Origin: Parvivirga hydrogeniphila
GTDB lineage: Bacteria; Actinomycetota; Coriobacteriia; Anaerosomatales; Anaerosomataceae
DNA: 64,000 bases
Direction of reading: 5' to 3'
NCBI RefSeq assembly: GCF_023371205.1
Contig: NZ_JAMCCO010000003.1
Coordinates: 1 to 64,000, forward strand
How positions within the stretch are numbered: position 1 is the first letter of the stretch; each line of letters begins with the position of its first letter. The notes beneath the pieces are model-generated. The model was not told where the DNA came from, searched no databases, and saw only the letters and a list, made by a program, of their open reading frames with translations. The position numbers and the translations under genes were made by a program. Shown here one piece after another: positions 1 to 64,000 of the stretch.

Positions 1-12
1 GCCACTGCGCTC

Positions 13-1479
13 TCACTCAGCTGCGTACGCCAGCGCAGCCTGAAGACGCGCGAGGGTGCGCTCTTTGCCGAGCAGCTCCAGGCTCTCGAACAACGGCGGG
101 CTCACCGTGCTGCCCGTGACCGCCACGCGGACGGCCTGGAACACGGCTTTCGGCTTCATGCCGAGGCGCTCTGGAAGCGCGCGCAAAGCGGCCTCGATCG
201 CACCAGCCTCCCATGGAGCGGTCGCTTCAAGGGCCTCCTTTGCGGAGGACAGCGCGGCCGACGCGCCGGGCTTCGCGAGCACTGCGCTTCGCGCAGGTTC
301 GTCTATCGGGACCTCCTCGAACAGGAAGCGCACCATCGGGACGACCTCGTCCAGGCGCTTGATGCGCTCGGAGACGAGCGGGGCCAACGCCAGGAGCCAC
401 TCGCGGCGCGCGGACGCATCGCCAGGCGCCATGAGCCCCGCCTGTTCGAGGAGCGGCACCATGCGGTCCACGAACTGCTCCGGCGTCATCTGCCGGATGT
501 AGACGCCGTTCAACCACTCCAGCTTCTCAGCGTCGAAGATCGCCGGGTTGCGCGACACGCGCTCGAGGTTGAAATTAGCGACGAGGGTCTGCTTGTCGAT
601 CACGGTCGTCTCGCCGTCGAGCGACCAGCCGAGAAGCGCGAGGTAGTTCAGCAGCGCCTCAGGAAGATAGCCCATGTCGCGGTACGCTTCCACAGACGTC
701 GCGCCGTGGCGCTTGGACAAGCGCTTGCCGTCGGGACCCCAGATCATCGACAGGTGCGCGAACGCAGGCGCCTCGAGGCCCAGCGCCTCGTAGATGAGGA
801 TCTGCTTCGGGGTGTTCGAGATGTGGTCGTCTCCGCGGATGACGTGCGTGATGCGCATGGTCGCGTCGTCCACGGCGACAGCGAAGTTGTAGGTCGGCGT
901 CCCGTCCGAGCGCACGACGATGAGGTCGTCGATCGCCGAGATCGGGAAGCGCATCTCGCCCCGAACGAGGTCGCAAAAGACGATGTCGCCCCTGTCCAGC
1001 GGGACCTTCAGCCGCCAGGTGTGCGGTTCGCCTGCCTGGATGCGCCGGGCCGCCTCATCTGCGGGCAGGGCACGGCACGTGCGATCGTAACCAGCGAACC
1101 CGCCGCGGGCACGTGCCTCCTCGCGCTTGCGTTCCAGCTCATCGGGTGTGCAGAAGCACGGGTAGACGGCGTCTCGCTCTTTGAGCGTCTCGAGCGCCTC
1201 GGCGTACAGGTGCGAGCGCTGGGTCTGCCGGTACGGGCCGTACGGTCCGCCGACGTCCGGCCCCTCGTCGTGATCGAGGCCGAGCCACTCCATGGCCCGC
1301 AGGATCGCTTGCGTGTTCTCCTCAGTGGATCGTTCCGGGTCCGTGTCCTCGATGCGCAGCACGAACGACCCGCCATGGCGTCGCGCGAAGGCCCAGTTGT
1401 ACACCGCGGTGCGTGCGCCCCCGATGTGCAGGTGGCCTGTCGGGCTGGGTGCGAAACGGACACGGACTTGCTCAGGCAC
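13..1479 (-). CDS. gltX: Glutamyl-tRNA synthetase
   Basis: This class I aminoacyl-tRNA synthetase attaches glutamate to tRNA-Glu in the cytoplasm. The 488-residue product has the HIGH-type motif HLHIG at residues 16-20 and the KMSKS equivalent KRLSK at 252-256, in the usual order and spacing. Cys108, Cys110, Tyr131 and Cys135 look like the zinc site seen in many GluRS. It starts at GTG with a GGAGG ribosome site seven bases upstream on the minus strand. No Gln-tRNA synthetase or amidotransferase is in view, so I cannot say whether it also charges tRNA-Gln. The PsiE-like gene lies 37 bases upstream on the same strand and probably shares its transcript. Confidence 0.97.
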   Translation of the reverse strand: MPEQVRVRFAPSPTGHLHIGGARTAVYNWAFARRHGGSFVLRIEDTDPERSTEENTQAILRAMEWLGLDHDEGPDVGGPYGPYRQTQRSHLYAEALETLKERDAVYPCFCTPDELERKREEARARGGFAGYDRTCRALPADEAARRIQAGEPHTWRLKVPLDRGDIVFCDLVRGEMRFPISAIDDLIVVRSDGTPTYNFAVAVDDATMRITHVIRGDDHISNTPKQILIYEALGLEAPAFAHLSMIWGPDGKRLSKRHGATSVEAYRDMGYLPEALLNYLALLGWSLDGETTVIDKQTLVANFNLERVSRNPAIFDAEKLEWLNGVYIRQMTPEQFVDRMVPLLEQAGLMAPGDASARREWLLALAPLVSERIKRLDEVVPMVRFLFEEVPIDEPARSAVLAKPGASAALSSAKEALEATAPWEAGAIEAALRALPERLGMKPKAVFQAVRVAVTGSTVSPPLFESLELLGKERTLARLQAALAYAAE

Positions 1480-1516
1480 TGTGATACCTCCGTTGCTGTT
1501 CGTCGAGCGCAGAGCG

Positions 1517-1948
1517 CTACTGCTCGTGGGCCGACCCGATCTCGCACACGCCGGACTTGCGCAGCAAGAACCACGTGGTCCCGATGGCGAGAATCAGGAT
1601 GCCCAACGAGACGGACTTGAGCAGGACGTAGCTCGCGTCAGAACCGGTCTCGAACACGACGATCTTGCGCACGACGGCGACCAGACCGGCCTCCATCACC
1701 GTCGCGATGATGTTCCGCTTCTCGAGGTAGGCGAGCGCGATGCTGAACAGCTCGATGACGACGAAGACGACGAGCACTGAATCGAGGACGCGCAGCACGC
1801 TCTCGGGCGTCAGGTACCCCTTTGCAGACACCGCTGCGGCGAGCTCCACGATGAGGTCGACGGCGCCCAGAGCAGCGATGACGACGAGCAGGGCCGCGAC
1901 GACGAACTCCACGTAGTGAACTGCACGGTCGAGCAGCTTCGTAACCAC
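1517..1948 (-). CDS. PsiE-like phosphate-starvation family membrane protein
   Basis: This small integral membrane protein has about four hydrophobic segments and resembles the phosphate-starvation-inducible PsiE family, whose biochemical role is not established. The frame extends up to an ATG at 1975. I prefer the GTG at 1946-1948, because an AGGAGG site lies four to five bases before it while nothing resembling a ribosome site precedes the ATG. A TATCAT box (1974-1979 on the minus strand) would also place the transcript start downstream of that ATG. TATCAT recurs as a -10 box in this window. The protein is about 143 residues and sits upstream of gltX on the same strand. Family assignment is by overall sequence character, so it is moderately firm. 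Confidence 0.75.
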   Translation of the reverse strand: MVTKLLDRAVHYVEFVVAALLVVIAALGAVDLIVELAAAVSAKGYLTPESVLRVLDSVLVVFVVIELFSIALAYLEKRNIIATVMEAGLVAVVRKIVVFETGSDASYVLLKSVSLGILILAIGTTWFLLRKSGVCEIGSAHEQ

Positions 1949-2019
1949 GAGACCTCCTATCGATGTCTCGGACATGATACCGCACGATGCGCTTCGAGGG
2001 CCTGAGCGCAGCCCGCTTC

Positions 2020-2048
2020 TTGCGAACGCCGTCTCGCGATGCTACCCT
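2020..2048 (+). promoter_or_regulatory. Promoter of SAM riboswitch-metK
   Basis: TTGCGA (2020-2025) and TACCCT (2043-2048) are separated by exactly 17 bases. The predicted transcript start, about 2055, falls just before the first strand of the riboswitch P1 helix at 2057, which supports both calls. Confidence 0.65.
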
Positions 2049-2056
2049 CATCACGA

Positions 2057-2187
2057 CTCATCACGAGGCAGCGGGTAACCGCTGCAGAGGGCGTAGGGAC
2101 CGCACCCGAGGAGGCCCCGGCAACCGGGCTCGAAAACGTGCCACGGTGCCACATTGCGGCAGGCGAGATGCCTGGAAGATGAGGGAA
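2057..2187 (+). promoter_or_regulatory. SAM-I (S-box) riboswitch aptamer
   Basis: The element lies directly upstream of metK, a classic SAM-regulated gene. P1 pairs CTCATC (2057-2062) with GATGAG (2178-2183). The conserved core follows: AGAGGGC, AGGGAC, CCGGCAACC, GGTGCCA, then a CAGGC/GCCTG P4 hairpin. P3 pairs ACCGGGC with GCC-A-CGGT with one bulged A. Between the J1/2 GAG and the P2 helix there is an extra seven-pair hairpin, GCAGCGG-GTAA-CCGCTGC (2068-2085), which I do not recognise from the standard fold. The 3' strand of P1, AAGATGAGGGA (2176-2186), can pair with TCCCTTGTCTT (2208-2218) to form an antiterminator of eleven pairs, two of them G-U. Confidence 0.93.
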
Positions 2188-2208
2188 TAGCGGAGCAGTG
2201 CGCGATGT

Positions 2209-2240
2209 CCCTTGTCTTGTGCAGGCAAGGGGCTTTTTTC
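2209..2240 (+). terminator. SAM-controlled intrinsic terminator
   Basis: CCCTTGTCT (2209-2217) and AGGCAAGGG (2223-2231) form a nine-pair stem (one G-U) around a five-base loop, followed by GC and six T residues. The 5' half overlaps the antiterminator pairing partner of the riboswitch P1 strand. High SAM should therefore give termination before metK. Confidence 0.92.
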
Positions 2241-2283
2241 TGCCGCCGACGGCCGGTCTTGCGCCGCGAGAGAAGGAGAGGCC

Positions 2284-3528
2284 ATGCCACGCGAGTATCT
2301 CTTCACGTCCGAGTCGGTGACCGAAGGCCACCCCGACAAGATGTGCGATCAGATCTCTGACGCCATCCTCGATGCCATCATCGAGCGCGAGCAGCAGCTC
2401 GCCGACGAGGGTTACGTGACGGACAAGGGCTCGGCCGCTTCGCCCGACTACGTCCGGGTCGCATGCGAGACGCTGGTCACCACCGGCCTCGTCGTGGTCG
2501 CAGGGGAGATCAGGACGCACGCCTACGTCGACATCCCCACCATCGTCCGCGAGACCGTGAAGGACATCGGCTACACGCGCGCCAAGTACGGCTTCGACTA
2601 CGACACCTGCGGCGTCGTCACCTCCGTCCATGAGCAGAGCCCCGACATCGCGATCGGCGTGGACGAAGCGTACGAGGCCAAGCACGGCGACAGGGACCCG
2701 CTCGACCTCATCGGTGCTGGCGACCAGGGGATGATGTTCGGGTACGCGTGCACTGAGACCTCGCAGCTCATGCCGATGCCGATATACCTCGCGCACCGGC
2801 TCGCAGAACGGCTCACCGCCGTCAGGAAGGCCGAGGTCCTGCCGTATCTGAGGCCCGACGGAAAGACGCAGGTGACGGTGCGCTACGTCGACGGCAGGCC
2901 GGTCGCCGTCGAGAAGATCCTCATCTCGTCGCAGCACGCTGACGGCGTTGACATCGAGAACCTCATGCGCCCGGATCTCATCGAGCACGTCATCGAGCCG
3001 GTCTTCGATCTCGAGGGCATCGAGTGGCGAGACGCGGAGATTTACGTCAATCCGACGGGCAGGTTCGTGATCGGCGGACCCATGGGCGACTCGGGTCTCA
3101 CTGGGCGCAAGATCATCGTCGACACCTACGGCGGCATGGGTCGCCATGGAGGGGGCGCCTTCTCCGGCAAGGACTGCACCAAGGTCGACCGCTCCGCTGC
3201 CTATGCGGCCCGGTGGGTCGCGAAGAACGTGGTTGCCGCGGGGCTCGCGGAGCGCTGCGAGATCCAGATCGCGTACGCCATCGGCGTCGCGCATCCGCTC
3301 TCGGTCACCATCGAGACCTTCGGTACCGAGACCATGCCGGTCGAGCGCATCGAGAAGGCCGTTCTCGAGGTCTTCGACCTTCGGCCCGGTGCCATCATCC
3401 GGGACCTCGACCTGCGTAGGCCCATCTACCGCAAGACGGCGGCGTACGGTCACTTCGGACGCGACGACGCCGCGTTCACCTGGGAGCGGACCGACCGCGT
3501 GGACGACTTGCTGGCTGCAGTCCAATAA
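2284..3528 (+). CDS. metK: S-adenosylmethionine synthetase
   Basis: MetK makes S-adenosylmethionine from methionine and ATP in the cytoplasm. The 414-residue protein shows the GHPDK ATP motif at 15-19, the GAGDQG signature at 144-149 and the glycine-rich phosphate loop GGGAFSGKD at 289-297, with the family's usual length. I chose the ATG at 2284 because AAGGAGAGG precedes it. The open frame runs 24 codons further upstream, but that stretch overlaps the terminator hairpin of the riboswitch leader. Expression is very likely repressed by its product through the upstream SAM-I riboswitch. A 13-pair hairpin follows the gene. Confidence 0.98.
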
Positions 3529-3543
3529 CAGAGCGTGACGCAC

Positions 3544-3578
3544 CGACGAGCCGCCGGCACCGTGTCGGCGGCTCGTCG
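3544..3578 (+). terminator. Hairpin terminator after metK
   Basis: CGACGAGCCGCCG (3544-3556) and its perfect complement (3566-3578) form a 13-pair stem with a nine-base loop. No U-tract follows, as with most hairpins in this window. Confidence 0.6.
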
Positions 3579-3609
3579 TATGCTGTGGGCGAAGCAACGG
3601 AGGTGCTGG

Positions 3610-5832
3610 GTGCTGTTCGCTGCGCAGGTCTTGCTCGACGTGACGCCGCGCTCGCTTGCGCGGCCGCTCGACTATGCCGTGCCGCAGTCGCTTGCCGACA
3701 GCGTCGCAATCGGCGCACCCGTTCTCGTGCCGCTCGGCTCCCGTCCGGCGGTCGGCTACGTGGTGTCGGTCGGAGAACCGCAGGTCACCGATGGGTTGAG
3801 AGACATCGTGGACGTCCTCGGCGACCCGCTGTTCGATGAGGCGCGCTGGAATCTCGCTTCGTGGATCGCACGCGAGTACGCGTGCAGGCCGATCGACGCG
3901 CTCAGGCTCTTCCTGCCTCCCGGGTCGTCCCCGAAAGTCGCGAAGCGCGAGGACGGCTGGCGGCTGAAGCCGCCTCCCACCTCGCCGGCCACGGAACGCC
4001 TCGTGGAGCTGCTCGATCCCGGGTACCGACCGCCGGCGGCCGCGCACCGACAGCGCGCCATCGTCGCGGCCCTCGTCAACGGGCCGCTCCGCGTCTCGGA
4101 GCTTCGCGCAGCCATCGGCCCGCCCGATGCGGCGCTTGCAGCGCTTCAGAAGAAAGGCGTCGTCGCCATCTTCGAGCAACGCCGGTGGCGGTCTGTGTCC
4201 GGGGGGCTCGCTCGTGAGGACCGACGCCACACCTTGACGAAGGCGCAAGCGGAGGCCGTCGAGGCCATCGTCAAAGCTTCACCTGGCTCGGTCGTGCTGC
4301 TCGACGGAGTCACGGGGTCAGGGAAGACAGAGGTCTACATGCAGGCCGTCGACGCGGTCCTGAGGCAAGGCCGCCGGGCGATCGTCCTCGTGCCTGAGAT
4401 ATCGCTGACGCCGCAAACGGTCGGGAGGTTCCGCGCGCGGTTCGGTGCACAGCTCGCCGTGCTGCACAGCCGGCTGAGCGACGGCGAGCGGTACGACCAG
4501 TGGCAGCTCGCTTCTTCCGGCGAGGCACGTGTGGTCATCGGCGCGCGGTCGGCCCTGTTCGCGCCGGTGCGCGACCTCGGCCTCGTCGTGATCGACGAGG
4601 AGCACGAGCCCTCGTACAAGCAGAGCTCGGAACCGCGGTACCACGCTCGCGACGTCGCCCGCGAACTTGTCAGGCGGCAGGGGGCCGTGCTCGTTCTCGG
4701 CTCGGCGACACCGTCGCTGGAGAGCCTGCACGCGTCCGAGACGGGGGAAGTCCGAAGGGTCGTGCTGCCCGCCCGTGCGACCGGCGCGCCGATGCCAGCG
4801 GTAACTGTCGTCGACATGACGCAGGAGTTCGCAGACGGCAACCGGACGATGTTCTCTCGGCCGCTGGCTGCCGCACTGGACGACGTCATCGCGCGACGGG
4901 GCAAGGCCGTTCTGTTCATCAACCGCCGGGGCTTCGCGTCGTTCGTGCTGTGTCGCGAGTGCGGCTTCGTGCCGCACTGCGAATCGTGCTCCGTGTCGCT
5001 CACGTACCACGAGGACCGGTCGTCGCTCGTCTGCCACCACTGCGGCCATACCGAGGCCCTCCCGCAGCGCTGCCCACGCTGCGGGAGCCCGTACCTTAGA
5101 AGGTTCGGGACCGGTACCCAGCGCGTCGAAGCCGAGATCGTCTCACGGTGGCCGGATGTCCCTGTCGTGAGGATGGATGCAGACACGACCGCCAGGAAAG
5201 GCGGGCACGAGCGCGTCTTGGCCGAATTCGAGCAGGCCCCGTTCGGCGTGCTGGTAGGAACGCAGATGATCGCGAAGGGCCTCGACTATCCGGACGTCGA
5301 GCTCGTCGGCATCGTGGATGCCGACACCGGTATGCACATGCCGGACTTCCGAGCGACGGAGCGCACCTTCCAGCTCCTGATGCAGGTCTCCGGGCGTGCA
5401 GGCCGCGCGGCGCGGCCGGGGCGCGTCGTGGTGCAGACCTACTGGCCGGACCACCCGGCCGTGCGGGCCGTCGTGTCCGGTGACCGCTCCGCGCTCGTGG
5501 CCGGGGAGCTCGCCGAGCGGCGCGAGCTCGGCTACCCGCCCTTCGGGCGGCTGGCGCGCGTGCTCGTGGCGTCACCGTCGCGAAGCGCCGCCTTGTCTGC
5601 CGCCGACGAGATCGCCTCGCGGCTCGCTGCGAGCGTGCCTGCCGACTGGATGCTTCTCGGTCCGACGGAGCCTGCTATCGGCCGCCTCAAAGGGCTGTAC
5701 CGGCGTCACATCGTCGTGAAGGCGCCGCCTGGCGTCCCGCTCGGTCCCACGCTCTGGGCCGCGCTGACGGACGGCGCAGCACGCACGGGAGTCCGGCTCG
5801 CGATCGACGTCGATCCGTACGAGATGCTGTAA
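3610..5832 (+). CDS. priA: Primosomal protein N' (replication restart helicase PriA)
   Basis: PriA is a superfamily 2 DNA helicase that recognises stalled forks and reloads the replisome. The protein has an N-terminal DNA-binding region, a Walker A motif GVTGSGKTE near residue 235, a DEEH Walker B box near 327, and eight cysteines in CxxC pairs around 448-494 that form the two zinc sites typical of PriA. I chose the GTG at 3610, preceded by GGAGG with a six-base gap; the frame continues 25 codons upstream without a better site. This gives 740 residues, normal for the family. A TATGCT box at 3579-3584 could be a -10, but no -35 is visible. Confidence 0.94.
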   Translation: MLFAAQVLLDVTPRSLARPLDYAVPQSLADSVAIGAPVLVPLGSRPAVGYVVSVGEPQVTDGLRDIVDVLGDPLFDEARWNLASWIAREYACRPIDALRLFLPPGSSPKVAKREDGWRLKPPPTSPATERLVELLDPGYRPPAAAHRQRAIVAALVNGPLRVSELRAAIGPPDAALAALQKKGVVAIFEQRRWRSVSGGLAREDRRHTLTKAQAEAVEAIVKASPGSVVLLDGVTGSGKTEVYMQAVDAVLRQGRRAIVLVPEISLTPQTVGRFRARFGAQLAVLHSRLSDGERYDQWQLASSGEARVVIGARSALFAPVRDLGLVVIDEEHEPSYKQSSEPRYHARDVARELVRRQGAVLVLGSATPSLESLHASETGEVRRVVLPARATGAPMPAVTVVDMTQEFADGNRTMFSRPLAAALDDVIARRGKAVLFINRRGFASFVLCRECGFVPHCESCSVSLTYHEDRSSLVCHHCGHTEALPQRCPRCGSPYLRRFGTGTQRVEAEIVSRWPDVPVVRMDADTTARKGGHERVLAEFEQAPFGVLVGTQMIAKGLDYPDVELVGIVDADTGMHMPDFRATERTFQLLMQVSGRAGRAARPGRVVVQTYWPDHPAVRAVVSGDRSALVAGELAERRELGYPPFGRLARVLVASPSRSAALSAADEIASRLAASVPADWMLLGPTEPAIGRLKGLYRRHIVVKAPPGVPLGPTLWAALTDGAARTGVRLAIDVDPYEML

Positions 5833-5889
5833 GCGGGTGGTATGATTCTCGCTGCACCGCTCGTCATCATCGTCACCGAAGGGCTTCGC

Positions 5890-6381
5890 ATGCGTATCCT
5901 CACCTATCCGGACCCTGGGCTGAAGCAGCGCGCCGTCGAGGTGGATCCTGCCACCGATCCGTCCTTGCGCGACCTCGTCACCCGGATGGCTCGCGCGATG
6001 TACGACGCTGAAGGCATCGGCCTTGCGGCCACGCAGGTCGGCGTCCTGAAGCGCGTCATCGTCTACGACCTCGAAGACGGGCTCCACGCCGTGTGCAATC
6101 CTCGGATCGTCGACCGCTCCGAGCAGACCGAGGTGGGGGACGAGGGCTGCCTTTCTGTGCCGGGCATCTCCGTGCCGGTCGAGCGCGCAGCCTCCGTGGT
6201 CTGCGAAGGCGTATCGCTGGACGGGAAGCGGGTGGTGATCCACGCAGAAGGCCTGCTCGCACGGCTCTTCCAGCACGAGATCGACCACCTCGACGGAGTG
6301 GTGATCCTCGACCGTCTGTCACCGGAGGAGCGGAAGGCCGCACTCAGGGCGTACCGTGAGGCGCAGACCCAGACCGTGTGA
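5890..6381 (+). CDS. def: Peptide deformylase
   Basis: This metalloenzyme removes the N-terminal formyl group from nascent proteins. All three deformylase motifs are present: GIGLAATQ at 42-49, EGCLS at 85-89 with the metal-ligand Cys, and HEIDH at 129-133 with two His ligands and the catalytic Glu. Length is 163 residues. The ATG at 5890 has GAAGGG nearby; an in-frame ATG at 5842 lies inside a likely TATGAT -10 box (5841-5846) and is less credible. fmt follows after 12 bases, the usual def-fmt pairing of formylation and deformylation genes. Confidence 0.96.
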   Translation: MRILTYPDPGLKQRAVEVDPATDPSLRDLVTRMARAMYDAEGIGLAATQVGVLKRVIVYDLEDGLHAVCNPRIVDRSEQTEVGDEGCLSVPGISVPVERAASVVCEGVSLDGKRVVIHAEGLLARLFQHEIDHLDGVVILDRLSPEERKAALRAYREAQTQTV

Positions 6382-6393
6382 GGAGGGCAGGCC

Positions 6394-7317
6394 ATGAGGA
6401 TCGTCTTCATGGGCACGCCCTCGTTCTCAGTACCCGCTTTCAGAGCGCTTGCTGCTCGACACGACGTGGTCGCGGTCGTGACGCGACCGGACGCCGTCGC
6501 GGACCGTGGCTCCGCTCCCACGCCATCGCCCGTCAAGTCGGCCGCCCTCGAGCTTGGCGTTCCCGTGCACGAAGCGTTCACCCTGCGCGACCCCTCGCTC
6601 GTCGGCGAGCTTCGGCGCACCGCTCCTGAGGCGATCTGCGTCGTGGCGTACGGTGCTCTGCTCCCGCCGGAAGTCCTCGACATACCCGTTCACGGCTGCA
6701 TCAATGCGCACGCGTCGCTCTTGCCTTCTCATCGCGGCGCAGCCCCGATCGAGCGGGCGATCCTCGCCGGTGATGCCGTCACCGGCGTGAGCATCATGCG
6801 GATGGAAGAGGGGCTCGACACCGGTCCCGTGTGCTTGCAGGTCGCCGTCGAAATCGGCTCGATGAACTCTGTCGAGCTGTCGTCTCGCCTCGCGGCCGTA
6901 TCGGCCGACGCGCTGGTGGCGGCCCTCGACGACATCGCGTGGGGACGTGCGATGTGGGTTCCTCAAGACGACACCCGCGCTAGCTACGCTCACAAGGTCA
7001 CCCGTGACGACGTTCGGCTCGCGCCCGACCTCGACGTCGCGTCTGCCCTTCGTCGCGTCCGTGCCTCGTCGGGCCGGGCCACCGTTCGCGTCCGCCTTGC
7101 CGACGCGACCGACATAGTCGTCATCTCCGCCCAGCGGTCGGAAACCTCGCTCGACGCGGGACGCGCGACGCTGAGCGCGAAAGGGCCGGTGCTCGGTCTT
7201 CGAGACGGCGCCTTGCTCGTCACGCGTGTAAGACCGGCCGGCAGGCGGGAGATGAGCGGCGGCGACTTCGCGCGTGGGGCTCGCCTCCCCGCACAGTTCG
7301 CCTGGAGCGCGCTGTGA
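6394..7317 (+). CDS. fmt: Methionyl-tRNA formyltransferase
   Basis: Fmt transfers a formyl group from 10-formyltetrahydrofolate to initiator Met-tRNA. The 307-residue protein begins with the Rossmann-type formyltransferase fold (RIVFMGTPSF). It carries the catalytic Asn-Ala-His at 104-106, followed by the SLLP loop, and the conserved Asp near 142. The C-terminal third matches the oligonucleotide-binding domain position. An AGGAGGG site precedes the ATG. It ends with a four-base overlap into rsmB, so the two are probably translationally coupled. Confidence 0.96.
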   Translation: MRIVFMGTPSFSVPAFRALAARHDVVAVVTRPDAVADRGSAPTPSPVKSAALELGVPVHEAFTLRDPSLVGELRRTAPEAICVVAYGALLPPEVLDIPVHGCINAHASLLPSHRGAAPIERAILAGDAVTGVSIMRMEEGLDTGPVCLQVAVEIGSMNSVELSSRLAAVSADALVAALDDIAWGRAMWVPQDDTRASYAHKVTRDDVRLAPDLDVASALRRVRASSGRATVRVRLADATDIVVISAQRSETSLDAGRATLSAKGPVLGLRDGALLVTRVRPAGRREMSGGDFARGARLPAQFAWSAL

Positions 7318-8669
7318 CCTCGCCGGCCCGCCGTGCCGCTCTCGACGCGCTCGCGCAGGTCCGCAGGCGTGGGGGGTACGTGGCGCCGCTCGTCGAGCGG
7401 GCCGCCGCGAGCCGCTCTCTCAGCCCGTCGGATCACGCGCTCGCTGTTCTGCTGGCGAAGGGCGTCACCCGCACCCGCGGCACGCTCGATGACACCGTCG
7501 GCCGGTTCACGCGGCTCGAGAGGCTCGAGCCGCATGTGCTCGACGTCTTGCGGCTCGGCGCGTTCGAGCTGCTGTTCTTGCGGACGGCCCCGCACGCTGC
7601 CGTCGACGAAGCGGTCTCTGCCGTGAAGCGCTTCCGACCGCAGGCCGCCTCGCTCGTCAACGCCGTGTTGCGCCGGCTCGCTCAGGAGGCGGACAGCTTC
7701 CCGTGGGGGGATCCTGCCACCGACCCTGACGCGCTCGCACGCGCGTCGGGCGCGCCGCGGTGGCTCGTCGACGCTCTCACCGCGGATCTCGGACCGACCG
7801 CCGCCCGCGAGACCCTCGCCGCGCTCGGGGCCGAGCCGCCGCTGTACGGCCGCGCGAACGCCCTTGTCGGTGAACCGGCCACGATCCTCGCGGCCTTGAC
7901 TGCCGAGGGCGTTGCTACGGAGCCGGCACCGCCCGATGGCCTCGCGTTCAGAGCGCTGGACGCTGCTGCGTTCGCCCGGAGCACAGCGCTCGCTCGCGAC
8001 CACGTCTTCGTGTGCGACGCGGCTGCGCAGTACGCCGCGCTTCAGGCCGCCTCGGACGCCGCGCGCACGATCGTCGAGATCGGCGCCGGCCGCGGAACGA
8101 AGACGCTCGTCGTCCTCGGAGCCTTGCGTATGCGCCGCGCATCCGTGCGCGTCGTCGCCGTCGAGCCCAACGCGTGGCGCGCCAGGGTGCTCGAGCAGCG
8201 GCTGGCCGCTGCGGGTGTCGAGTCGCTCGCCGTCGTCGTCGCCGACGTCCGAGACGTGCCCTCCGGCGACCTCGTTCCGGAATCAGCGGACGTGGTCTTC
8301 GTCGATGCGCCGTGCACCGGTTCGGGAACCCTCCGACGGCACCCTGAGGCCGTCTGGCGGGTCGTGCCGGACGACGTCGGGCGCCTGTCCGCGCTGCAGA
8401 GCGAGATGCTCGAAGCCGCGTCCGTGTACGTGCGGGAAGGCGGCCTCTTGGTATACTCTACCTGCAGCGTCTTTACGGCAGAGAACGGCGACGTCGTGCG
8501 CGGTTTCCTCGCTTCTCCGGGCGGTTCGAGCTTCTTTGTGGAGCCTTTGGATCCGGTGCCGCCCGATGCGTGGAACCGCTTCGTGACGACAGAGGGGTTC
8601 TTCCGTTCGTGGCCGTCGGTGGACGGACCCGATGGGCACTTCGTGGCCCGCTTGCGCAAGTCAGGCTGA
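7314..8669 (+). CDS. rsmB: 16S rRNA m5C967 methyltransferase RsmB
   Basis: RsmB methylates C967 of 16S rRNA. The protein has an N-terminal NusB-like helical RNA-binding domain (about residues 1-140) and a C-terminal SAM-dependent methyltransferase domain. The two cysteines of the m5C mechanism are present, in PCTGSG near residue 334 and STCS near 384. The SAM loop reads IGAGRGTKT where the family more often has a GGKT type, a mild variation. Length is 451 residues. It starts at GTG overlapping the fmt stop. def-fmt-rsmB is a common bacterial order. Confidence 0.95.
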
Positions 8670-8703
8670 CCGGCTGCGGCCGGACGAGGAAGGGGAGGAC
8701 CGG

Positions 8704-9669
8704 ATGCTCACCACGCGTATCGTCGAGATGCTCGAGGTCACTGAGGCGGCGGCGCTTGCCGCGGCCAGGTGGATGGGGAAGGGCGACAAGCACGCCGCCG
8801 ACCAGGCAGCGGTCGAGGCCATGCGCGCAGCGTTCGACCGCATCCCGATATCTGGCGAGATCGTCATCGGCGAGGGCGAGCGTGACGAAGCGCCCATGCT
8901 GTACATCGGCGAACACGTCGGCGCAGGCGGCGAGGAGGTCGACATCGCCGTCGATCCGCTGGAGGGGACGAACCTCACCGCCTACGGCCAGCCGAACTCC
9001 CTTGCCGTGCTCGCGTTCGCACCGAAAGGCACGCTCCTGAACGCGCCCGACACCTATATGTGGAAGATCGCGACCGGCCCGGCCGCTGCGGACGTCGTCC
9101 ACATCGACGCCACTCCCACCGAGAACGTCCGCAACGTCGCCAAGGCGCTCGGCCGCGACGTGGAGGACATCGTCGTGTGCATCCTCGATCGCGACCGTCA
9201 CGCCGACCTCATCCGGGAGGTCCGCCAGGCGGGCGCGCGGATCCGCCTGATCAGCGACGGCGACGTCTTCGGGGCGGTGGCGACCGCGATCGAGGGCACC
9301 GGCATCCACCTGTACATGGGTGCGGGCGGCGCCCCCGAAGGCGTGCTGGCGGCGGCCGCGATGCGCTGCATCGGCGGTTGCTTCATGGGGCGGTTCAATT
9401 TCCGCAACGACGAAGAGCGCAAGCGCGCAGAGCAGATGACCAAGTGCGACATCGACGGCGTGCTCACGATGGACTGCCTCGTCAACACCGATGAGGCCGC
9501 TTTCATCGCGACGGGGGTGACCGACGGCGAGCTTCTGCGCGGAGTGAAGTTCTTCGGCAAGGGCGCGCGGACGCACTCGATCGCCATGGACAACAAGACC
9601 GGCACGGTGCGCTTCATCGAGACGGTGCACCGTACCGGTGGCGAGAGGTTCTGGGTGCGGAGGGACTAG
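8704..9669 (+). CDS. glpX: Class II fructose-1,6-bisphosphatase
   Basis: GlpX hydrolyses fructose-1,6-bisphosphate to fructose-6-phosphate in gluconeogenesis. The 321-residue protein has the class II metal and substrate motifs: the [15 protein letters not shown] segment, VDPLEGTN, and the later [14 protein letters not shown] loop. The ATG at 8704 follows GGGGAGG. The frame opens 72 bases earlier inside rsmB without a ribosome site. It ends one base before the convergent FmdB-type gene. I saw no terminator hairpin in the junction. Confidence 0.95.
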
Positions 9670-9670
9670 G

Positions 9671-9952
9671 TCACGCCTCCGCAGCAGGGCACGACGAGCA
9701 CGCCGCAGAGCCGTTGCCGGCGCACGACGAAGCGCCGCTCGACGATCCGTCGCCGGAGCCGCCCTCTTTCGGCCGCGGCTTGTAGTCCGTGTTGTGGAAT
9801 CCGCTGCCCTTGAAGACGATGCCCACCGGGGCGAACAGCCGCTTGGTGGCTCCGCCGCACTGCGGGCAGGATTCAGGCGAGGTGTCGCCGAACGGGCGCG
9901 TCACCTCGAAGACGGTCTCGCACGCTTCGCACTTGTAGTCGTACTTCGGCAT
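9671..9952 (-). CDS. FmdB-family zinc ribbon protein
   Basis: This 93-residue protein has the FmdB-type regulatory zinc ribbon: a start of MPKYDYKCEAC and a second pair SCPQCG, giving the four cysteines of one zinc site within the first 35 residues. FmdB proteins were named for a putative regulator of formamidase; their molecular role is unproven. After a KGSGFHNTDYK motif typical of the family, the tail turns rich in Ser, Gly, Ala and Cys with three more cysteines. The ATG follows GGAGG with a good gap. The gene converges on glpX with a one-base gap. Confidence 0.9.
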   Translation of the reverse strand: MPKYDYKCEACETVFEVTRPFGDTSPESCPQCGGATKRLFAPVGIVFKGSGFHNTDYKPRPKEGGSGDGSSSGASSCAGNGSAACSSCPAAEA

Positions 9953-9998
9953 GGCCACCTCCATCCGTTCTCTCGGGCGCCGTGCGGCGCAAGGGCGA

Positions 9999-10028
9999 AG
10001 CATAGCGCGCTACCGACGCCTCCGGCAA
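9999..10028 (-). promoter_or_regulatory. Promoter of the FmdB-family gene
   Basis: On the minus strand TTGCCG (complement of 10023-10028) and TATGCT (complement of 9999-10004) are 18 bases apart, about 47 bases upstream of the start codon. It is back to back with the TATAAT box of the PASTA gene. Confidence 0.5.
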
Positions 10029-10049
10029 GGGCGCCGCGCGCGCACCTGC

Positions 10050-10055
10050 TATAAT
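10050..10055 (+). promoter_or_regulatory. -10 box of the PASTA gene
   Basis: A perfect TATAAT lies seven bases before the ATG at 10063. No good -35 box is visible at 16-18 bases upstream. The expected transcript start coincides with that ATG, so the mRNA may be leaderless. Confidence 0.5.
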
Positions 10056-10062
10056 GGCGCGC

Positions 10063-11136
10063 ATGAGATCTCGGCCTCCCCGACCGCCGCTCGTACCGCG
10101 GTGGGTCGTCATAGGATCGATCGTGCTCGTCTGCGTCACCGTGCTCGCCATCGTGGGCGTGTCGGTTGCCGCTCGGGCCTCCCGCGTCCTCGTGCCCGCT
10201 GTCGTCGGCCTGCCGCAGCCCGACGCCATCAACCGCCTCCAGAAGGCCGGCCTCGTCGTGGAAGACGGCGGGACATTGTTCTCGAACGACGTCCCTCGCA
10301 ATCACGTCATCTCTCAGGAGCCGGCCGCTGGCAGCACCGTCGAGCGCGGAACGAGCGTACGCATCGTCCTGTCGGCAGGAGCAGAGACCTTTGCGATGCC
10401 CGACGTGATCGGCCGCTCCGCTGACGAGGCCTCACGCGAGCTCAGCGAGCTGGGTCTGACGGTGTCCACGCAAGTCGTCGAGTCGCAGTTGGCGTCTGGA
10501 ACGGTCCTGGAGTCCTTCCCGGCGCCGGGCGCAGAGGTGCGCGCCGGCACACCCGTGCGGCTCTCCATCGCCGGCCAGCCCGTGTCGCCCTCGGAGATCG
10601 CACAGTACTCGTTCGTGGGAGCGACCGTCTTCCTCGACCCCGTGCCGCGGGGCACGACACCGGACGTGACCTACGAGGTCGCGCGCCGCATCCGCGCGCT
10701 CATCGAGGCATCTGGCGGCACCGTCGTGGTCAGCCGATCCCCATCAGCGACGTCGACGGCGCTCGCTGACCGCGTCGCAGCTGCGCGCGCCGCCACCGCG
10801 ACCGTCGCGGTCGTGCTCGACGTGGCATCGTCGGGACAGAGCGGCCTCGCACTGTCGCTCGATCCTTCGAAGACCGGTCCGTCGGCCACCGTCTCAAGCT
10901 CGATAGCGTCGGCCACGGCCCAAGCGCTGTCTGCCGCGGGGCTTGCATCGCGCGACGCAGGACGTTTTCGGGACCCGATCCTCTCGGTGGTCTCGTGCCC
11001 GGGGATCCGCGTGTTGCTCGGGAGCCTCGCCGATCCCGCTGACGTGGCCCGGTTCGGCGATCCTGATTGGGCGGACACCGTGGCCCGAGCGGTCTACCGC
11101 GGGCTCGGTGTCGGCCTCGGACGGGGGCCGCGCTGA
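10063..11136 (+). CDS. Membrane PASTA protein with degenerate amidase_3-like domain
   Basis: The 357-residue protein has a short basic N-terminus, one transmembrane segment (about 15-37), two PASTA repeats (about 43-105 and 110-172) and a C-terminal domain (about 186-350). PASTA repeats bind peptidoglycan or muropeptides outside the cell. The last domain follows the layout of N-acetylmuramoyl-L-alanine amidase_3, including an SVVSCPGIRVLLGSLADP segment and an Asp-rich end. The zinc and catalytic residues are changed: DPVPRG stands where DPGHGG is expected, no SIHAN-type His is present, and LLGS replaces the LVE motif. It is probably non-enzymatic. No ribosome site is seen before ATG 10063 or ATG 10054. 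The gene overlaps the M23 peptidase gene by one base. Confidence 0.82.
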   Translation: MRSRPPRPPLVPRWVVIGSIVLVCVTVLAIVGVSVAARASRVLVPAVVGLPQPDAINRLQKAGLVVEDGGTLFSNDVPRNHVISQEPAAGSTVERGTSVRIVLSAGAETFAMPDVIGRSADEASRELSELGLTVSTQVVESQLASGTVLESFPAPGAEVRAGTPVRLSIAGQPVSPSEIAQYSFVGATVFLDPVPRGTTPDVTYEVARRIRALIEASGGTVVVSRSPSATSTALADRVAAARAATATVAVVLDVASSGQSGLALSLDPSKTGPSATVSSSIASATAQALSAAGLASRDAGRFRDPILSVVSCPGIRVLLGSLADPADVARFGDPDWADTVARAVYRGLGVGLGRGPR

Positions 11137-12197
11137 TGGGCCTTCGTCGCGTCATCGTCGCGTCTGCGCATCGCCACGACAGGCCCGCGAGCGTACGCTC
11201 TGCTGTCGTCGCGGCCGTGGTGTGCGTGGCGCTTCTCTGGGCGTCGCCTGGCTTCGCGGCCAAGTCTCAGGCGGACCAGCTCCGGGCGCAGCTCGCCCAG
11301 ATCAACCGGGAGGCCAAGCGCGTCGGCGACGCGTACTCCAAGGCATACGGGCAGCTCGAGAAGACCAACTCGGAGCTTGCGAAGACCACCCGCGACCTCA
11401 AGAAGACGGAAGCCGAGCTCGCTGCCGCGTCCGGCCGCCTCTCGAAGCATCTGGCTGAACTCTACCGCCAAGGGAACGTGAACTACCTTGAGCTCTTGTT
11501 CACCAGCGAGACCCTCGACGACATGCTCATGCGTGTCGAGTACGCGCAGCGCGTCGGCATGCTCGATGCGCAGACGGTCGACAAGACGCGCCGCCTCCGG
11601 GACGAGCTCCAGGCGCGTCGCAACCAGGTGGCCGACCTCAAAGCGAAGCGAGCGAAAGACGCTGCTGCGCTCAAGAAGAAGGCCGACGCGCTCGAGAAGA
11701 AGCTCAAGTCGCTCCAGAAAGAGTACGAGGCCGTGCAACGCAAGCTCGCACAAGCCTCCGGTGCTGGATCGAGCGGCGGCTCTTCGCGCCGGTACCCGCC
11801 AGGACCCAACGGGATGGTCTTCCCCGTGGCAGGGCCGTGCTACTACTCCGATACCTGGGGCGCCCCACGTTCTGGCGGACGTAGGCACAAAGGCACAGAC
11901 ATCATGGCCGCGCGAGGCACGCCGTGCGTGGCGGTGCTCTCCGGCACGGTGCGGGCACGCTACAACTCCCTCGGCGGAAAGACGCTCTGGTTGACCGCCG
12001 ACAACGGATGGGCGTTCTACTACGCGCACCTCGACAGCTACGTGCGGACCTCCGGCCGCGTGGCCGCTGGCGAAGTCATCGGAAGGGTCGGGAACACCGG
12101 CAACGCGCGCGGCGGAGCGCCGCACCTGCACTTCGAGATCCACCCGAACGGCGGTGCTGCCGTCGACCCCTACCCATACCTTCGTCAAATGCAGTAG
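11136..12197 (+). CDS. Secreted coiled-coil M23 (LytM) peptidase
   Basis: The 353-residue protein starts with a signal peptide ending near a GFAA cleavage region. It then forms a long Lys/Glu/Ala-rich coiled coil (about 45-200, PcsB-like), a short Gly/Ser linker, and a C-terminal M23 domain. The zinc-binding HKGTDI and PHLHFEIH motifs are intact, so it should be an active or activatable peptidoglycan endopeptidase. The layout resembles EnvC/PcsB-type division hydrolases and amidase activators. Its one-base overlap with the PASTA/amidase-like gene suggests that the two act together at the cell wall. Confidence 0.92.
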   Translation: MGLRRVIVASAHRHDRPASVRSAVVAAVVCVALLWASPGFAAKSQADQLRAQLAQINREAKRVGDAYSKAYGQLEKTNSELAKTTRDLKKTEAELAAASGRLSKHLAELYRQGNVNYLELLFTSETLDDMLMRVEYAQRVGMLDAQTVDKTRRLRDELQARRNQVADLKAKRAKDAAALKKKADALEKKLKSLQKEYEAVQRKLAQASGAGSSGGSSRRYPPGPNGMVFPVAGPCYYSDTWGAPRSGGRRHKGTDIMAARGTPCVAVLSGTVRARYNSLGGKTLWLTADNGWAFYYAHLDSYVRTSGRVAAGEVIGRVGNTGNARGGAPHLHFEIHPNGGAAVDPYPYLRQMQ

Positions 12198-12215
12198 AAT
12201 GCATCCGTTCTGAAA

Positions 12216-12304
12216 ACCGTATCGGGAGCTGCGTGTGCGGCTGAGAGGCGGTCTTTTGACCGCGACCGAACGACCGTTCCGGTAATGCGGAGCGGCAAAA
12301 CGGT
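12216..12304 (+). promoter_or_regulatory. TPP (THI-box) riboswitch
   Basis: P1 pairs ACCGT (12216-12220) with ACGGT (12300-12304). Conserved elements follow in order: CGGGAG, GCTGAGA, the GGCGGTC/GACCGC P3 hairpin, GACCGAACGACC, and TTCCGGTAATGCGGAGCGG. A TAGAAT box lies at 12195-12200, but its -35 is unclear. The downstream genes encode thiamine uptake and pyrophosphorylation, which fits. Confidence 0.92.
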
Positions 12305-12306
12305 GC

Positions 12307-12378
12307 GGGACCTACGGGTCCCCATCAGTCCCATGCTCCTCCCCGAAGCGCGATGCGTCGCGCTGTCGAGGAAAGGAG
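12307..12378 (+). promoter_or_regulatory. TPP riboswitch expression platform (translational)
   Basis: Between aptamer and start codon there is a GGGACC-TACG-GGTCCC hairpin with a UACG tetraloop (12307-12322) and an AGCGCGA-TGCG-TCGCGCT hairpin (12347-12364). CTCCT (12336-12340) can pair with AGGAG of the thiT ribosome site (12374-12378) across the second hairpin. No U-tract terminator is present. Control at translation initiation is my inference. Confidence 0.6.
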
Positions 12379-12383
12379 ACGTC

Positions 12384-12944
12384 ATGACCGCGTCCTCGTC
12401 CCGTCTTCGCCTGCTCGTTGAGATCGCGCTCGTGGTCGCGCTCGCGGCGGTGCTGAACGCAATCAAGCTCTGGCGCATGCCCCAGGGCGGCACGTTCTCG
12501 CTCGGGATGCTTCCGCTGTTCGTGCTCGCGATACGACGCGGACCGGCGGTCGGCGTCCTTGCGGGCGCTCTGTACGGCGTCGTCGACTTCTTCGTGGACC
12601 CGTACCCGCCCGTGCACTGGGTGCAGTTCGCTTTGGACTACCCCGTGGCCTACGCTGGCGTCGGTCTCGCCGGTCTGTTGGCAGGGCCCGTCCGTACCGC
12701 CTTCGCAACGGGGACACGGCGGTGGGTGCTCCCGCTGGCGGGCGCGATCCTCATCGGCGCCGCTGCTCGCTACGCGGTGCACGTCGTCTCGGGCGTCGTG
12801 TTCTTCGCCCAGTATGCGAAAGGGCCGGTGCTGGTGTACTCCCTGCTGTACAACCTCTACGTGCCGATATCGGCCGCGGCCTGCTTCGCTGCTGCGGTCG
12901 TGTTGATGCCGCTTCTCATGTCCGACGAGGCGATGACGTCGTGA
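12384..12944 (+). CDS. thiT: Thiamine ECF transporter substrate-binding subunit ThiT
   Basis: ThiT is the membrane S-component that binds thiamine and works with a shared ECF energizing module; those ECF genes are not in this window. The 186-residue protein has about six hydrophobic segments and the ThiT signature near its first loop (LWRMPQGGTFSLGMLPLF), which includes thiamine-contacting residues. The ATG at 12384 has AGGAG upstream, the site that the TPP platform can mask. The frame extends upstream into the riboswitch without a ribosome site. It overlaps thiN by four bases. Confidence 0.94.
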   Translation: MTASSSRLRLLVEIALVVALAAVLNAIKLWRMPQGGTFSLGMLPLFVLAIRRGPAVGVLAGALYGVVDFFVDPYPPVHWVQFALDYPVAYAGVGLAGLLAGPVRTAFATGTRRWVLPLAGAILIGAAARYAVHVVSGVVFFAQYAKGPVLVYSLLYNLYVPISAAACFAAAVVLMPLLMSDEAMTS

Positions 12945-13603
12945 CTCAAGAGGCGCTCATCGTCGGCGCAGCTCCGCGTCTCGGCTCGATGGAGTTCTAT
13001 CGAGCCCTCCTCGCTCGCTTCGAACTCGTGATCGCGTGCGACGCCGCAGCAGAGTGGGCGCTCTCGCTGGGTCGGGCCCCGCAGTACGCCATCGGAGACT
13101 TCGACTCCGCAGCGCGAGGCGCTGCCGCGCGGCTCGCTGCCGCTGGCGTCGAGGTCCTCGCGTTTCCGTCAGAGAAGGACGAGACGGACCTCGATCTCGC
13201 TGCGGCGCACGCTCGTGCGCTCGGCGTCGAGTCGCTCGCCTTCACGGCGGCCTTCAGCGGACGCCTCGACCACACGTTAGCTGCGCTCGGGACGATGCGC
13301 CGGCACGCCGCTTGTGGGCCTGTCGCCTTCGAGCCGGACTTCTCGGCGTGGCTGCTCGCACAAGAAGGGCGTGCGGCGCTCACCGTGGACGCGCCTGCGG
13401 GCGCTGTGGTGTCCGTCGTTGCCCTGGAGCCCGTGCGCGGACTCTCCGTCAGGAACGCGCGGTTCAGCGCCGACAGCATCGCCGTCGACCTGCTGAGCGG
13501 CCGTACGATCAGCAACGAGTCCGTCGGCGAGCCCGTGCGTGTCTCGCTTCAGGAAGGTTCCGCGCTTGTGATGCTCCTGCATTCCCTCCAGAATACGCTG
13601 TAG
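12941..13603 (+). CDS. thiN: Thiamine pyrophosphokinase
   Basis: This enzyme converts thiamine and ATP to thiamine pyrophosphate. The 220-residue product has the N-terminal catalytic motifs: an acidic CDAAAEWAL segment at 33-41, IGDFDS at 51-56 and KDETDLDLA at 79-87, followed by a FSGRLDHTL segment. The C-terminal beta-rich thiamine-binding domain follows. It starts at GTG, overlapping the thiT stop (GTGA). With thiT this forms a two-gene uptake-and-activation unit under one TPP riboswitch. No biosynthetic thi genes are in view. Confidence 0.93.
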   Translation: MTQEALIVGAAPRLGSMEFYRALLARFELVIACDAAAEWALSLGRAPQYAIGDFDSAARGAAARLAAAGVEVLAFPSEKDETDLDLAAAHARALGVESLAFTAAFSGRLDHTLAALGTMRRHAACGPVAFEPDFSAWLLAQEGRAALTVDAPAGAVVSVVALEPVRGLSVRNARFSADSIAVDLLSGRTISNESVGEPVRVSLQEGSALVMLLHSLQNTL

Positions 13604-13605
13604 CC

Positions 13606-13620
13606 GCACGGCGCCCGTGC
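13606..13620 (+). terminator. Weak hairpin after thiN
   Basis: GCACGG and CCGTGC form a six-pair stem around a three-base loop directly after the thiN stop. There is no U-tract, so function is uncertain. Confidence 0.3.
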
Positions 13621-13688
13621 CGATACCCTGGGACGGTGGTGCATCGATTCGCCACCGTCACGGCATGGATCCGTGCGGGGAGGGATGC

Positions 13689-15404
13689 TTGGCAGCGTAC
13701 GCCGTCATAGTCGTCGCGCTCGGCGCGCTTGCCGTCGTGACCGGTTCGCGGGCAGCAGGCGTTGTCGCGCTGGTCGCGTTCTGCGCCTTCGCGTGGATGG
13801 CGTCACGCCGGCTTCGCGCTTCTGCGTCGGGCGATTCGCGCGCGCCTGAAGAAGCGCCTGCGCTGGCCATCAAGACCGTCGCACCGGCGCCAGCGATCCG
13901 CGTGCCGTCCACCGTCGAGCCGACGCCGCTTGTAAGCGCGCTTCTTGACGCCGCCTCCGATCGCGGGCTCGATGCTGTCGCTGCGCACCTGTGGCTCCTC
14001 GACCCGCCGAGCGCCACGCTCCGACCCATCGCCTCCGCTGGAACCATGCGGCCTGCCGAGCGGCCCGTGCCTCTCGAAGACCCGACCCTGGGAGCCGCCG
14101 CGCGCGAGTTGCGCGCATCGCTCGGCGAGCTCGCGCGGATCCGGACCCACGAGCGCGACGCCGTGGTGTGGCGCTTCGCGGTCCCCCTGGAACGCGCAGA
14201 CTCGGCCGGCGGCGTCCTCGCTCTCGACGTCGCGAGCGACGGTGCGCCGTCGTCAGCGGCTCTCCAGGAGGTCGTCACTCCGTTCCTGCCGAACTGCGCA
14301 GCAGCGCTGACGGTTCACATCGCGCGAACTGAAGCGCAGGAAGCGGACGCCGTGCTCGCCGTCGCTCGCGAGATGAGCCGGCTGCTGGATCCGGACGACG
14401 TCATCACCACCGCGCTCGACAAGGCGATGGCCCTCGTCGGCGCGGCCACTGGCAGCGTGATGCTCTTCGACGAGCGCGACGGCGTCTTGCGGATCGTGCG
14501 TGCGGTCGGCCTGCCGACGTCGGCCCTGGACGCCACGCTCCTGCCGGGAGAGGGGATAGCGGGCTGGGTGTACGCGACCCGGCAGCCTCTGCTCGTCGAG
14601 GACCTGCCCGAACGGCCCGCGCGAGCGCTCAGGCACGGCGTGCGCTCCGCCGTGAGCGTTCCTCTTGCGGACGGCGACGACGTCGTGGGCGTGCTCAACG
14701 TCGGCACGAAGTCATTCCTCGCTCGCCTCACGGAGTCCCATCTCAAGACCGTGGAGATCATCGGGCGCCAGGCGGCCATCGCGCTCAGGAACGCGCAGGT
14801 CGCGGAGCGCACCCGCCAGCTGTTCTTCGAGTCGCTCGCTGCCCTCGTGCGTGCACTGGAGACGAAGGACCCGAACGCACAAGGCGGCTCCGAACTCGTT
14901 CTCGAATACGCGCTTTCCATCGCACGTGAGATCGGCATGAGCGACAACGAGTCAGACGCGCTCCACGTCGCGGCGCTCCTGCACGACCTGGGCATGCTCG
15001 CCACCGGCGCCGATCTGCGCTCGATCGACCGGACGCTCACCACCCTGGAGCGCGGTCTTCTGAAGGCCCACCCTCGTATCGCTGCGGAGATGCTTGCCGA
15101 TCTGCCTGCGCTGAGCGAGGCAGTGCCGATCATCTACCACCACCACGAGCGGTACGACGGGAGCGGGTACCTCGACGGGATGAAGGGCGAGGAGATCCCG
15201 CTCGGCGCACGCGTGCTTGCGGCCGCGGACGCGTTCGTCGCCATGACGTCTGACAGGCCGTACCGCCCTGCGATGAGCGTCGCGCAAGCGCTCGCGGAGA
15301 TGCGCGACAAGGCAGGGACGCAGTTCGACCCGCAAGTGGTGGAAGCGCTCGAGCGCGTCGTCAGGGGAAACGAAGAGCGCGCCCCCCGTCGGGAAGCGCG
15401 CTAG
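13689..15404 (+). CDS. Membrane GAF/HD-GYP-like protein with altered active site
   Basis: The frame opens at 13617. I prefer the TTG at 13689 because GGGGAGGG lies four bases before it; an ATG at 13665 is the alternative. From the TTG the protein has 571 residues: two transmembrane segments (1-40), a weak GAF-like region (about 75-210), a clear GAF domain (about 225-370) and an HD-GYP-like domain (about 375-560). HD-GYP domains hydrolyse cyclic di-GMP. HD (432-433), H461, HH (484-486) and D514 are present. Gly400 stands in GGS where the first His ligand (GHS) is expected, HDLGM replaces HDIGK, and GYL replaces GYP. It may bind cyclic di-GMP or another ligand rather than cleave it. Confidence 0.85.
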   Translation: MAAYAVIVVALGALAVVTGSRAAGVVALVAFCAFAWMASRRLRASASGDSRAPEEAPALAIKTVAPAPAIRVPSTVEPTPLVSALLDAASDRGLDAVAAHLWLLDPPSATLRPIASAGTMRPAERPVPLEDPTLGAAARELRASLGELARIRTHERDAVVWRFAVPLERADSAGGVLALDVASDGAPSSAALQEVVTPFLPNCAAALTVHIARTEAQEADAVLAVAREMSRLLDPDDVITTALDKAMALVGAATGSVMLFDERDGVLRIVRAVGLPTSALDATLLPGEGIAGWVYATRQPLLVEDLPERPARALRHGVRSAVSVPLADGDDVVGVLNVGTKSFLARLTESHLKTVEIIGRQAAIALRNAQVAERTRQLFFESLAALVRALETKDPNAQGGSELVLEYALSIAREIGMSDNESDALHVAALLHDLGMLATGADLRSIDRTLTTLERGLLKAHPRIAAEMLADLPALSEAVPIIYHHHERYDGSGYLDGMKGEEIPLGARVLAAADAFVAMTSDRPYRPAMSVAQALAEMRDKAGTQFDPQVVEALERVVRGNEERAPRREAR

Positions 15405-15417
15405 TCGACGCGATCGG

Positions 15418-15437
15418 ATCGACGCGCGGGCGTCGAT
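15418..15437. terminator. Bidirectional terminator hairpin
   Basis: ATCGACGC (15418-15425) and GCGTCGAT (15430-15437) form an eight-pair stem with a four-base loop. It lies between the convergent HD-GYP-like and rpmB genes and could serve both strands. Confidence 0.6.
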
Positions 15438-15447
15438 GCCGTGCGGA

Positions 15448-15636
15448 TCAGCCCCTTTGGACCTTGCCGGCCTTCAAGCACTTCGTGCAGACGTTCGCCT
15501 TCTTGGCAACGCCGTCGACCACGATGGTGACCTTCTGGATGTTCGGATACACCACGCGCTTGGTGACGCGGTGCGAGTGGCTGACGTTCCGGCCAGCGGT
15601 CGGCTTCTTGCCGCACACGATGCAAACCTGGGACAT
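15448..15636 (-). CDS. rpmB: Ribosomal protein L28
   Basis: L28 is a small protein of the 50S subunit. The 62-residue product begins MSQVCIVCGKKP and has the typical SHSHRVTKR stretch. It is the zinc-binding form: Cys5, Cys8, Cys50 and Cys53 form one site. A GGAAGG site precedes the ATG. The gene stands alone on the minus strand and is divergent from the Asp23/Gls24 gene, an arrangement often seen for L28 and the yloU-yloV genes. Confidence 0.97.
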   Translation of the reverse strand: MSQVCIVCGKKPTAGRNVSHSHRVTKRVVYPNIQKVTIVVDGVAKKANVCTKCLKAGKVQRG

Positions 15637-15703
15637 GGTGTCCAGCCGTCCTTCCGTGCAACTGATGCGCGTCCTCGGACGCGGTCATGGCCAAAGCGGG
15701 CAT

Positions 15704-15732
15704 AGGTTACCACTGCAGATGACCGCCATCAA
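15704..15732 (-). promoter_or_regulatory. Promoter of rpmB
   Basis: On the minus strand TTGATG (complement of 15727-15732) and TAACCT (complement of 15704-15709) are 17 bases apart, about 68 bases upstream of the rpmB start. Confidence 0.6.
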
Positions 15733-15775
15733 GCACCCGACCACCGGAGAACGTGTCCGCAACGGCGGGGTTCTG

Positions 15776-15781
15776 TATACT
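15776..15781 (+). promoter_or_regulatory. -10 box of the asp23-fakAB unit
   Basis: TATACT lies about 66 bases before the Asp23/Gls24 start. The expected -35 position reads GTGTCC, a poor match, so only the -10 is supported. Confidence 0.4.
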
Positions 15782-15847
15782 AACCCTGCGACGCGGCCTG
15801 TCCGCGTCTGATCGCCCGTCAGGCCGGCCGGACGAGGAGGTATTCCA

Positions 15848-16201
15848 GTGGCTGCCCCTCACGTGCGCGGAGAAGTCACCATCGCGAACGACGTGCTCGC
15901 CGACATCGCGGGGTACGTTGCGCTCGAGTGCTACGGCGTCGTGGGCATGGCGAGCCCCACGCTGCGCGACGGCGTCGCACAGTTGCTGTCCCGCGACAAG
16001 CTGCGCAAGGGCGTCGTCATCACGAACGTGGACGACCACAGCGTGAAGGTCGACCTGTACATCGTCGCTGAGCACGGCACCAACCTTGCAGAAGTCTCCA
16101 AGAACCTCGTCGATCGCGTACGGTACGCCCTCACGCACGACGCTGACGTCGACGTGGCAGACGTGCACGTGCACGTGCAGGGCATCAAAGTCAGGAAGTG
16201 A
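15848..16201 (+). CDS. Asp23/Gls24 family envelope stress protein
   Basis: This 117-residue protein belongs to the Asp23/Gls24 (YloU) family, recognised from the GEVTIANDVLADIAGYVALECYGVVGMAS start pattern (read in parts) and the VDLYIVAEHG and HVHVQGI segments. Family members are associated with envelope or alkaline stress, and Asp23 is membrane-tethered in staphylococci; the exact role here is unknown. GTG is the start, with GGAGG upstream. It overlaps fakA by four bases. The L28, YloU, YloV order is common in Gram-positive bacteria. Confidence 0.93.
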   Translation: MAAPHVRGEVTIANDVLADIAGYVALECYGVVGMASPTLRDGVAQLLSRDKLRKGVVITNVDDHSVKVDLYIVAEHGTNLAEVSKNLVDRVRYALTHDADVDVADVHVHVQGIKVRK

Positions 16202-17841
16202 CGGTTCTATCGAACATGACGCAGACTGCTGAAACCCCCCTCGCCGGCGATCTCGTCCGATCTGCGGCAGCCGCCCTCGAAGAGCGCAAAGAGGAGATCA
16301 ACCGCCTGAATGTGTTCCCGGTGCCGGACGGCGACACCGGCACGAACATGAGCCTCACGATGCAGGCGGTGATCGCCGAGCTCGACGCGCTCCCGCCGTT
16401 CCCGTCGCTCGCCGACGTGTGCAAGGCCGTCACGCACGGTTCGCTCATGGGTGCGCGCGGGAACTCGGGCGTCATCTTGAGCCAGATGCTCCGCGGGCTG
16501 TGCGAAGTCATCGCCCAGGCCTCCACGATCGACGCGAACCTCGTCGTTTCGGCGCTCAAACGGTCTGTGGAGGTCTCGTTCCAGGCGGTGCGCAAGCCCG
16601 TCGAGGGCACGATGCTCACCGTGCTCAAGGACATGCACGACGCTGCCGCCGCTGCGCTCGCCGCCGCAGCAGACATCGACGAGGTGCTGGATGCCGCCGT
16701 GCGCGCCGCCTTCGAGTCGGTGCGCAGAGGCCCGGACCTTCTGCCTGTCCTCAAGGAGCACGGCGTCGTTGACGCAGGCGGCTTCGGGCTGGCGATCCTC
16801 GCTGAGGGCTTCGTTGCAGCCCTCGAAGGTCACGAGTTCAGCGAGCGGGACATCGCGCTCGCGACTGGCGAGCTCACCGTCACGCCGGTCGACGACTGGG
16901 ACGACCAGGAGTACCTCTACTGCACGGAGTTCTTGCTCCACGGCGCCGACGCGGACAAAGCATTCCTCGAAGAGTGGGTCTCGAACGTCGGAGGCTCCGA
17001 GCTCGTCGTCGGCGACCGCGACACCTACAAGATCCACGTCCACACCGACCGTCCTGGCGACGTGTTGAGCTGGGCGACATCGCTCGGCGAAGTCTCCGAG
17101 GTGCACATCAACAACATGCGGCGGCAGACAGCTGAGCGCTCGCAGAAACTCGGCGCAGGAGCCGCGTCGGAACCGTCGTCTCCTTCCAAACCCGTCGGTT
17201 TCGTGGCCGTCGCTTCCGGTGACGGCGTCGCAGAGATCCTCCGGTCTCTCGGCGTGGACAGGGTCGTGAACGGCGGCCAGACGATGAACCCCTCCACCGC
17301 CGAACTCGTGAACGCTGCCGCAGAGGTGGGTGCCGACGCCGTGATCGTCCTCCCGAACAACAAGAACATCGTCATGGCTGCACAGCAGGCCATCGCGCTG
17401 TCAGACAAGCGGATCGCGGTGGTGCCGACGACCTCGGTTCCTGAGTGCTTCGCGGCCCTCCTCGCGTTCGACCCGCACGCCACCCTCGACGAGAACGTAG
17501 AGGCCATGTCCGAGGCCGCGAACGCCGTCGTCACTGGCGAGGTCACCACGGCCGTGAAGGACGCCAAGAGCCCGGTCGGCGACATCAAGCAAGGCCAGGT
17601 GATCGGCATCGCGGATCACGAGATCGTGGTCGTCGGCGAAGACGTCAAGACGGTGGCGCTCGAGCTCATCAAGAAGCTCTCCGATGGACGGGAGACGCTC
17701 ACGGTGCTCGCCGGCGAGGACTTCTCAGACGAGGAGCTTGCCGACCTCGTCGACGAGGTGTCCCGAGAGCTCCCGCACCTGGAGGTGGACGCGCATCGAG
17801 GAGGACAGCCGCTCTACCCGCTGATCATCGGTCTGGAGTGA
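16198..17841 (+). CDS. fakA: Fatty acid kinase ATP-binding subunit FakA (YloV/DAK2)
   Basis: FakA phosphorylates fatty acids that are presented by a FakB protein, giving acyl-phosphate for phospholipid synthesis. The 547-residue protein has an N-terminal DAK2/DhaL kinase domain with the metal-binding DGDTG at 44-48 and GARGNSG at 85-91. A middle domain and a C-terminal DegV-like domain (about 330-547) follow, the full FakA layout. It starts at GTG overlapping the upstream stop; ATG 16216 is an alternative without a ribosome site. The adjacent DegV-family gene strongly supports FakA rather than a dihydroxyacetone kinase. Confidence 0.93.
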   Translation: MTVLSNMTQTAETPLAGDLVRSAAAALEERKEEINRLNVFPVPDGDTGTNMSLTMQAVIAELDALPPFPSLADVCKAVTHGSLMGARGNSGVILSQMLRGLCEVIAQASTIDANLVVSALKRSVEVSFQAVRKPVEGTMLTVLKDMHDAAAAALAAAADIDEVLDAAVRAAFESVRRGPDLLPVLKEHGVVDAGGFGLAILAEGFVAALEGHEFSERDIALATGELTVTPVDDWDDQEYLYCTEFLLHGADADKAFLEEWVSNVGGSELVVGDRDTYKIHVHTDRPGDVLSWATSLGEVSEVHINNMRRQTAERSQKLGAGAASEPSSPSKPVGFVAVASGDGVAEILRSLGVDRVVNGGQTMNPSTAELVNAAAEVGADAVIVLPNNKNIVMAAQQAIALSDKRIAVVPTTSVPECFAALLAFDPHATLDENVEAMSEAANAVVTGEVTTAVKDAKSPVGDIKQGQVIGIADHEIVVVGEDVKTVALELIKKLSDGRETLTVLAGEDFSDEELADLVDEVSRELPHLEVDAHRGGQPLYPLIIGLE

Positions 17842-17866
17842 TCCCGCGAAGCGAGGGGTGAGGGGA

Positions 17867-18715
17867 ATGAAGGTCGGCATCGTTAGCGACAGCACGTGCG
17901 ACCTGGGCCCACGGTGGCTCGCCGAGCACGACGTCACGATGGTCCCCCTGAAGGTGCTTTTCGGGGACCGCACGTACCTGGACTGGATCGACCTCGACCC
18001 GGACACGTTCTTCGAGATGCTCGCGGCGGCGCCCGAGCTTCCCAAGACCTCGCAGCCGTCGCCTGCGGAGTTCGCCGCAGTCTACGAAGCGCTCGCAGAA
18101 AGGGGAGCGGACGAGATCGTCTCCATCCACCTTTCGTCCGCGCTTTCCGGCACGATCGAGTCCGCGACGCTTGCTGCGGCGACCTCGCGCGTCCCTGTCC
18201 GCGTCATCGACACGAAGATCGTCACCGCTGGGACGGCTCTTGCCGTCATGGCCGCCGTCTCGGAACGAGACAAGGGCGGCGATGCCGATGCCGTGGAGGC
18301 GGCCGCCCGTCACGTCGTCGAGACGCAGCGGCTGCTCTTCGCGCTCGGCACCCTCGAGTACCTGGTCAAGGGCGGTCGTGCTGGCAAGGCCCAGGCGCTG
18401 GCAGCGAACCTTCTCAACATCAAGCCGGTCTTGACCTTCAACAAAGACGGCATCATCGAGCCGTTCAAGAAGGTCCGCGGCACGAAGGCCGCAATCGCGG
18501 AGATCGCCGCTGAAGTCGCCAAGGACTCAGCGTCGAGGCCGGTGCGCCTGGCGTTGTTCCACTCCACCTCCGAGGACCTGGCCCGCGAGCTCGGATCCGC
18601 CCTGGACGCCGCCGGCGCGCGCTACGAGCTCGTGTTGACCGGGCGCGTCGGCGCGGTGATCGGCACGTACGCCGGACCCGGCGCCGTCGGAGCCGTGTAC
18701 TATCCGGAGCCGTGA
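17867..18715 (+). CDS. fakB: DegV-family fatty acid-binding protein FakB
   Basis: FakB proteins hold a fatty acid for FakA and deliver the acyl-phosphate to the lipid pathway. The 282-residue product has the DegV motifs: DST at 8-10, KTSQPSP at 60-66, HLSSALSGT at 88-96, and a KGGRAG segment. Near the C-terminus it reads GTYAGPGA, where the family usually has His at the Tyr position (GTHxGPGA); that His contacts the fatty acid carboxylate in characterised FakB proteins. The change might alter ligand binding. The ATG follows AGGGG. fakA lies 25 bases upstream, and plsX, which can use acyl-phosphate, is 7.7 kb downstream. Confidence 0.91.
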   Translation: MKVGIVSDSTCDLGPRWLAEHDVTMVPLKVLFGDRTYLDWIDLDPDTFFEMLAAAPELPKTSQPSPAEFAAVYEALAERGADEIVSIHLSSALSGTIESATLAAATSRVPVRVIDTKIVTAGTALAVMAAVSERDKGGDADAVEAAARHVVETQRLLFALGTLEYLVKGGRAGKAQALAANLLNIKPVLTFNKDGIIEPFKKVRGTKAAIAEIAAEVAKDSASRPVRLALFHSTSEDLARELGSALDAAGARYELVLTGRVGAVIGTYAGPGAVGAVYYPEP

Positions 18716-20838
18716 TGCCAGAAGCGCTCGTCTCGCGCATCACGGCGAGCGATCCGCGCTGTGCCGAGACGTGGGACTCGCCTGTCACCGTAGTGCGCAA
18801 CGTGGACGCGCGTCGCGCTGAGGCGCTCGGCCGTCTCGGCATCCACACGATCGGCGACCTCCTCACGCACTATCCGTTCCGGTATCTCGACCTGAGCGCG
18901 GTCCGCCCTGTCCGCGAGGCCCCCCTCGGAAGCGAGGCGACCATCGTGGGCACCGTGGCGGACGTGCGGGTGAAGCAGCCCCGCCCGCGCCTGTCCGTCA
19001 CCGAGATCGCCGTCGCAGACGACACCGGTGTCGTCGTCGGCGTGTGGTTCAACCAGCCCTACATCGCCCAACGCTACGAGGTCGGGGACCGCGTCGCCAT
19101 GGCCGGGACGATGGAGCTCGACTACGGGCTCAAGCAGATGAAGAACCCGTTCTTGGAGCGCCTCGGCGCCGCGGGCACGCCGGTCGTGCTCGGACGCATC
19201 CTTCCCGTGTACCGCACCACCGAGGGCCTGTCGACGAACTGGCTCAGGCGCATCGTGGAATCCGCCGTCTTGGAGTTCGCGCACGTGCCCGATCCGCTGC
19301 CCTCCGGACTCCGTGCGCGTCGGGACCTTCCTCCGTTGAAGTGGGCCGTCCGTGCCATCCATCTGCCGCGTTCGTCGGAAGACATCGAGGTGGCCCGACG
19401 ACGCCTCGCCTACCAGGAGCACTTCGACCTGCAGCTCGTGGTGGCCACGCGACGCCACGCACGGCTCGCGTCGACGACAGCGGTCGCCCACACCGTCGAC
19501 GGCGCACGCGTCGAAGCGCTTCGGCGTGCGCTCCCGTTCCCGCTGACGGACGACCAGGAGCGCGCTGTGTCCGAGATCCTGGCCGACATGGCTGCGGCGC
19601 GGCCGATGAACCGGCTGCTGCTCGGCGACGTCGGAAGCGGGAAGACCGTCGTTGCCGCCTTCGCGCTCGCCGCAGCCGCGGACACGCACGCCCAAGCGGC
19701 CATGATGGCGCCGACAGAGGTTCTGGCAGAGCAGTACACGCGCGCGCTCGGGCCGCTTCTCGAAAAGGCAGGCGTCCCGTGGGCCCTGCTCACCGGCTCG
19801 ACGCCTCGAGCAGAACGGTCGCGGATCCTTGCGCAGGCCGCCTCGGGCGAGCTTGCCGTTGTGTTCGGCACCCATGCGCTCATCCAGCGCGACGTACGTT
19901 TCTCTCGCCTCACGCTCGTCGTCGTGGACGAGCAGCACCGCTTCGGCGTCGAGCAGCGGCTCGGTCTGCGCGGCAAAGGCGGCGCCGTGACGCCCGATCT
20001 CCTCGTCATGACGGCCACCCCCATACCCCGGAGTCTGGCGCTCACGCTCTACGGCGATCTCGACGCGTCCTACCTCACGACCCGCCCCGGCTCGCGCGGG
20101 CCGGGCCACGTCGTCACCCGCATCGTCCCGCGGACCGGACGCGCCGACGCGTACGAGCGCGTACGCAGCGCCGTCCGCGCGGGCAGGCAGGCGTACGTGA
20201 TCTGCGCGCTCGTGGAGGAGTCGGACTCCGCCGAGGCCCGCGCCGCGACACGCGAAGCGCACCGCTTGCAGACGAGCGTATTCCCCGACCTCCGCGTCGG
20301 CCTGCTGACGGGCCGGATGCGGCCAGCAGAGAAGCGGGCAGTCATGGAGGACTTCCGCGCAGGGAAGATCGACGTGCTCGTCTCCACCACGGTGGTCGAA
20401 GTGGGCGTCGACGTCCCCAATGCGACGGTCATGATCGTCGAGAACGGCGAGCGCTACGGCCTCGCGCAGCTCCATCAGCTGCGCGGCCGCATCGGGCGTG
20501 GCGAGCACCCTGGGGAGTTCCTCGTCTTCGCCGACCCGCGGACCGAAGAAGGGCGTCGCCGCATGCAGGCCATCGCCGAGACCTCGGACGGCTTCGCGCT
20601 CGCGGAGGCCGATCTCCGCTTGCGCGGCGAGGGCGACATCGCCGGGGTGCGGCAAAGCGGCCTGCCTCCGTTCAAGATCGCCTCGTTCGCCGGCCAAGAG
20701 GACCTGCTCGCTCTCGCACGCGAGGACGCCCGCGCATCAGTCGACGCTGACCCAACTCTGGCGAGCCCCGAGCACGCTTTGCTGAGGGCCCGCCTCCGCG
20801 CGCTCCAGACAGGACGAACGGTGGTAGACAGCGGATGA
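18715..20838 (+). CDS. recG: ATP-dependent DNA helicase RecG
   Basis: RecG remodels stalled replication forks and Holliday junctions. The protein has an N-terminal wedge/OB-fold region (about 50-170), then two helicase domains with Walker A GDVGSGKT near residue 303 and a DEQH box near 404, and a RecG-type C-terminal end. Length is 707 residues from the ATG at 18715, with GGAG five bases before it. A GTG at 18712 overlapping the fakB stop is an alternative. It overlaps rsmD by four bases. Confidence 0.96.
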   Translation: MPEALVSRITASDPRCAETWDSPVTVVRNVDARRAEALGRLGIHTIGDLLTHYPFRYLDLSAVRPVREAPLGSEATIVGTVADVRVKQPRPRLSVTEIAVADDTGVVVGVWFNQPYIAQRYEVGDRVAMAGTMELDYGLKQMKNPFLERLGAAGTPVVLGRILPVYRTTEGLSTNWLRRIVESAVLEFAHVPDPLPSGLRARRDLPPLKWAVRAIHLPRSSEDIEVARRRLAYQEHFDLQLVVATRRHARLASTTAVAHTVDGARVEALRRALPFPLTDDQERAVSEILADMAAARPMNRLLLGDVGSGKTVVAAFALAAAADTHAQAAMMAPTEVLAEQYTRALGPLLEKAGVPWALLTGSTPRAERSRILAQAASGELAVVFGTHALIQRDVRFSRLTLVVVDEQHRFGVEQRLGLRGKGGAVTPDLLVMTATPIPRSLALTLYGDLDASYLTTRPGSRGPGHVVTRIVPRTGRADAYERVRSAVRAGRQAYVICALVEESDSAEARAATREAHRLQTSVFPDLRVGLLTGRMRPAEKRAVMEDFRAGKIDVLVSTTVVEVGVDVPNATVMIVENGERYGLAQLHQLRGRIGRGEHPGEFLVFADPRTEEGRRRMQAIAETSDGFALAEADLRLRGEGDIAGVRQSGLPPFKIASFAGQEDLLALAREDARASVDADPTLASPEHALLRARLRALQTGRTVVDSG

Positions 20839-21410
20839 GGGTCGTCGGCGGTCAGCTGCGCGGCCGTCGGATCGCCGCGCCCAGGGGCAGAGACACGCGG
20901 CCCACGTCCGATCGCGTGCGCGAGGCGCTCTTCTCGATCCTGGAGGCGCGCTACGGCGGCGTGGACGGCGCCGTCGTGCTCGACCTCTTCGCAGGCACGG
21001 GCGCGCTCGGCATCGAGGCGCTCTCGCGTGGAGCCGCACACGCGACCTTCGTCGATTCCGACGAGCGGGCCGTGGCGCTCATCCGCCAGAACCTCGCGTC
21101 CCTCGGATTGTCGGACAGAACGACGGTGCTGAGGGCCGACGCGCTTCGTTCGTTGCCGGCCCGCCTGGCCGCGCGTCCGTTCTCATTGCTCTTGGCAGAC
21201 CCTCCCTATAGAATCGAACCGCGCGAGGTGGTCCAGGCCGTGCTCGCGCTCGGCGCACGCGGGCGCCTCGTGACCGGGGCGGTCGTGGCCTACGAGCTCA
21301 GCACTGCCAACGAGGTCGAATGGCCGCGCGGGTTCGACGAGACCGTCGAGAAGGCGTACGGTTCGACACGGCTTTCGATCGCCAGGTGGAAGGGGAGCGT
21401 CGACGAATGA
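20835..21410 (+). CDS. rsmD: 16S rRNA m2G966 methyltransferase RsmD
   Basis: RsmD methylates the N2 of G966 in 16S rRNA. The 191-residue protein starts MRVVGGQLRGRR and has the SAM-binding DLFAGTGALGIEA loop and the catalytic DPPY motif at the expected spacing. recG, rsmD and coaD overlap by four bases each, an arrangement widespread in Gram-positive bacteria, so they should be translated from one transcript. Confidence 0.96.
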   Translation: MRVVGGQLRGRRIAAPRGRDTRPTSDRVREALFSILEARYGGVDGAVVLDLFAGTGALGIEALSRGAAHATFVDSDERAVALIRQNLASLGLSDRTTVLRADALRSLPARLAARPFSLLLADPPYRIEPREVVQAVLALGARGRLVTGAVVAYELSTANEVEWPRGFDETVEKAYGSTRLSIARWKGSVDE

Positions 21411-21898
21411 AGCGCGCGTTGTGCCCGGGGACCTTCGATCCAGTCACGAACGGCCACCTCGACATCATCGAGCGAGCCGCTGGCCTGTTCGACGAATTGG
21501 TCGTCGCCGTGGCGCTGAGCGCGGACAAGGGCTCCGGCCCGCTCTTCGGCCTGGACGAGCGCTGCGCATTCATCCGCAACGCGACCAGACATCTGCCCAA
21601 CGTCTCCGTCGAACCTTTTGATACACTTCTGGTTGACCTCGCGCAGAGGCTCGATGCGCACGTCATCATCAAGGGGCTGCGCGCGGTCACGGACTTTGAA
21701 CGCGAGTTCCAGATGGCACAGCTCAACTACCGGCTCGACCCGGACATCGAGACGATGTTCATCATGTCGATCCCGGAGTATGCATACCTGAGCTCGTCTG
21801 CGGTGAAGGAGATCGCGAAGCACGGAGGCGACGTGCGTGGCCTTGTGCCCGACGAGGTGTGCGCAGCGCTCGCCGAGCGGTTGAAGCGGCCCCGATAG
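21407..21898 (+). CDS. coaD: Phosphopantetheine adenylyltransferase
   Basis: CoaD makes dephospho-CoA from phosphopantetheine and ATP, a late step of coenzyme A synthesis. The 163-residue protein shows the nucleotidyltransferase motif TFDPVTNGH at 9-17, an IIKGLRAVTDFE segment, and the SSSAVKEI version of the second ATP motif. The start overlaps the rsmD stop (ATGA). CoA is needed by the acyl-carrier, acetyl-CoA and fatty acid genes that follow in this window. Confidence 0.96.
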   Translation: MKRALCPGTFDPVTNGHLDIIERAAGLFDELVVAVALSADKGSGPLFGLDERCAFIRNATRHLPNVSVEPFDTLLVDLAQRLDAHVIIKGLRAVTDFEREFQMAQLNYRLDPDIETMFIMSIPEYAYLSSSAVKEIAKHGGDVRGLVPDEVCAALAERLKRPR

Positions 21899-21908
21899 GG
21901 AGGTTGTG

Positions 21909-22367
21909 ATGGACATCTTGGCGCTGATCGATCGGATCGAGGAGATCCTCGAGGAAGGTCGGAGCTTGCCTTTTTCCACGAAGCGGCTCGTGGATCCGGA
22001 AAAGATCTACGAGATCATCGACGAGATCCGAGCGAACTTCCCTGACGAGCTCAAGCAGGCGCGCTGGATCGTCAAGGAGCGTCAGGAGATGCTTGAGGAG
22101 GCCGAGAAGGAAGCCAACCGCATCCTCGAGGAAGCACGCGAGCGTGCTGCGGCCATCGCGAGCGAGCAGGAGATCGTGAAGCTGGCAGAGCAGCAGGCGG
22201 CCGAGATCCTCGACAATGCGCGGGCCAAGGAGCGTGAGATCCGGCTCGGCGCCGAGGACTACGCCGACGAGATGCTCGCCAACCTCGAAGTGAACCTCGG
22301 CAAGCTCTTGACGGCCGTGCAGCGCGGCCGCGACCGGTTGCAGGGAAAGGTCGGGCAGCGTGGCTGA
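21909..22367 (+). CDS. SepIVA/DivIVA-like coiled-coil protein
   Basis: This 152-residue protein is mostly charged helix. After an N-terminal segment (DILALIDRIEEILEEG) it forms a long Glu/Arg/Ala-rich coiled coil (about 45-130). I see no catalytic motif. In mycobacteria a protein of this type beside the DUF177 and rnc genes is SepIVA, a division-associated protein; the position here between coaD and DUF177 matches that neighbourhood in part. Annotation pipelines may call such proteins ATP synthase subunit B-like, but no transmembrane anchor is present. ATG 21909 has GGGAGG five bases upstream. Function is inferred from context and form only. Confidence 0.8.
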   Translation: MDILALIDRIEEILEEGRSLPFSTKRLVDPEKIYEIIDEIRANFPDELKQARWIVKERQEMLEEAEKEANRILEEARERAAAIASEQEIVKLAEQQAAEILDNARAKEREIRLGAEDYADEMLANLEVNLGKLLTAVQRGRDRLQGKVGQRG

Positions 22368-22896
22368 TCCCGTTCCGACGGGGATCCTGCTCGATGTGAC
22401 CGACATCTTGCACGCGACTTCGGAGAGCGTCCGCAAGGAGCTGGACGTCCCGTTCGACGCGATCGACGTCGGTCCGAGCGAGTTCGTGCCTGAGGGCCCT
22501 GTCCACGTCGACGTCACGCTCACGTTCGTGGGCACCGCGGTCCTTGCTGAGGGGAGCGTGGATGCCACCGTGCGCACGACGTGCGTCCGTTGCCTTGGCG
22601 ATCTCGACCTTCCGGTCCACGGCACCATCGAGGGGTTCTACGTGCCGCACGGCACAGAGGACGAGCTTCCCGAGGAGCAAGAGTACGAGTTCATCGAGGG
22701 CACCACGGTCGATGTGCTGCCTGCCGTCCGCTCTGCGCTCATCGTCGAGTTCCCGTTCGCGCCGGTCCACGCCTCCGGCTGCAGCGCTCCCTGCCCACGC
22801 TGCGGACAGCCACCAGAGGCGTGCACGTGCGACGACGCGCCCGCCGATTCGCCCTTCGCCGCGTTGAAGGACATCTTCGACACCGAGGACGATTGA
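22360..22896 (+). CDS. DUF177 (YceD-like) protein
   Basis: YceD/DUF177 proteins are usually encoded next to rpmF and are implicated in large-subunit rRNA accumulation. This 178-residue version has an acidic mid-section and an RTTCVRCL pair. Its C-terminal region (about 140-162) carries GCSAPCPRCG and CTC, so six cysteines may form a zinc ribbon. It starts at GTG overlapping the preceding stop by eight bases. rpmF follows after 100 bases behind its own promoter. Confidence 0.92.
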   Translation: MADPVPTGILLDVTDILHATSESVRKELDVPFDAIDVGPSEFVPEGPVHVDVTLTFVGTAVLAEGSVDATVRTTCVRCLGDLDLPVHGTIEGFYVPHGTEDELPEEQEYEFIEGTTVDVLPAVRSALIVEFPFAPVHASGCSAPCPRCGQPPEACTCDDAPADSPFAALKDIFDTEDD

Positions 22897-22898
22897 GG

Positions 22899-22929
22899 TT
22901 GCGACGCCGCGACGCCGCTGTGCTATCAT
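22899..22929 (+). promoter_or_regulatory. Promoter of rpmF
   Basis: TTGCGA (22899-22904) and TATCAT (22924-22929) are 19 bases apart, overlapping the end of the DUF177 gene region and 67 bases before rpmF. The spacing is longer than ideal. Confidence 0.5.
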
Positions 22930-22996
22930 TCGGCGTCGCGCCTTGAACCGATCTTTCCGGACGAATGCCCTCGTGGCGATAGAAGGGAGCACGACG

Positions 22997-23173
22997 ATGC
23001 CAGTCCCGAAGAGGAAGAAGGGCCGCTCGGCCACCAACCACCGGCGCTCCTCCCACACAATCGAAGCCCCCGCACGCTCGCTGTGCCCGCAGTGCCACCA
23101 GCCCAAGCTGCCGCACCGCGTGTGCCCTGAGTGCGGGTACTACGACGGCAAGGAGATCGTGGAGACCGAGTAG
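22997..23173 (+). CDS. rpmF: Ribosomal protein L32
   Basis: L32 is a small 50S protein. The 58-residue product begins MPVPKRKKGRSATNHRR, which is diagnostic. Cys30, Cys33, Cys43 and Cys46 form a zinc ribbon. The ATG at 22997 has GAAGGGAG upstream; the frame opens 54 bases earlier but without a ribosome site. DUF177-rpmF is the usual order. A nine-pair hairpin follows the stop. Confidence 0.97.
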   Translation: MPVPKRKKGRSATNHRRSSHTIEAPARSLCPQCHQPKLPHRVCPECGYYDGKEIVETE

Positions 23174-23176
23174 GAC

Positions 23177-23199
23177 GACGGCGCCGTTTCGGCGCCGTC
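23177..23199 (+). terminator. Hairpin terminator after rpmF
   Basis: GACGGCGCC (23177-23185) and GGCGCCGTC (23191-23199) form nine pairs around a GTTTC loop. No long U-tract follows. The next gene begins 24 bases later. Confidence 0.65.
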
Positions 23200-23222
23200 C
23201 TGCTTCCGGGGGTGCAGCACAC

Positions 23223-25316
23223 GTGCTCGAACCGGTCTTCGCACCGCGCTCGGTAGCAGTGATCGGAGCGTCCCGCGACCCTCGTGCCGTCGGACGCACA
23301 GTGCTGGACAACCTCATCGCCGGCGGTTTTCCAGGCGCGCTCTACCCGGTGAACCCGAAGGCCGACACCATCGCCGACCTTCCGTGTTTCCCATCAGTCG
23401 ATTCGCTGCCCGAGACGCCGGATCTTGCGGTCATCGTCGTGCCGGCAGCGGCCGTCGAGCCACTGGTACGACGATGCGGGGAGATGGGAGTCCCCGCTGT
23501 TATCGTCATTTCCGCCGGGTTCAAGGAGGCCGGTCCTGAGGGCGCAGCGCTGGAGCGCTCGGTGTCGGCAGCAGCGCGCGACGTCGGCATCCGCCTGATA
23601 GGCCCGAACTGCCTCGGCGTCATCGTCCCCGGCTCGCGACTGAACGCGTCGTTCGCTCCGACGATGCCGCCAGCGGGCAACGTCGCGTTCGTCTCGCAGT
23701 CCGGCGCTCTCGGCACTGCGCTCCTGGACCAGGCCGCATGCCAAGGCCTCGGTCTCTCTCACTTCGTCTCGCTCGGCAACAAGGCGGACGTCGACGAGGC
23801 GGACCTCTTCTTCGCGTGGGCCGACGACCCGTCCGTCGCCGTGGTCGTCGCGTACATCGAGGCCGTGCGCGACGGCAGCCGGTTCGTGGATGCCGCCCGA
23901 GCGGTCACGCGCGCCAAGCCCCTGGTCGTCCTGAAGTCCGGCCTGTCCGATGCGGGCGCCCGGGCGGTCTCGTCCCACACCGGCAGCCTTGCCGGATCCA
24001 AGCACGTGTACGAGGCCGCGCTCCGCAAAGCAGGCGCCATCCAGGTCCACAGCGCCGAAGAGCTGTTCGACCTTGCAGCGGCGTTCGCGACGCAACCGTT
24101 GCCGCGGGCGCGCACCGTGTGCATCGTCACCAACGCAGGAGGCCCAGCGATCCTCGCTACGGACGCGGCCGAACGCATCGGGCTTGGACTGGCGACGCTG
24201 GAGGACACGACGACCCGCCGCCTGCGCGCTGCGCTTCCAGCTGCAGCAAGCGTGTACAACCCGGTCGACGTCCTCGGAGACGCGCCGCCGGAACGGTACG
24301 CGACGACCCTCGACGCAGTGGCCGACGACGCGAGCGTCGGTGCCGTCCTCGCCGTCCTCACCCCGCAAGCCATGACAGACGCCGAGGGCGTCGCTTCTGC
24401 TGTCGCCGACGTCGCCTCGAAGCGGGGTTTGTGCACCCTCGCGTCGTTCATGGGCGGCGAGCGCGTCGCTCAGGGCATCCGCGCCCTCCGCGAGCGCGGC
24501 GTGCCCAACTACCCGTACCCCGAGCGGGCGGTGCAGGCCCTGCGCGCGATGATGACCCGCCTGGACGCTGAGACTTCCGCCCCTGCCGATGCGCCGCCCG
24601 TCGAGGGCGACCGTGACGTCGTCCGCGCTGCGATGGACCACGCTCGAGCCGCTCAGCGCCGGTTCATCACGGAGATCTCAGCGACGCGGATCGCCGACGC
24701 CTACGGTATCCGGGTCCCGCAAGGCGGCGTCGCGCGCGACTTGGACGAAGCGATCGCCCTTGCTGAGAAGGTCGGGTACCCCGTGGTGGTGAAGATCGCA
24801 AGCCCGGACATCCTTCACAAGTCCGACATCGGCGGCATCATCACCGGCGTCACCGGGTCTGACGGTCTTCGCGCGGCGTACGAGCGCGTGCTTCTGAGCG
24901 CACGGACGCGCATGCCAGAAGCCCGCATCTGGGGCGTGACCGTCCAGCAGCAGATCCCGAAGGGCGCCGAGACCATCGTCGGACTCACGCGCGATCCCAC
25001 TTTCGGTCACGTGCTCATGTTCGGCCTCGGCGGGATCTACGTCGAGGTGCTGCATGACGTCTCGTTCCGCCTCTGTCCGGTAAGCCATCGCGACGCTGCC
25101 GAGATGATCGCCGAGATCCACGCGTATCCGCTTCTGAAAGGCGCGCGGGGCCAGGCACCCGCAGACGTCGAAGCGATCGCTGACACCATCGTGCGCGTCG
25201 CCGCGCTGGCACGCGATTTCCCGGAGATCGCGGAGCTCGACATCAATCCGCTCATCGTCTTGCCCAAAGGCGAGGGAGCGGTCGCCGCAGATGTCCGTAT
25301 CGGGATCGGAGAGTGA
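23223..25316 (+). CDS. ADP-forming acetate-CoA ligase (fused alpha-beta)
   Basis: This enzyme family interconverts acyl-CoA, ADP and phosphate with a carboxylic acid, CoA and ATP, giving ATP by substrate-level phosphorylation. The 697-residue protein is the fused form: an N-terminal CoA-binding domain, ligase domains with SSHTGSLAG carrying the phospho-accepting His252 and Glu213 in VAYIE, and a C-terminal ATP-grasp domain (about 480-697). Acetate or another short acid is the likely substrate, but specificity cannot be read from sequence. It starts at GTG after a GGGGG stretch. The BioD-like gene follows four bases later. Confidence 0.92.
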   Translation: MLEPVFAPRSVAVIGASRDPRAVGRTVLDNLIAGGFPGALYPVNPKADTIADLPCFPSVDSLPETPDLAVIVVPAAAVEPLVRRCGEMGVPAVIVISAGFKEAGPEGAALERSVSAAARDVGIRLIGPNCLGVIVPGSRLNASFAPTMPPAGNVAFVSQSGALGTALLDQAACQGLGLSHFVSLGNKADVDEADLFFAWADDPSVAVVVAYIEAVRDGSRFVDAARAVTRAKPLVVLKSGLSDAGARAVSSHTGSLAGSKHVYEAALRKAGAIQVHSAEELFDLAAAFATQPLPRARTVCIVTNAGGPAILATDAAERIGLGLATLEDTTTRRLRAALPAAASVYNPVDVLGDAPPERYATTLDAVADDASVGAVLAVLTPQAMTDAEGVASAVADVASKRGLCTLASFMGGERVAQGIRALRERGVPNYPYPERAVQALRAMMTRLDAETSAPADAPPVEGDRDVVRAAMDHARAAQRRFITEISATRIADAYGIRVPQGGVARDLDEAIALAEKVGYPVVVKIASPDILHKSDIGGIITGVTGSDGLRAAYERVLLSARTRMPEARIWGVTVQQQIPKGAETIVGLTRDPTFGHVLMFGLGGIYVEVLHDVSFRLCPVSHRDAAEMIAEIHAYPLLKGARGQAPADVEAIADTIVRVAALARDFPEIAELDINPLIVLPKGEGAVAADVRIGIGE

Positions 25317-25320
25317 GACC

Positions 25321-26394
25321 ATGCGCCCCATCATCATCGCTTCGACAGCGGCCTACTCGGGCAAGAGCGGCGTCGCGTTGTCGCTCATCCGGGAGCTCGT
25401 CGCCCGTGGTGTGCGCGTCGGGTACTTCAAGCCGTACGGCACCATGCCCGTAGAAGTGGGCGGCGTCCTCACCGACAAGGACGCCGCGTACATCAACTCC
25501 ACGCTGCCGTCGCCCGCCCCCATCGAGGCCGTCTGCCCGGTCGTGAGGACCCAGGCGCTCGTCGAGGACGTCTTGGCGCATCGCCTCGACGACGTAAAGC
25601 CGACCGTCGTGCGGGCAGCGCAGGTCTGCGGCAGCGGTCACGACGTTCTCGTCGTCGAGGCCCCATGGGACCTCTCGCAAGGCAGCTCGATCGGCGTGTC
25701 TGCGCCCGAGGTGGCCGAAATGCTCGAGGCCAAAGTGGTCCTGATCGACCGCCCGAGCGGCATGGCGGACTTGCCGGACGCCATCGTCTGCGAGCGGAGC
25801 AGGCTCGGCGACAGGCTTGCTGGCGTCATCTTCAACGCGGTCCTAGAGCACACCGCCGACTTCATCGCGCGCAGGACGACGCCGTTCCTCTCGTCAGTCG
25901 GCGTGCCGGTATTCGGCGCTGTCCCGTTCGACCCGCTCTTGTCGTCGGTCACCGTGCAGGAGATAGCTGACGAGCTCGGCGGCACGGTTCTCACGGCCCA
26001 CGACTCCCTCGACCTTCCCGTCGAAACCTTCATGGTGGGAGCGATGGGACAGGAGAAGGCGCTGCGGTTCTTCCGGCGCAAGGCGAACAAGGCCGTCGTC
26101 ACCGGCGGTGACCGCTCCGACGTGCAACTCGCTGCGCTCGAGACGAGCACCCGCTGCATCGTGCTCACCGGCAACATGCCGCCGTCGTCCATCGTCATGT
26201 CGCGTGCAGAGGAGCTCGGCGTGCCGATGGTGATGGTCGAGCACGACACGCTGACCGCCGTCGAGCGTCTCGAGGGGCTGTTCGGCCACACCCGCCTGCA
26301 TGACGCTGCGAAGGTTGATACAATGCACCGCATCTTCATCGCATCGGTCGACGTCGACCGGATGCTCGCCGCATGCGGCATCCCACAGGACTGA
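25321..26394 (+). CDS. BioD-like P-loop protein with DRTGG domain
   Basis: The 357-residue protein has a dethiobiotin synthetase-like P-loop domain (about 1-200) with the AAYSGKSG loop and Lys15. A DRTGG domain follows (about 215-320, with VVTGGDRSDVQ). The same two domains form the N-terminal part of long phosphotransacetylases, but the catalytic phosphate acetyltransferase domain is absent here. Such proteins are often found beside ADP-forming acyl-CoA synthetases; a sensing or regulatory role is plausible but unproven. The ATG at 25321 follows GGAGAG. It ends 14 bases before plsX, so it may be in one transcript with the lipid genes. Confidence 0.85.
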   Translation: MRPIIIASTAAYSGKSGVALSLIRELVARGVRVGYFKPYGTMPVEVGGVLTDKDAAYINSTLPSPAPIEAVCPVVRTQALVEDVLAHRLDDVKPTVVRAAQVCGSGHDVLVVEAPWDLSQGSSIGVSAPEVAEMLEAKVVLIDRPSGMADLPDAIVCERSRLGDRLAGVIFNAVLEHTADFIARRTTPFLSSVGVPVFGAVPFDPLLSSVTVQEIADELGGTVLTAHDSLDLPVETFMVGAMGQEKALRFFRRKANKAVVTGGDRSDVQLAALETSTRCIVLTGNMPPSSIVMSRAEELGVPMVMVEHDTLTAVERLEGLFGHTRLHDAAKVDTMHRIFIASVDVDRMLAACGIPQD

Positions 26395-26408
26395 CTGGAA
26401 GGGACGGC

Positions 26409-27413
26409 ATGGGAACCACCTCCCTCACGATCGCTGTCGACGCCATGGGAGGCGATCGGGCGCCTGACGTCGTGTTGCCGGGCGTCGTGGCAGCGTTGGC
26501 GGACGATCCAGCGATCGCGGTCGCTCTCGTGGGGCCGGAGGAGGTCGTCATCCCCTTCGCGAACGAGCACGACCGCGTCACGCCCATGGTCGCTTCGCAG
26601 ACCATCGCCATGGACGAGCATCCCGCGAAGGCCGTCCGGCAGAAGCCGGACTCGTCGATCGTCGTGGGGTGCCGCCTCGTGCGCGACGGCGCCGCGGACG
26701 CGTTCTTCTCCGCCGGAAGCACGGGCGCGTGCATGGCCGCCGCCACGCTCGTCATCGGGAGGGCGCCGGGCGTGTCGCGTCCGGCCATCGCAGCCGTGAT
26801 CCCGACACCTTCGCGACCCGTGGTGCTGCTCGACATCGGTGCTAACGCGGACTGCAAGCCGGAGCACCTCGTGCAGTTCGGGCTCATGGGGGCCGCGTAC
26901 GCGCGCGCGATGCTCGGTGCAACCGCGCCCACCGTTGGACTGCTCAACATCGGGGAGGAGCCGACGAAGGGGTCGGCGCTCGCTCAGGCGGCGCACGCGA
27001 TGCTGGCCGAGCACGTCCCCGGCTTCGTCGGCAACGTGGAAGGGCGCGACGTCCCGAAGGGGTCGGTGGACGTGGTCGTCACAGACGGCTTCACCGGCAA
27101 CGTCACGCTGAAGGTCATGGAAGGGCTCTCCGCCGTCCTGTTCGCTGAGATCAAAGCGGCGATGACGTCCTCGCCGCTCCGAACCGCCGCTGCCGCAGTG
27201 CTCAAGGGAGCGCTCGGCGACATGAAACGCCGGCTCGACCCCGACGCGTACGGAGGCGCGCCGCTTCTCGGCATCAGCCGGCCGTGCCTCATCGGCCACG
27301 GGTCTTCTGGCCCTGAGGCCATCGCGGCGGGAATCGCAGCGTCTGCGCGCGCCGCGCGCTCCGGGCTCGTGGACGAGATCGCGCGCGACATCGCCGCGTC
27401 AGGGCTCGCGTGA
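26409..27413 (+). CDS. plsX: Phosphate acyltransferase PlsX
   Basis: PlsX converts acyl-ACP and phosphate to acyl-phosphate, the donor for PlsY in phosphatidic acid synthesis; the reverse reaction lets FakAB products enter fatty acid elongation. The 334-residue protein has the AVDAMGGDRAP start, the FSAGSTGA and LLDIGANAD motifs and the VTDGFTGNV segment. The ATG at 26409 has AAGGGACGG upstream. plsX-fabH-fabD-fabG-acpP is a familiar Gram-positive order. A TACAAT sequence at 26319-26324 could be an internal -10, but no -35 is convincing. Confidence 0.96.
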   Translation: MGTTSLTIAVDAMGGDRAPDVVLPGVVAALADDPAIAVALVGPEEVVIPFANEHDRVTPMVASQTIAMDEHPAKAVRQKPDSSIVVGCRLVRDGAADAFFSAGSTGACMAAATLVIGRAPGVSRPAIAAVIPTPSRPVVLLDIGANADCKPEHLVQFGLMGAAYARAMLGATAPTVGLLNIGEEPTKGSALAQAAHAMLAEHVPGFVGNVEGRDVPKGSVDVVVTDGFTGNVTLKVMEGLSAVLFAEIKAAMTSSPLRTAAAAVLKGALGDMKRRLDPDAYGGAPLLGISRPCLIGHGSSGPEAIAAGIAASARAARSGLVDEIARDIAASGLA

Positions 27414-27464
27414 CCGCCTGGTGAACGGGTAGACTGTCGCACCACCCCCGGACGAAGGACGCGC

Positions 27465-28454
27465 ATGACCCACGCACGCATCACCGGCATCGGTTCGTAC
27501 CTCCCCGAGACGGTGCTCACGAACCAGGACCTCGAGACGATGGTCGAGACTACCGACGAGTGGATCGTCACCCGGACGGGCATCCGTGAGCGCCGCCTCG
27601 CGCACCCAGCTGAAGCCACCTCGGACTTGGGCGCCGAGGCCGCGCGCCGCGCGCTCGCGGACGCGTCGCTCTCGCCAGCCGACCTCGACCTCATCGTCGT
27701 CGGCACCTCGAGCCCAGACAAGATCTTCCCCTCCACTGCGTGCCTCCTGGCCGCCAAGATCGGCGCTTCGTGCCCTGCGCTCGACGCGATGGCCGCTTGC
27801 ACGAGCTTCGTGTACGCGCTGCACACGGCCACCACCGCCATCGAGTCAGGCCGCGCGAAGCGGGTGCTCGTCGTCGGCGCTGATGCGCTCACGCGCCATG
27901 TGGACTTCACCGATCGCGCGACCTGTGTCCTGTTCGGCGATGGGGCGGGGGCCGTGGTGGTCGAAGCGGGCGACGAGCCGGGCGTCTTGGGGATCGACCT
28001 CGGCGCCGACGGCACGCGCGCAGACGTGCTCGAGATCCCCGGGTGCGGCTCCGCGATGCCAGCGTCAGAGGAGGTCGTTGCGAGCCGCCTGCAGTTCATC
28101 AAGATGGACGGGCAAGAGGTCTTCAAGTTCGCGGTGCGCGTGATCCCCGGCTCCGTCCGCCGCGCGCTCGCGCTTTCTGGGCTGTCTATCGGCGACCTCG
28201 ACTGGCTCGTGCCGCACCAGGCCAACCAGCGCATCCTCGATACCATCGCTGACCGGCTCGGTCTTGCGCACGACCGCGTGTTCTCGAACATCGCGAAAAC
28301 CGGCAACACGTCGGCCGCGTCCATACCGCTCGCGTTGGATGCCCTGTATACTGGCCGGAACCTGCGTCCTGGCTCCATCGTGGGCCTCGTGGGGTTCGGC
28401 GCTGGGCTGACGTGGGGCTCTGCGCTTCTCAGGTGGACGAAGGAGGCTCGCTAG
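27465..28454 (+). CDS. fabH: 3-oxoacyl-ACP synthase III
   Basis: FabH starts fatty acid synthesis by condensing a short acyl-CoA with malonyl-ACP. The 329-residue protein has the Cys-His-Asn triad: Cys in AMAACTSFVYAL, His in VPHQANQRI and Asn in AKTGNTSAASI. The ATG has AAGGA upstream. The next gene, fabK, begins on the base after its stop codon. A TAGACT box at 27430-27435 lacks a matching -35. Starter preference (acetyl or branched-chain) cannot be read here. Confidence 0.96.
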   Translation: MTHARITGIGSYLPETVLTNQDLETMVETTDEWIVTRTGIRERRLAHPAEATSDLGAEAARRALADASLSPADLDLIVVGTSSPDKIFPSTACLLAAKIGASCPALDAMAACTSFVYALHTATTAIESGRAKRVLVVGADALTRHVDFTDRATCVLFGDGAGAVVVEAGDEPGVLGIDLGADGTRADVLEIPGCGSAMPASEEVVASRLQFIKMDGQEVFKFAVRVIPGSVRRALALSGLSIGDLDWLVPHQANQRILDTIADRLGLAHDRVFSNIAKTGNTSAASIPLALDALYTGRNLRPGSIVGLVGFGAGLTWGSALLRWTKEAR

Positions 28455-29402
28455 ATGGCGCTACGCACCCGGGTGACGAAGCTTCTCGGCATCGACCATC
28501 CCATCATCCAAGGCGGCATGGCGTGGACCTCGACCGCCGAGCTCGCGGCGGCCGTGAGCAACGCAGGCGGCATCGGTATCATCGGCGCCGGTCACATGCC
28601 GACCGACCTTCTGCGCGAGCAGATCCGCACGGCCAAGAAGCTCACCGACAAGCCATTCGGCGTGAACCTCATGCTCCTCACCCCGCACATCGACGACATC
28701 GTAGCGATGGTCCTGGAAGAGGGCGTTCCCGCGGTGACGACCGGTGCCGGTAACCCCGCGAAGTACATCGACGACCTGCACGACCGCGGCATCAAGGTCC
28801 TCGCGATCGCACCCAGCGTGGCGCTCGCGAAGCGTCTTGAGGCGGCCGGAGCTGACGCCATCATCGGCGAGGGCATGGAGGCGGGCGGGCACATCGGCGA
28901 ACTCACCACGATGGTGCTCGTGCCTCAGCTCGTGGACGCCGTGAGCGTGCCTGTCATCGCAGCCGGCGGCATCGCAGACGGTCGTGGCATGGCCGCCGCG
29001 TTCGCTCTCGGCGCGGAGGCCGTCCAAGTCGGCACCCGCTTCATGTGCGCGACCGAGTGCACGATCCATCCCGCGGTGAAAGAGATGGTCCTCCGCGCCA
29101 AAGATCGGGACACCGTCGTGACCGGCAGGTCTACCGGCCATCCCGTCCGGGTGCTGAAGAACAAGCTGTCCCGCATGCTCGAAGAGCTCGACCGCGAGAA
29201 CAAGCCAGAGGAGCTCGAAGCGCTCGGGACCGGCAAGCTTGCGCTCGCGATGCGCCAGGGCGACGTCGCGATGGGCAGCGTCATGGCGGGGCAGGCAGCC
29301 GCGATGGTCAAGCGCATCCAGCCTGCCGCCGAGATCGTGGCCGAGATGGTCGCGCAGGCCGAAGAGGTCATGCGCGCGCTCGGGCGACTGCCGGAGGCGT
29401 GA
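28455..29402 (+). CDS. fabK: Enoyl-ACP reductase II (FMN-dependent)
   Basis: FabK performs the last reduction of each fatty acid cycle with FMN and NAD(P)H. The 315-residue TIM-barrel protein belongs to the nitronate monooxygenase/FabK family, with the PIIQGGMAW start, the EGMEAGGHIGE segment with its conserved His, and the AAGGIADGRG and VGTRFM phosphate-binding loops. Its place between fabH and fabD supports FabK over nitronate monooxygenase. No FabI is in the window. GGAGG lies before the ATG, and it overlaps fabD by one base. Confidence 0.94.
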   Translation: MALRTRVTKLLGIDHPIIQGGMAWTSTAELAAAVSNAGGIGIIGAGHMPTDLLREQIRTAKKLTDKPFGVNLMLLTPHIDDIVAMVLEEGVPAVTTGAGNPAKYIDDLHDRGIKVLAIAPSVALAKRLEAAGADAIIGEGMEAGGHIGELTTMVLVPQLVDAVSVPVIAAGGIADGRGMAAAFALGAEAVQVGTRFMCATECTIHPAVKEMVLRAKDRDTVVTGRSTGHPVRVLKNKLSRMLEELDRENKPEELEALGTGKLALAMRQGDVAMGSVMAGQAAAMVKRIQPAAEIVAEMVAQAEEVMRALGRLPEA

Positions 29403-30322
29403 TGCCACGGACCTGCGCCATCGTCTTCCCTGGACAGGGATCGCAGCGGCTCGGGATGCTCGAGCGCCTGCCGGACGTCGCCGACCTCGATCGTCTCCTC
29501 GATGCGGCAGAAGCGCTCGCAGACCTGCCGCTGCAGGAACTCGCCTCGGGAACTGATGAGGCAGCGTTGGCCGACACTCGCGTCGCGCAGCCGCTGCTTT
29601 ACCTCGCTGACTGGGCGTGGGGCGTCACCTTGCTCTCGGAGGGCCTGGAGCCGCTCGCACTCGCAGGTCACAGCCTCGGCGAGCTCGCGGCCCTCGCGGT
29701 CGCTGGGTGCTTCTCGGTCGAAGCAGGGCTCGAGCTCGTCGTGCTGCGAAGCCGGCTCATGGCCGACGCAGCGGCCGAGAGACCCGGCGCGATGGCTGCC
29801 GTCCTCGGGCTCGAGGGGGACGTCGTCCGGGCCGCCGTGGACGGAATCCCCGGCGTGTGGGTGGCCAACGACAACGCCCCCGGACAGGTCGTCATCTCCG
29901 GTACCCGCGCCGGCATCGACGACGCCGTGCGCGAGCTCTCGGCCGCAGGCGCTCGCCGGATCGTCCCGCTTGCCGTGTCAGGCGCCTTCCACTCGCCGCT
30001 CATGCAGCAGGCGGCTGACGCGTTCGCTCAGGTGCTCCGCGACGTTCCGTTCCGCGATGCGGCCTACCCGGTGGTCCAAAACGCCGTTCCCGAGCCTGCG
30101 CGCGATGCAGCAGCCATCCGCGAGCGCCTCGCCGCGCAGATCGCACGCCCTGTGCGCTGGACCGAGACGATGCTCGCCTTGCGTGACCTCGGCGCCGAGG
30201 TCTTCGTCGAGGCAGGACCGGGCGCCGTCCTCACGGGGCTTGCGCGCCGCATCGACGGCGTCCACGCCCTCGCGGCCGAGACCGAAGGCGTTGCTCGAGC
30301 AGTAGAGGAGGTCCTCTCATGA
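29402..30322 (+). CDS. fabD: Malonyl-CoA:ACP acyltransferase
   Basis: FabD loads malonyl groups onto acyl carrier protein. The 306-residue protein begins with the FPGQGSQ motif. It carries the catalytic Ser in GHSLGE and the conserved His in VSGAFHSPLM. The ATG has GGAGG five bases upstream inside the end of fabK. Its end overlaps the fabG start by four bases (ATGA). Confidence 0.95.
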   Translation: MPRTCAIVFPGQGSQRLGMLERLPDVADLDRLLDAAEALADLPLQELASGTDEAALADTRVAQPLLYLADWAWGVTLLSEGLEPLALAGHSLGELAALAVAGCFSVEAGLELVVLRSRLMADAAAERPGAMAAVLGLEGDVVRAAVDGIPGVWVANDNAPGQVVISGTRAGIDDAVRELSAAGARRIVPLAVSGAFHSPLMQQAADAFAQVLRDVPFRDAAYPVVQNAVPEPARDAAAIRERLAAQIARPVRWTETMLALRDLGAEVFVEAGPGAVLTGLARRIDGVHALAAETEGVARAVEEVLS

Positions 30323-31074
30323 TCTCGCTCGAAGGACAGGTGGCGCTCGTCACGGGAGCCAACCGCGGCATCGGCGCTTCCATCGCGCATCGGCTGGGTT
30401 CTCTGGGGGCAACGGTCGCCTTCAACGTGAGAGGCGACGCTTCTGGCGCGCAGGCGGTCATCGAACGCCTCGCGTCGGAAGGCAGCAGCGCTCCGCACGG
30501 CGTGTTCGTGGCCGACGTGTCCGATCCGGCAGCCGCTGAGCGAATGGTCGCGGAGGTCGCCGACCGCTACGGCCGTCTGGACGTCGTCGTCAACAACGCC
30601 GGCATCACCCGCGATGGCCTCGCCGTGAGGATGTCTGACGAGGACTGGGCCGCTGTCATCGGGACCAACCTCTCAGGCGCGTTCTACGTCTCGCGGGCCG
30701 CCGCGAAGGTCATGATGCGGCAGCGCTCTGGCTCGATCGTCATGATCTCCTCCGTCGTCGGGCTGGTGGGCAACGCAGGCCAGGCGAACTACGCTGCTGC
30801 CAAGGCCGGCCTGCTCGGACTTGCCCGCTCGCTCGCTCGGGAGCTCGCGCCGCGCAACGTGCGGGTCAACGCCGTCGCGCCAGGATTCATCACCACTGAC
30901 ATGACGGCCGATCTGCCTGAGAGCGTCAAAGAAGCGGCCCTTTCCTCGATCGCGCTCAAGCGGTTCGGCGAGCCCGAAGATATCGCCGATGCCGTGGCGT
31001 TCCTGGCGTCCGACGCAGCGAAGTACATCACGGGACAGGTCATCGCCGTCGACGGCGGGATGACCTTCGTCTGA
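30319..31074 (+). CDS. fabG: 3-oxoacyl-ACP reductase
   Basis: FabG reduces beta-ketoacyl-ACP with NADPH. The 251-residue short-chain dehydrogenase has the cofactor loop TGANRGIG, the NNAG motif, a catalytic Ser in SSVVG, and Tyr-Lys in the YAAAK motif. The C-terminal VDGGMTFV end is typical of FabG. It follows a GAGGAGG site that lies inside fabD. acpP follows behind its own likely promoter. Confidence 0.96.
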   Translation: MISLEGQVALVTGANRGIGASIAHRLGSLGATVAFNVRGDASGAQAVIERLASEGSSAPHGVFVADVSDPAAAERMVAEVADRYGRLDVVVNNAGITRDGLAVRMSDEDWAAVIGTNLSGAFYVSRAAAKVMMRQRSGSIVMISSVVGLVGNAGQANYAAAKAGLLGLARSLARELAPRNVRVNAVAPGFITTDMTADLPESVKEAALSSIALKRFGEPEDIADAVAFLASDAAKYITGQVIAVDGGMTFV

Positions 31075-31089
31075 TTCCTCCGGTATCAT
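31060..31089 (+). promoter_or_regulatory. Promoter of acpP
   Basis: ATGACC (31060-31065) and TATCAT (31084-31089) are 18 bases apart, overlapping the end of fabG. A separate promoter would let the abundant carrier protein be made at a higher level. Confidence 0.45.
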
Positions 31090-31119
31090 TCGCGAAGGCA
31101 GGGGAGAGGAGGTGGACTG

Positions 31120-31359
31120 GTGGACAACGAGGAGATCTTCCTGAAGGTCAAAGACGTCATCGTCGATCAGCTGAACGTGAACGAGGACGAGGTGACGCTC
31201 GAAGCGTCGTTCGTCGATGACCTGGGAGCCGATTCGCTCGACATCGTCGAGCTCGTCATGGCTCTCGAAGAGCAATTCGGCATCTCCATCCCCGACGAGG
31301 AGGCGGAGAACATCAAGACCGTCGGCGACGCGGTCGACTACATCGCCGCGAACGCCTAG
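31120..31359 (+). CDS. acpP: Acyl carrier protein
   Basis: ACP carries growing acyl chains on a phosphopantetheine arm. The 79-residue, very acidic protein has the arm-attachment motif GADSLD with Ser39. It starts at GTG, with AGGAGGTG six bases upstream. It sits between fabG and a second FabK-like gene. A 12-pair hairpin follows directly. Confidence 0.97.
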
Positions 31360-31366
31360 CTGTCAT

Positions 31367-31400
31367 CCGCCCCGCCCGGTCACGCGATCGGGCGGGGCGG
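31367..31400 (+). terminator. Hairpin terminator after acpP
   Basis: CCGCCCCGCCCG (31367-31378) and CGGGCGGGGCGG (31389-31400) form 12 uninterrupted GC pairs around a ten-base loop. There is no U-tract. The next start is only 22 bases downstream. Confidence 0.65.
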
Positions 31401-31421
31401 GCGCATCGTACGAGGAGCCCC

Positions 31422-32390
31422 GTGGAACTGCCGCATCTCACAATCGGAGCTAGAACCGCTCGCCTTCCCATCGTGCAAGGCGGCATGGCCGTGCGCATCT
31501 CGCTCGCTCCGCTGGCTGCGGCGGTGGCGCGCGAGGGCGGCATCGGGGTCATCGCCGGCTCGGGACTCACCCCTGAGGAGCTCGCCCAGGAGGTGCGTCG
31601 CGCCAGGGCCGAGACGGACGGCGTTCTTGCCGTCAACGTCATGGTCGCCGTCCGGCAGTTCAAGGAGCTCGTCCAGACCGCCATCGCCGAGGGCATCGAC
31701 ATCGTCATCGCAGGCGCAGGATTCTCGCGCGACGTCTTCGGGTGGTGCCACGACGCGGGCGTGGAGATCGTGCCGATCGTCGGCAGCGCGCGAGTCGCGA
31801 AGCTCGCCGAGCGGTTCGGCGCCTCCGCCGTCATCGTCGAAGGCTACGAGGCAGGCGGTCACCTCGGGACGGACCGGTACATACTCGACCTGCTCCCCGA
31901 GATCCTCGAGGCGGTCGACGTCCCGGTGATCGGGGCGGGCGGCGTGGTCACCGGCGCAGACATCAAGCGGGTCTTGGACGCTGGCGCGGCGGGCGTGCAG
32001 ATGGGCAGCCGCTTCGCCGCGACGGTCGAGTCGTCTGCTTCAGAAGCATTCAAGCAGATGTACGTCAACGCGACCGCTTCTGACATCGTGATCGTCAAGA
32101 GCCCCGTCGGGCTGCCCGGCAGGGCGATCCGCAACCCCTTCGTGCAGAACCTGGAGCGGGGCGAGGTGCCGCGCATCGAGCGCTGCGTCGCGTGCCTGAA
32201 GGAGTGCCACCGCGACTACTGCATCATGGACAAACTGGTGAAGGCGCAGCAGGGGGACGTGGTGAACGGCCTCGTGTTCGCGGGTTCATCGGCCGCCCGC
32301 GTCCACGACGTCCCGACCGTGAAAGAGCTCATCGCTCGCCTCATCGACGAGTGGCGCGAGGCGACGCTTGCCGAGAGCCCGGCCGAATGA
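31422..32390 (+). CDS. FabK/nitronate monooxygenase-like flavoprotein with C-terminal Cys cluster
   Basis: The 322-residue protein is a second FMN TIM-barrel of the nitronate monooxygenase/FabK family, with LPIVQGGMAVR, VEGYEAGGHLGTD, and the GAGGVVTGAD and MGSRFAAT loops. Near the C-terminus it carries Cys255, Cys258, Cys262 and Cys267 (Cx2Cx3Cx4C), absent from the FabK at 28455, which could bind an iron-sulfur cluster or zinc. Its place between acpP and fabF suggests work in fatty acid synthesis, as a second enoyl reductase or a related flavoenzyme. It could instead be a detoxifying enzyme. GTG start with GAGGAG upstream. Confidence 0.85.
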   Translation: MELPHLTIGARTARLPIVQGGMAVRISLAPLAAAVAREGGIGVIAGSGLTPEELAQEVRRARAETDGVLAVNVMVAVRQFKELVQTAIAEGIDIVIAGAGFSRDVFGWCHDAGVEIVPIVGSARVAKLAERFGASAVIVEGYEAGGHLGTDRYILDLLPEILEAVDVPVIGAGGVVTGADIKRVLDAGAAGVQMGSRFAATVESSASEAFKQMYVNATASDIVIVKSPVGLPGRAIRNPFVQNLERGEVPRIERCVACLKECHRDYCIMDKLVKAQQGDVVNGLVFAGSSAARVHDVPTVKELIARLIDEWREATLAESPAE

Positions 32391-32403
32391 GAAGGAGCCG
32401 CGA

Positions 32404-33633
32404 ATGACACGCAGGGTGGCCGTCACTGGGATCGGCGCGGTCTGCGCGCTCGGCGTCGGCGCCGACGCCATCTACGACCGGCTCGTCGCTGGCGAGTCGG
32501 GCGTCCACCACATCACCCACTTCGACGCCTCGGCGTACACCACGCGGTTCGCCGCGACGCTCGACGACTGGGACCCCTCGCCGTGGCTCGAGCCGAAAGA
32601 GGCGCGCCGCCTGTCGCGGTTCCAGCAGTTCGCGATCGCAGCGGCCGACGAGGCCATCGCTCAGTCCGGCCTGGTAATCGACGAAAACAACGGTGAGCGC
32701 GTCGGCGTGATCGTGGGATCCGGGGTCGGCGGCCTGCAGTCCCTCGAGGAGCAACACTCGGTGTTGCTCGAGCGCGGGCCATCGCGCGTGACCCCGTTCC
32801 TCGTGCCGATGATGATCGTCGACCTTGCGGCCGGCCACATCTCTATCCGCCACGGCGCGAAGGGCATCAACTACGCGCCGGTATCCGCGTGTGCGACCGG
32901 GAACCACGCCATCGGAGAGGCCGCCGAGGCGATCCGCCGAGGAGCCGCCGATGCGGTGATCTGCGGCGGCTTCGACTGCGGTGTGACACCGCTCGGGCTC
33001 GCCGGCTTCTGCGCAGCACGCGCCCTCTCGACCCGCAACGAGGACCCGGCCGGCGCGTCGCGTCCGTTCGACGCGGGCCGTGACGGTTTCGTCATGGGTG
33101 AGGGCGGCGGCATCCTCGTGCTCGAGGAGTGGGACTCGGCCGTCGCACGGGGCGCAGACATACTCGCCGAGCTCGTCGGGTACGGCGCCACCGCTGACGC
33201 GTACCACATGACGGCGCCTGCGCCTGATGGGAGCGGCGCCAAGCGCGCGATGGCCGAAGCGCTCGCGCAGGCGCAGATGGCGCCACGCGACGTCTCGTAC
33301 ATCAACGCACACGGCACGTCCACGCCGCTCGGCGACATCGCCGAGACGAGCGCCATCAAGGCCGTGTTCGGCGCTGATGCCCCGCCCGTCTCCTCCACGA
33401 AGTCGATGACGGGCCACCTCCTGGGCGGCGCCGGGGCCCTTGAGGCCGTCGTGTGCGTCCAGGCCATCAGGCGCGGCGTCGTACCGCCCACCATCAACTA
33501 CGACCAGCCCGACCCCGAGTGCGACCTCGACTACGTCCCGAACGTGGCGCGAGAGATGCGCGTCGATGCGGCGCTGTCGAACTCCTTCGGCTTCGGTGGC
33601 CACAACGCGTGCCTGCTGTTCGCACGGCCGTGA
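32404..33633 (+). CDS. fabF: 3-oxoacyl-ACP synthase II
   Basis: FabF extends acyl-ACP with malonyl-ACP. The 409-residue protein has the Cys-His-His triad: Cys in VSACATGNHAI, His in NAHGTSTPLGD and His in MTGHLLGGAGALE. The ATG has AAGGAG upstream. It overlaps rnc by four bases, linking the lipid block to the RNA-processing and chromosome genes that follow. Confidence 0.96.
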   Translation: MTRRVAVTGIGAVCALGVGADAIYDRLVAGESGVHHITHFDASAYTTRFAATLDDWDPSPWLEPKEARRLSRFQQFAIAAADEAIAQSGLVIDENNGERVGVIVGSGVGGLQSLEEQHSVLLERGPSRVTPFLVPMMIVDLAAGHISIRHGAKGINYAPVSACATGNHAIGEAAEAIRRGAADAVICGGFDCGVTPLGLAGFCAARALSTRNEDPAGASRPFDAGRDGFVMGEGGGILVLEEWDSAVARGADILAELVGYGATADAYHMTAPAPDGSGAKRAMAEALAQAQMAPRDVSYINAHGTSTPLGDIAETSAIKAVFGADAPPVSSTKSMTGHLLGGAGALEAVVCVQAIRRGVVPPTINYDQPDPECDLDYVPNVAREMRVDAALSNSFGFGGHNACLLFARP

Positions 33634-34331
33634 GCGTCCCTCGCGACATCCTCGACGACGTCCAGCGCACGGTCGGCCATTCGTTCGCCGAGCCGGCGCT
33701 CTTGGCTGCCGCGCTCACGCATCCCTCGTACGCCGCGGAGAACCCGTCTGCCTCCGACTACGAGCGCCTCGAGTTCTTAGGCGATGCCGTGCTGGGGCTC
33801 GTCGTGGCAGAGCACCTGTTCCAGACTTTCCCTGACGCACCCGAAGGTCAGCTCACGCGCCGCAAGATCGCTGCAGTGTCCGGCACGCGTCTCGCCGCCG
33901 CTGCGCGCCAGGCAGGGCTTGAGCACGCGATCGCGCTCGGGCACGGCGAGCAAGGATCCGGCCGCGTGAAGGACTCCATCTTGGAGAACGTGGTCGAGGC
34001 CGTCATCGGCGCGGTCTACCTCGACGGCGGCCTGCGCGCCGCGCGCGTCGTCGTCGAGCGGCTGCTCGGCGACATCGCGTCTGTCGAAGAAGCGCCTCCT
34101 GCAGACCCGAAGTCCGCACTCCAGGAGATGACCCAGGCCCGCGGCCTCGGCCTGCCTCGCTACCACGTCGTCGAGTCGTCCGGGCCGCCCCACGCGCCGC
34201 GCTTCGTCGTGGACGTCAGCGTGGGAGACCGCGCCATCGGCCGTGGCGAGGGCCCCTCCAAGCGTGCGGCCGAGAAGGCCGCGGCGTCACGCGCCATCGA
34301 GGCGCTCGAACGGTCCGAAGACCCCCGCTGA
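33630..34331 (+). CDS. rnc: Ribonuclease III
   Basis: RNase III cuts double-stranded RNA, including rRNA precursors. The 233-residue protein has the catalytic signature ERLEFLGDAVLGL, a second acidic site in the ENVVEAVIGAVYLDGG segment, and a C-terminal double-stranded RNA-binding domain (about 155-225). It starts at GTG overlapping the fabF stop; the frame continues upstream inside fabF without a ribosome site. acpP-fabF-rnc-smc-ftsY is a conserved order in several bacterial phyla. Confidence 0.95.
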   Translation: MSVPRDILDDVQRTVGHSFAEPALLAAALTHPSYAAENPSASDYERLEFLGDAVLGLVVAEHLFQTFPDAPEGQLTRRKIAAVSGTRLAAAARQAGLEHAIALGHGEQGSGRVKDSILENVVEAVIGAVYLDGGLRAARVVVERLLGDIASVEEAPPADPKSALQEMTQARGLGLPRYHVVESSGPPHAPRFVVDVSVGDRAIGRGEGPSKRAAEKAAASRAIEALERSEDPR

Positions 34332-34406
34332 GGTCTCGCGCTGTGATAGCATTACCTGGCGCAACCGACCGGCGCTGGGTCGCCGGCGAGGACCGGAAGG
34401 CGTCCG

Positions 34407-37400
34407 TTGTACCTCAAGTCGATCACGCTCAAAGGGTTCAAGTCGTTCGCTGACCGAACACGCCTGGCGCTCGAGCCTGGCGTCGCCGTCATCGTCGGCC
34501 CCAACGGCTCAGGGAAGTCGAACATCTCCGACGCCGTGCTCTGGGCCCTCGGCGAGCAGTCCGCCAAATCGCTTCGCGGCAACGCGATGGAAGACGTCAT
34601 CTTCGCCGGTTCCTCCGCGCGTCAGCCGGTGGGAGTGGCCGAGGTCGACCTCGTGCTCGACAACAGCGACGGCACGCTGCCGCTCGAGTTCAGCGAGATC
34701 ACGATCACGCGCCGGATGTTCCGCAGCGGCGAGAGCGAGTACCTCCTCAACCAGTCGCCCGTGCGGCTCATGGACATCCAGGAGCTTTTGCACGACACGG
34801 GCCTTGGGAAAGACACCCCCTCGATCATCAGCCAGGGCCGTCTCGACGAGGTCCTGAACTCCAAGCCGGAAGACCGGCGCGCGCTCATCGAAGAAGCCGC
34901 CGGGGTCCTCAAGCACAAGCGACGGAAAGAGCGCGCCTTGCGCAGGCTCGTATCGATGGACGTCCACGTCGACCGCATCCGTGACGTCTTGGCGGAGATC
35001 GACCGCCAGCTCAGGCCGCTCGAACGGCAGGCGTCGAAGGCGGCGGAGCACCGCGAGCTCGTCGAGAAGCTTCGCGAGATCGAGATCGCGCTCGCTGTCG
35101 GTGAGCTCAAAGAGCTCCAGCAGCAGTGGGACGCCGCGGAGAAGCGCGAGCGGGAGCACGACGCGGAAGTCGAGCTTGCCCGGTACCGATTGGCCGAGAA
35201 GGAGCGCGAACTGCAGAAGTTCCAGTCGCTCCTCGAGGAGAAAGGTCTGTTCGTCGGCGACCTGTCCGAGCAGCGCCGACGCCTGCAGTCCGTGCTCGAG
35301 CGGCTGAACTCGGGGCTTCTCCTCCTCGAAGAGAAGGGCAAGAACCTCGTCGAGCGCCTCTCCGAGCTGCGCCAGAAGATCCACGTGAGCGAGTCGCGGC
35401 TCAAGACGCGCTCCGCAGAGCTCGAGCAGATCGCCGAGGAACGCGCGGTCACCGATGCCCGCCTCGCGGCCTTGTACGCGCAGCTGAACGAGCTCCGCAA
35501 GCAGGCCGAGGCCGCCAAGAAGGAGCGCCTCGCAGCGGAAGACTCGCTGTCTGCGGCCTTGGGTGAGCAGCGCCGGCTCCGCAAGGAGGTCGACGACGCG
35601 CGTGCGGAGCTCGCGAAGCTCCAGCAAGCGCTCTCTGCGTACACCCTCGAGCGCGACATGCTCGTGGAGCGCATCGCAGCCCTCAAAGAGCAGCGCTCGG
35701 CGCTCGCCCAGACGCTCTCTGCCCGCCGCGAGCGGGTCGACGCGCTTGCGGCCCGGTTGGAGCGCACGCGCAAAGAGGCGGTGCTCGCCGAGTCCGACGT
35801 CGACAAGCGGGTGCGGCTCGTGGAGTCTAGGCGCGCAGAGCTCGAGGCTCGCCGTGCGAGGCTGTCCGACGTCCGCGCCGAGCTCAAGGCGCTCGAAGAG
35901 ATCGACCGCGCGTTCACCTCGGCGTCTCCTGGCCTCGCGTGGCTGCTGCAAGAGCAGCACCGCACGCCCGAGGTCCTCGGACCGCTCGCCGACCTCATCA
36001 GCGTCCCCGAGGAGTTCGAGCGCCTCGTGGAGCACGCGCTCGCGAGCGACATGTTCGCGGTGGCGCTGAGCTCCCGGGACGTGGTCGGCTCTCTGGTGGC
36101 GCGCCTCTCACACGACGGTATCGGGGAGTACTCGCTCGTGCCCGTCGACGTCGAGCCGCTCGCGTGCCCGGACGGTCCCGGCGTCCCGCTCATCGACGTC
36201 GTCCGCACCATCGACGAGCGCGCCCGGGGTGCGCTTGCGGCCCTCCTCGGCGACATCCGCGTGGTAGAGAGCGCCGATGAGGCGCTCGCGGCTGCACGCA
36301 CGCACCCCGCGTGCCGCTACGCCACGCAAGACGGGATCATCGTCTGGCCGTCTGGCAAGGTCTGCTCGGGTCCGCAGGCGAGCCAGGACGCGCAGGTCTT
36401 GAGCCGCAAGCGGCGCATAGCCGAGCTCTCGGACGAGGTCGCGGCCGCGGAATCGGCGGTGGGAGAGGCAGAGGCCGACCTTGTCACGGCCGAAGAGGCG
36501 CTTTCTGCCGCCCAGCAGGACCTGCTCGAGCTCACCCAGGCCATCGCCACGCTCACGGCCGACGCCACAGCGGCCCGCGAGGAGATCGGCCGCCTCGAGC
36601 AGAACATCGCCGACATCGACGCGGAAGGTGCGCGCATCGACCTGAGGCTCCGGCAGATCGAGGAGCGCACCGTCAAGGACCGTCCGCTCGAGCGCCACCT
36701 CGAGGAGACGATCGAGCGCGGACTTGCACGCATCGAGGAGCTCGAGGACGTCGCCGCGGTGCGCCGGGACGAGCGCGACGCTCGCTTCCGCGAGGAATCG
36801 GACCTCGCGACACGCCTGTCTGAGTGCCAGGTCGAGATCGCCGCCGTCTCCGAACGCCAGGTGCACCTCAAACGCCGGCACTCCGCCACCATCGCCGAGC
36901 TCGAGGAGCTGGAGCGCCTCCTCGAGCAGTCACGGCAGACCGAGGCCGCGCTCGAGGTCCTCCGCGAGCGCGTCCAGCCCCTGCACGAGCTCTACACGCT
37001 CCTGCTCGAACGTGCCGAGCACTGGGCGGCGCGCTTGCGCGACCGGGCACGCTTCGAGCAAGCGGACTCCGAGTCGCTCAGGACCACCATCCACGAGGCC
37101 CAGCAGGCGGTGCGCGACGCCCAGGCCGCGATCGACGAGCTCTCAGAGCGCACGGCAGAGGTCCGGGTCGAGAAGGCCCAGCTCGAGGTGCAGGTGAAGG
37201 CCGCTGCCTCGCGCATCGTCGAAGAGATGGGCGTCCCGCTCGAGGTCGCGCTCACGACAGAGCCGCCGACGGATCGCGCGGCCGCCGCAGACGCCGCTGC
37301 CCGCCTCCGTAAGCGCATGGCGGACCTCGGCCCGGTCAACCCCGTCGCCGTCGAGGAGTACGAGGCCCTCAAGCGCAGGCGGGAGTTCCTGTCGAACCAG

Positions 37401-37955
37401 CTCGACGACCTCTTGGCGTCGCGCAAGGCCCTCCAGAAGGTGGTCTTTGCGATCGACCGCAAGATGCGCGACCGCTTCCTGGAGACCTTCGAGCTTGTGG
37501 ACAAGCACTTCCAAGACGTGTTCTCCGTGCTTTTCCCCGGCGGCTCGGCGTCGCTTTCGCTGACCGATCCCGACGATCCCGAGAACACCGGCGTCGAGGT
37601 CGTAGCGCAACCGAAAGGGAAGCGCCTCCAGAAGATGTCGCTCCTCTCGGGCGGCGAGAAGTCGCTGACCGCGCTCGCACTGCTGTTCGCGCTGTACCGG
37701 ACGCGCCCCTGCCCGTTCTACATCTTGGACGAGGTCGAGGTCGCGCTCGACGACTCGAACCTTCGCCGGTTCATCACGTTCATCGACAGCATGCGCACGC
37801 ACACCCAGTTCATCATCGTCACGCACCAGCGCCGGACGATGGAGATGGCAGACGTCCTGTACGGCGTCTCGATGCAAGCAGACGGCGTGAGCAAGGTCGT
37901 CAGCCAGAAGTTGGAGCAGGCCGTGCGCGGCGCGCGTGCGGAGGTGTCCGCATGA
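34407..37955 (+). CDS. smc: Chromosome segregation SMC protein
   Basis: SMC is the ATPase core of bacterial condensin. The 1182-residue protein has a Walker A motif GPNGSGKSN at 31-39, two long coiled coils, a hinge region (about 510-640), the LSGGEKS signature near 1080 and a Walker B DEVEVALDD near 1107. It starts at TTG, with GGAAGG six bases upstream. Partner genes scpA and scpB are not in the window. It overlaps ftsY by four bases. Confidence 0.97.
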   Translation: MYLKSITLKGFKSFADRTRLALEPGVAVIVGPNGSGKSNISDAVLWALGEQSAKSLRGNAMEDVIFAGSSARQPVGVAEVDLVLDNSDGTLPLEFSEITITRRMFRSGESEYLLNQSPVRLMDIQELLHDTGLGKDTPSIISQGRLDEVLNSKPEDRRALIEEAAGVLKHKRRKERALRRLVSMDVHVDRIRDVLAEIDRQLRPLERQASKAAEHRELVEKLREIEIALAVGELKELQQQWDAAEKREREHDAEVELARYRLAEKERELQKFQSLLEEKGLFVGDLSEQRRRLQSVLERLNSGLLLLEEKGKNLVERLSELRQKIHVSESRLKTRSAELEQIAEERAVTDARLAALYAQLNELRKQAEAAKKERLAAEDSLSAALGEQRRLRKEVDDARAELAKLQQALSAYTLERDMLVERIAALKEQRSALAQTLSARRERVDALAARLERTRKEAVLAESDVDKRVRLVESRRAELEARRARLSDVRAELKALEEIDRAFTSASPGLAWLLQEQHRTPEVLGPLADLISVPEEFERLVEHALASDMFAVALSSRDVVGSLVARLSHDGIGEYSLVPVDVEPLACPDGPGVPLIDVVRTIDERARGALAALLGDIRVVESADEALAAARTHPACRYATQDGIIVWPSGKVCSGPQASQDAQVLSRKRRIAELSDEVAAAESAVGEAEADLVTAEEALSAAQQDLLELTQAIATLTADATAAREEIGRLEQNIADIDAEGARIDLRLRQIEERTVKDRPLERHLEETIERGLARIEELEDVAAVRRDERDARFREESDLATRLSECQVEIAAVSERQVHLKRRHSATIAELEELERLLEQSRQTEAALEVLRERVQPLHELYTLLLERAEHWAARLRDRARFEQADSESLRTTIHEAQQAVRDAQAAIDELSERTAEVRVEKAQLEVQVKAAASRIVEEMGVPLEVALTTEPPTDRAAAADAAARLRKRMADLGPVNPVAVEEYEALKRRREFLSNQLDDLLASRKALQKVVFAIDRKMRDRFLETFELVDKHFQDVFSVLFPGGSASLSLTDPDDPENTGVEVVAQPKGKRLQKMSLLSGGEKSLTALALLFALYRTRPCPFYILDEVEVALDDSNLRRFITFIDSMRTHTQFIIVTHQRRTMEMADVLYGVSMQADGVSKVVSQKLEQAVRGARAEVSA

Positions 37956-38869
37956 CCGCTGCGTGGTTCGACCGGCTCTCGAGCGGACTTTCCCGGACCC
38001 GCGAGACGCTGCAGTTGCGGCTTTCGTCCGCCATCGGGCGTTCGCGTGCGCTCGACGACGAGTTCTTCGCAGGCGTCGAAGAAGCGCTCATCGCCGCCGA
38101 CGTCGGCGCGCTCGCGTCTGCCGAGCTCGTCGAGAAGCTGCGCGCCGCGGCCCGCAAAGAGAAGATCCGCGAGCCGAACGACGCTATCGCCGAGCTCGTC
38201 GAGCTCATCGCGCGCGAGTTCCCGCCTGCCGGGACGGACCCGCTCGACGACCTGCCGGCGGTCGTCTTGCTCGTCGGCGTGAACGGAAGCGGCAAGACGA
38301 CGACGGCCGGGAAGCTCGCGGAAGAAGCGCGCGCCGCCGGGCATAGCGTCGTCATCGGCTCCGCCGACACCTACCGGGCCGCGGCCATCGAGCAGCTCCG
38401 CATCTGGGCGGAGCGAAGCGGCGCCCGTATCGTCGAGCGCGAGCGCGGATCCGACCCGGCATCGGTCGCCTTCGACGCCGTTGCCGCCGGGGCCGAGTCC
38501 GGCGCCGACCTCGTCATCGTCGACACGGCCGGTCGCCTCCACACCTCGAAGGACCTCATGGAGGAGCTCAAGAAGGTCGACCGCGTCGTGCGCAAGCGCG
38601 CGACCGTCCCGGTCCGCTCGCTGCTGGTCCTGGACGCGACCACAGGCCAGAACGCCGTGCAGCAAGCGCGCGAGTTCCACGCGTCGCTCGGGCTGGACGG
38701 CATCGTGCTCACGAAGCTCGACGGCACCGCCAAAGGCGGCATCGTCGTCGCGATCGCGCGCGAGCTCGGCGTGCCGATCGTCCGTATCGGAGTGGGGGAG
38801 AGCATCGAGGACATGCACGCCTTCGATGCGCGCGAGTTCGCCCAGGCGCTCGTCGGCGCCCCCGCCTGA
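37952..38869 (+). CDS. ftsY: Signal recognition particle receptor FtsY
   Basis: FtsY is the membrane-associated GTPase that receives ribosome-SRP complexes. The 305-residue protein has only a short helical start before the NG domain, so it lacks the long acidic A domain of enterobacterial FtsY. GTPase motifs are GVNGSGKTTT near residue 109, DTYRAAA, DTAGRLH and TKLDGTAKGG. It overlaps smc by four bases and lies 20 bases before ffh, its direct partner. Confidence 0.96.
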   Translation: MTAAWFDRLSSGLSRTRETLQLRLSSAIGRSRALDDEFFAGVEEALIAADVGALASAELVEKLRAAARKEKIREPNDAIAELVELIAREFPPAGTDPLDDLPAVVLLVGVNGSGKTTTAGKLAEEARAAGHSVVIGSADTYRAAAIEQLRIWAERSGARIVERERGSDPASVAFDAVAAGAESGADLVIVDTAGRLHTSKDLMEELKKVDRVVRKRATVPVRSLLVLDATTGQNAVQQAREFHASLGLDGIVLTKLDGTAKGGIVVAIARELGVPIVRIGVGESIEDMHAFDAREFAQALVGAPA

Positions 38870-38889
38870 ACCGGAAGGACTGTTCGCGC

Positions 38890-40239
38890 ATGTTCCAGAA
38901 CCTGACAGAACGGCTCACCGCCATCTTCAGCCGCCTCACGAACCGCGGCGCACTCACGGAGGCGGACGTCGATGCCGCGCTTCGCGAGGTGCGCCTCGCG
39001 CTGCTCGAAGCCGACGTCAACTTCAAGGTCGTCAAGGAGTTCTTGGCTCGCGTTCGGGAACGTGCCGTCGGCGCAGACGTGCTCACGAGCCTCACCCCGG
39101 GCCAGATGGTTGTGAAGATCGTCCTAGAGGAGCTCACCGCGCTCATCGGAGGAACACGCGCGGAGCTCGCGCTGTCTGGCCGGGTACCGAACATCATCGT
39201 GCTTGTCGGCCTGCAAGGTTCGGGCAAGACGACCGCCGCCGCGAAACTCGCGCTGCACCTGAAGTCGAAGGGCCGGCATCCGTTGCTCGCCGCGTGCGAC
39301 GTCTACCGTCCTGCGGCGGCCGACCAGCTCGAGACGCTCGGCGTCGAGATCGGGGTGCCGGTGCACCGCCACGACGGCGCCGATCCGGTGGACATCGCGA
39401 AGGAGTCGATCCGCGTCGCGAAGGACCGTCTGCGCGACGTCGTCATCATCGACACGGCAGGCCGGCTCCACGTCGACGAACAGATGATGGACGAGGCCGC
39501 GCGCATCGTGAGGGCCGTGGCACCGGATGCGGTGTTGATGGTCGTCGACGCCATGACCGGTCAAGACGCGGTCAACGCTGCGTCTGCATTCCTTGAGCGC
39601 GTCTCGTTCGACGGTGTCATCATCACGAAGCTCGACGGCGACGCCCGAGGCGGCGCGGCGCTGTCTGTGAAGGCGGTGACCGGCAAGCCCATCGTCTTCG
39701 CGAGCACGGGAGAGCGCCTCGACGCGCTCGAGCCGTTCAGGCCGGACGCGATGGCGCGGCGGATCCTCGGCATGGGCGACGTCGTCGGCCTCATCGACAA
39801 GGCCCAGGCGGCGTTCGACGAGGAGGCCGCGCGCAAGGCAGAAGAACGGCTGAAGGCCGGCCAGTTCACGCTCGACGACTTCCTCGACCAGCTGCGCTCC
39901 GTCAAGAAGATGGGCCCGCTCAAAGACGTCCTGTCGATGCTGCCTGGGGCGGCGAAGCTTCCTAAGGACATCGAGGTCGACGAGGGCGTCCTGAAGCGCA
40001 CGGAGGCCATCATCACGGCGATGACCAAGGCCGAGCGCGCCAAGCCGCAGATCATCAACGGCTCCCGCCGCCAGCGCATCGCTGCCGGCGCCGGCGTGAC
40101 CGTGTTCGACGTGAACCAGGTGCTCAAGCAGTACCACGAGGCGCATCGCCTGATGAAGCGGATCGCCGCGATGCAGGCGCAGGGCAAGAAGGGGAAGCGC
40201 GCGCCCCGGCTGCCTGGCCCGTGGGGCCTGCCTGGGTGA
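38890..40239 (+). CDS. ffh: Signal recognition particle protein Ffh
   Basis: Ffh binds signal sequences and SRP RNA for co-translational targeting. The 449-residue protein has the NG GTPase domain (GLQGSGKTTAAAK near 106, DTAGRLH, TKLDGDARGG). A Met-rich M domain (about 300-440) has the SRP RNA-binding GSRRQRIAAGAG segment. GGAAGGA precedes the ATG. The SRP RNA gene is not in the adjacent intergenic regions as far as I can see. Confidence 0.97.
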   Translation: MFQNLTERLTAIFSRLTNRGALTEADVDAALREVRLALLEADVNFKVVKEFLARVRERAVGADVLTSLTPGQMVVKIVLEELTALIGGTRAELALSGRVPNIIVLVGLQGSGKTTAAAKLALHLKSKGRHPLLAACDVYRPAAADQLETLGVEIGVPVHRHDGADPVDIAKESIRVAKDRLRDVVIIDTAGRLHVDEQMMDEAARIVRAVAPDAVLMVVDAMTGQDAVNAASAFLERVSFDGVIITKLDGDARGGAALSVKAVTGKPIVFASTGERLDALEPFRPDAMARRILGMGDVVGLIDKAQAAFDEEAARKAEERLKAGQFTLDDFLDQLRSVKKMGPLKDVLSMLPGAAKLPKDIEVDEGVLKRTEAIITAMTKAERAKPQIINGSRRQRIAAGAGVTVFDVNQVLKQYHEAHRLMKRIAAMQAQGKKGKRAPRLPGPWGLPG

Positions 40240-40270
40240 GGCGGCTCGTCAAGCGCGGGCGGCCGATGCG

Positions 40271-40287
40271 CGCTGCGTGATGCAGCG
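40271..40287 (+). terminator. Weak hairpin after ffh
   Basis: CGCTGC and GCAGCG form six pairs around a GTGAT loop in the 178-base ffh-rpsP gap. There is no U-tract. It is the only clear hairpin I found there. Confidence 0.3.
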
Positions 40288-40331
40288 TCACGGACCGGTC
40301 GGAACGCACTTTCGGTTTGGGTGTTCGTGCT

Positions 40332-40360
40332 TTGACCGCGTGGTGGACGTGTCGTATCAT
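40332..40360 (+). promoter_or_regulatory. Promoter of rpsP operon
   Basis: TTGACC (40332-40337) and TATCAT (40355-40360) are exactly 17 bases apart, 58 bases before rpsP. This is the best housekeeping-type promoter in the window. Confidence 0.75.
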
Positions 40361-40417
40361 TGGTCGCTGCTCTTGTCCACAGACAGCGGCGTTGCCGCTT
40401 GACACGGAGGTGAACTG

Positions 40418-40831
40418 TTGGCTGTCAAGATCCGTCTTGCTCGTGCTGGTGCAAAGAAGGCCCCGTTCTACCGCGTGGTCGCTGCCGATTCCCGCGCGCC
40501 CCGTGACGGCCGCTTCATCGAGATCCTCGGCCGCTACAACCCGCGGACGAAGCCTTCCACGGTCGAGATCGACCTCGAGAAGGTCGACGCGTGGCTTATG
40601 AAGGGCGCCCAGCCGACCGAGACCGCTGCGAAGCTGATCGCTATCGCACGCGGCGAGAAGACCTACGCACCGAAGCCGGAGCAGGCATCGGTGAAGGCCC
40701 AGAAGGCCGCTGCCGACGAGCCTGCCGCGGAAGCCGTCGACGAGCCTGCTGCGGAAGCCGTCGAGGAGCCGGCGGCGGAGGCTGCCGACGAGCCTGCTGC
40801 TGAGGCCGAGGCCGCCGAAGAGGCCGAGTGA
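40418..40831 (+). CDS. rpsP: Ribosomal protein S16 with acidic repeat tail
   Basis: S16 is a 30S assembly protein. Residues 1-90 are a normal S16 ([20 protein letters not shown] start). The remaining 47 residues form a low-complexity acidic extension that contains four tandem octapeptides of the form D/E-E-P-A-A-E-A-x (100-131), encoded by four 24-base repeats at 40715-40810. It starts at TTG with GGAGGTG upstream. The gene leads rpsP-khpA-rimM-trmD-lepB, a nearly universal translation cluster. Confidence 0.96.
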
Positions 40832-40833
40832 GC

Positions 40834-41082
40834 ATGCCCGAAACGGTCGACATCGACGGGCTCGTCACGTACCTCGTCACGTCGCTCGTCGATCGTCCTG
40901 AGGACGTCCGCATCCAGAAGCGCGACTCCGAGCGCGGCGTCGTCTACGAGGTCGCCACGAATCCCGAAGACACGGGCAAGGTCATCGGACGCCAGGGGCG
41001 GGTGATCAAGGCCATGCGCACGCTCGTGCGCGCCGCTGCCTCGCTCACCGGCTCAGACGCCACGGTGGAGGTGCTGGACTGA
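40834..41082 (+). CDS. khpA: KH-domain RNA-binding protein KhpA
   Basis: This single KH-domain protein (YlqC/KhpA type) binds RNA and in Firmicutes affects cell elongation and division together with KhpB. The 82-residue product has the KH core VIGRQGRVIKAMRTL. The ATG at 40834 is ten bases after AGAGG; a GTG at 40828 overlapping the rpsP stop is equally possible. Location between rpsP and rimM is the usual one. Confidence 0.93.
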   Translation: MPETVDIDGLVTYLVTSLVDRPEDVRIQKRDSERGVVYEVATNPEDTGKVIGRQGRVIKAMRTLVRAAASLTGSDATVEVLD

Positions 41083-41086
41083 GGTC

Positions 41087-41608
41087 ATGGACGCCTCGCC
41101 GTTCACAGCCGTGGCGCGAGTCGTGAAGACGCACGGTCTGGACGGCGAGGTGCACGCCGCGCTTTTGCTGCGCGGCCTTGACGCCTCGGCCCTCGACGGC
41201 GCTGAGCTCTGGCCGGTGCCCCCGCGGGGCGCACCGAGACCGTTGCACGTCTCGCGCGTGCGAAGCGCAGACGCGGGCGGGTGCCTGCTTGCGTTCCAGG
41301 AAGCCAGCGACGTGGGGACCGCGAAGCGGTTGGTGGGTTCGCTGCTGCTCGCTCGCGCGAGCGACCTTCCCGCTGCGGAGGAGCCCGCGCCGGACGAGGT
41401 GGACGGCTTCGAGGTCATCGACGCTGAGCGAGGCCCGCTCGGGACGGTCGTGGACGTCATCGTCACCGGCGCCAACGACGTCTGGGTGGTCCACGGCCCG
41501 CTCGGCGAGGTCCTGCTTCCGGTCATCGACGACGTGGTGCTCGACGTCGATCATGAGCGTCGCGTCGCGTCCGTGAGGCTGCTGCCTGGGCTGATCGACG
41601 AGGACTAG
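41087..41608 (+). CDS. rimM: 16S rRNA processing protein RimM
   Basis: RimM binds S19 and helps 30S head assembly. The 173-residue protein has the N-terminal RimM barrel ([17 protein letters not shown]) and the C-terminal PRC-barrel domain with the [15 protein letters not shown] ending. It lies four bases after khpA and one base before trmD. Confidence 0.93.
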
Positions 41609-41609
41609 C

Positions 41610-42371
41610 ATGCGCATCGACATCGTCAGCATATTCCCCGAGATCTTCGAGCCCGTGCTCGGCGGCTCCATGCTCGGCATCGCCCGCGACAAGGGCGCCG
41701 TCGAGTTCGCGGTGCACGACCTGCGGGACTGGACGGACGACAAGCACCGCACGACCGACGACTACCCCTTCGGCGGCGGGCCGGGCATGGTCATGAAGCC
41801 CGAGCCGATCTACCGGGCCGTGCGCGAGTTAGCGTCGCGCGACCCTCGGAGGCCGTTCGTCGTGCTCACCTGCCCGCAGGGCCGTCGGCTCGACCAGCGG
41901 CTCGTCGAAGAGCTCGCAGCCAAGGAGCGCCTGCTCATCGTGTGCGGCCGCTACGAGGGGGTGGACGACCGCGTTCGCGACATCGTGGACCTCGAGGTCT
42001 CGATCGGCGACTACGTGCTCACCGGCGGCGAGCTCCCCGCGATGGTGATCGTGGACGCCGTCACGCGGCTTCAGCCGGGGGTGCTGGCGTCCCCTGCGTC
42101 CGCCGAGGAGGAGTCGTTCTCGTGGGGTCTCCTCGAGTATCCTCAGTACACGCGGCCGGCGTCCTTCGAAGGCCGTGACGTGCCGCCGATCCTGTTGTCG
42201 GGCGACCACAAACGCATCGCGCAGTGGCGGCGGCTGGAGGCGATCCGGCGCACGGCGCTGCGGCGGCCGGACCTGCTGGCGTCGGCCGACCTCACCGACG
42301 AGGAACGCGCGTTCGCGGAGCGCATCATAGAAGAGAGATCGGACCAAGCGAAGGGACCTTGCAGTGACTGA
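41610..42371 (+). CDS. trmD: tRNA (guanine-37-N1)-methyltransferase
   Basis: TrmD makes m1G37 in tRNAs, which prevents frameshifting. The 253-residue SPOUT-fold protein has the [11 protein letters not shown] start, the [11 protein letters not shown] loop, the knotted SAM-binding segment with GRYEGVDDR and the [14 protein letters not shown] motif. It ends with an eight-base overlap into lepB. Confidence 0.97.
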
Positions 42372-43011
42372 CGAGATCCAGACGAACCCGGCCGACATCG
42401 CCGAGACGGACGCGGATGCCGCGGTGAACCAGCCGACTGAAGCGGTCGAGAGCGCCTCGGAGGCAGACGCCTCGGATCAGCACTCCGAGCCGCAGTCGTT
42501 CGGCCGTTGGCTCTTCGAGCTCGTCGTCATGGTGGCGGTCGCGTTCGCGCTCGCCACGGTCGTCAGGACCTATGTCGTCCAGCCGTACGTCATCCCGACC
42601 GGCTCGATGATCCCCACCATCGAGATCCAGGAGCGCGTGCTCGCGAACAAGTTCATCTACCGGTTCGAGAAGCCCAAGCCCGGCGACATCGTGGTGCTCG
42701 ACGATCCTACCGGCCAGGTGCCGACGCTCATCAAGCGCGTCGTCGCGGTCGAGGGCCAGACCGTCGACATCGAGAACGGCGCCGTCATCGTCGACGGTGT
42801 GCGCTTGAACGAGCCGTACACGCACGGCAAGCCCACCGAGCCCGGTCCTGTCCCGCTGCCCATCACCATCCCGAAGGGCTACGTGTGGGTGATGGGCGAC
42901 AACCGCCCCAACAGCAGCGACTCGCGCGTGTTCGGCCCCGTGCCCATGAGCTTTATCCACGGCAAGGCTATCTTGCGCATCTGGCCGCTCTCTCGCTTCG
43001 CGACGCTCTGA
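42364..43011 (+). CDS. lepB: Type I signal peptidase
   Basis: LepB cuts signal peptides from exported proteins at the outer face of the membrane. The 215-residue protein has an acidic N-terminal region (1-45), one transmembrane segment (about 48-68), and the Ser-Lys dyad: Ser81 in PTGSMIPT and Lys124 in [10 protein letters not shown]. The [11 protein letters not shown] box follows. It starts at GTG overlapping trmD. rplS comes next, behind its own promoter. Confidence 0.96.
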
Positions 43012-43032
43012 GACCGCCCGGATCCGCGCCCA

Positions 43033-43062
43033 TTGCGCCGAGAAGAACCGCTGGTCTATACT
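43033..43062 (+). promoter_or_regulatory. Promoter of rplS
   Basis: TTGCGC (43033-43038) and TATACT (43057-43062) are 18 bases apart, 53 bases before rplS. Confidence 0.6.
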
Positions 43063-43115
43063 GTGTCGCCGTGTCTTGAAACCGGACGGACGAGTGACTC
43101 AGGATAAGGACGATC

Positions 43116-43457
43116 ATGAACAGGATCCGCGCGATCGAAGCGCAGCAGATGCGTGATGACATCCCCGAGTTCGGCGTGGGCGACACCGTCAAGGTGAGCT
43201 ACAAGGTCGTGGAGGGCAACCGCGAGCGAGTGCAGCCGTTCCAGGGCGTCGTCATCCGCCGTCACGGCTCTGGCGCACGTGAGACCTTCACGGTGCGCAA
43301 GATCTCCTTCGCGGTCGGCGTCGAGCGCACGTTCCCGGTGCACTCGCCCAAGATCGTCAAGCTCGAGGTCATCTCGCGCGGCAAGGTGCGCCGCTCGAAG
43401 CTCTACTACCTGCGCGACAAGGTGGGCAAAGCAGCCCGCATCAAGGAGCGCCGGTAG
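43116..43457 (+). CDS. rplS: Ribosomal protein L19
   Basis: L19 lies at the 30S-50S interface. The 113-residue protein has the [15 protein letters not shown] and [12 protein letters not shown] segments and the [10 protein letters not shown] pattern typical of L19. AAGGA precedes the ATG. It is normally linked to trmD; here lepB sits in between and rplS has its own promoter. A ten-pair hairpin follows. Confidence 0.98.
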
Positions 43458-43477
43458 CCCACGACCGCTGCCTGACG

Positions 43478-43506
43478 AACGGCCGCCTGCTTGCCGGGCG
43501 GCCGTT
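43478..43506 (+). terminator. Hairpin terminator after rplS
   Basis: AACGGCCGCC (43478-43487) and GGCGGCCGTT (43497-43506) form ten pairs around a nine-base loop, followed by GCCTTT. Confidence 0.7.
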
Positions 43507-43571
43507 GCCTTTGCGGGCTATACTCTGCGGTGGCATGCGTATGCGTGGTTCCCCGACAGGCCGGAGGCACG

Positions 43572-44219
43572 ATGCCCCGCACGTCTGACACGAGCTCCCG
43601 GAAGGCGCCACGGACGGGCTTCCTCGATCCCTTCGCTCAGTTCGGCGTCCGGCCCGATCGCCTGATCGCAGGGATCGACGAGGTCGGACGCGGCGCGCTC
43701 GCAGGACCGGTCACGGCCGCAGCAGTCATCCTGCCGCGCGACGTCGAGATACAGGGGCTTGCAGACTCCAAGACGCTCACGCCCAGCAGGCGCACGACCG
43801 TCGCGGCAGCCGTGCAGCAGGTCGCCATCGCCGTTTCGGTCGCGCACGTCGAACCGGCCGTCATCGACGCCGTCGGCATCGCCGAAGCGACGCGGCGGGC
43901 GATGCTCGGTGCGCTCGCAGGACTGAGCGTCGACCCGCACCTGGCGCTCATCGACGGACTTCCGGTGGAGCTCGGCATCGAAGCGTACGCCCTCGTGAAA
44001 GGCGACTCGCTCCTGGCTTCCGTCGCTGCTGCGTCCGTGGTGGCGAAGGTCGCCCGCGACAGCCTCATGGCGGAGCTCGACCAGGCGCACCCTGGGTACG
44101 GATTCGCGGTGCACAAGGGATACGGGACCGCGGAGCACCTCGCCGCCCTCGAACGTCTCGGCCCAAGCCCAGTCCACCGCATGTCGTTCGCTCCCTGCTC
44201 GCAGCGTCGATTGTTCTAG
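43572..44219 (+). CDS. rnhB: Ribonuclease HII
   Basis: RNase HII removes ribonucleotides from DNA-RNA hybrids. The 215-residue protein has the catalytic GIDEVGRGALAGPV motif with Asp36 and Glu37 and the DSKTLTPSRR segment. The ATG at 43572 has GGAGG upstream; the open frame upstream lacks a ribosome site. A TATACT box at 43519-43524 may be its -10, but the -35 is unclear. Confidence 0.96.
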   Translation: MPRTSDTSSRKAPRTGFLDPFAQFGVRPDRLIAGIDEVGRGALAGPVTAAAVILPRDVEIQGLADSKTLTPSRRTTVAAAVQQVAIAVSVAHVEPAVIDAVGIAEATRRAMLGALAGLSVDPHLALIDGLPVELGIEAYALVKGDSLLASVAAASVVAKVARDSLMAELDQAHPGYGFAVHKGYGTAEHLAALERLGPSPVHRMSFAPCSQRRLF

Positions 44220-44375
44220 CCGACGCACGCCAGGCCAGGCTCCGGGACTGCGGCCTCGCGCGCGCAGCGGCACCACGATGCGTTCGCCTCCGCCGGCGCT
44301 GAACTCCGAACGATAAGGTTGCGCTTCGATGCCGGTAAGGCCCCTCTGCCATGCTCCTACGCGGAGGTGGTTGAG

Positions 44376-44741
44376 ATGGACAGGCGAGAGCTTGCCTCAC
44401 GCGGCGAGGACGCCGCAGCAGCATTCCTGGAGCGCGTCGGCATGACCGTGATCGAGCGGAACTGGCGATGCCAGGCGGGGGAGGCGGACATCGTCGCCCT
44501 CGACGGGGACGACCTCGTCATCGTCGAGGTCAAGACCCGGCGGAGCACGCGGGCAGGCACGCCTGAGGAGGCCGTGACGCCTGCGAAGCAGCAGCGCATA
44601 GTGCGCATCGCCAGGACGTACGCGTCGCACGCGGGCCTCACGCCGCAGCGCGTGCGGTTCGACGTCGTCACGCTGCGCGTGCTTTCGGACGACCGTGCCT
44701 TGCTTCGGCACCTCAAGGACGCGTTTTCCGCGGAGGTCTGA
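44376..44741 (+). CDS. YraN/UPF0102 family nuclease-fold protein
   Basis: UPF0102 proteins have a restriction-endonuclease-like fold. Their role is not firmly established. The 121-residue protein has the RGEDAAAAFL start and the GEADIVALDGDDLVIVEVKTR segment, with the acidic and Lys residues of that fold. The ATG at 44376 follows GGAGGTGG; the frame opens at TTG 44319 without one. The 156 bases between rnhB and this gene hold no hairpin or promoter that I can support. It overlaps comM by one base; the rnhB-yraN-comM-dprA order is widespread. Confidence 0.92.
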   Translation: MDRRELASRGEDAAAAFLERVGMTVIERNWRCQAGEADIVALDGDDLVIVEVKTRRSTRAGTPEEAVTPAKQQRIVRIARTYASHAGLTPQRVRFDVVTLRVLSDDRALLRHLKDAFSAEV

Positions 44742-46225
44742 TGCAGGCCACCGTGATGACCGCGTCAGTCCACGGCGTCGAAGCGCTGCCCGTCGAGGTT
44801 CAAGCCGACGTCTCCAACGGACTTCCCTCGTTCGGGATCGTCGGGCTGCCTGATGCCGCTCTGCAAGAGTCGCGGGACCGCGTTCGGAGCGCTCTTCGCG
44901 AAGCGGGCTTCGAGTTCCCGAACTGCCGGGTGCTCGTGAATCTCGCGCCTGCGCTGCTTCGCAAGCACGGCACGGGGTTCGATTTGCCCATCGCCGCCGC
45001 GATACTGGTCGCGACGCGCCAGCTTCCCGGCGACTCGGTCGCAGGCTCCCTCGTCGTCGGCGAACTCGGGCTGGACGGATCGGTGCGCTGCATCCATGGG
45101 CTCCTCGCCTTCGCGCTCGCGGCCAAGCGCGCAAAGATGTCGCTCGTCGGGCCTCCGGGTATCGACGACGCTGCGCAGGCGGCCGGCAGCGTTCCGTGCC
45201 GCACCGTCAGCCACCTCAAAGAGCTCAAGACCGGTTCGCGTGTCGCGCCGGCGTCTGTCCGGCGCCGCGCCGACCGTGCCCCGCGCGTCCCGGACCTGGC
45301 CGACGTGGCGGGACAGCCGCTCGCTCGCAGGGCCCTGGAGATCTCCGCTGCGGGCGGGCACAACCTTCTCATGGTCGGTCCGCCCGGCTCCGGCAAGACG
45401 ATGCTCGCGAGGAGGATGCCTGGCATCCTTCCGCGTTTGACGCCAGAAGAGCGCCTCGAGACCGCCCTCATCTACTCGGTCTGCGGCCTCGACGAACGGG
45501 GCGTCCTCGACGGCGTCCGACCCTTCCGTGCTCCGCACCACTCGTGCTCCGTCGCGGGGCTCGCGGGAGGCGGCAGCCCGCCGCGCCCGGGGGAGATGAG
45601 CCTCGCGCACAACGGGGTGCTCTTCCTCGACGAGATGCCGCAGTTCGCGCCTTCTGCGCTCCAGTCCCTTCGAGGCCCGCTCGAAGACGGCAGCGTCACG
45701 CTCGTCCGCGCAGAGGGACGGCTGACCTTCCCCGCGCGGTTCACGGTCATCGCGTCCATGAACCCGTGCCCGTGCGGTTTCGCAGGAGACCGCGAGCGCG
45801 AGTGCTCGTGTACCGAGCAGGCCATCGCGCGGTATCGTGCACGCATCGGCGGGCCGCTCGTGGACCGCATGGACCTCGTGGTGCGCGTGGACAGGCCCGA
45901 CCCGCGCTCGATCGTCGCAGCCGAACCTGGCGAGCCCACAGCAGCAGTGCGCGAGCGTGTCATCGCCGCTCGCGAGCACGCCCTCTCCACACGCGGCGCG
46001 CTGTCCTCCTCTCTTAGCGGCGCCGACCTGCTCTCGGCGTGCCGCTTGGACACGCGCACCTCGGACCTGCTCGAACGGGCGGCGCGCACCCACCGGCTTT
46101 CCGGTCGTGGCATCACGCGAGTGCTGCGCACGGCGCGCACCATCGCCGACCTGGACCAGGCCGCCCGCGTCGAAGAGGACCACCTCCTGGAAGCGCTCTC
46201 GTACCGGATGGAGGAGCACTCGTGA
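44741..46225 (+). CDS. comM: Mg-chelatase-like AAA+ protein ComM (YifB)
   Basis: ComM is a hexameric helicase that promotes branch migration during natural transformation. The 494-residue protein has an N-terminal Lon-type fold (about 1-170), then an AAA+ domain with Walker A GPPGSGKTMLARR and Walker B VLFLDEMPQF, and a C-terminal Mg-chelatase-type region with a CPCGF Cys pattern. It is directly followed by dprA, another transformation gene, though both occur in non-competent bacteria. Confidence 0.95.
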   Translation: MQATVMTASVHGVEALPVEVQADVSNGLPSFGIVGLPDAALQESRDRVRSALREAGFEFPNCRVLVNLAPALLRKHGTGFDLPIAAAILVATRQLPGDSVAGSLVVGELGLDGSVRCIHGLLAFALAAKRAKMSLVGPPGIDDAAQAAGSVPCRTVSHLKELKTGSRVAPASVRRRADRAPRVPDLADVAGQPLARRALEISAAGGHNLLMVGPPGSGKTMLARRMPGILPRLTPEERLETALIYSVCGLDERGVLDGVRPFRAPHHSCSVAGLAGGGSPPRPGEMSLAHNGVLFLDEMPQFAPSALQSLRGPLEDGSVTLVRAEGRLTFPARFTVIASMNPCPCGFAGDRERECSCTEQAIARYRARIGGPLVDRMDLVVRVDRPDPRSIVAAEPGEPTAAVRERVIAAREHALSTRGALSSSLSGADLLSACRLDTRTSDLLERAARTHRLSGRGITRVLRTARTIADLDQAARVEEDHLLEALSYRMEEHS

Positions 46226-47109
46226 TGCGCTGCGTCCGCCACGAGGTCCGCCGGGGCGACTCGCTCTACCCTGAGCAGCTCCTCCGCGTCGAGAGGCCGC
46301 CCGCGACGCTGTACTGCGTCGGCGACCTCTCGCTGCTCGCACCGGGACTCGCCGTGGTCGGCTCGCGCCGCCAAACGCCGTACGGACGTGACTGCACGAT
46401 GATCCTCGCCGGCTGGGCGGCCACGAACGGGGTGACGGTCATCTCGGGTGCCGCCGTCGGCTGCGACCAATCAGCGCATCGGGCGGCCATCGACAGCGGC
46501 GGACGCACGGTGGCCGTCCTCGGATGCGGCGCGGACCTGGACTACCCGCCCAGCGCGCGCCGCTTGCTGGAGACGGTCCGGCGCGACCACCTGGTCGTGT
46601 CCGAGCTTCCGTGGGGCACGCCGCCGGCACGATGGACGTTTCCGGAGCGGAACCGCATCATCGCTGGTCTCGCGGCCGCGCTGCTCGTGGTGGAGGCGTC
46701 GCTTCCGAGCGGCACCTTCAGCACGGCCGACCACGCCCTCCAGGCGGGCACCGAGGTCCTCGCCGTTCCCGGGTCGATCCTCTCACCTCTGTCGCGGGGC
46801 ACGAATCGCCTGATCCGCGACGGGGCCGGCGTCATCGCGGACGTCGACGACCTCGCGCTCGCGCTCGCACGCTGCGGTCTGCTCGAACCTGGCGCTCGCT
46901 CGCACGTCTCCGCGGAACTCACGGCGAGCGCCGGGCCCATCGAGCGGATGCTCGCCGCCGGTCCTCGCTCCATCGAGGAGATCGCTGCCGAGCTCGCAGT
47001 AAGCGTCCACGACGCAGCCATGGCGCTCGCACGGCTCGAGCTTTCGGGAGCCGTGCGGCGGTCCATCGACGGACGGTACTGCTACGCACCTACCGAGGGC
47101 AGGGGATAG
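46225..47109 (+). CDS. dprA: DNA processing protein DprA
   Basis: DprA loads RecA on incoming single-stranded DNA. The 294-residue protein has the Rossmann-like core with GSRRQTPYG, ISGAAVGCDQSAHRAA, and FPERNRIIAGL. The second motif differs from the common SGxARGID...AH form. The usual N-terminal helical domain is nearly absent. A C-terminal winged-helix region (about 235-290) is present. The ATG at 46225 or GTG at 46222 follows GGAGGAG. It lies next to comM. Confidence 0.92.
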   Translation: MRCVRHEVRRGDSLYPEQLLRVERPPATLYCVGDLSLLAPGLAVVGSRRQTPYGRDCTMILAGWAATNGVTVISGAAVGCDQSAHRAAIDSGGRTVAVLGCGADLDYPPSARRLLETVRRDHLVVSELPWGTPPARWTFPERNRIIAGLAAALLVVEASLPSGTFSTADHALQAGTEVLAVPGSILSPLSRGTNRLIRDGAGVIADVDDLALALARCGLLEPGARSHVSAELTASAGPIERMLAAGPRSIEEIAAELAVSVHDAAMALARLELSGAVRRSIDGRYCYAPTEGRG

Positions 47110-47155
47110 AATGTGACGACTGCACGGACCTCTACGCCAGGAAGGGCGCCCCCTC

Positions 47156-48538
47156 ATGCCGACCGTGACCGTCATAGGAGCTGGGCTTGCCGGCTCTGAG
47201 GCCGCGTGGCAGCTCGCCGTCCGTGGCATCGACGTCGAGCTCGTGGAGATGCGACCGGCGCGCATGACGCCTGCTCACCACACCGGGCTCTTCGCGGAGC
47301 TCGTGTGCTCGAACTCCTTCAAGAGCTCGGATCCTGCGACCGCGCCCGGCATGCTCAAAGAGGAGCTCGCAACGCTTGGAAGCGTCATCCTGGCCGTCGC
47401 ACGCGCTCACGCGGTCCCGGCGGGCGCTGCGCTCGCTGTCGACCGCGAACGTTTCGCTGCGGCGGTGACGAGGATCGTCGCGTCGCATCCGCTCGTTCGC
47501 GTCATCAACGCCGAGTTGGCTGAGGTGCCACGGACGGGACCGGTGATCGTCGCGACCGGGCCGCTCACGTCAGACGCGCTGAGCGCCGACCTCGCGTCGA
47601 TCGTCGGAGCGGGGTACCTCTCGTTCTACGACGCGGCCGCACCGATCGTCGACGCGACCAGCCTGGACATGAGCGTGTGCTTCTTCCAGAGCCGCTACGG
47701 TAAGGGCGAGGGGAGCGACTACCTCAACTGCCCGTTCGATGCGGAGTCCTACGAGCGCTTCATCGACGCGCTCACGTCCGCACGGCGGGTCGTGAGGAAA
47801 GACTTCGAGCCCGACGATCTCTTCTCTGCCTGCCAGCCGATCGAGGAGATCGCACGAACGGGCCGCGACGCCTTGCGCTTCGGGCCGCTGAAGCCTGTCG
47901 GCCTCACGGACCCGCGCACCGGGACCCGGCCATGGGCTGTGCTGCAGCTGCGCCCGGAGAACCGCGAACGGACGATGTACAACCTCGTCGGCTGCCAGAC
48001 GAACCTTGCCTTCGACGAGCAGGCCCGCGTGTTCCGAATGGTTCCAGGGCTCGAGTCGGCCGAGTTCTTGCGGTACGGCGTCATGCACCGCAACACCTAC
48101 GTCGACAGCCCGCGGGTGCTGGACGAGCGGCTCGCCGTCCGCATGCACGGGGACGTACGGCTCGCAGGGCAGATCACGGGGACGGAGGGGTACCTCGAAG
48201 CTGCTGCCACCGGTCTGTGGGCGGCCCTCGTCCTGGCCGGCGAGCTCACGCACGACGCCCCGCCGTCGTCGCTCCCGCGCGAGACCGCGCTCGGCTCGCT
48301 CATCGCCTACGCGACCGACCCGGCCACCCGGCCCTACCAGCCGATGCACGTGAACTTCGGACTTCTGCCGCCACTTGAAGAGCGCATCAAAGACAAGCGG
48401 GCCCGCAAGGCCGCCTTTGCGGCAAGAGGCAGGCAGGCCATCGCGGTCTGGGCGCACCGGCACGAAGCGCTCGTCGCACCAGGACTCGCAGCGCTTCGCA
48501 CAGCGGCTTCGACCGCGTCTGAAGGCTCGGCCACATGA
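47156..48538 (+). CDS. trmFO: Folate/FAD-dependent tRNA m5U54 methyltransferase TrmFO
   Basis: TrmFO makes ribothymidine-54 in tRNA with methylenetetrahydrofolate and FAD. The 460-residue protein has the FAD loop VIGAGLAGSEAAWQLA, the ELVCSNSFKS segment and the QPMHVNFGLLPPL end typical of the family. AGGAAGGG precedes the ATG. A TAGAAT box at 47107-47112 may be its -10. It overlaps xerC by four bases, a common pairing. Confidence 0.95.
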   Translation: MPTVTVIGAGLAGSEAAWQLAVRGIDVELVEMRPARMTPAHHTGLFAELVCSNSFKSSDPATAPGMLKEELATLGSVILAVARAHAVPAGAALAVDRERFAAAVTRIVASHPLVRVINAELAEVPRTGPVIVATGPLTSDALSADLASIVGAGYLSFYDAAAPIVDATSLDMSVCFFQSRYGKGEGSDYLNCPFDAESYERFIDALTSARRVVRKDFEPDDLFSACQPIEEIARTGRDALRFGPLKPVGLTDPRTGTRPWAVLQLRPENRERTMYNLVGCQTNLAFDEQARVFRMVPGLESAEFLRYGVMHRNTYVDSPRVLDERLAVRMHGDVRLAGQITGTEGYLEAAATGLWAALVLAGELTHDAPPSSLPRETALGSLIAYATDPATRPYQPMHVNFGLLPPLEERIKDKRARKAAFAARGRQAIAVWAHRHEALVAPGLAALRTAASTASEGSAT

Positions 48539-49455
48539 GCACACCGTCGGACAGCGCGCTTCTCGACGCGTTCCTGACGCACCTATCCGCAGTCAGGAAC
48601 CTGTCGCCTGCGACGGTCCGCGCGTACGCGACCGACCTCGTGCAGTTCCTCGACTGGTGCGAGCGCCGAGGGACTGATGTCGCACAGGCCACGCGACGAG
48701 ACCTGCGCGCGTACCTCGCCGAGCTCGCGGCCGCTCGCTACGCCAAGACGACCATCGCCCGCAAGCAGTCCTCGCTCCGGTCGTTCTACGCGTTTGCCGT
48801 CGAGAACGGTCTCGCGGACCGGGACCCTGCGGCCGCCATGGCGTCCGTGCAGCTCCCTGAGCGCCTGCCGCCTGCGGTTCCCGTCGACCTCATCGCGCGG
48901 CTGCTGGAGCTGCCGGACGTCTCGACACCGCTGGGTCTGCGGGACCGGGCCGTTCTCGAGCTCGCGTACGCCACCGGCGCGCGCGTGGCGGAGATCTCCG
49001 CGCTTGACGTCGCCGATGTCGACCTTGCGTCCGGACAGGCACGCCTGTTCGGGAAGGGCTCCAAGGAGCGCATCGTGCCCCTGCACCGGCTTGCTGTCCA
49101 GATCCTCCGGGCGTACCTTCGTGACGCGCGGCCGAAGCTCCTTGCCGGGAAGGACGAAGACGCTCTCTTCGTCGGCCGCCGCGGACACCGCTACTCGACC
49201 AACAGCATCCGTCGCATGCTGGCCCGGTACCTCTCCGCGCTTGCCGCCGATGCCGGCATGACGCCGCACGCCATCAGGCACGCGTTCGCGACGCACCTGC
49301 TCGAGTCAGGGGCCGACCTGCGCACCGTCCAGGAGCTCCTCGGCCACGTTGCCCTGTCCACGACCCAGATTTATACTCACGTCAGCATACGGCGGCTGCA
49401 GGAAGTGCACGAACGTGCACATCCGCGCAGCACTCAGGAGGGGCGTCCTGGATGA
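48535..49455 (+). CDS. xerC: Tyrosine recombinase XerC
   Basis: XerC-type recombinases resolve chromosome dimers at dif. The 306-residue protein has an N-terminal core-binding domain (about 5-95) and the catalytic domain with Arg in ATGARVAEI, His and Arg in HAIRHAFATH, His in LLGHVALSTTQ and the nucleophile Tyr in IYTHVS. Its place in a trmFO-xerC-whiG run supports a chromosomal Xer protein, not a phage integrase. It overlaps both neighbours by four bases. Confidence 0.93.
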   Translation: MSTPSDSALLDAFLTHLSAVRNLSPATVRAYATDLVQFLDWCERRGTDVAQATRRDLRAYLAELAAARYAKTTIARKQSSLRSFYAFAVENGLADRDPAAAMASVQLPERLPPAVPVDLIARLLELPDVSTPLGLRDRAVLELAYATGARVAEISALDVADVDLASGQARLFGKGSKERIVPLHRLAVQILRAYLRDARPKLLAGKDEDALFVGRRGHRYSTNSIRRMLARYLSALAADAGMTPHAIRHAFATHLLESGADLRTVQELLGHVALSTTQIYTHVSIRRLQEVHERAHPRSTQEGRPG

Positions 49456-50246
49456 AGCAGCAACCCGTGAGCGACATCGAGCGCTGCTGGGCTGCATACA
49501 AAGAGACTGGCGATCCCGAGGCCCGAGAGAAGCTCATCTTGAACTACTCGCCCCTCGTGAAGTACGTCGCCGGCCGCCTCTCTTCGAACCTGCCGCAGAC
49601 GGTGGAGACCGCCGATTTGATCTCCTACGGCGTGTTCGGACTGATCGATGCCATCGACAAGTTCCAACCCGAACGCGGCATCAAGTTCGAGACCTACGCG
49701 ATCGCGCGCATCAAAGGCGCCATCATCGACGAGCTCCGCGCACTGGACTGGGTTCCCCGGTCCGTACGGTCCCGGGCACGTGATATCGAGAACGCGTATC
49801 TGGTGCTCGAGAACCGCCTCAAGCGCGTCCCGACCGACGCGGAGATCGCGGCCGAGCTCGGCATCTCCATCAAGGAGCTGGACGACCTGCTCGCACGGCT
49901 CTCGTACACGTCGATCGTCTCGTTCGAGGAGCTCTGGTCCGGACGCGACGATCGCGACGACCGCGGGTCACAAGGAGCATCCGCCATCAAGGACCACCGA
50001 GCCGAGGACCCCGTCGAAGTCTACGAGAACAAGGAGCTGCGCCAGATCCTGGCCGACGCCATCGAGCGCCTTCCCGAACGGGAACGCGCCGTCATCACCC
50101 TGTACTACTACGAAGGTCTCACGCTGAAAGAGATCGGTGCTATCCTGGGCGTCACCGAGTCACGGGTAAGCCAGCTCCACACGAAGGCGGTGCTGCGCCT
50201 GCGGGCTCGCATCCGCGCCGCACAAGGACTGGCACCTGCAGTCTGA
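49452..50246 (+). CDS. whiG: WhiG/FliA-type RNA polymerase sigma factor
   Basis: This 264-residue sigma factor has regions 2, 3 and 4 in order: YSPLVKYVAGRLSSNLP and FETYAIARIKGAIIDELR in region 2, a region 3 near 110-150 and a C-terminal helix-turn-helix with EIGAILGVTESRVSQLH. It belongs to the sigma-28 family (FliA in motility, WhiG in Streptomyces sporulation). No flagellar genes are in view. The location just upstream of rpsB-tsf matches the whiG locus of Streptomyces. AGGAGGGG precedes the ATG, which overlaps the xerC stop. The receiver protein follows 15 bases later. Confidence 0.94.
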   Translation: MKQQPVSDIERCWAAYKETGDPEAREKLILNYSPLVKYVAGRLSSNLPQTVETADLISYGVFGLIDAIDKFQPERGIKFETYAIARIKGAIIDELRALDWVPRSVRSRARDIENAYLVLENRLKRVPTDAEIAAELGISIKELDDLLARLSYTSIVSFEELWSGRDDRDDRGSQGASAIKDHRAEDPVEVYENKELRQILADAIERLPERERAVITLYYYEGLTLKEIGAILGVTESRVSQLHTKAVLRLRARIRAAQGLAPAV

Positions 50247-50261
50247 AAGGCAGGAGAGGTC

Positions 50262-50849
50262 ATGGCTGGCGAGCATGTTCTGATTGTCGAGGACACCGAG
50301 CTCCTACGGCGGATCTACCACGACCGCCTCGCTCAGGAGGGGTACACCGTCTACACGGCCTCAGACGGCCTGGAGGCCATCCAGCAGATGCGCGCGGTGC
50401 CCGTGGACCTCGTGCTCCTCGATCTCATCATGCCGCGCATGGGAGGGCTCGAAGTGCTCGAGACCATGAAGGCCGACCCGCGGCTGTCAGGCATCCCGGT
50501 CGTCATCCTCACGAACCTGGGCGAGGAGTCCTCGGTCGAGCGGGCCATCGAGCTCGGCGCGGTCGACTACCTCATCAAGAACCAGGCGAAGCCTGCCGAT
50601 GTCGCCGCGAAGATCCGGCTTGCACTTGACAACCTCGGCGGACGCAGCGCCGACACGAAGTCGTACAAGCTCCTCGTCCGCGACCGCCAGGCCGATGCGG
50701 AATGCTTCGTTGCTGACGCACGACTGCCGCGCCGTTTCTGGTGTCCCGCGTGCGAGGTCGAGCTGGCCATCGAACTCCTTCCGCAAGGCGATCGGCCCGG
50801 CTGGTACGACGCGCACGTGATCTGCCCGATGTGCGGCCGCGAGTTCTAG
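50262..50849 (+). CDS. Response-regulator receiver with C-terminal zinc ribbon
   Basis: The 195-residue protein has a complete receiver domain (1-125): Glu10-Asp11, phospho-accepting Asp54 in LLDLIMP, Thr84 and Lys106. Instead of a DNA-binding domain, it ends in a short region (about 135-195) with CPAC at 161-164 and CPMC at 188-191, a likely zinc ribbon. No histidine kinase is next to it. Its position 15 bases after the WhiG-type sigma gene, probably in one transcript, suggests a role in the same pathway, for example as a phosphorylation-dependent protein-protein switch. That link is inference. AGGAGAGG precedes the ATG. Confidence 0.9.
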   Translation: MAGEHVLIVEDTELLRRIYHDRLAQEGYTVYTASDGLEAIQQMRAVPVDLVLLDLIMPRMGGLEVLETMKADPRLSGIPVVILTNLGEESSVERAIELGAVDYLIKNQAKPADVAAKIRLALDNLGGRSADTKSYKLLVRDRQADAECFVADARLPRRFWCPACEVELAIELLPQGDRPGWYDAHVICPMCGREF

Positions 50850-50857
50850 CGAGGCCC

Positions 50858-50886
50858 TTCCGCTGCCCGCCGGCCCGTGCTACCCT
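50858..50886 (+). promoter_or_regulatory. Possible promoter of rpsB-tsf
   Basis: TTCCGC (50858-50863) and TACCCT (50881-50886) are 17 bases apart, 109 bases before rpsB. The -35 is weak; TATACC overlapping at 50886-50891 is another -10 candidate. Confidence 0.4.
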
Positions 50887-50917
50887 ATACCGGCTTCTAA
50901 CCACGCACGCCTGCGGA

Positions 50918-50955
50918 TCGACGCGGACGGTGCCGCCGTGGCGGTCCCGCGTCGA
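50918..50955 (+). promoter_or_regulatory. Leader hairpin of rpsB
   Basis: TCGACGCGG (50918-50926) and CCGCGTCGA (50947-50955) form nine pairs that enclose a second short stem. It lies in the untranslated leader of rpsB and could be an autoregulatory element for S2 or a simple terminator of the upstream genes. Confidence 0.5.
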
Positions 50956-50994
50956 GCAGAAGCAGGCGGAGGACACAACCGCTAGGAGGAACGC

Positions 50995-51819
50995 ATGACC
51001 AAGGTATCGATGCGTGCACTGCTCGAGTCGGGCGTCCACTTCGGACACCAGACCCGCCGGTGGAACCCCAAGATGCGTCCGTACATCTTCACGGAACGCA
51101 ACGGCATCTACATCATCGACCTGAAGCGCACGCTCAACGAGCTTGACGTCACCTACCGCTTCGTCCGCGACCTCGCCGCCAGAGGCGGCACGGTGTTGTT
51201 CGTCGGTACGAAGAAGCAAGCGCAAGAGACGATCGCGGAGAATGCCCGCCGCTGCGGGATGCCGTATGTCAACTTCCGCTGGCTGGGCGGCATGCTCACC
51301 AACTTCGCCACCATCCAGAAGCGCATCGGACGCCTGAACGAGCTCGAGCAGATGGAGGCCGACGGCACCATGGCCTCGCTGCCGAAGAAGGAGGCCCTCA
51401 AGCTCCGCGCCGAGCGCGACAAGCTCGTGCGGAACCTGGGCGGCATCCGCGAGATGACCACGCTGCCGTCGGCCGTGTTCGTCGTCGACACGAAGCGCGA
51501 GGCCATCGCCGTTGCCGAGGCCCGTCGCCTTGGGATCCCGCTGATCGGCCTGATCGACACCAACGCCGATCCTGACGAGGTCGACTACGTGATTCCCGGC
51601 AACGACGATGCCATCCGCTCGATCGCACTGGTCACGGGCGTCATCGCAGACGCCGTCATCGACGGCCGGAGCGCCGCAGGCATGTCCGTCGAGCCGTCAG
51701 AAGCGCCCGTCTCAGAGGGGCCTGCCGCTGCCGAGCCGGCGAACGACGCTGACGCCGACGCTGCAGCTGACGCCGAGCCCAAGGACGTGGACATCGAAGA
51801 CGTCTTCGACGACGAGTGA
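50995..51819 (+). CDS. rpsB: Ribosomal protein S2 with acidic tail
   Basis: S2 binds the 30S subunit late in assembly. The 274-residue protein is a normal S2 for about 230 residues ([22 protein letters not shown] start). It is followed by a tail of about 42 residues rich in Ala, Asp, Glu and Pro that ends in EDVFDDE. A similar kind of tail is on S16 in this window. GGAGG precedes the ATG. tsf follows after 44 bases, the universal pairing. Confidence 0.98.
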
Positions 51820-51863
51820 CCTGGCCGACACGCCCCGATCCACGACGACACGAGGAGGCATCC

Positions 51864-52766
51864 ATGGAGATAACCGCACGCATGGTGCAAGAGCTGCGCG
51901 AGATGACGGGCGCAGGCATGATGGACTGCAAGAAGGCACTCACCGAGGCCGACGGCGACGTCGAGAAGGCCGTCGACATCCTCCGCACGAGAGGGCTCGC
52001 CGCGCTGCAGAAGAAGGCCGGGCGCGCCACCAACGAGGGCGTCGTGGCCGCCCACGTCTCTGAAGACAAGCGCATTGGCGCGCTCGTCGAGGTCAACTGT
52101 GAGACCGACTTCGTCGCTCGCAATGCCGACTTCCTTGCGTTCGTGAACGACCTCGCCGCCCACATCGCTGCCGCTGCGCCGGCCGACGTCGCGGCGCTCG
52201 CTTCCCAGACCTTCACCGGCCGCGAGCACTCCGTCCAGGAAGTCCTCGGCGAGACCGTGAGCAAGCTCGGCGAGAACATGAACATCACGCGCTTCGTTCG
52301 CCGCGAAGTCTCGGGCACCGGCGCGATCGCGAGCTACATCCACATGGGCGGCAAGATCGGCGTTCTCGTCGAAGCCGCGTTCACCAAGCCCGAGACGGCG
52401 AGCGCTGACGCCCTTGCGTCGCTGTTGAAAGACGTTGCGATGCAGGTGGCTGCTGCGTCCCCGATCGCTGTGTCGCGTGAGGACGTTCCGGCAGAGACCG
52501 TCGAGCACGAGCTCGCGATCTACCGCGCACAGGCAGCGGAGTCCGGCAAGCCCGAGCAGATCCAGCAGAAGATCGCAGAAGGGCGCCTCCACAAGTTCTA
52601 CAAGGAGGTCTGCCTTCTCGAGCAGGCGTTCGTCAAGGACCCTGAGATCTCCGTCGGCGACCTCGTGGCACGCGTCTCCAAGGAGCTCGGCGACACCGTA
52701 TCGATCGTCGGTGTCGAGCGCTTCCAGCTTGGCGAGACGAGCGACGCCGAACCTGCGGCCTGCTGA
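51864..52766 (+). CDS. tsf: Elongation factor Ts
   Basis: EF-Ts exchanges GDP for GTP on EF-Tu. The 300-residue protein has the REMTGAGMMDCKKALTEADGD start, the CETDFVARN motif, and a full-length pair of dimerisation-core subdomains. The ATG at 51864 has GAGGAGG upstream. An 11-pair terminator hairpin lies between tsf and pyrH. Confidence 0.98.
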   Translation: MEITARMVQELREMTGAGMMDCKKALTEADGDVEKAVDILRTRGLAALQKKAGRATNEGVVAAHVSEDKRIGALVEVNCETDFVARNADFLAFVNDLAAHIAAAAPADVAALASQTFTGREHSVQEVLGETVSKLGENMNITRFVRREVSGTGAIASYIHMGGKIGVLVEAAFTKPETASADALASLLKDVAMQVAAASPIAVSREDVPAETVEHELAIYRAQAAESGKPEQIQQKIAEGRLHKFYKEVCLLEQAFVKDPEISVGDLVARVSKELGDTVSIVGVERFQLGETSDAEPAAC

Positions 52767-52781
52767 GGCCCCATCCTGTGA

Positions 52782-53588
<807 letters not shown>

Positions 53589-54146
53589 ATGTCTGTGAAG
53601 AATCTCGCCGAAGCGAAGGACCACATGCGTAAGGCGGTCGCCGCCCTCGCGCACGAGTTCGCAGGTGTGCGCACGGGCCGCGCGTCGAGCGCCATCCTTG
53701 AAAAAGTCACCGTCGAGTACTACGGCGTCCAGACGCCGCTCCTCCAGATCGCCTCGGTCAGCGTTCCTGAGCCGCAGATGCTCGTCATCACGCCGTACGA
53801 TCGCAGCGCCATCAACGCGATCGAGAAAGCCATTCTTGGCTCTGACCTCGGGCTCACTCCTTCCAATGACGGGCAGGTGGTGCGTCTCCCGTTCCCACCG
53901 CTCACGGAGGAACGCCGTCGCGAGCTCGTCAAGCTCTGCCGCCAGTACGCTGAGGAGGCGCGCGTGGCGGTCCGCAACATCCGCCGCGACGTCAACGATC
54001 ACTTCAAGCGTCAGGAGAAGGACGGCGAGATCTCGCAAGACGAGCTTCGCCGTCTGGAGGCAGAGGTCCAGAAGGAGACCGACGCTCACATCAAGGAGAT
54101 CGACGAGCTGCTGAAGCGCAAAGAGCAGGAGATCATGGAGGTCTGA
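53589..54146 (+). CDS. frr: Ribosome recycling factor
   Basis: RRF splits post-termination ribosomes together with EF-G. The 185-residue protein has the VRTGRASSAILEKV start region and the RRDVNDHFKRQEKDGEIS motif of the three-helix bundle. GAGGAGG precedes the ATG. It is followed by uppS after four bases. Confidence 0.98.
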   Translation: MSVKNLAEAKDHMRKAVAALAHEFAGVRTGRASSAILEKVTVEYYGVQTPLLQIASVSVPEPQMLVITPYDRSAINAIEKAILGSDLGLTPSNDGQVVRLPFPPLTEERRRELVKLCRQYAEEARVAVRNIRRDVNDHFKRQEKDGEISQDELRRLEAEVQKETDAHIKEIDELLKRKEQEIMEV

Positions 54147-54150
54147 CCTC

Positions 54151-54924
54151 GTGCCTGACCGAGCCTCGCTCGAGGCCTTCTTCTCGTCCAAACGCGACCG
54201 CGAGTTCCTCGCCGAGCTCGCGCTCGAACGTGTCCCGCGCCACGTCGCCATCATCATGGACGGCAACGGCCGATGGGCGACCAAGCGCGGACTCCCGCGC
54301 ATCGCCGGACACCGCGCCGGTGTGAAGGCGATCCGCGAGACGATACAGGCCGCCCTCGAGCTCGGCATCGACGTCCTCACCGTCTACTCCTTCTCGAGCG
54401 AGAACTGGCGGCGCCCCAAAGACGAGGTGTCGCACCTGATGGACCTGTTCGTCGAGGTGCTCGAGCAGGAGATGACGACGCTCGACAAGCTCGGCGTGCG
54501 CGTGCGGGTGATCGGCCGCCGGGAGGGCCTTCCGGAGCGCACCGCTGAGGCCTTCGCGCGCGCGGAGCGGCAAACGGCCGACAACGACCGGCTGACGTAC
54601 GTCGTCGCGCTGAACTACGGCGGGCGTCAGGAGATCGCCGATGCGGTGCGAGCGATCGCTGTCAAAGCGGCCACCGGGCAGCTGGACCCGTCCGGCATCG
54701 ATCTTGAGATGGTCGCAGACCACCTGTACACGGCAGGGCTTCCCGACCCGGACCTCCTCATACGGACGAGCGGGGAGCTGCGTGTGTCCAACTTCTTGCT
54801 CTGGCAGATCGCGTACAGCGAGATGTGGGTGACGTCCACGCTGTGGCCGGACTTCGACCGGCACGACCTGCTCAAGGCGGTCGTCGACTACCAACGCCGG
54901 TCGCGCCGCTTCGGAGGGCTGTAG
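54151..54924 (+). CDS. uppS: Undecaprenyl diphosphate synthase
   Basis: UppS makes the C55 lipid carrier for cell wall precursors by cis-condensation of isopentenyl diphosphate. The 257-residue protein has the catalytic Asp37 in IIMDGNGRWA, the FSSENWRRP segment and the RTSGELRVSNFLLWQ motif. Start is GTG, with GGAGG upstream inside the frr end. cdsA and dxr follow, so isoprenoid and phospholipid genes lie together. Confidence 0.97.
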   Translation: MPDRASLEAFFSSKRDREFLAELALERVPRHVAIIMDGNGRWATKRGLPRIAGHRAGVKAIRETIQAALELGIDVLTVYSFSSENWRRPKDEVSHLMDLFVEVLEQEMTTLDKLGVRVRVIGRREGLPERTAEAFARAERQTADNDRLTYVVALNYGGRQEIADAVRAIAVKAATGQLDPSGIDLEMVADHLYTAGLPDPDLLIRTSGELRVSNFLLWQIAYSEMWVTSTLWPDFDRHDLLKAVVDYQRRSRRFGGL

Positions 54925-54925
54925 C

Positions 54926-55744
54926 GTGGCCCGCACGCGTCCGCTCAAGGACTTCTGGGCGCGGGTCGCCTCTGCGCTCGCCATCGGCGTCGCGTTCCTC
55001 GGCGCCATCTTCTTCGGCGGTCCGTACGGGCTCGCTGCGGTGGCGGCGGTCGTCGGGGCGCTTGCCGCCACCGAGCTTTTCGCGCTCTTCCGGCGGGAGC
55101 ACCGCCTGCCGAACGAGGTGTTCGGCATCGCCGCCGTGCTCGCCATGCCGTTCGCTGCGGCCATGCATGGGCTTTCAGGCCTCGGCGCCACCTTCGGGGC
55201 GCTCATCGTCGCGTCCCTCGCGTGGCACCTCGCCTTCCCCCGCGTGAAGGCGTCCGACACTGCGGCGACGGTCTTCGGGGCCGCCTACGTCGGGTTCTCG
55301 CTCGCGCACCTCGTGCTCATCCGCGAACTCGACGCCGGCACGGAGCTCGTGCTTGCGACCGTCGTGAGCGTGTGGGCCAACGACAGCTTCGCGTACCTCA
55401 TCGGCTCGACCGTGGGCCGCCACAAGATGGCTCCGACCATCTCGCCGAAGAAGTCCTGGGAGGGCTTCGTCGCAGGCACCCTGTTCACCACCGCCGTGTG
55501 GGCGGTCACGGGAGCGGTCGCCGACGTCGGGCTTCCGCTCGGCGCGATGGCGGCCGTCGGTCTGGCCGCCTCCGGCGCGGCCGTCCTCGGGGATCTGGCC
55601 GAGTCCAGGCTCAAGCGCGAGGCCGGCGTGAAGGACTCGGGGCGGCTCTTGCCGGGCCACGGCGGATTCCTGGACCGCTTCGACAGCATGATCGTGGTCG
55701 CCATCGTGGCGTACTACGCGCTCATTGCGGCAGGTGCGCGATGA
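54926..55744 (+). CDS. cdsA: Phosphatidate cytidylyltransferase
   Basis: CdsA makes CDP-diacylglycerol from phosphatidic acid and CTP in the membrane. The 272-residue protein has about seven or eight hydrophobic segments and the full family signature near the C-terminus (SRLKREAGVKDSGRLLPGHG then GGFLDRFDS). It starts at GTG one base after uppS and overlaps dxr by four bases. Confidence 0.96.
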   Translation: MARTRPLKDFWARVASALAIGVAFLGAIFFGGPYGLAAVAAVVGALAATELFALFRREHRLPNEVFGIAAVLAMPFAAAMHGLSGLGATFGALIVASLAWHLAFPRVKASDTAATVFGAAYVGFSLAHLVLIRELDAGTELVLATVVSVWANDSFAYLIGSTVGRHKMAPTISPKKSWEGFVAGTLFTTAVWAVTGAVADVGLPLGAMAAVGLAASGAAVLGDLAESRLKREAGVKDSGRLLPGHGGFLDRFDSMIVVAIVAYYALIAAGAR

Positions 55745-56877
55745 TCCGCGTCGCCGTCCTCGGATCGACCGGCTCCATCGGCCAGCAGACCATCGACGTC
55801 GCCCAGCGCTACCCGGATCGCGTGCGCGTGGTGGCGCTCGCTGCGAACCGCTCCGTGGAGCGTCTGGCCGAGCAGGCCGCTGCGACAGGAGCAGCACACG
55901 TCGCTATCGCCGACGCCGCCTCCGCCGACCACCTCCGGACGCTTCTGCCCGACGCCCGCGTGAGCGCAGGACCGGACGCGGTCGCGGCGCTCGCCGGCCT
56001 CGAGGACGCCGACGTCGTCGTCAACGCGCTTGTCGGTGCTGCGGGACTGCGCGCCACCGTGACCGCGCTTGAATGCGGGAAGCGCTTGGCGCTCGCCAAC
56101 AAGGAGTCCCTGGTGGTCGCGGGCGACCTCGTGATGCCGCTCGTTCGATCGCACGACGCCCTGGTGCCAGTCGACAGCGAGCATTCGGCCATCTTCCAGT
56201 GCCTCGAAGGGGAGCGACGCGATCGCGTCGCGCGTATCTGGCTCACTGCGTCCGGCGGACCGTTCCGCGGCATGAGCGCCAACGAGATCGCGCAGGTCAC
56301 GGTGGAGCAGGCGCTCCGCCACCCTCGCTGGTCGATGGGGCCGAAGATCACGATCGACTCTGCGACGCTCATGAACAAGGGCCTGGAAGCCATCGAGGCG
56401 CACCACCTCTTCGGCGTCAGCTACGACCGGATCGCCGTCGTCGTGCACCCGCAGTCGTGCGTGCACTCGATGGTGGAGTTCTCAGACGGCAGCGTGAAGG
56501 CCCACCTCGGCGCCACCGACATGCGCATCCCGATCCAGTACGCGCTCAGCTACCCGGACCGGTGGGACGCGCCGGTTCCCCCCGTAGACTTCGCCGCAAT
56601 CGGACGGCTCGATTTCGAAGAGCCGGACCGGGTGGCCTTCCCGTGCCTCGACCTCGCTCTCCAAGCGGGCGCCTCCGGCGGCACGATGCCGGCAGCGATG
56701 AACGCCGCCAACGAAGTCGCCGTTGCGGCCTTCCTCGAGCGTCGCATCGGCTTTTCCGACATACCGCGCGTCATCGAGACGGTGATGGAGCGCCACGAGC
56801 CCTTCCGCGCGTCGACCGTCGATGAGGTCGAGGCCGTCGACGCCTGGGCGAGGACGCAAGCTGCGGGTATCCTCTAG
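55741..56877 (+). CDS. dxr: 1-deoxy-D-xylulose-5-phosphate reductoisomerase
   Basis: Dxr catalyses the committed step of the MEP isoprenoid pathway. The 378-residue protein has the NADPH loop GSTGSIG at 8-14, LANKESLV, the metal-binding DSEHSAIFQ segment and the ATLMNKGLE substrate motif. The start overlaps cdsA (ATGA). ispG, a later step of the same pathway, lies two genes downstream, with rseP between, a very common order. Confidence 0.97.
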   Translation: MIRVAVLGSTGSIGQQTIDVAQRYPDRVRVVALAANRSVERLAEQAAATGAAHVAIADAASADHLRTLLPDARVSAGPDAVAALAGLEDADVVVNALVGAAGLRATVTALECGKRLALANKESLVVAGDLVMPLVRSHDALVPVDSEHSAIFQCLEGERRDRVARIWLTASGGPFRGMSANEIAQVTVEQALRHPRWSMGPKITIDSATLMNKGLEAIEAHHLFGVSYDRIAVVVHPQSCVHSMVEFSDGSVKAHLGATDMRIPIQYALSYPDRWDAPVPPVDFAAIGRLDFEEPDRVAFPCLDLALQAGASGGTMPAAMNAANEVAVAAFLERRIGFSDIPRVIETVMERHEPFRASTVDEVEAVDAWARTQAAGIL

Positions 56878-56942
56878 ACCGAGCGCTCCTGGCACCCTGC
56901 TTGCTCGGAACCGGGCAGGATCGGAACGACGAAAGGACGGCA

Positions 56943-58190
56943 ATGGGGCCTTCCGGCCTTGACGCGATATTCTGGGGCGTCGTGACCTTCTCGATACTCG
57001 TCGTCTTGCACGAAGGCGGGCACTTCTTCATGGCTCGCGCGTTCGGCGTGAAGGTCCACGAGTTCATGATCGGGCTCCCGGGACCTGCTCTGCGGATTCG
57101 CGGCAAGAAGACGACGTACGGCATCACAGCGGTGCCCTTCGGCGGGTACGTCCGCATCGCGGGCATGGAGCCAGGCGAGGAAGACCCGCTGCTGCCAGAG
57201 GCGCTCGGCGTCATCGCGGAGCGCGGCCCGATCACCGTCGGCGAGCTTTCCCGCGCTCTTATGGTCGATCGCGAGCGCGCATCGGACATCGCGGCCGTCC
57301 TGGAGGACTGGGGCGCTGTCGTGCGCGACGAGCTGCACGCGCTTTCGCTCGCCGACGGGCTCGACGCGCACAGGCCCGCCCGCGAGCTGCTCGACGAGGT
57401 GCGCTCCCACACCTATCGGGGGCTCTCGACGCCGAAGCGCATCGCCGTGCTCTCGGCAGGCGTCGTCGCCAACATCCTCGCCGCGATCCTGGTGTTCACC
57501 GTGGTGCTGTCGGCCTTCGGCACGTACGAGCCGAGCCTGACCCTTGACCAGGTCCAGCCTGGATCGCCGGCCGCGGCCGCTGGCCTCCGCGCGGGTGACA
57601 CCCTGGTCGCCGTGGACGGCAAACCCATCGGTGCCTGGGAGGAGTTCCAGGCAGCCGTTGCGTCGTCAAAGCCGGGCGATACGCTCGAGATCGCGTACCT
57701 CCGTGACGGTGCACGGCGCACGGTGACCGTCACCCTCGGGCAGATGGACGGGCACGGGTACGTCGGCGTGCGCGTGGGCCTGACCAAAGTGCGCTACTCG
57801 CTGGGGAAGGCCTTGTCACAGAGCTTCGTGTGGACCGGCCTCGTCTTCAAGGCGATCGTGGGATTCTTCCGGCCCGATACCTTCGGCGAGTCGGTGAGAA
57901 ACGCCCGAAGCGTCGTCGGCATCAGCGTCATGGCGGCAGACGCCGCAAAGACGGGCCCGCTCGACTACGCCTGGCTCGTCGCACTGCTCTCGCTCTCGCT
58001 CGGCGTCATGAACGTGATGCCCATCCCGCCGCTCGACGGCGGGAAGATCGCCTTCGAGATCCTGCAGCGCGTCGCAGGCCGCCCGTTCGGTCGTCGTCTG
58101 ACCACGGCGGTCACGGTCGTCGGTGCTGCGCTCCTGTTCTCGCTCATCGGCTACCTCGTGTACGCTGACATCGCACGGCTCGCAGGGTAG
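56943..58190 (+). CDS. rseP: Site-2 intramembrane metalloprotease RseP with inserted winged-helix-like domain
   Basis: Site-2 proteases cut membrane-anchored anti-sigma factors and signal peptide remnants within the membrane. The 415-residue protein has HEGGH at 23-27 in its first transmembrane segment, a PDZ domain (about 195-280), and the NVMPIPPLDGG motif at 357-367 with the third zinc ligand. Between the GGYVRIAGM loop (68-75) and the second membrane segment (about 165) there are about 87 residues, roughly 50 more than I would expect. Residues 83-130 of this stretch look like a winged helix (GPITVGELSRALMVDRERAS). The ATG follows AAAGGA. A TATCCT at 56868-56873 inside dxr might be a -10. 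Confidence 0.94.
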   Translation: MGPSGLDAIFWGVVTFSILVVLHEGGHFFMARAFGVKVHEFMIGLPGPALRIRGKKTTYGITAVPFGGYVRIAGMEPGEEDPLLPEALGVIAERGPITVGELSRALMVDRERASDIAAVLEDWGAVVRDELHALSLADGLDAHRPARELLDEVRSHTYRGLSTPKRIAVLSAGVVANILAAILVFTVVLSAFGTYEPSLTLDQVQPGSPAAAAGLRAGDTLVAVDGKPIGAWEEFQAAVASSKPGDTLEIAYLRDGARRTVTVTLGQMDGHGYVGVRVGLTKVRYSLGKALSQSFVWTGLVFKAIVGFFRPDTFGESVRNARSVVGISVMAADAAKTGPLDYAWLVALLSLSLGVMNVMPIPPLDGGKIAFEILQRVAGRPFGRRLTTAVTVVGAALLFSLIGYLVYADIARLAG

Positions 58191-58198
58191 GGAGAGCG

Positions 58199-59260
58199 AT
58201 GCCTTCTCGCATCTCGCGGCAGGTCCTCGTCGGCAGCGTCCCTCTCGGCGGCGGGGCGCCCGTCGCCGTGCAGTCCATGACGAACACCAACACCCGCGAC
58301 GCCAAGGCCACCCTCGCACAGATCGCGCGGCTCGCTGACGCCGGGTGCGAGATCGTGCGGGTGGCGATCCCGCACGCAGACGCGCTCGATGGGTTCGAAG
58401 CGGTGTGCGAGGCCTCGCCGCTGCCGGTCGTCGCGGACGTGCACTTCGACTACCGCCTCGCCATCGAGGCCATCGCGAGAGGCGCGGCCAAGGTGCGCAT
58501 CAACCCCGGCAACATCGGGTCGCTCGAGCGCGTCGACGCCGTCGTCGAGGCGGCGGGCGAAGCAGGCGTCCCGATCCGCATCGGCGTGAACGCCGGCTCG
58601 CTCGCGCCCGAGCACCGCGATCTCGACTGGCCGCTCGAGGACAAGCTCGTCGCGAGCGCTGTGCGCTTCTGCGAGCACGTCGCCTCTCGCGGGTTCGAAG
58701 ACATCGTCGTGTCGGCCAAGGCCTCATCGGTGCTGGCCACAGTCCGGGCCTACCGGCGCCTGGCGAGCGAGGTACCGTATCCGCTGCACATCGGCGTCAC
58801 CGAGGCCGGGACTGCGTTCTCCGGCACCGTGAAGTCCTCCGTCGGCCTCGGCATCCTGCTCGAAGAAGGCATCGGCGACACGCTCCGCGTCTCGCTCACC
58901 GCGAATCCGGTCGAGGAGGTCGCCGTCGCGTGGGAGATCCTCGCTGCGCTCGACCTTCGCCGCCGCACGCCGGAGCTCGTCTCCTGTCCGACGTGCGGAC
59001 GGTGCGAGGTCGACCTCGTCGGGATCGCCGGCGAGGTGGAGCGGCGTCTACGCTCGCTCGACGTCCCGCTCAAAGTCGCCGTCATGGGCTGCGTCGTGAA
59101 CGGTCCGGGCGAGGCGCGCGATGCCGACGTGGGCGTCGCTGCCGGTCGAGGCGTCGGCCTCGTGTTCCGCAACGGCCGGCCCGTGCGGAAGGTCGACGAG
59201 GCCGACATCGTCGAGGCGCTGTTCGCCGAGATCGACGACATCGTGCGCGAGCGCGGCTGA
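58199..59260 (+). CDS. ispG: 4-hydroxy-3-methylbut-2-enyl diphosphate synthase
   Basis: IspG is the iron-sulfur enzyme of the penultimate MEP step. The 353-residue protein has a TIM-barrel start with VQSMTNTNT, and a C-terminal domain where SCPTCGRC (about 261-268) and GCVVNGPGE (about 297-305) supply the [4Fe-4S] cluster ligands. GGGAGAG precedes the ATG. The stop codon lies inside a short GC hairpin followed by five T residues. Confidence 0.97.
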   Translation: MPSRISRQVLVGSVPLGGGAPVAVQSMTNTNTRDAKATLAQIARLADAGCEIVRVAIPHADALDGFEAVCEASPLPVVADVHFDYRLAIEAIARGAAKVRINPGNIGSLERVDAVVEAAGEAGVPIRIGVNAGSLAPEHRDLDWPLEDKLVASAVRFCEHVASRGFEDIVVSAKASSVLATVRAYRRLASEVPYPLHIGVTEAGTAFSGTVKSSVGLGILLEEGIGDTLRVSLTANPVEEVAVAWEILAALDLRRRTPELVSCPTCGRCEVDLVGIAGEVERRLRSLDVPLKVAVMGCVVNGPGEARDADVGVAAGRGVGLVFRNGRPVRKVDEADIVEALFAEIDDIVRERG

Positions 59261-59271
59261 CGCGCCTTTTT
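59251..59271 (+). terminator. Short U-tract terminator at ispG end
   Basis: GCGCG (59251-59255) and CGCGC (59261-59265) pair around GCTGA, which contains the ispG stop. C and TTTTT follow. The stem is only five pairs, so strength is uncertain. Confidence 0.45.
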
Positions 59272-59298
59272 GCGAGCGTCCGGCGGCGCTGGTATCCT
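59270..59298 (+). promoter_or_regulatory. Promoter of the Rossmann protein and proS
   Basis: TTGCGA (59270-59275) and TATCCT (59293-59298) are exactly 17 bases apart, 32 bases before the next start. The -35 box overlaps the end of the ispG terminator T-tract. Confidence 0.65.
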
Positions 59299-59330
59299 TC
59301 ACGCAACGCACTGCCGACCAGGGAGGAGCC

Positions 59331-59738
59331 ATGGCAGCCGAGAAGGTACGCGTCGCCGTCGTCGGAGCGGGACGCACAGGTGCTCCGCTCATCGAAGCGC
59401 TGCTCGCTTTGCCGTACGTCGAGGTCGTCGGGATCGCCGACAAGAACCCGGAGTGTGCCGGTGCGCGCATCGCGCGCGAGCGCGGCATCTTCTTCACCGA
59501 GTACCCCGACGTGCTCACGGCGAAGGGCGACGAGATCGACATCATCATCGAGGTGACGGGCGACCCTGCCGTGAAGCCTGCGCTCAAGCGCGCCTTCGCG
59601 CTGCACGGCAACACCACGACGATCATCGTCCACGACCTCGTCGCGCGCTTGATCCTGAGTCTTGCCACGGGCGCCGACCACCTGGCTCAGACCTACCACC
59701 CCCACGACCGGGGGATCGGACCTGCCGCGCAGGACTGA
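59331..59738 (+). CDS. Stand-alone NAD(P)-binding Rossmann protein
   Basis: The 135-residue protein is a single Rossmann domain: a VAVVGAGRTG dinucleotide loop (8-17), Asp37 at the end of the second strand (favouring NAD), and an IIIEVTGDP segment. It resembles the N-terminal nucleotide domain of dehydrogenases and of some signalling proteins. No catalytic or dimerisation domain follows, and it ends in a short His/Pro tail. Function is unknown. AGGGAGGAG precedes the ATG. It has its own promoter, and proS begins 31 bases later, so it may be a redox or NAD-sensing companion of that transcript. Confidence 0.85.
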   Translation: MAAEKVRVAVVGAGRTGAPLIEALLALPYVEVVGIADKNPECAGARIARERGIFFTEYPDVLTAKGDEIDIIIEVTGDPAVKPALKRAFALHGNTTTIIVHDLVARLILSLATGADHLAQTYHPHDRGIGPAAQD

Positions 59739-59769
59739 GCACGCACGCCGCTCGCACGAAGGAGAACGC

Positions 59770-61485
<1,716 letters not shown>

Positions 61486-61491
61486 CGCGCC

Positions 61492-61782
61492 GTGGAAAGC
61501 GAGCGCATCGCTCCGCCTGAAGGGCGGCGCGTCCGTATCGAGATCGTCGAGATCCTCGGCTCGGGCGCGTGCTCGATCGGCCTTGCAGTCGGGGACTCGT
61601 GGGTGGTGGACTCCGCGCTCGTCCCGACAGGCATGTGCGGATGGGCGTACGCTGCCATGCTTCCCTTCCTCCAACCGCTCCGCTTCGGCGGCGCGTTCCC
61701 GTGGGAAGCGGAAGGGGAGGCGCTCGTGTGCTGTCCCGATCCTGCGAACCCCGTGGTGTTCCGCCTCACCGTCGAACGCTGA
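61492..61782 (+). CDS. TIGR04076 family protein
   Basis: This 96-residue protein matches the pattern that I recall for TIGR04076: a GACSIGLAVGDSWVV segment, a CGWAYAAMLPFLQPLRFGG centre and a CCPDPANPVVFRL end. Members are small proteins of unknown function found mainly in anaerobes, often with several conserved Cys residues; here four Cys are present. It starts at GTG, with GGAG upstream. A functional tie to proS is not evident beyond the six-base gap. Confidence 0.78.
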   Translation: MESERIAPPEGRRVRIEIVEILGSGACSIGLAVGDSWVVDSALVPTGMCGWAYAAMLPFLQPLRFGGAFPWEAEGEALVCCPDPANPVVFRLTVER

Positions 61783-61793
61783 GCTCCACCGGG

Positions 61794-61822
61794 TTCACCG
61801 CGTGCCTGGGCTATGGTAGAAT
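61794..61822 (+). promoter_or_regulatory. Promoter of rimP-nusA operon
   Basis: TTCACC (61794-61799) and TAGAAT (61817-61822) are exactly 17 bases apart. Transcription would start near 61829, just before the leader hairpin. Confidence 0.6.
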
Positions 61823-61854
61823 CCGTTCGCACGGAGAAATCTGCGGTTCTTGCG

Positions 61855-61884
61855 AGAAGTGGGCTGACCCCCGCTTCTTTTGTT
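61855..61884 (+). terminator. Leader attenuator of rimP-nusA-infB
   Basis: AGAAGTGGG (61855-61863) and CCCGCTTCT (61870-61878) form nine pairs (one G-T) around CTGACC, with TTTTGTT at and after the base. It lies between the promoter and rimP, so it must be read through. Similar terminator-like leaders precede nusA operons in other bacteria; autoregulation by NusA is plausible. Confidence 0.75.
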
Positions 61885-61910
61885 CTGGACACGGGCGGAA
61901 GGAGGCAGGC

Positions 61911-62396
61911 GTGGCACGAGACATCGTAGGCGACATCGAGCGCGTGCTTGCACCGCTCGCAGAGCAGCACGGGCTCGAGCTCGTGGCCGTCGAGGTCGCC
62001 GGCCGAGCAGGCCGGCCACTCGTCCGCGTCTTCCTCGACCGCGAAGGCGGGATCGACCTCGACGCGATAACGGCCGCCAACCCGTGGATCTCCGACGCCA
62101 TCGAGGACGCGGGCCTGTTCGTCGGGCCGTACGTCCTCGAGGTCTCCTCGCCGGGCGTCGAGCGCCCGTTGCGCAGGCCGCAGGACTGGGAGCGGTTCGC
62201 AGGCCGGACCGCCCAGGTGACGCTCGCCGAACCGCTCGCTGGGCACAAGAAGCTCACCGGGACGGTGGTCGGCAGGACCGAAGATCAGGCGCTGCTTGCC
62301 GTCGAGGGCGAGACGGTGGGAATCCCGTTCTCGCTCGTCCGCAAGGCGCACCTGGTGTTCGACTTCTCGTCGTTCGAGAGCAAGGAGTCACGATGA
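61911..62396 (+). CDS. rimP: Ribosome maturation factor RimP
   Basis: RimP helps mature the 30S subunit. The 161-residue protein has the two RimP domains, with VLAPLAEQHGLELVAVEV at the start, the VLEVSSPGVERPLRRPQDW motif and an Sm-like C-terminal barrel. It begins at GTG after GGAAGGAGG; the frame upstream covers the leader and attenuator. It overlaps nusA by four bases. Confidence 0.96.
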   Translation: MARDIVGDIERVLAPLAEQHGLELVAVEVAGRAGRPLVRVFLDREGGIDLDAITAANPWISDAIEDAGLFVGPYVLEVSSPGVERPLRRPQDWERFAGRTAQVTLAEPLAGHKKLTGTVVGRTEDQALLAVEGETVGIPFSLVRKAHLVFDFSSFESKESR

Positions 62397-63526
62397 GCTC
62401 AGAGTTGATGGAAGCGCTGAAGCAGCTCGCGCGGGAGAAGAACATCGACGAGGTCGAGATGCTCGACCGGCTGGAGCACACCCTCGCGCAGACCTACCGC
62501 AAGACGCTCGATCTGGAGAACGAGGCCCGGGTGGAGATCGACCGGGAATCCGGCCGCATCCGCGTGTTCGAGCTCGTTCCGGTCGGCGGGACCGAGGAGG
62601 AACCGGTCTACGAGGAGCGCGACATCACCCCGTCGGACATCTCGCGGTTCGCTGCGCTGGCCGCCAAGCAGGTGATCACGCAGGCCATCCGGGAGGCCGA
62701 GCGTGACCAGATCTTCCAGGAGTACGCCGACAGGATCGGCGACAGCATCACGGGCACGGTGCAGCAGTCGGACAGCCGCTACACGCTCATCAAGATCCGC
62801 GAGGGCGTTGAAGCGCTGCTGCCGCCGTCCGAGCAGCCGCCGAACGAGCGATACGACCACAACATGCGCCTGAAGGCGCTCATCATCGACGTGCGCAAGT
62901 CCTCGGGCAACGAGCCGTCCATCGTCGTGTCGCGCACGCACCCGAACCTGCTCAAGCGCCTCTTCGAGCTCGAAGTGCCCGAGATCTACGACGGCATCGT
63001 CGAGATCAAGAGCGTGGCGCGCGAGCCCGGCATGCGCTCGAAGATCGCCGTCGCCTCGCGTGAGCCCGGCCTCGACCCGGTCGGTGCGTGCGTCGGACCG
63101 AAAGGGAGCCGCGTGCGCATGGTGGTCGCCGAGCTCAAAGGTGAGCGCATCGACGTCATCCCGTGGTCTGACGACCCGGCGACCTTCGTCGGCAACGCGC
63201 TGTCGCCCGCGAAGGTCTCCACCGTGCTCGTCGACGAAGACACGCACACCGCGACGGTCATCGTCCCTGACGACCAGCTGTCGCTCGCCATCGGGAAGGA
63301 AGGCCAGAACGCGCGTCTCGCGGCGAAGCTCACCGGCTGGCGGATCGACATCAAGAGCGTGACCCAGGCGCAGGAGAGCGGGCTGGCCGTGCCGGCCGCG
63401 GGACACGCTGCCGAACCGACCGACGGGCGCTGTGCGCACGTCACCGAAGACGGGATCCGCTGCCGGAACCAGGCCCTGCCGGGAAGCCGGTACTGCCGCA
63501 TTCACAGCGGGGAGGACGAGAGCTAG
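62393..63526 (+). CDS. nusA: Transcription factor NusA with C-terminal zinc-knuckle-like tail
   Basis: NusA binds RNA polymerase and controls pausing, termination and antitermination. The 377-residue protein has the N-terminal polymerase-binding domain (about 1-110), an S1 domain (about 115-185) and two KH domains (about 205-325, with [13 protein letters not shown] and [15 protein letters not shown]). No acidic repeats follow. Instead, residues 347-371 form Cys347-x9-Cys357-x10-Cys368-x2-His371, with DGIRCRN and GSRYCRIH segments like the small DUF5763-type zinc motif. That extension is unusual for NusA. The start overlaps rimP. ylxR follows after three bases. Confidence 0.96.
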
Positions 63527-63529
63527 CCA

Positions 63530-63829
63530 GTGAGACGGACCAAGACAAGCCTCCGCACCTGTCTGGGTTGCGGGCTCGAGGCGGACAAGCGCGAGCTCGT
63601 TAGGATCGTGCGTGGCCCGGATGGCGACGTCTTCGTCGACCCCACCAGCAAGAAGAGCGGGCGCGGGGCATACGTCTGCCCGAAAGAAGCGTGTTTCGAG
63701 GCGGCGGTGCGCAAGAACCGCCTCGGCCACGCGCTCAGGGCCGTCGTCAAGGAGGAAGACATCGAGCGGTTGAGGATCGAGTTCGAGCAGATCGCTGGGA
63801 GCGACGCTCGCTTCGGATCGGGACGGTGA
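63530..63829 (+). CDS. ylxR: YlxR/RnpM family RNA-binding protein
   Basis: The 99-residue protein has the YlxR fold: RTCLGC near the start (9-14), a GRGAYVC segment and a basic mid-region. In Firmicutes the family (RnpM) binds RNase P RNA. It starts at GTG, with GGGAGGA upstream. Location between nusA and infB is the standard place. It overlaps infB by one base. Confidence 0.94.
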   Translation: MRRTKTSLRTCLGCGLEADKRELVRIVRGPDGDVFVDPTSKKSGRGAYVCPKEACFEAAVRKNRLGHALRAVVKEEDIERLRIEFEQIAGSDARFGSGR

Positions 63830-64000
63830 TGCGGATGCCTGCCATTCGAGTGCACGAACTTGCAAAGGAATTCGGGATGAGCTCCAAGGAGCTCTTGGAG
63901 CACCTCGAGCGGCTGAAGATCCCGGCCAAGGGCCACTCTTCGACGCTGCACGACGCCTACGTCCAGAAGATCCGCAAGGACCTGGCGCCGATCATCGCAG
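63829..64000 (+). CDS. infB: Translation initiation factor IF-2 (5' end only)
   Basis: Only the first 57 codons are in the window. The translated start, IRVHELAKEFGMSSKELLEH, is the typical IF-2 N-terminal helix pair (IF2_N domain) and is followed by a second helix with YVQKIRKDL. The GTPase domain lies beyond the window. The ATG at 63829 overlaps the ylxR stop; a second ATG at 63835 is possible. Context after rimP-nusA-ylxR makes the call secure. Confidence 0.95.
   Translation, partial: MRMPAIRVHELAKEFGMSSKELLEHLERLKIPAKGHSSTLHDAYVQKIRKDLAPIIA

Follow-up and report, generated by a model that had tools for sequence, protein, structure and literature searches.

An intact rseP gene lies on the forward strand of the 64,000-nucleotide stretch of Parvivirga hydrogeniphila DNA analysed here (the window), and the features of the gene and its product are collected in Table 1. 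The protein scores 200.3 bits against the RseP equivalog model TIGR00054 (cut-off 147.55 bits; E 4.7e-59) and matches the Pfam families Peptidase_M50 (E 1.7e-46) and PDZ. As in group I site-2 proteases, TM1 contains HExxH, a transmembrane segment further along the chain contains LDG, and the PDZ domain lies between TM2, modelled by AlphaFold2 as a helix at residues 163-192, and TM3. Judged by its motifs, PDZ domain and equivalog match, the window protein is a group I site-2 protease. H23, E24, G26 and H27 are invariant in all 30 RseP sequences compared at the order level, and from the family we take D365 to be the third zinc ligand. This is the single RseP found in the genome, the three other matches spanning the PDZ part and little more.

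Open reading frames on the same strand near rseP resemble uppS, cdsA, dxr, ispG and proS (names assigned by eye). Surroundings of uppS, cdsA, dxr and ispG are ordinary for rseP in bacteria, and this lipid-gene neighbourhood looks uninformative about the insert described below. Between ispG and proS there is also a short NAD-binding-like frame (window positions 59121-59738; part of it reads MAAEKVRVAVVGAGRTG).

Table 1. Features of the rseP gene and its product, with positions in the window
Feature	Residues	Position	Strand	Basis or remark
rseP, site-2 intramembrane metalloprotease, intact	415 aa	56943..58190	+	Pfam and TIGR00054 matches
HEGGH, zinc-binding and catalytic motif	23-27	57009..57023	+	sequence
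Equivalent of the membrane-reentrant beta-loop, ITAVPFGGYVRIAGM	61-75	57123..57167	+	alignment with E. coli RseP
Insert	76-162 (87 aa)	57168..57428	+	family comparison
Predicted winged-helix core	83-137	57189..57353	+	AlphaFold2, MarR_2, structural matches
Recognition-helix equivalent, acidic	110-122	57270..57308	+	insert alignment
Predicted extra helix past the wing	146-154	57378..57404	+	AlphaFold2; leads to conserved R154, Y158 and R166 before TM2
PDZ domain, single, extracytoplasmic	198-265	57534..57737	+	Pfam; absent in family f19
LDGG	364-367	58032..58043	+	sequence

A predicted winged helix between the beta-loop and TM2

The GGYVRIAGM motif (residues 67-75) is separated from TM2 by the insert, which in an alignment with E. 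coli RseP starts immediately past the reentrant beta-loop's distal arm. The count of 87 residues agrees with the length of about 87 given in an earlier note on this DNA, and is far above that of most RseP proteins outside the class Coriobacteriia. AlphaFold2 modelled the full-length protein with a mean pLDDT of 89.0 and a pTM of 0.78 (30-sequence alignment), with block averages of 91-96 across residues 81-150, and the domain modelled alone adopted the identical fold (pLDDT 86.9; 49 sequences). The predicted core comprises helices at residues 84-94, 99-106 and 110-122, a strand residue at 97 and wing strands at 126-128 and 134-136, which is the order H1-S1-H2-H3-S2-wing-S3 of a winged helix with a compact structural match.

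Profile and structure searches are consistent with this model. The Pfam family MarR_2 matched the insert alone at 31.2 bits and within the whole protein at 27.9 bits, against a cut-off of 27; it matched 15 of 29 order-level members at E <= 0.1, where the relation of score to cut-off is known for the first member. Foldseek ranked MarR proteins first, with E about 1e-3 and none at or below 1e-3, and placed FtsK-gamma at rank 23. The best VIA-align 2 matches had Z scores of 10-11.5, and the compact ones (Z 10.4-11.5), which were Z-alpha, MarR and ROK-family domains, superposed at 1.0-1.9 A over 56-61 residues. Because the AlphaFold2 models, the two structural searches and MarR_2 agree, the winged-helix fold is well supported as a prediction. 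The pattern that the earlier note had seen in the letters was thus borne out, structure prediction giving a confident winged helix and not a disordered loop, and the fold search putting winged-helix proteins at the top. Its limits of 83-130 were close; the wing extends to about residue 137 and is followed by the further helix of Table 1. The cytoplasmic position it assigned to the insert is likewise supported, by homology with the topology of E. coli RseP, and on this basis the winged helix would face the cytosol beside the active-site entrance.

The best sequence relatives of known structure are the RseP proteins of E. coli and Aquifex (7w6x, 9j82). Structural comparison also places the two within its first five matches, where the integrative RasP-EcsA model 9a6w ranks above them. 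They share the HExxH motif, the reentrant beta-loop, the extracytoplasmic PDZ region and the LDG motif with the window protein, but have two PDZ domains in place of one and a short loop where the window protein has the winged helix. B. subtilis SpoIVFB, a group III site-2 protease with a C-terminal CBS domain, has likewise acquired an extra domain in the cytosol, although that domain is a different one at the C terminus, the PDZ is absent, and the position of the window insert is unrelated.

In the portions of the open-access literature consulted, we found no paper that describes a site-2 protease with a winged helix and no study of Coriobacteriia RseP, and neither "winged" nor "helix-turn-helix" occurs in the available text of the review PMC10202637. 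RseP with a winged helix is a new, class-wide form of RseP and not a new type of protease. The insert can pull MarR-type labels onto a protease, which is a warning for annotation.

Spread across Coriobacteriia and a single gain

The order-level search covered 61 genomes, 60 of them with a match, and gave 55 near-full-length matches; the insert is present in all of the best 30 of these 55 loci, the window among them. All 40 class-level RseP proteins read in two batches from seven further families also carry it. A profile built from 49 inserts scores at least 59.3 bits in 90 of 90 Coriobacteriia RseP proteins, a redundant set in which many of the 50 named rows are genomes of other rows, and the same minimum holds for all 20 Coriobacteriia proteins outside the profile-building set. 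In 65 of 65 RseP proteins from outside Coriobacteriia the profile reaches at most 4.1 bits. A Coriobacteriia fragment cut by a contig end (L096; 20.8 bits), which fell in the outgroup list, was not counted; two proteins that missed the loop pattern (L276, L279) have ordinary short loops by eye and were left unscored; and two loci without a frame (L086, L102) were dropped. The survey encompasses the genomes with a match at E <= 1e-20, leaving 81 of 296 phylum genomes outside it. A single-sequence query with the insert finds 107 of 246 class genomes, a shortfall that is at least largely one of sensitivity, because 12 of 20 class genomes read carry the insert though missed.

Outside the class, every loop in 40 phylum genomes, read in two batches, was shorter or held an unrelated insert. 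Counted from GG+9 up to GxxxN in TM2, the loop has a median length of 29 residues in 63 of 65 outside-class proteins and 98 in 89 Coriobacteriia rows, lengths that rest on a rough and sometimes misfiring pattern. In a tree of 93 RseP sequences from which the insert and PDZ had been removed (L268, L275 and L110, lacking the C-terminal pattern, were left out), a single branch with support of 100/99 sets all carriers apart, and this division of carriers from non-carriers recurs in 100% of 200 bootstrap trees. Given this single well-supported branch, the winged helix was most simply gained once, before Coriobacteriia diversified. Occurrence among orthologues is non-random, class-wide in Coriobacteriia and of single origin. 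Neither of the two outcomes that the earlier note had named as refuting its reading, a disordered loop or random occurrence, was observed. Chance or artefact as the origin of the insert pattern was ruled out by the class-wide survey.

The domain has been held more firmly than the PDZ. In family f19 (L125, L132-L135, L141 and L248-L259) the stretch from TM2 to LDGG measures 112-113 residues in 18 of 18 proteins, whereas other families have roughly 190 (L064 and L074 lay outside this measurement), and Pfam found no PDZ domain in any of the six f19 proteins tested. All 18 nonetheless keep the winged helix, which makes it the more stable of the two domains in the class. In families f18 and f22 the loop is larger by about 35 residues, so that the interface is not uniform.

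Long inserts unrelated to the winged helix occupy the same position in 5 of the 40 other phylum genomes, and the loop before TM2 therefore seems to tolerate domain insertion. Those of L144 and L145 (f64) and L146 (f77) appear helical and match no Pfam family. In family f69 (L157 in genome G507 and L281 in G392) a second PDZ, seen as two Pfam PDZ stretches, sits in the loop between GGYVKF and TM2, which is presumably cytoplasmic. In L097, a further bacterial RseP, the loop after GGYVRIAGM runs to about 100 residues, with no Pfam match.

Acidity, conserved residues and descent

Residues 83-137 carry a mean net charge of -4.9 across the 49 inserts (range -9 to -1), negative in every one, whereas the corresponding cores average +2.5 in 51 FtsK-gamma domains and -1.0 in 28 MarR domains. 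In the recognition-helix region the means are -2.9 for the inserts, -0.1 for FtsK-gamma and +0.3 for MarR domains of the same phylum; wing charges are not fully comparable, because the FtsK and MarR fragments stop early in the wing. Position 115 is Arg in 51 of 51 FtsK-gamma domains of the phylum but Lys or Arg in only 3 of 49 inserts (Asp in the window), and 36 of the 49 have an acidic residue at position 111. Apart from the hydrophobic core, conservation is strongest at D122 (42/49) and W123 (45/49), at the end of the recognition-helix equivalent, together with Y158 (44/49, Phe in the other 5) and R166 (49/49), whose conservation suggests a specific interface.

Two families of DNA-binding winged helix compete as relatives of the insert. 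FtsK-gamma (2j5o, 2ve8), which shares with it the fold and a similar N-terminal stretch, EDPLL, was the only family matched among solved structures by the sequence profile (E 7e-4), and a one-pair BLASTP comparison with the genome's own FtsK gave 38% identity over 45 residues (E 3e-4). The insert profile averages 16.7 bits on FtsK-gamma domains and 9.9 on MarR domains, and in 2 of 25 genomes a search with FtsK_gamma picks up the RseP insert at a score below the cut-off. The ftsK gene itself lies about 23 kb downstream of rseP, at contig position 81030, and is similarly near in several relatives. On the insert alone, however, FtsK_gamma reaches 17.6 bits, short of its gathering score of 30.6, and hhalign gives probabilities of 92% for MarR and 71% for FtsK-gamma (89 and 58 when the alignment is widened), a comparison in which the FtsK profile is handicapped because its alignment is shallow (Neff 1.6). 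Just 16 of the 49 inserts score higher with the FtsK profile than with the MarR profile, and a search of the genome with the insert profile turned up no further copy. The MarR family (PF12802), whose Pfam cut-off the window protein passes, differs in turn: the 87-residue insert, with one further helix, would seem to lack the full set of dimerisation helices, and it is acidic and lies inside a membrane protease. FtsK-gamma is a possible source by gene position and sequence similarity, and MarR-like domains fit equally well or better.

A possible cytosolic exosite

Most structural neighbours of the insert are DNA-binding winged helices, MarR_2 passes its Pfam cut-off, and FtsK is the only family among solved structures at E <= 1, all of which would suit a domain that senses DNA or nucleotides, as the earlier note had proposed, and so tethers RseP to the chromosome or reads a nucleic acid signal. 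The acidity argues against DNA binding, though it does not prove protein binding: none of the 49 inserts has a positive core, their recognition-helix region is acidic where those of the phylum's FtsK-gamma and MarR domains are near zero, and the basic contact positions are now acidic or neutral. With a core that is acidic throughout the class, recognition helix included, DNA sensing is disfavoured and that part of the note is probably wrong; we regard such a role as quite unlikely. It is still harder to credit a near-neutral passenger caught in a tolerant loop and retained by descent. Unrelated inserts in this loop elsewhere, apparently helical in families f64 and f77 and a second PDZ domain in family f69, are what that account expects, but the domain is present in all 90 Coriobacteriia proteins scored, persists in f19 where the PDZ was lost, and has its own conserved residues.

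The acidic core together with D122, W123, Y158 and R166 favours a protein interface over a DNA one, and the partner could be RseP itself. The winged helix would then pack on the protease through D122-W123 and Y158/R166 as an intramolecular gate or brace, positioning the reentrant beta-loop and TM2 and setting basal activity without binding other proteins. These residues rank among the best conserved of the insert, the insert begins right at the end of the beta-loop, and the whole chain is modelled at a pTM of 0.78 with a confident domain. A loop of about 30 residues nevertheless suffices in RseP elsewhere, so a brace is not generally needed, and we consider this account a serious possibility but an improbable one. 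For the retained helix and linker, a purely structural, intramolecular role could apply equally well.

With slightly better than an even chance, in our judgement, the winged helix was inserted once, does not read DNA and works as a cytosolic protein-binding exosite beside the substrate clamp. According to PMC4597795, the beta-loop of E. coli RseP spans Ile61-Glu75 and its distal part contacts substrate; according to PMC11486902, a cytosolic interdomain linker of SpoIVFB contacts the cytosolic domain of Pro-sigmaK, a precedent placed elsewhere in the protein, at the C-terminal side. It is this cytosolic contact, along with the protein-like interface, that leads us to propose an exosite at this place. 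The domain would sit in the cytosol, between TM2 and the distal arm of the loop that clamps the substrate. There it may dock either a regulatory partner or those portions of substrates that reach into the cytosol, such as the sigma-binding domain of an anti-sigma factor anchored in the membrane, and so recruit or gate them. Since the domain is attached where the loop that holds the extended substrate ends, docking could make it easier or harder for the scissile segment to be presented. A cytosolic checkpoint would in this way be added to the extracytoplasmic PDZ checkpoint, and in f19 would replace it.

Both the exosite function and its substrates we infer, and it is plausible that the domain recruits an anti-sigma factor or another substrate, as the earlier note had suggested. 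Six sigma-70 genes were found in the genome, two of which, unlinked, are followed by putative single-pass membrane ORFs (by eye); these ORFs are possible candidate substrates of RseP. One follows the sigma gene at L289:1423-1974, and the other, at 1979-2809, follows that at L291:1327-1992; by eye, each probably encodes a single-pass membrane protein, and one of the two has an H-x3-C-x2-C motif. A profile search of the genome for zf-HC2 anti-sigma factors gave no match at E <= 0.01.

A bolder history, which we hold to be unlikely, would start from a winged helix that read DNA, perhaps copied locally from the FtsK-gamma segment encoded about 23 kb away, and turn it into a substrate-selecting exosite of RseP, with substrate choice moving in part from the PDZ to the cytosol and the PDZ lost altogether in f19.

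Substrate choice on the cytosolic side is poorly known for site-2 proteases, and work on E. coli RseP, in the portions of the literature consulted, centres on the reentrant loop and on the PDZ domains. A winged helix anchored where the beta-loop ends throughout Coriobacteriia, and kept even without the PDZ, amounts to a natural experiment on cytosolic substrate selection, and it offers a removable module with which to probe that selection.
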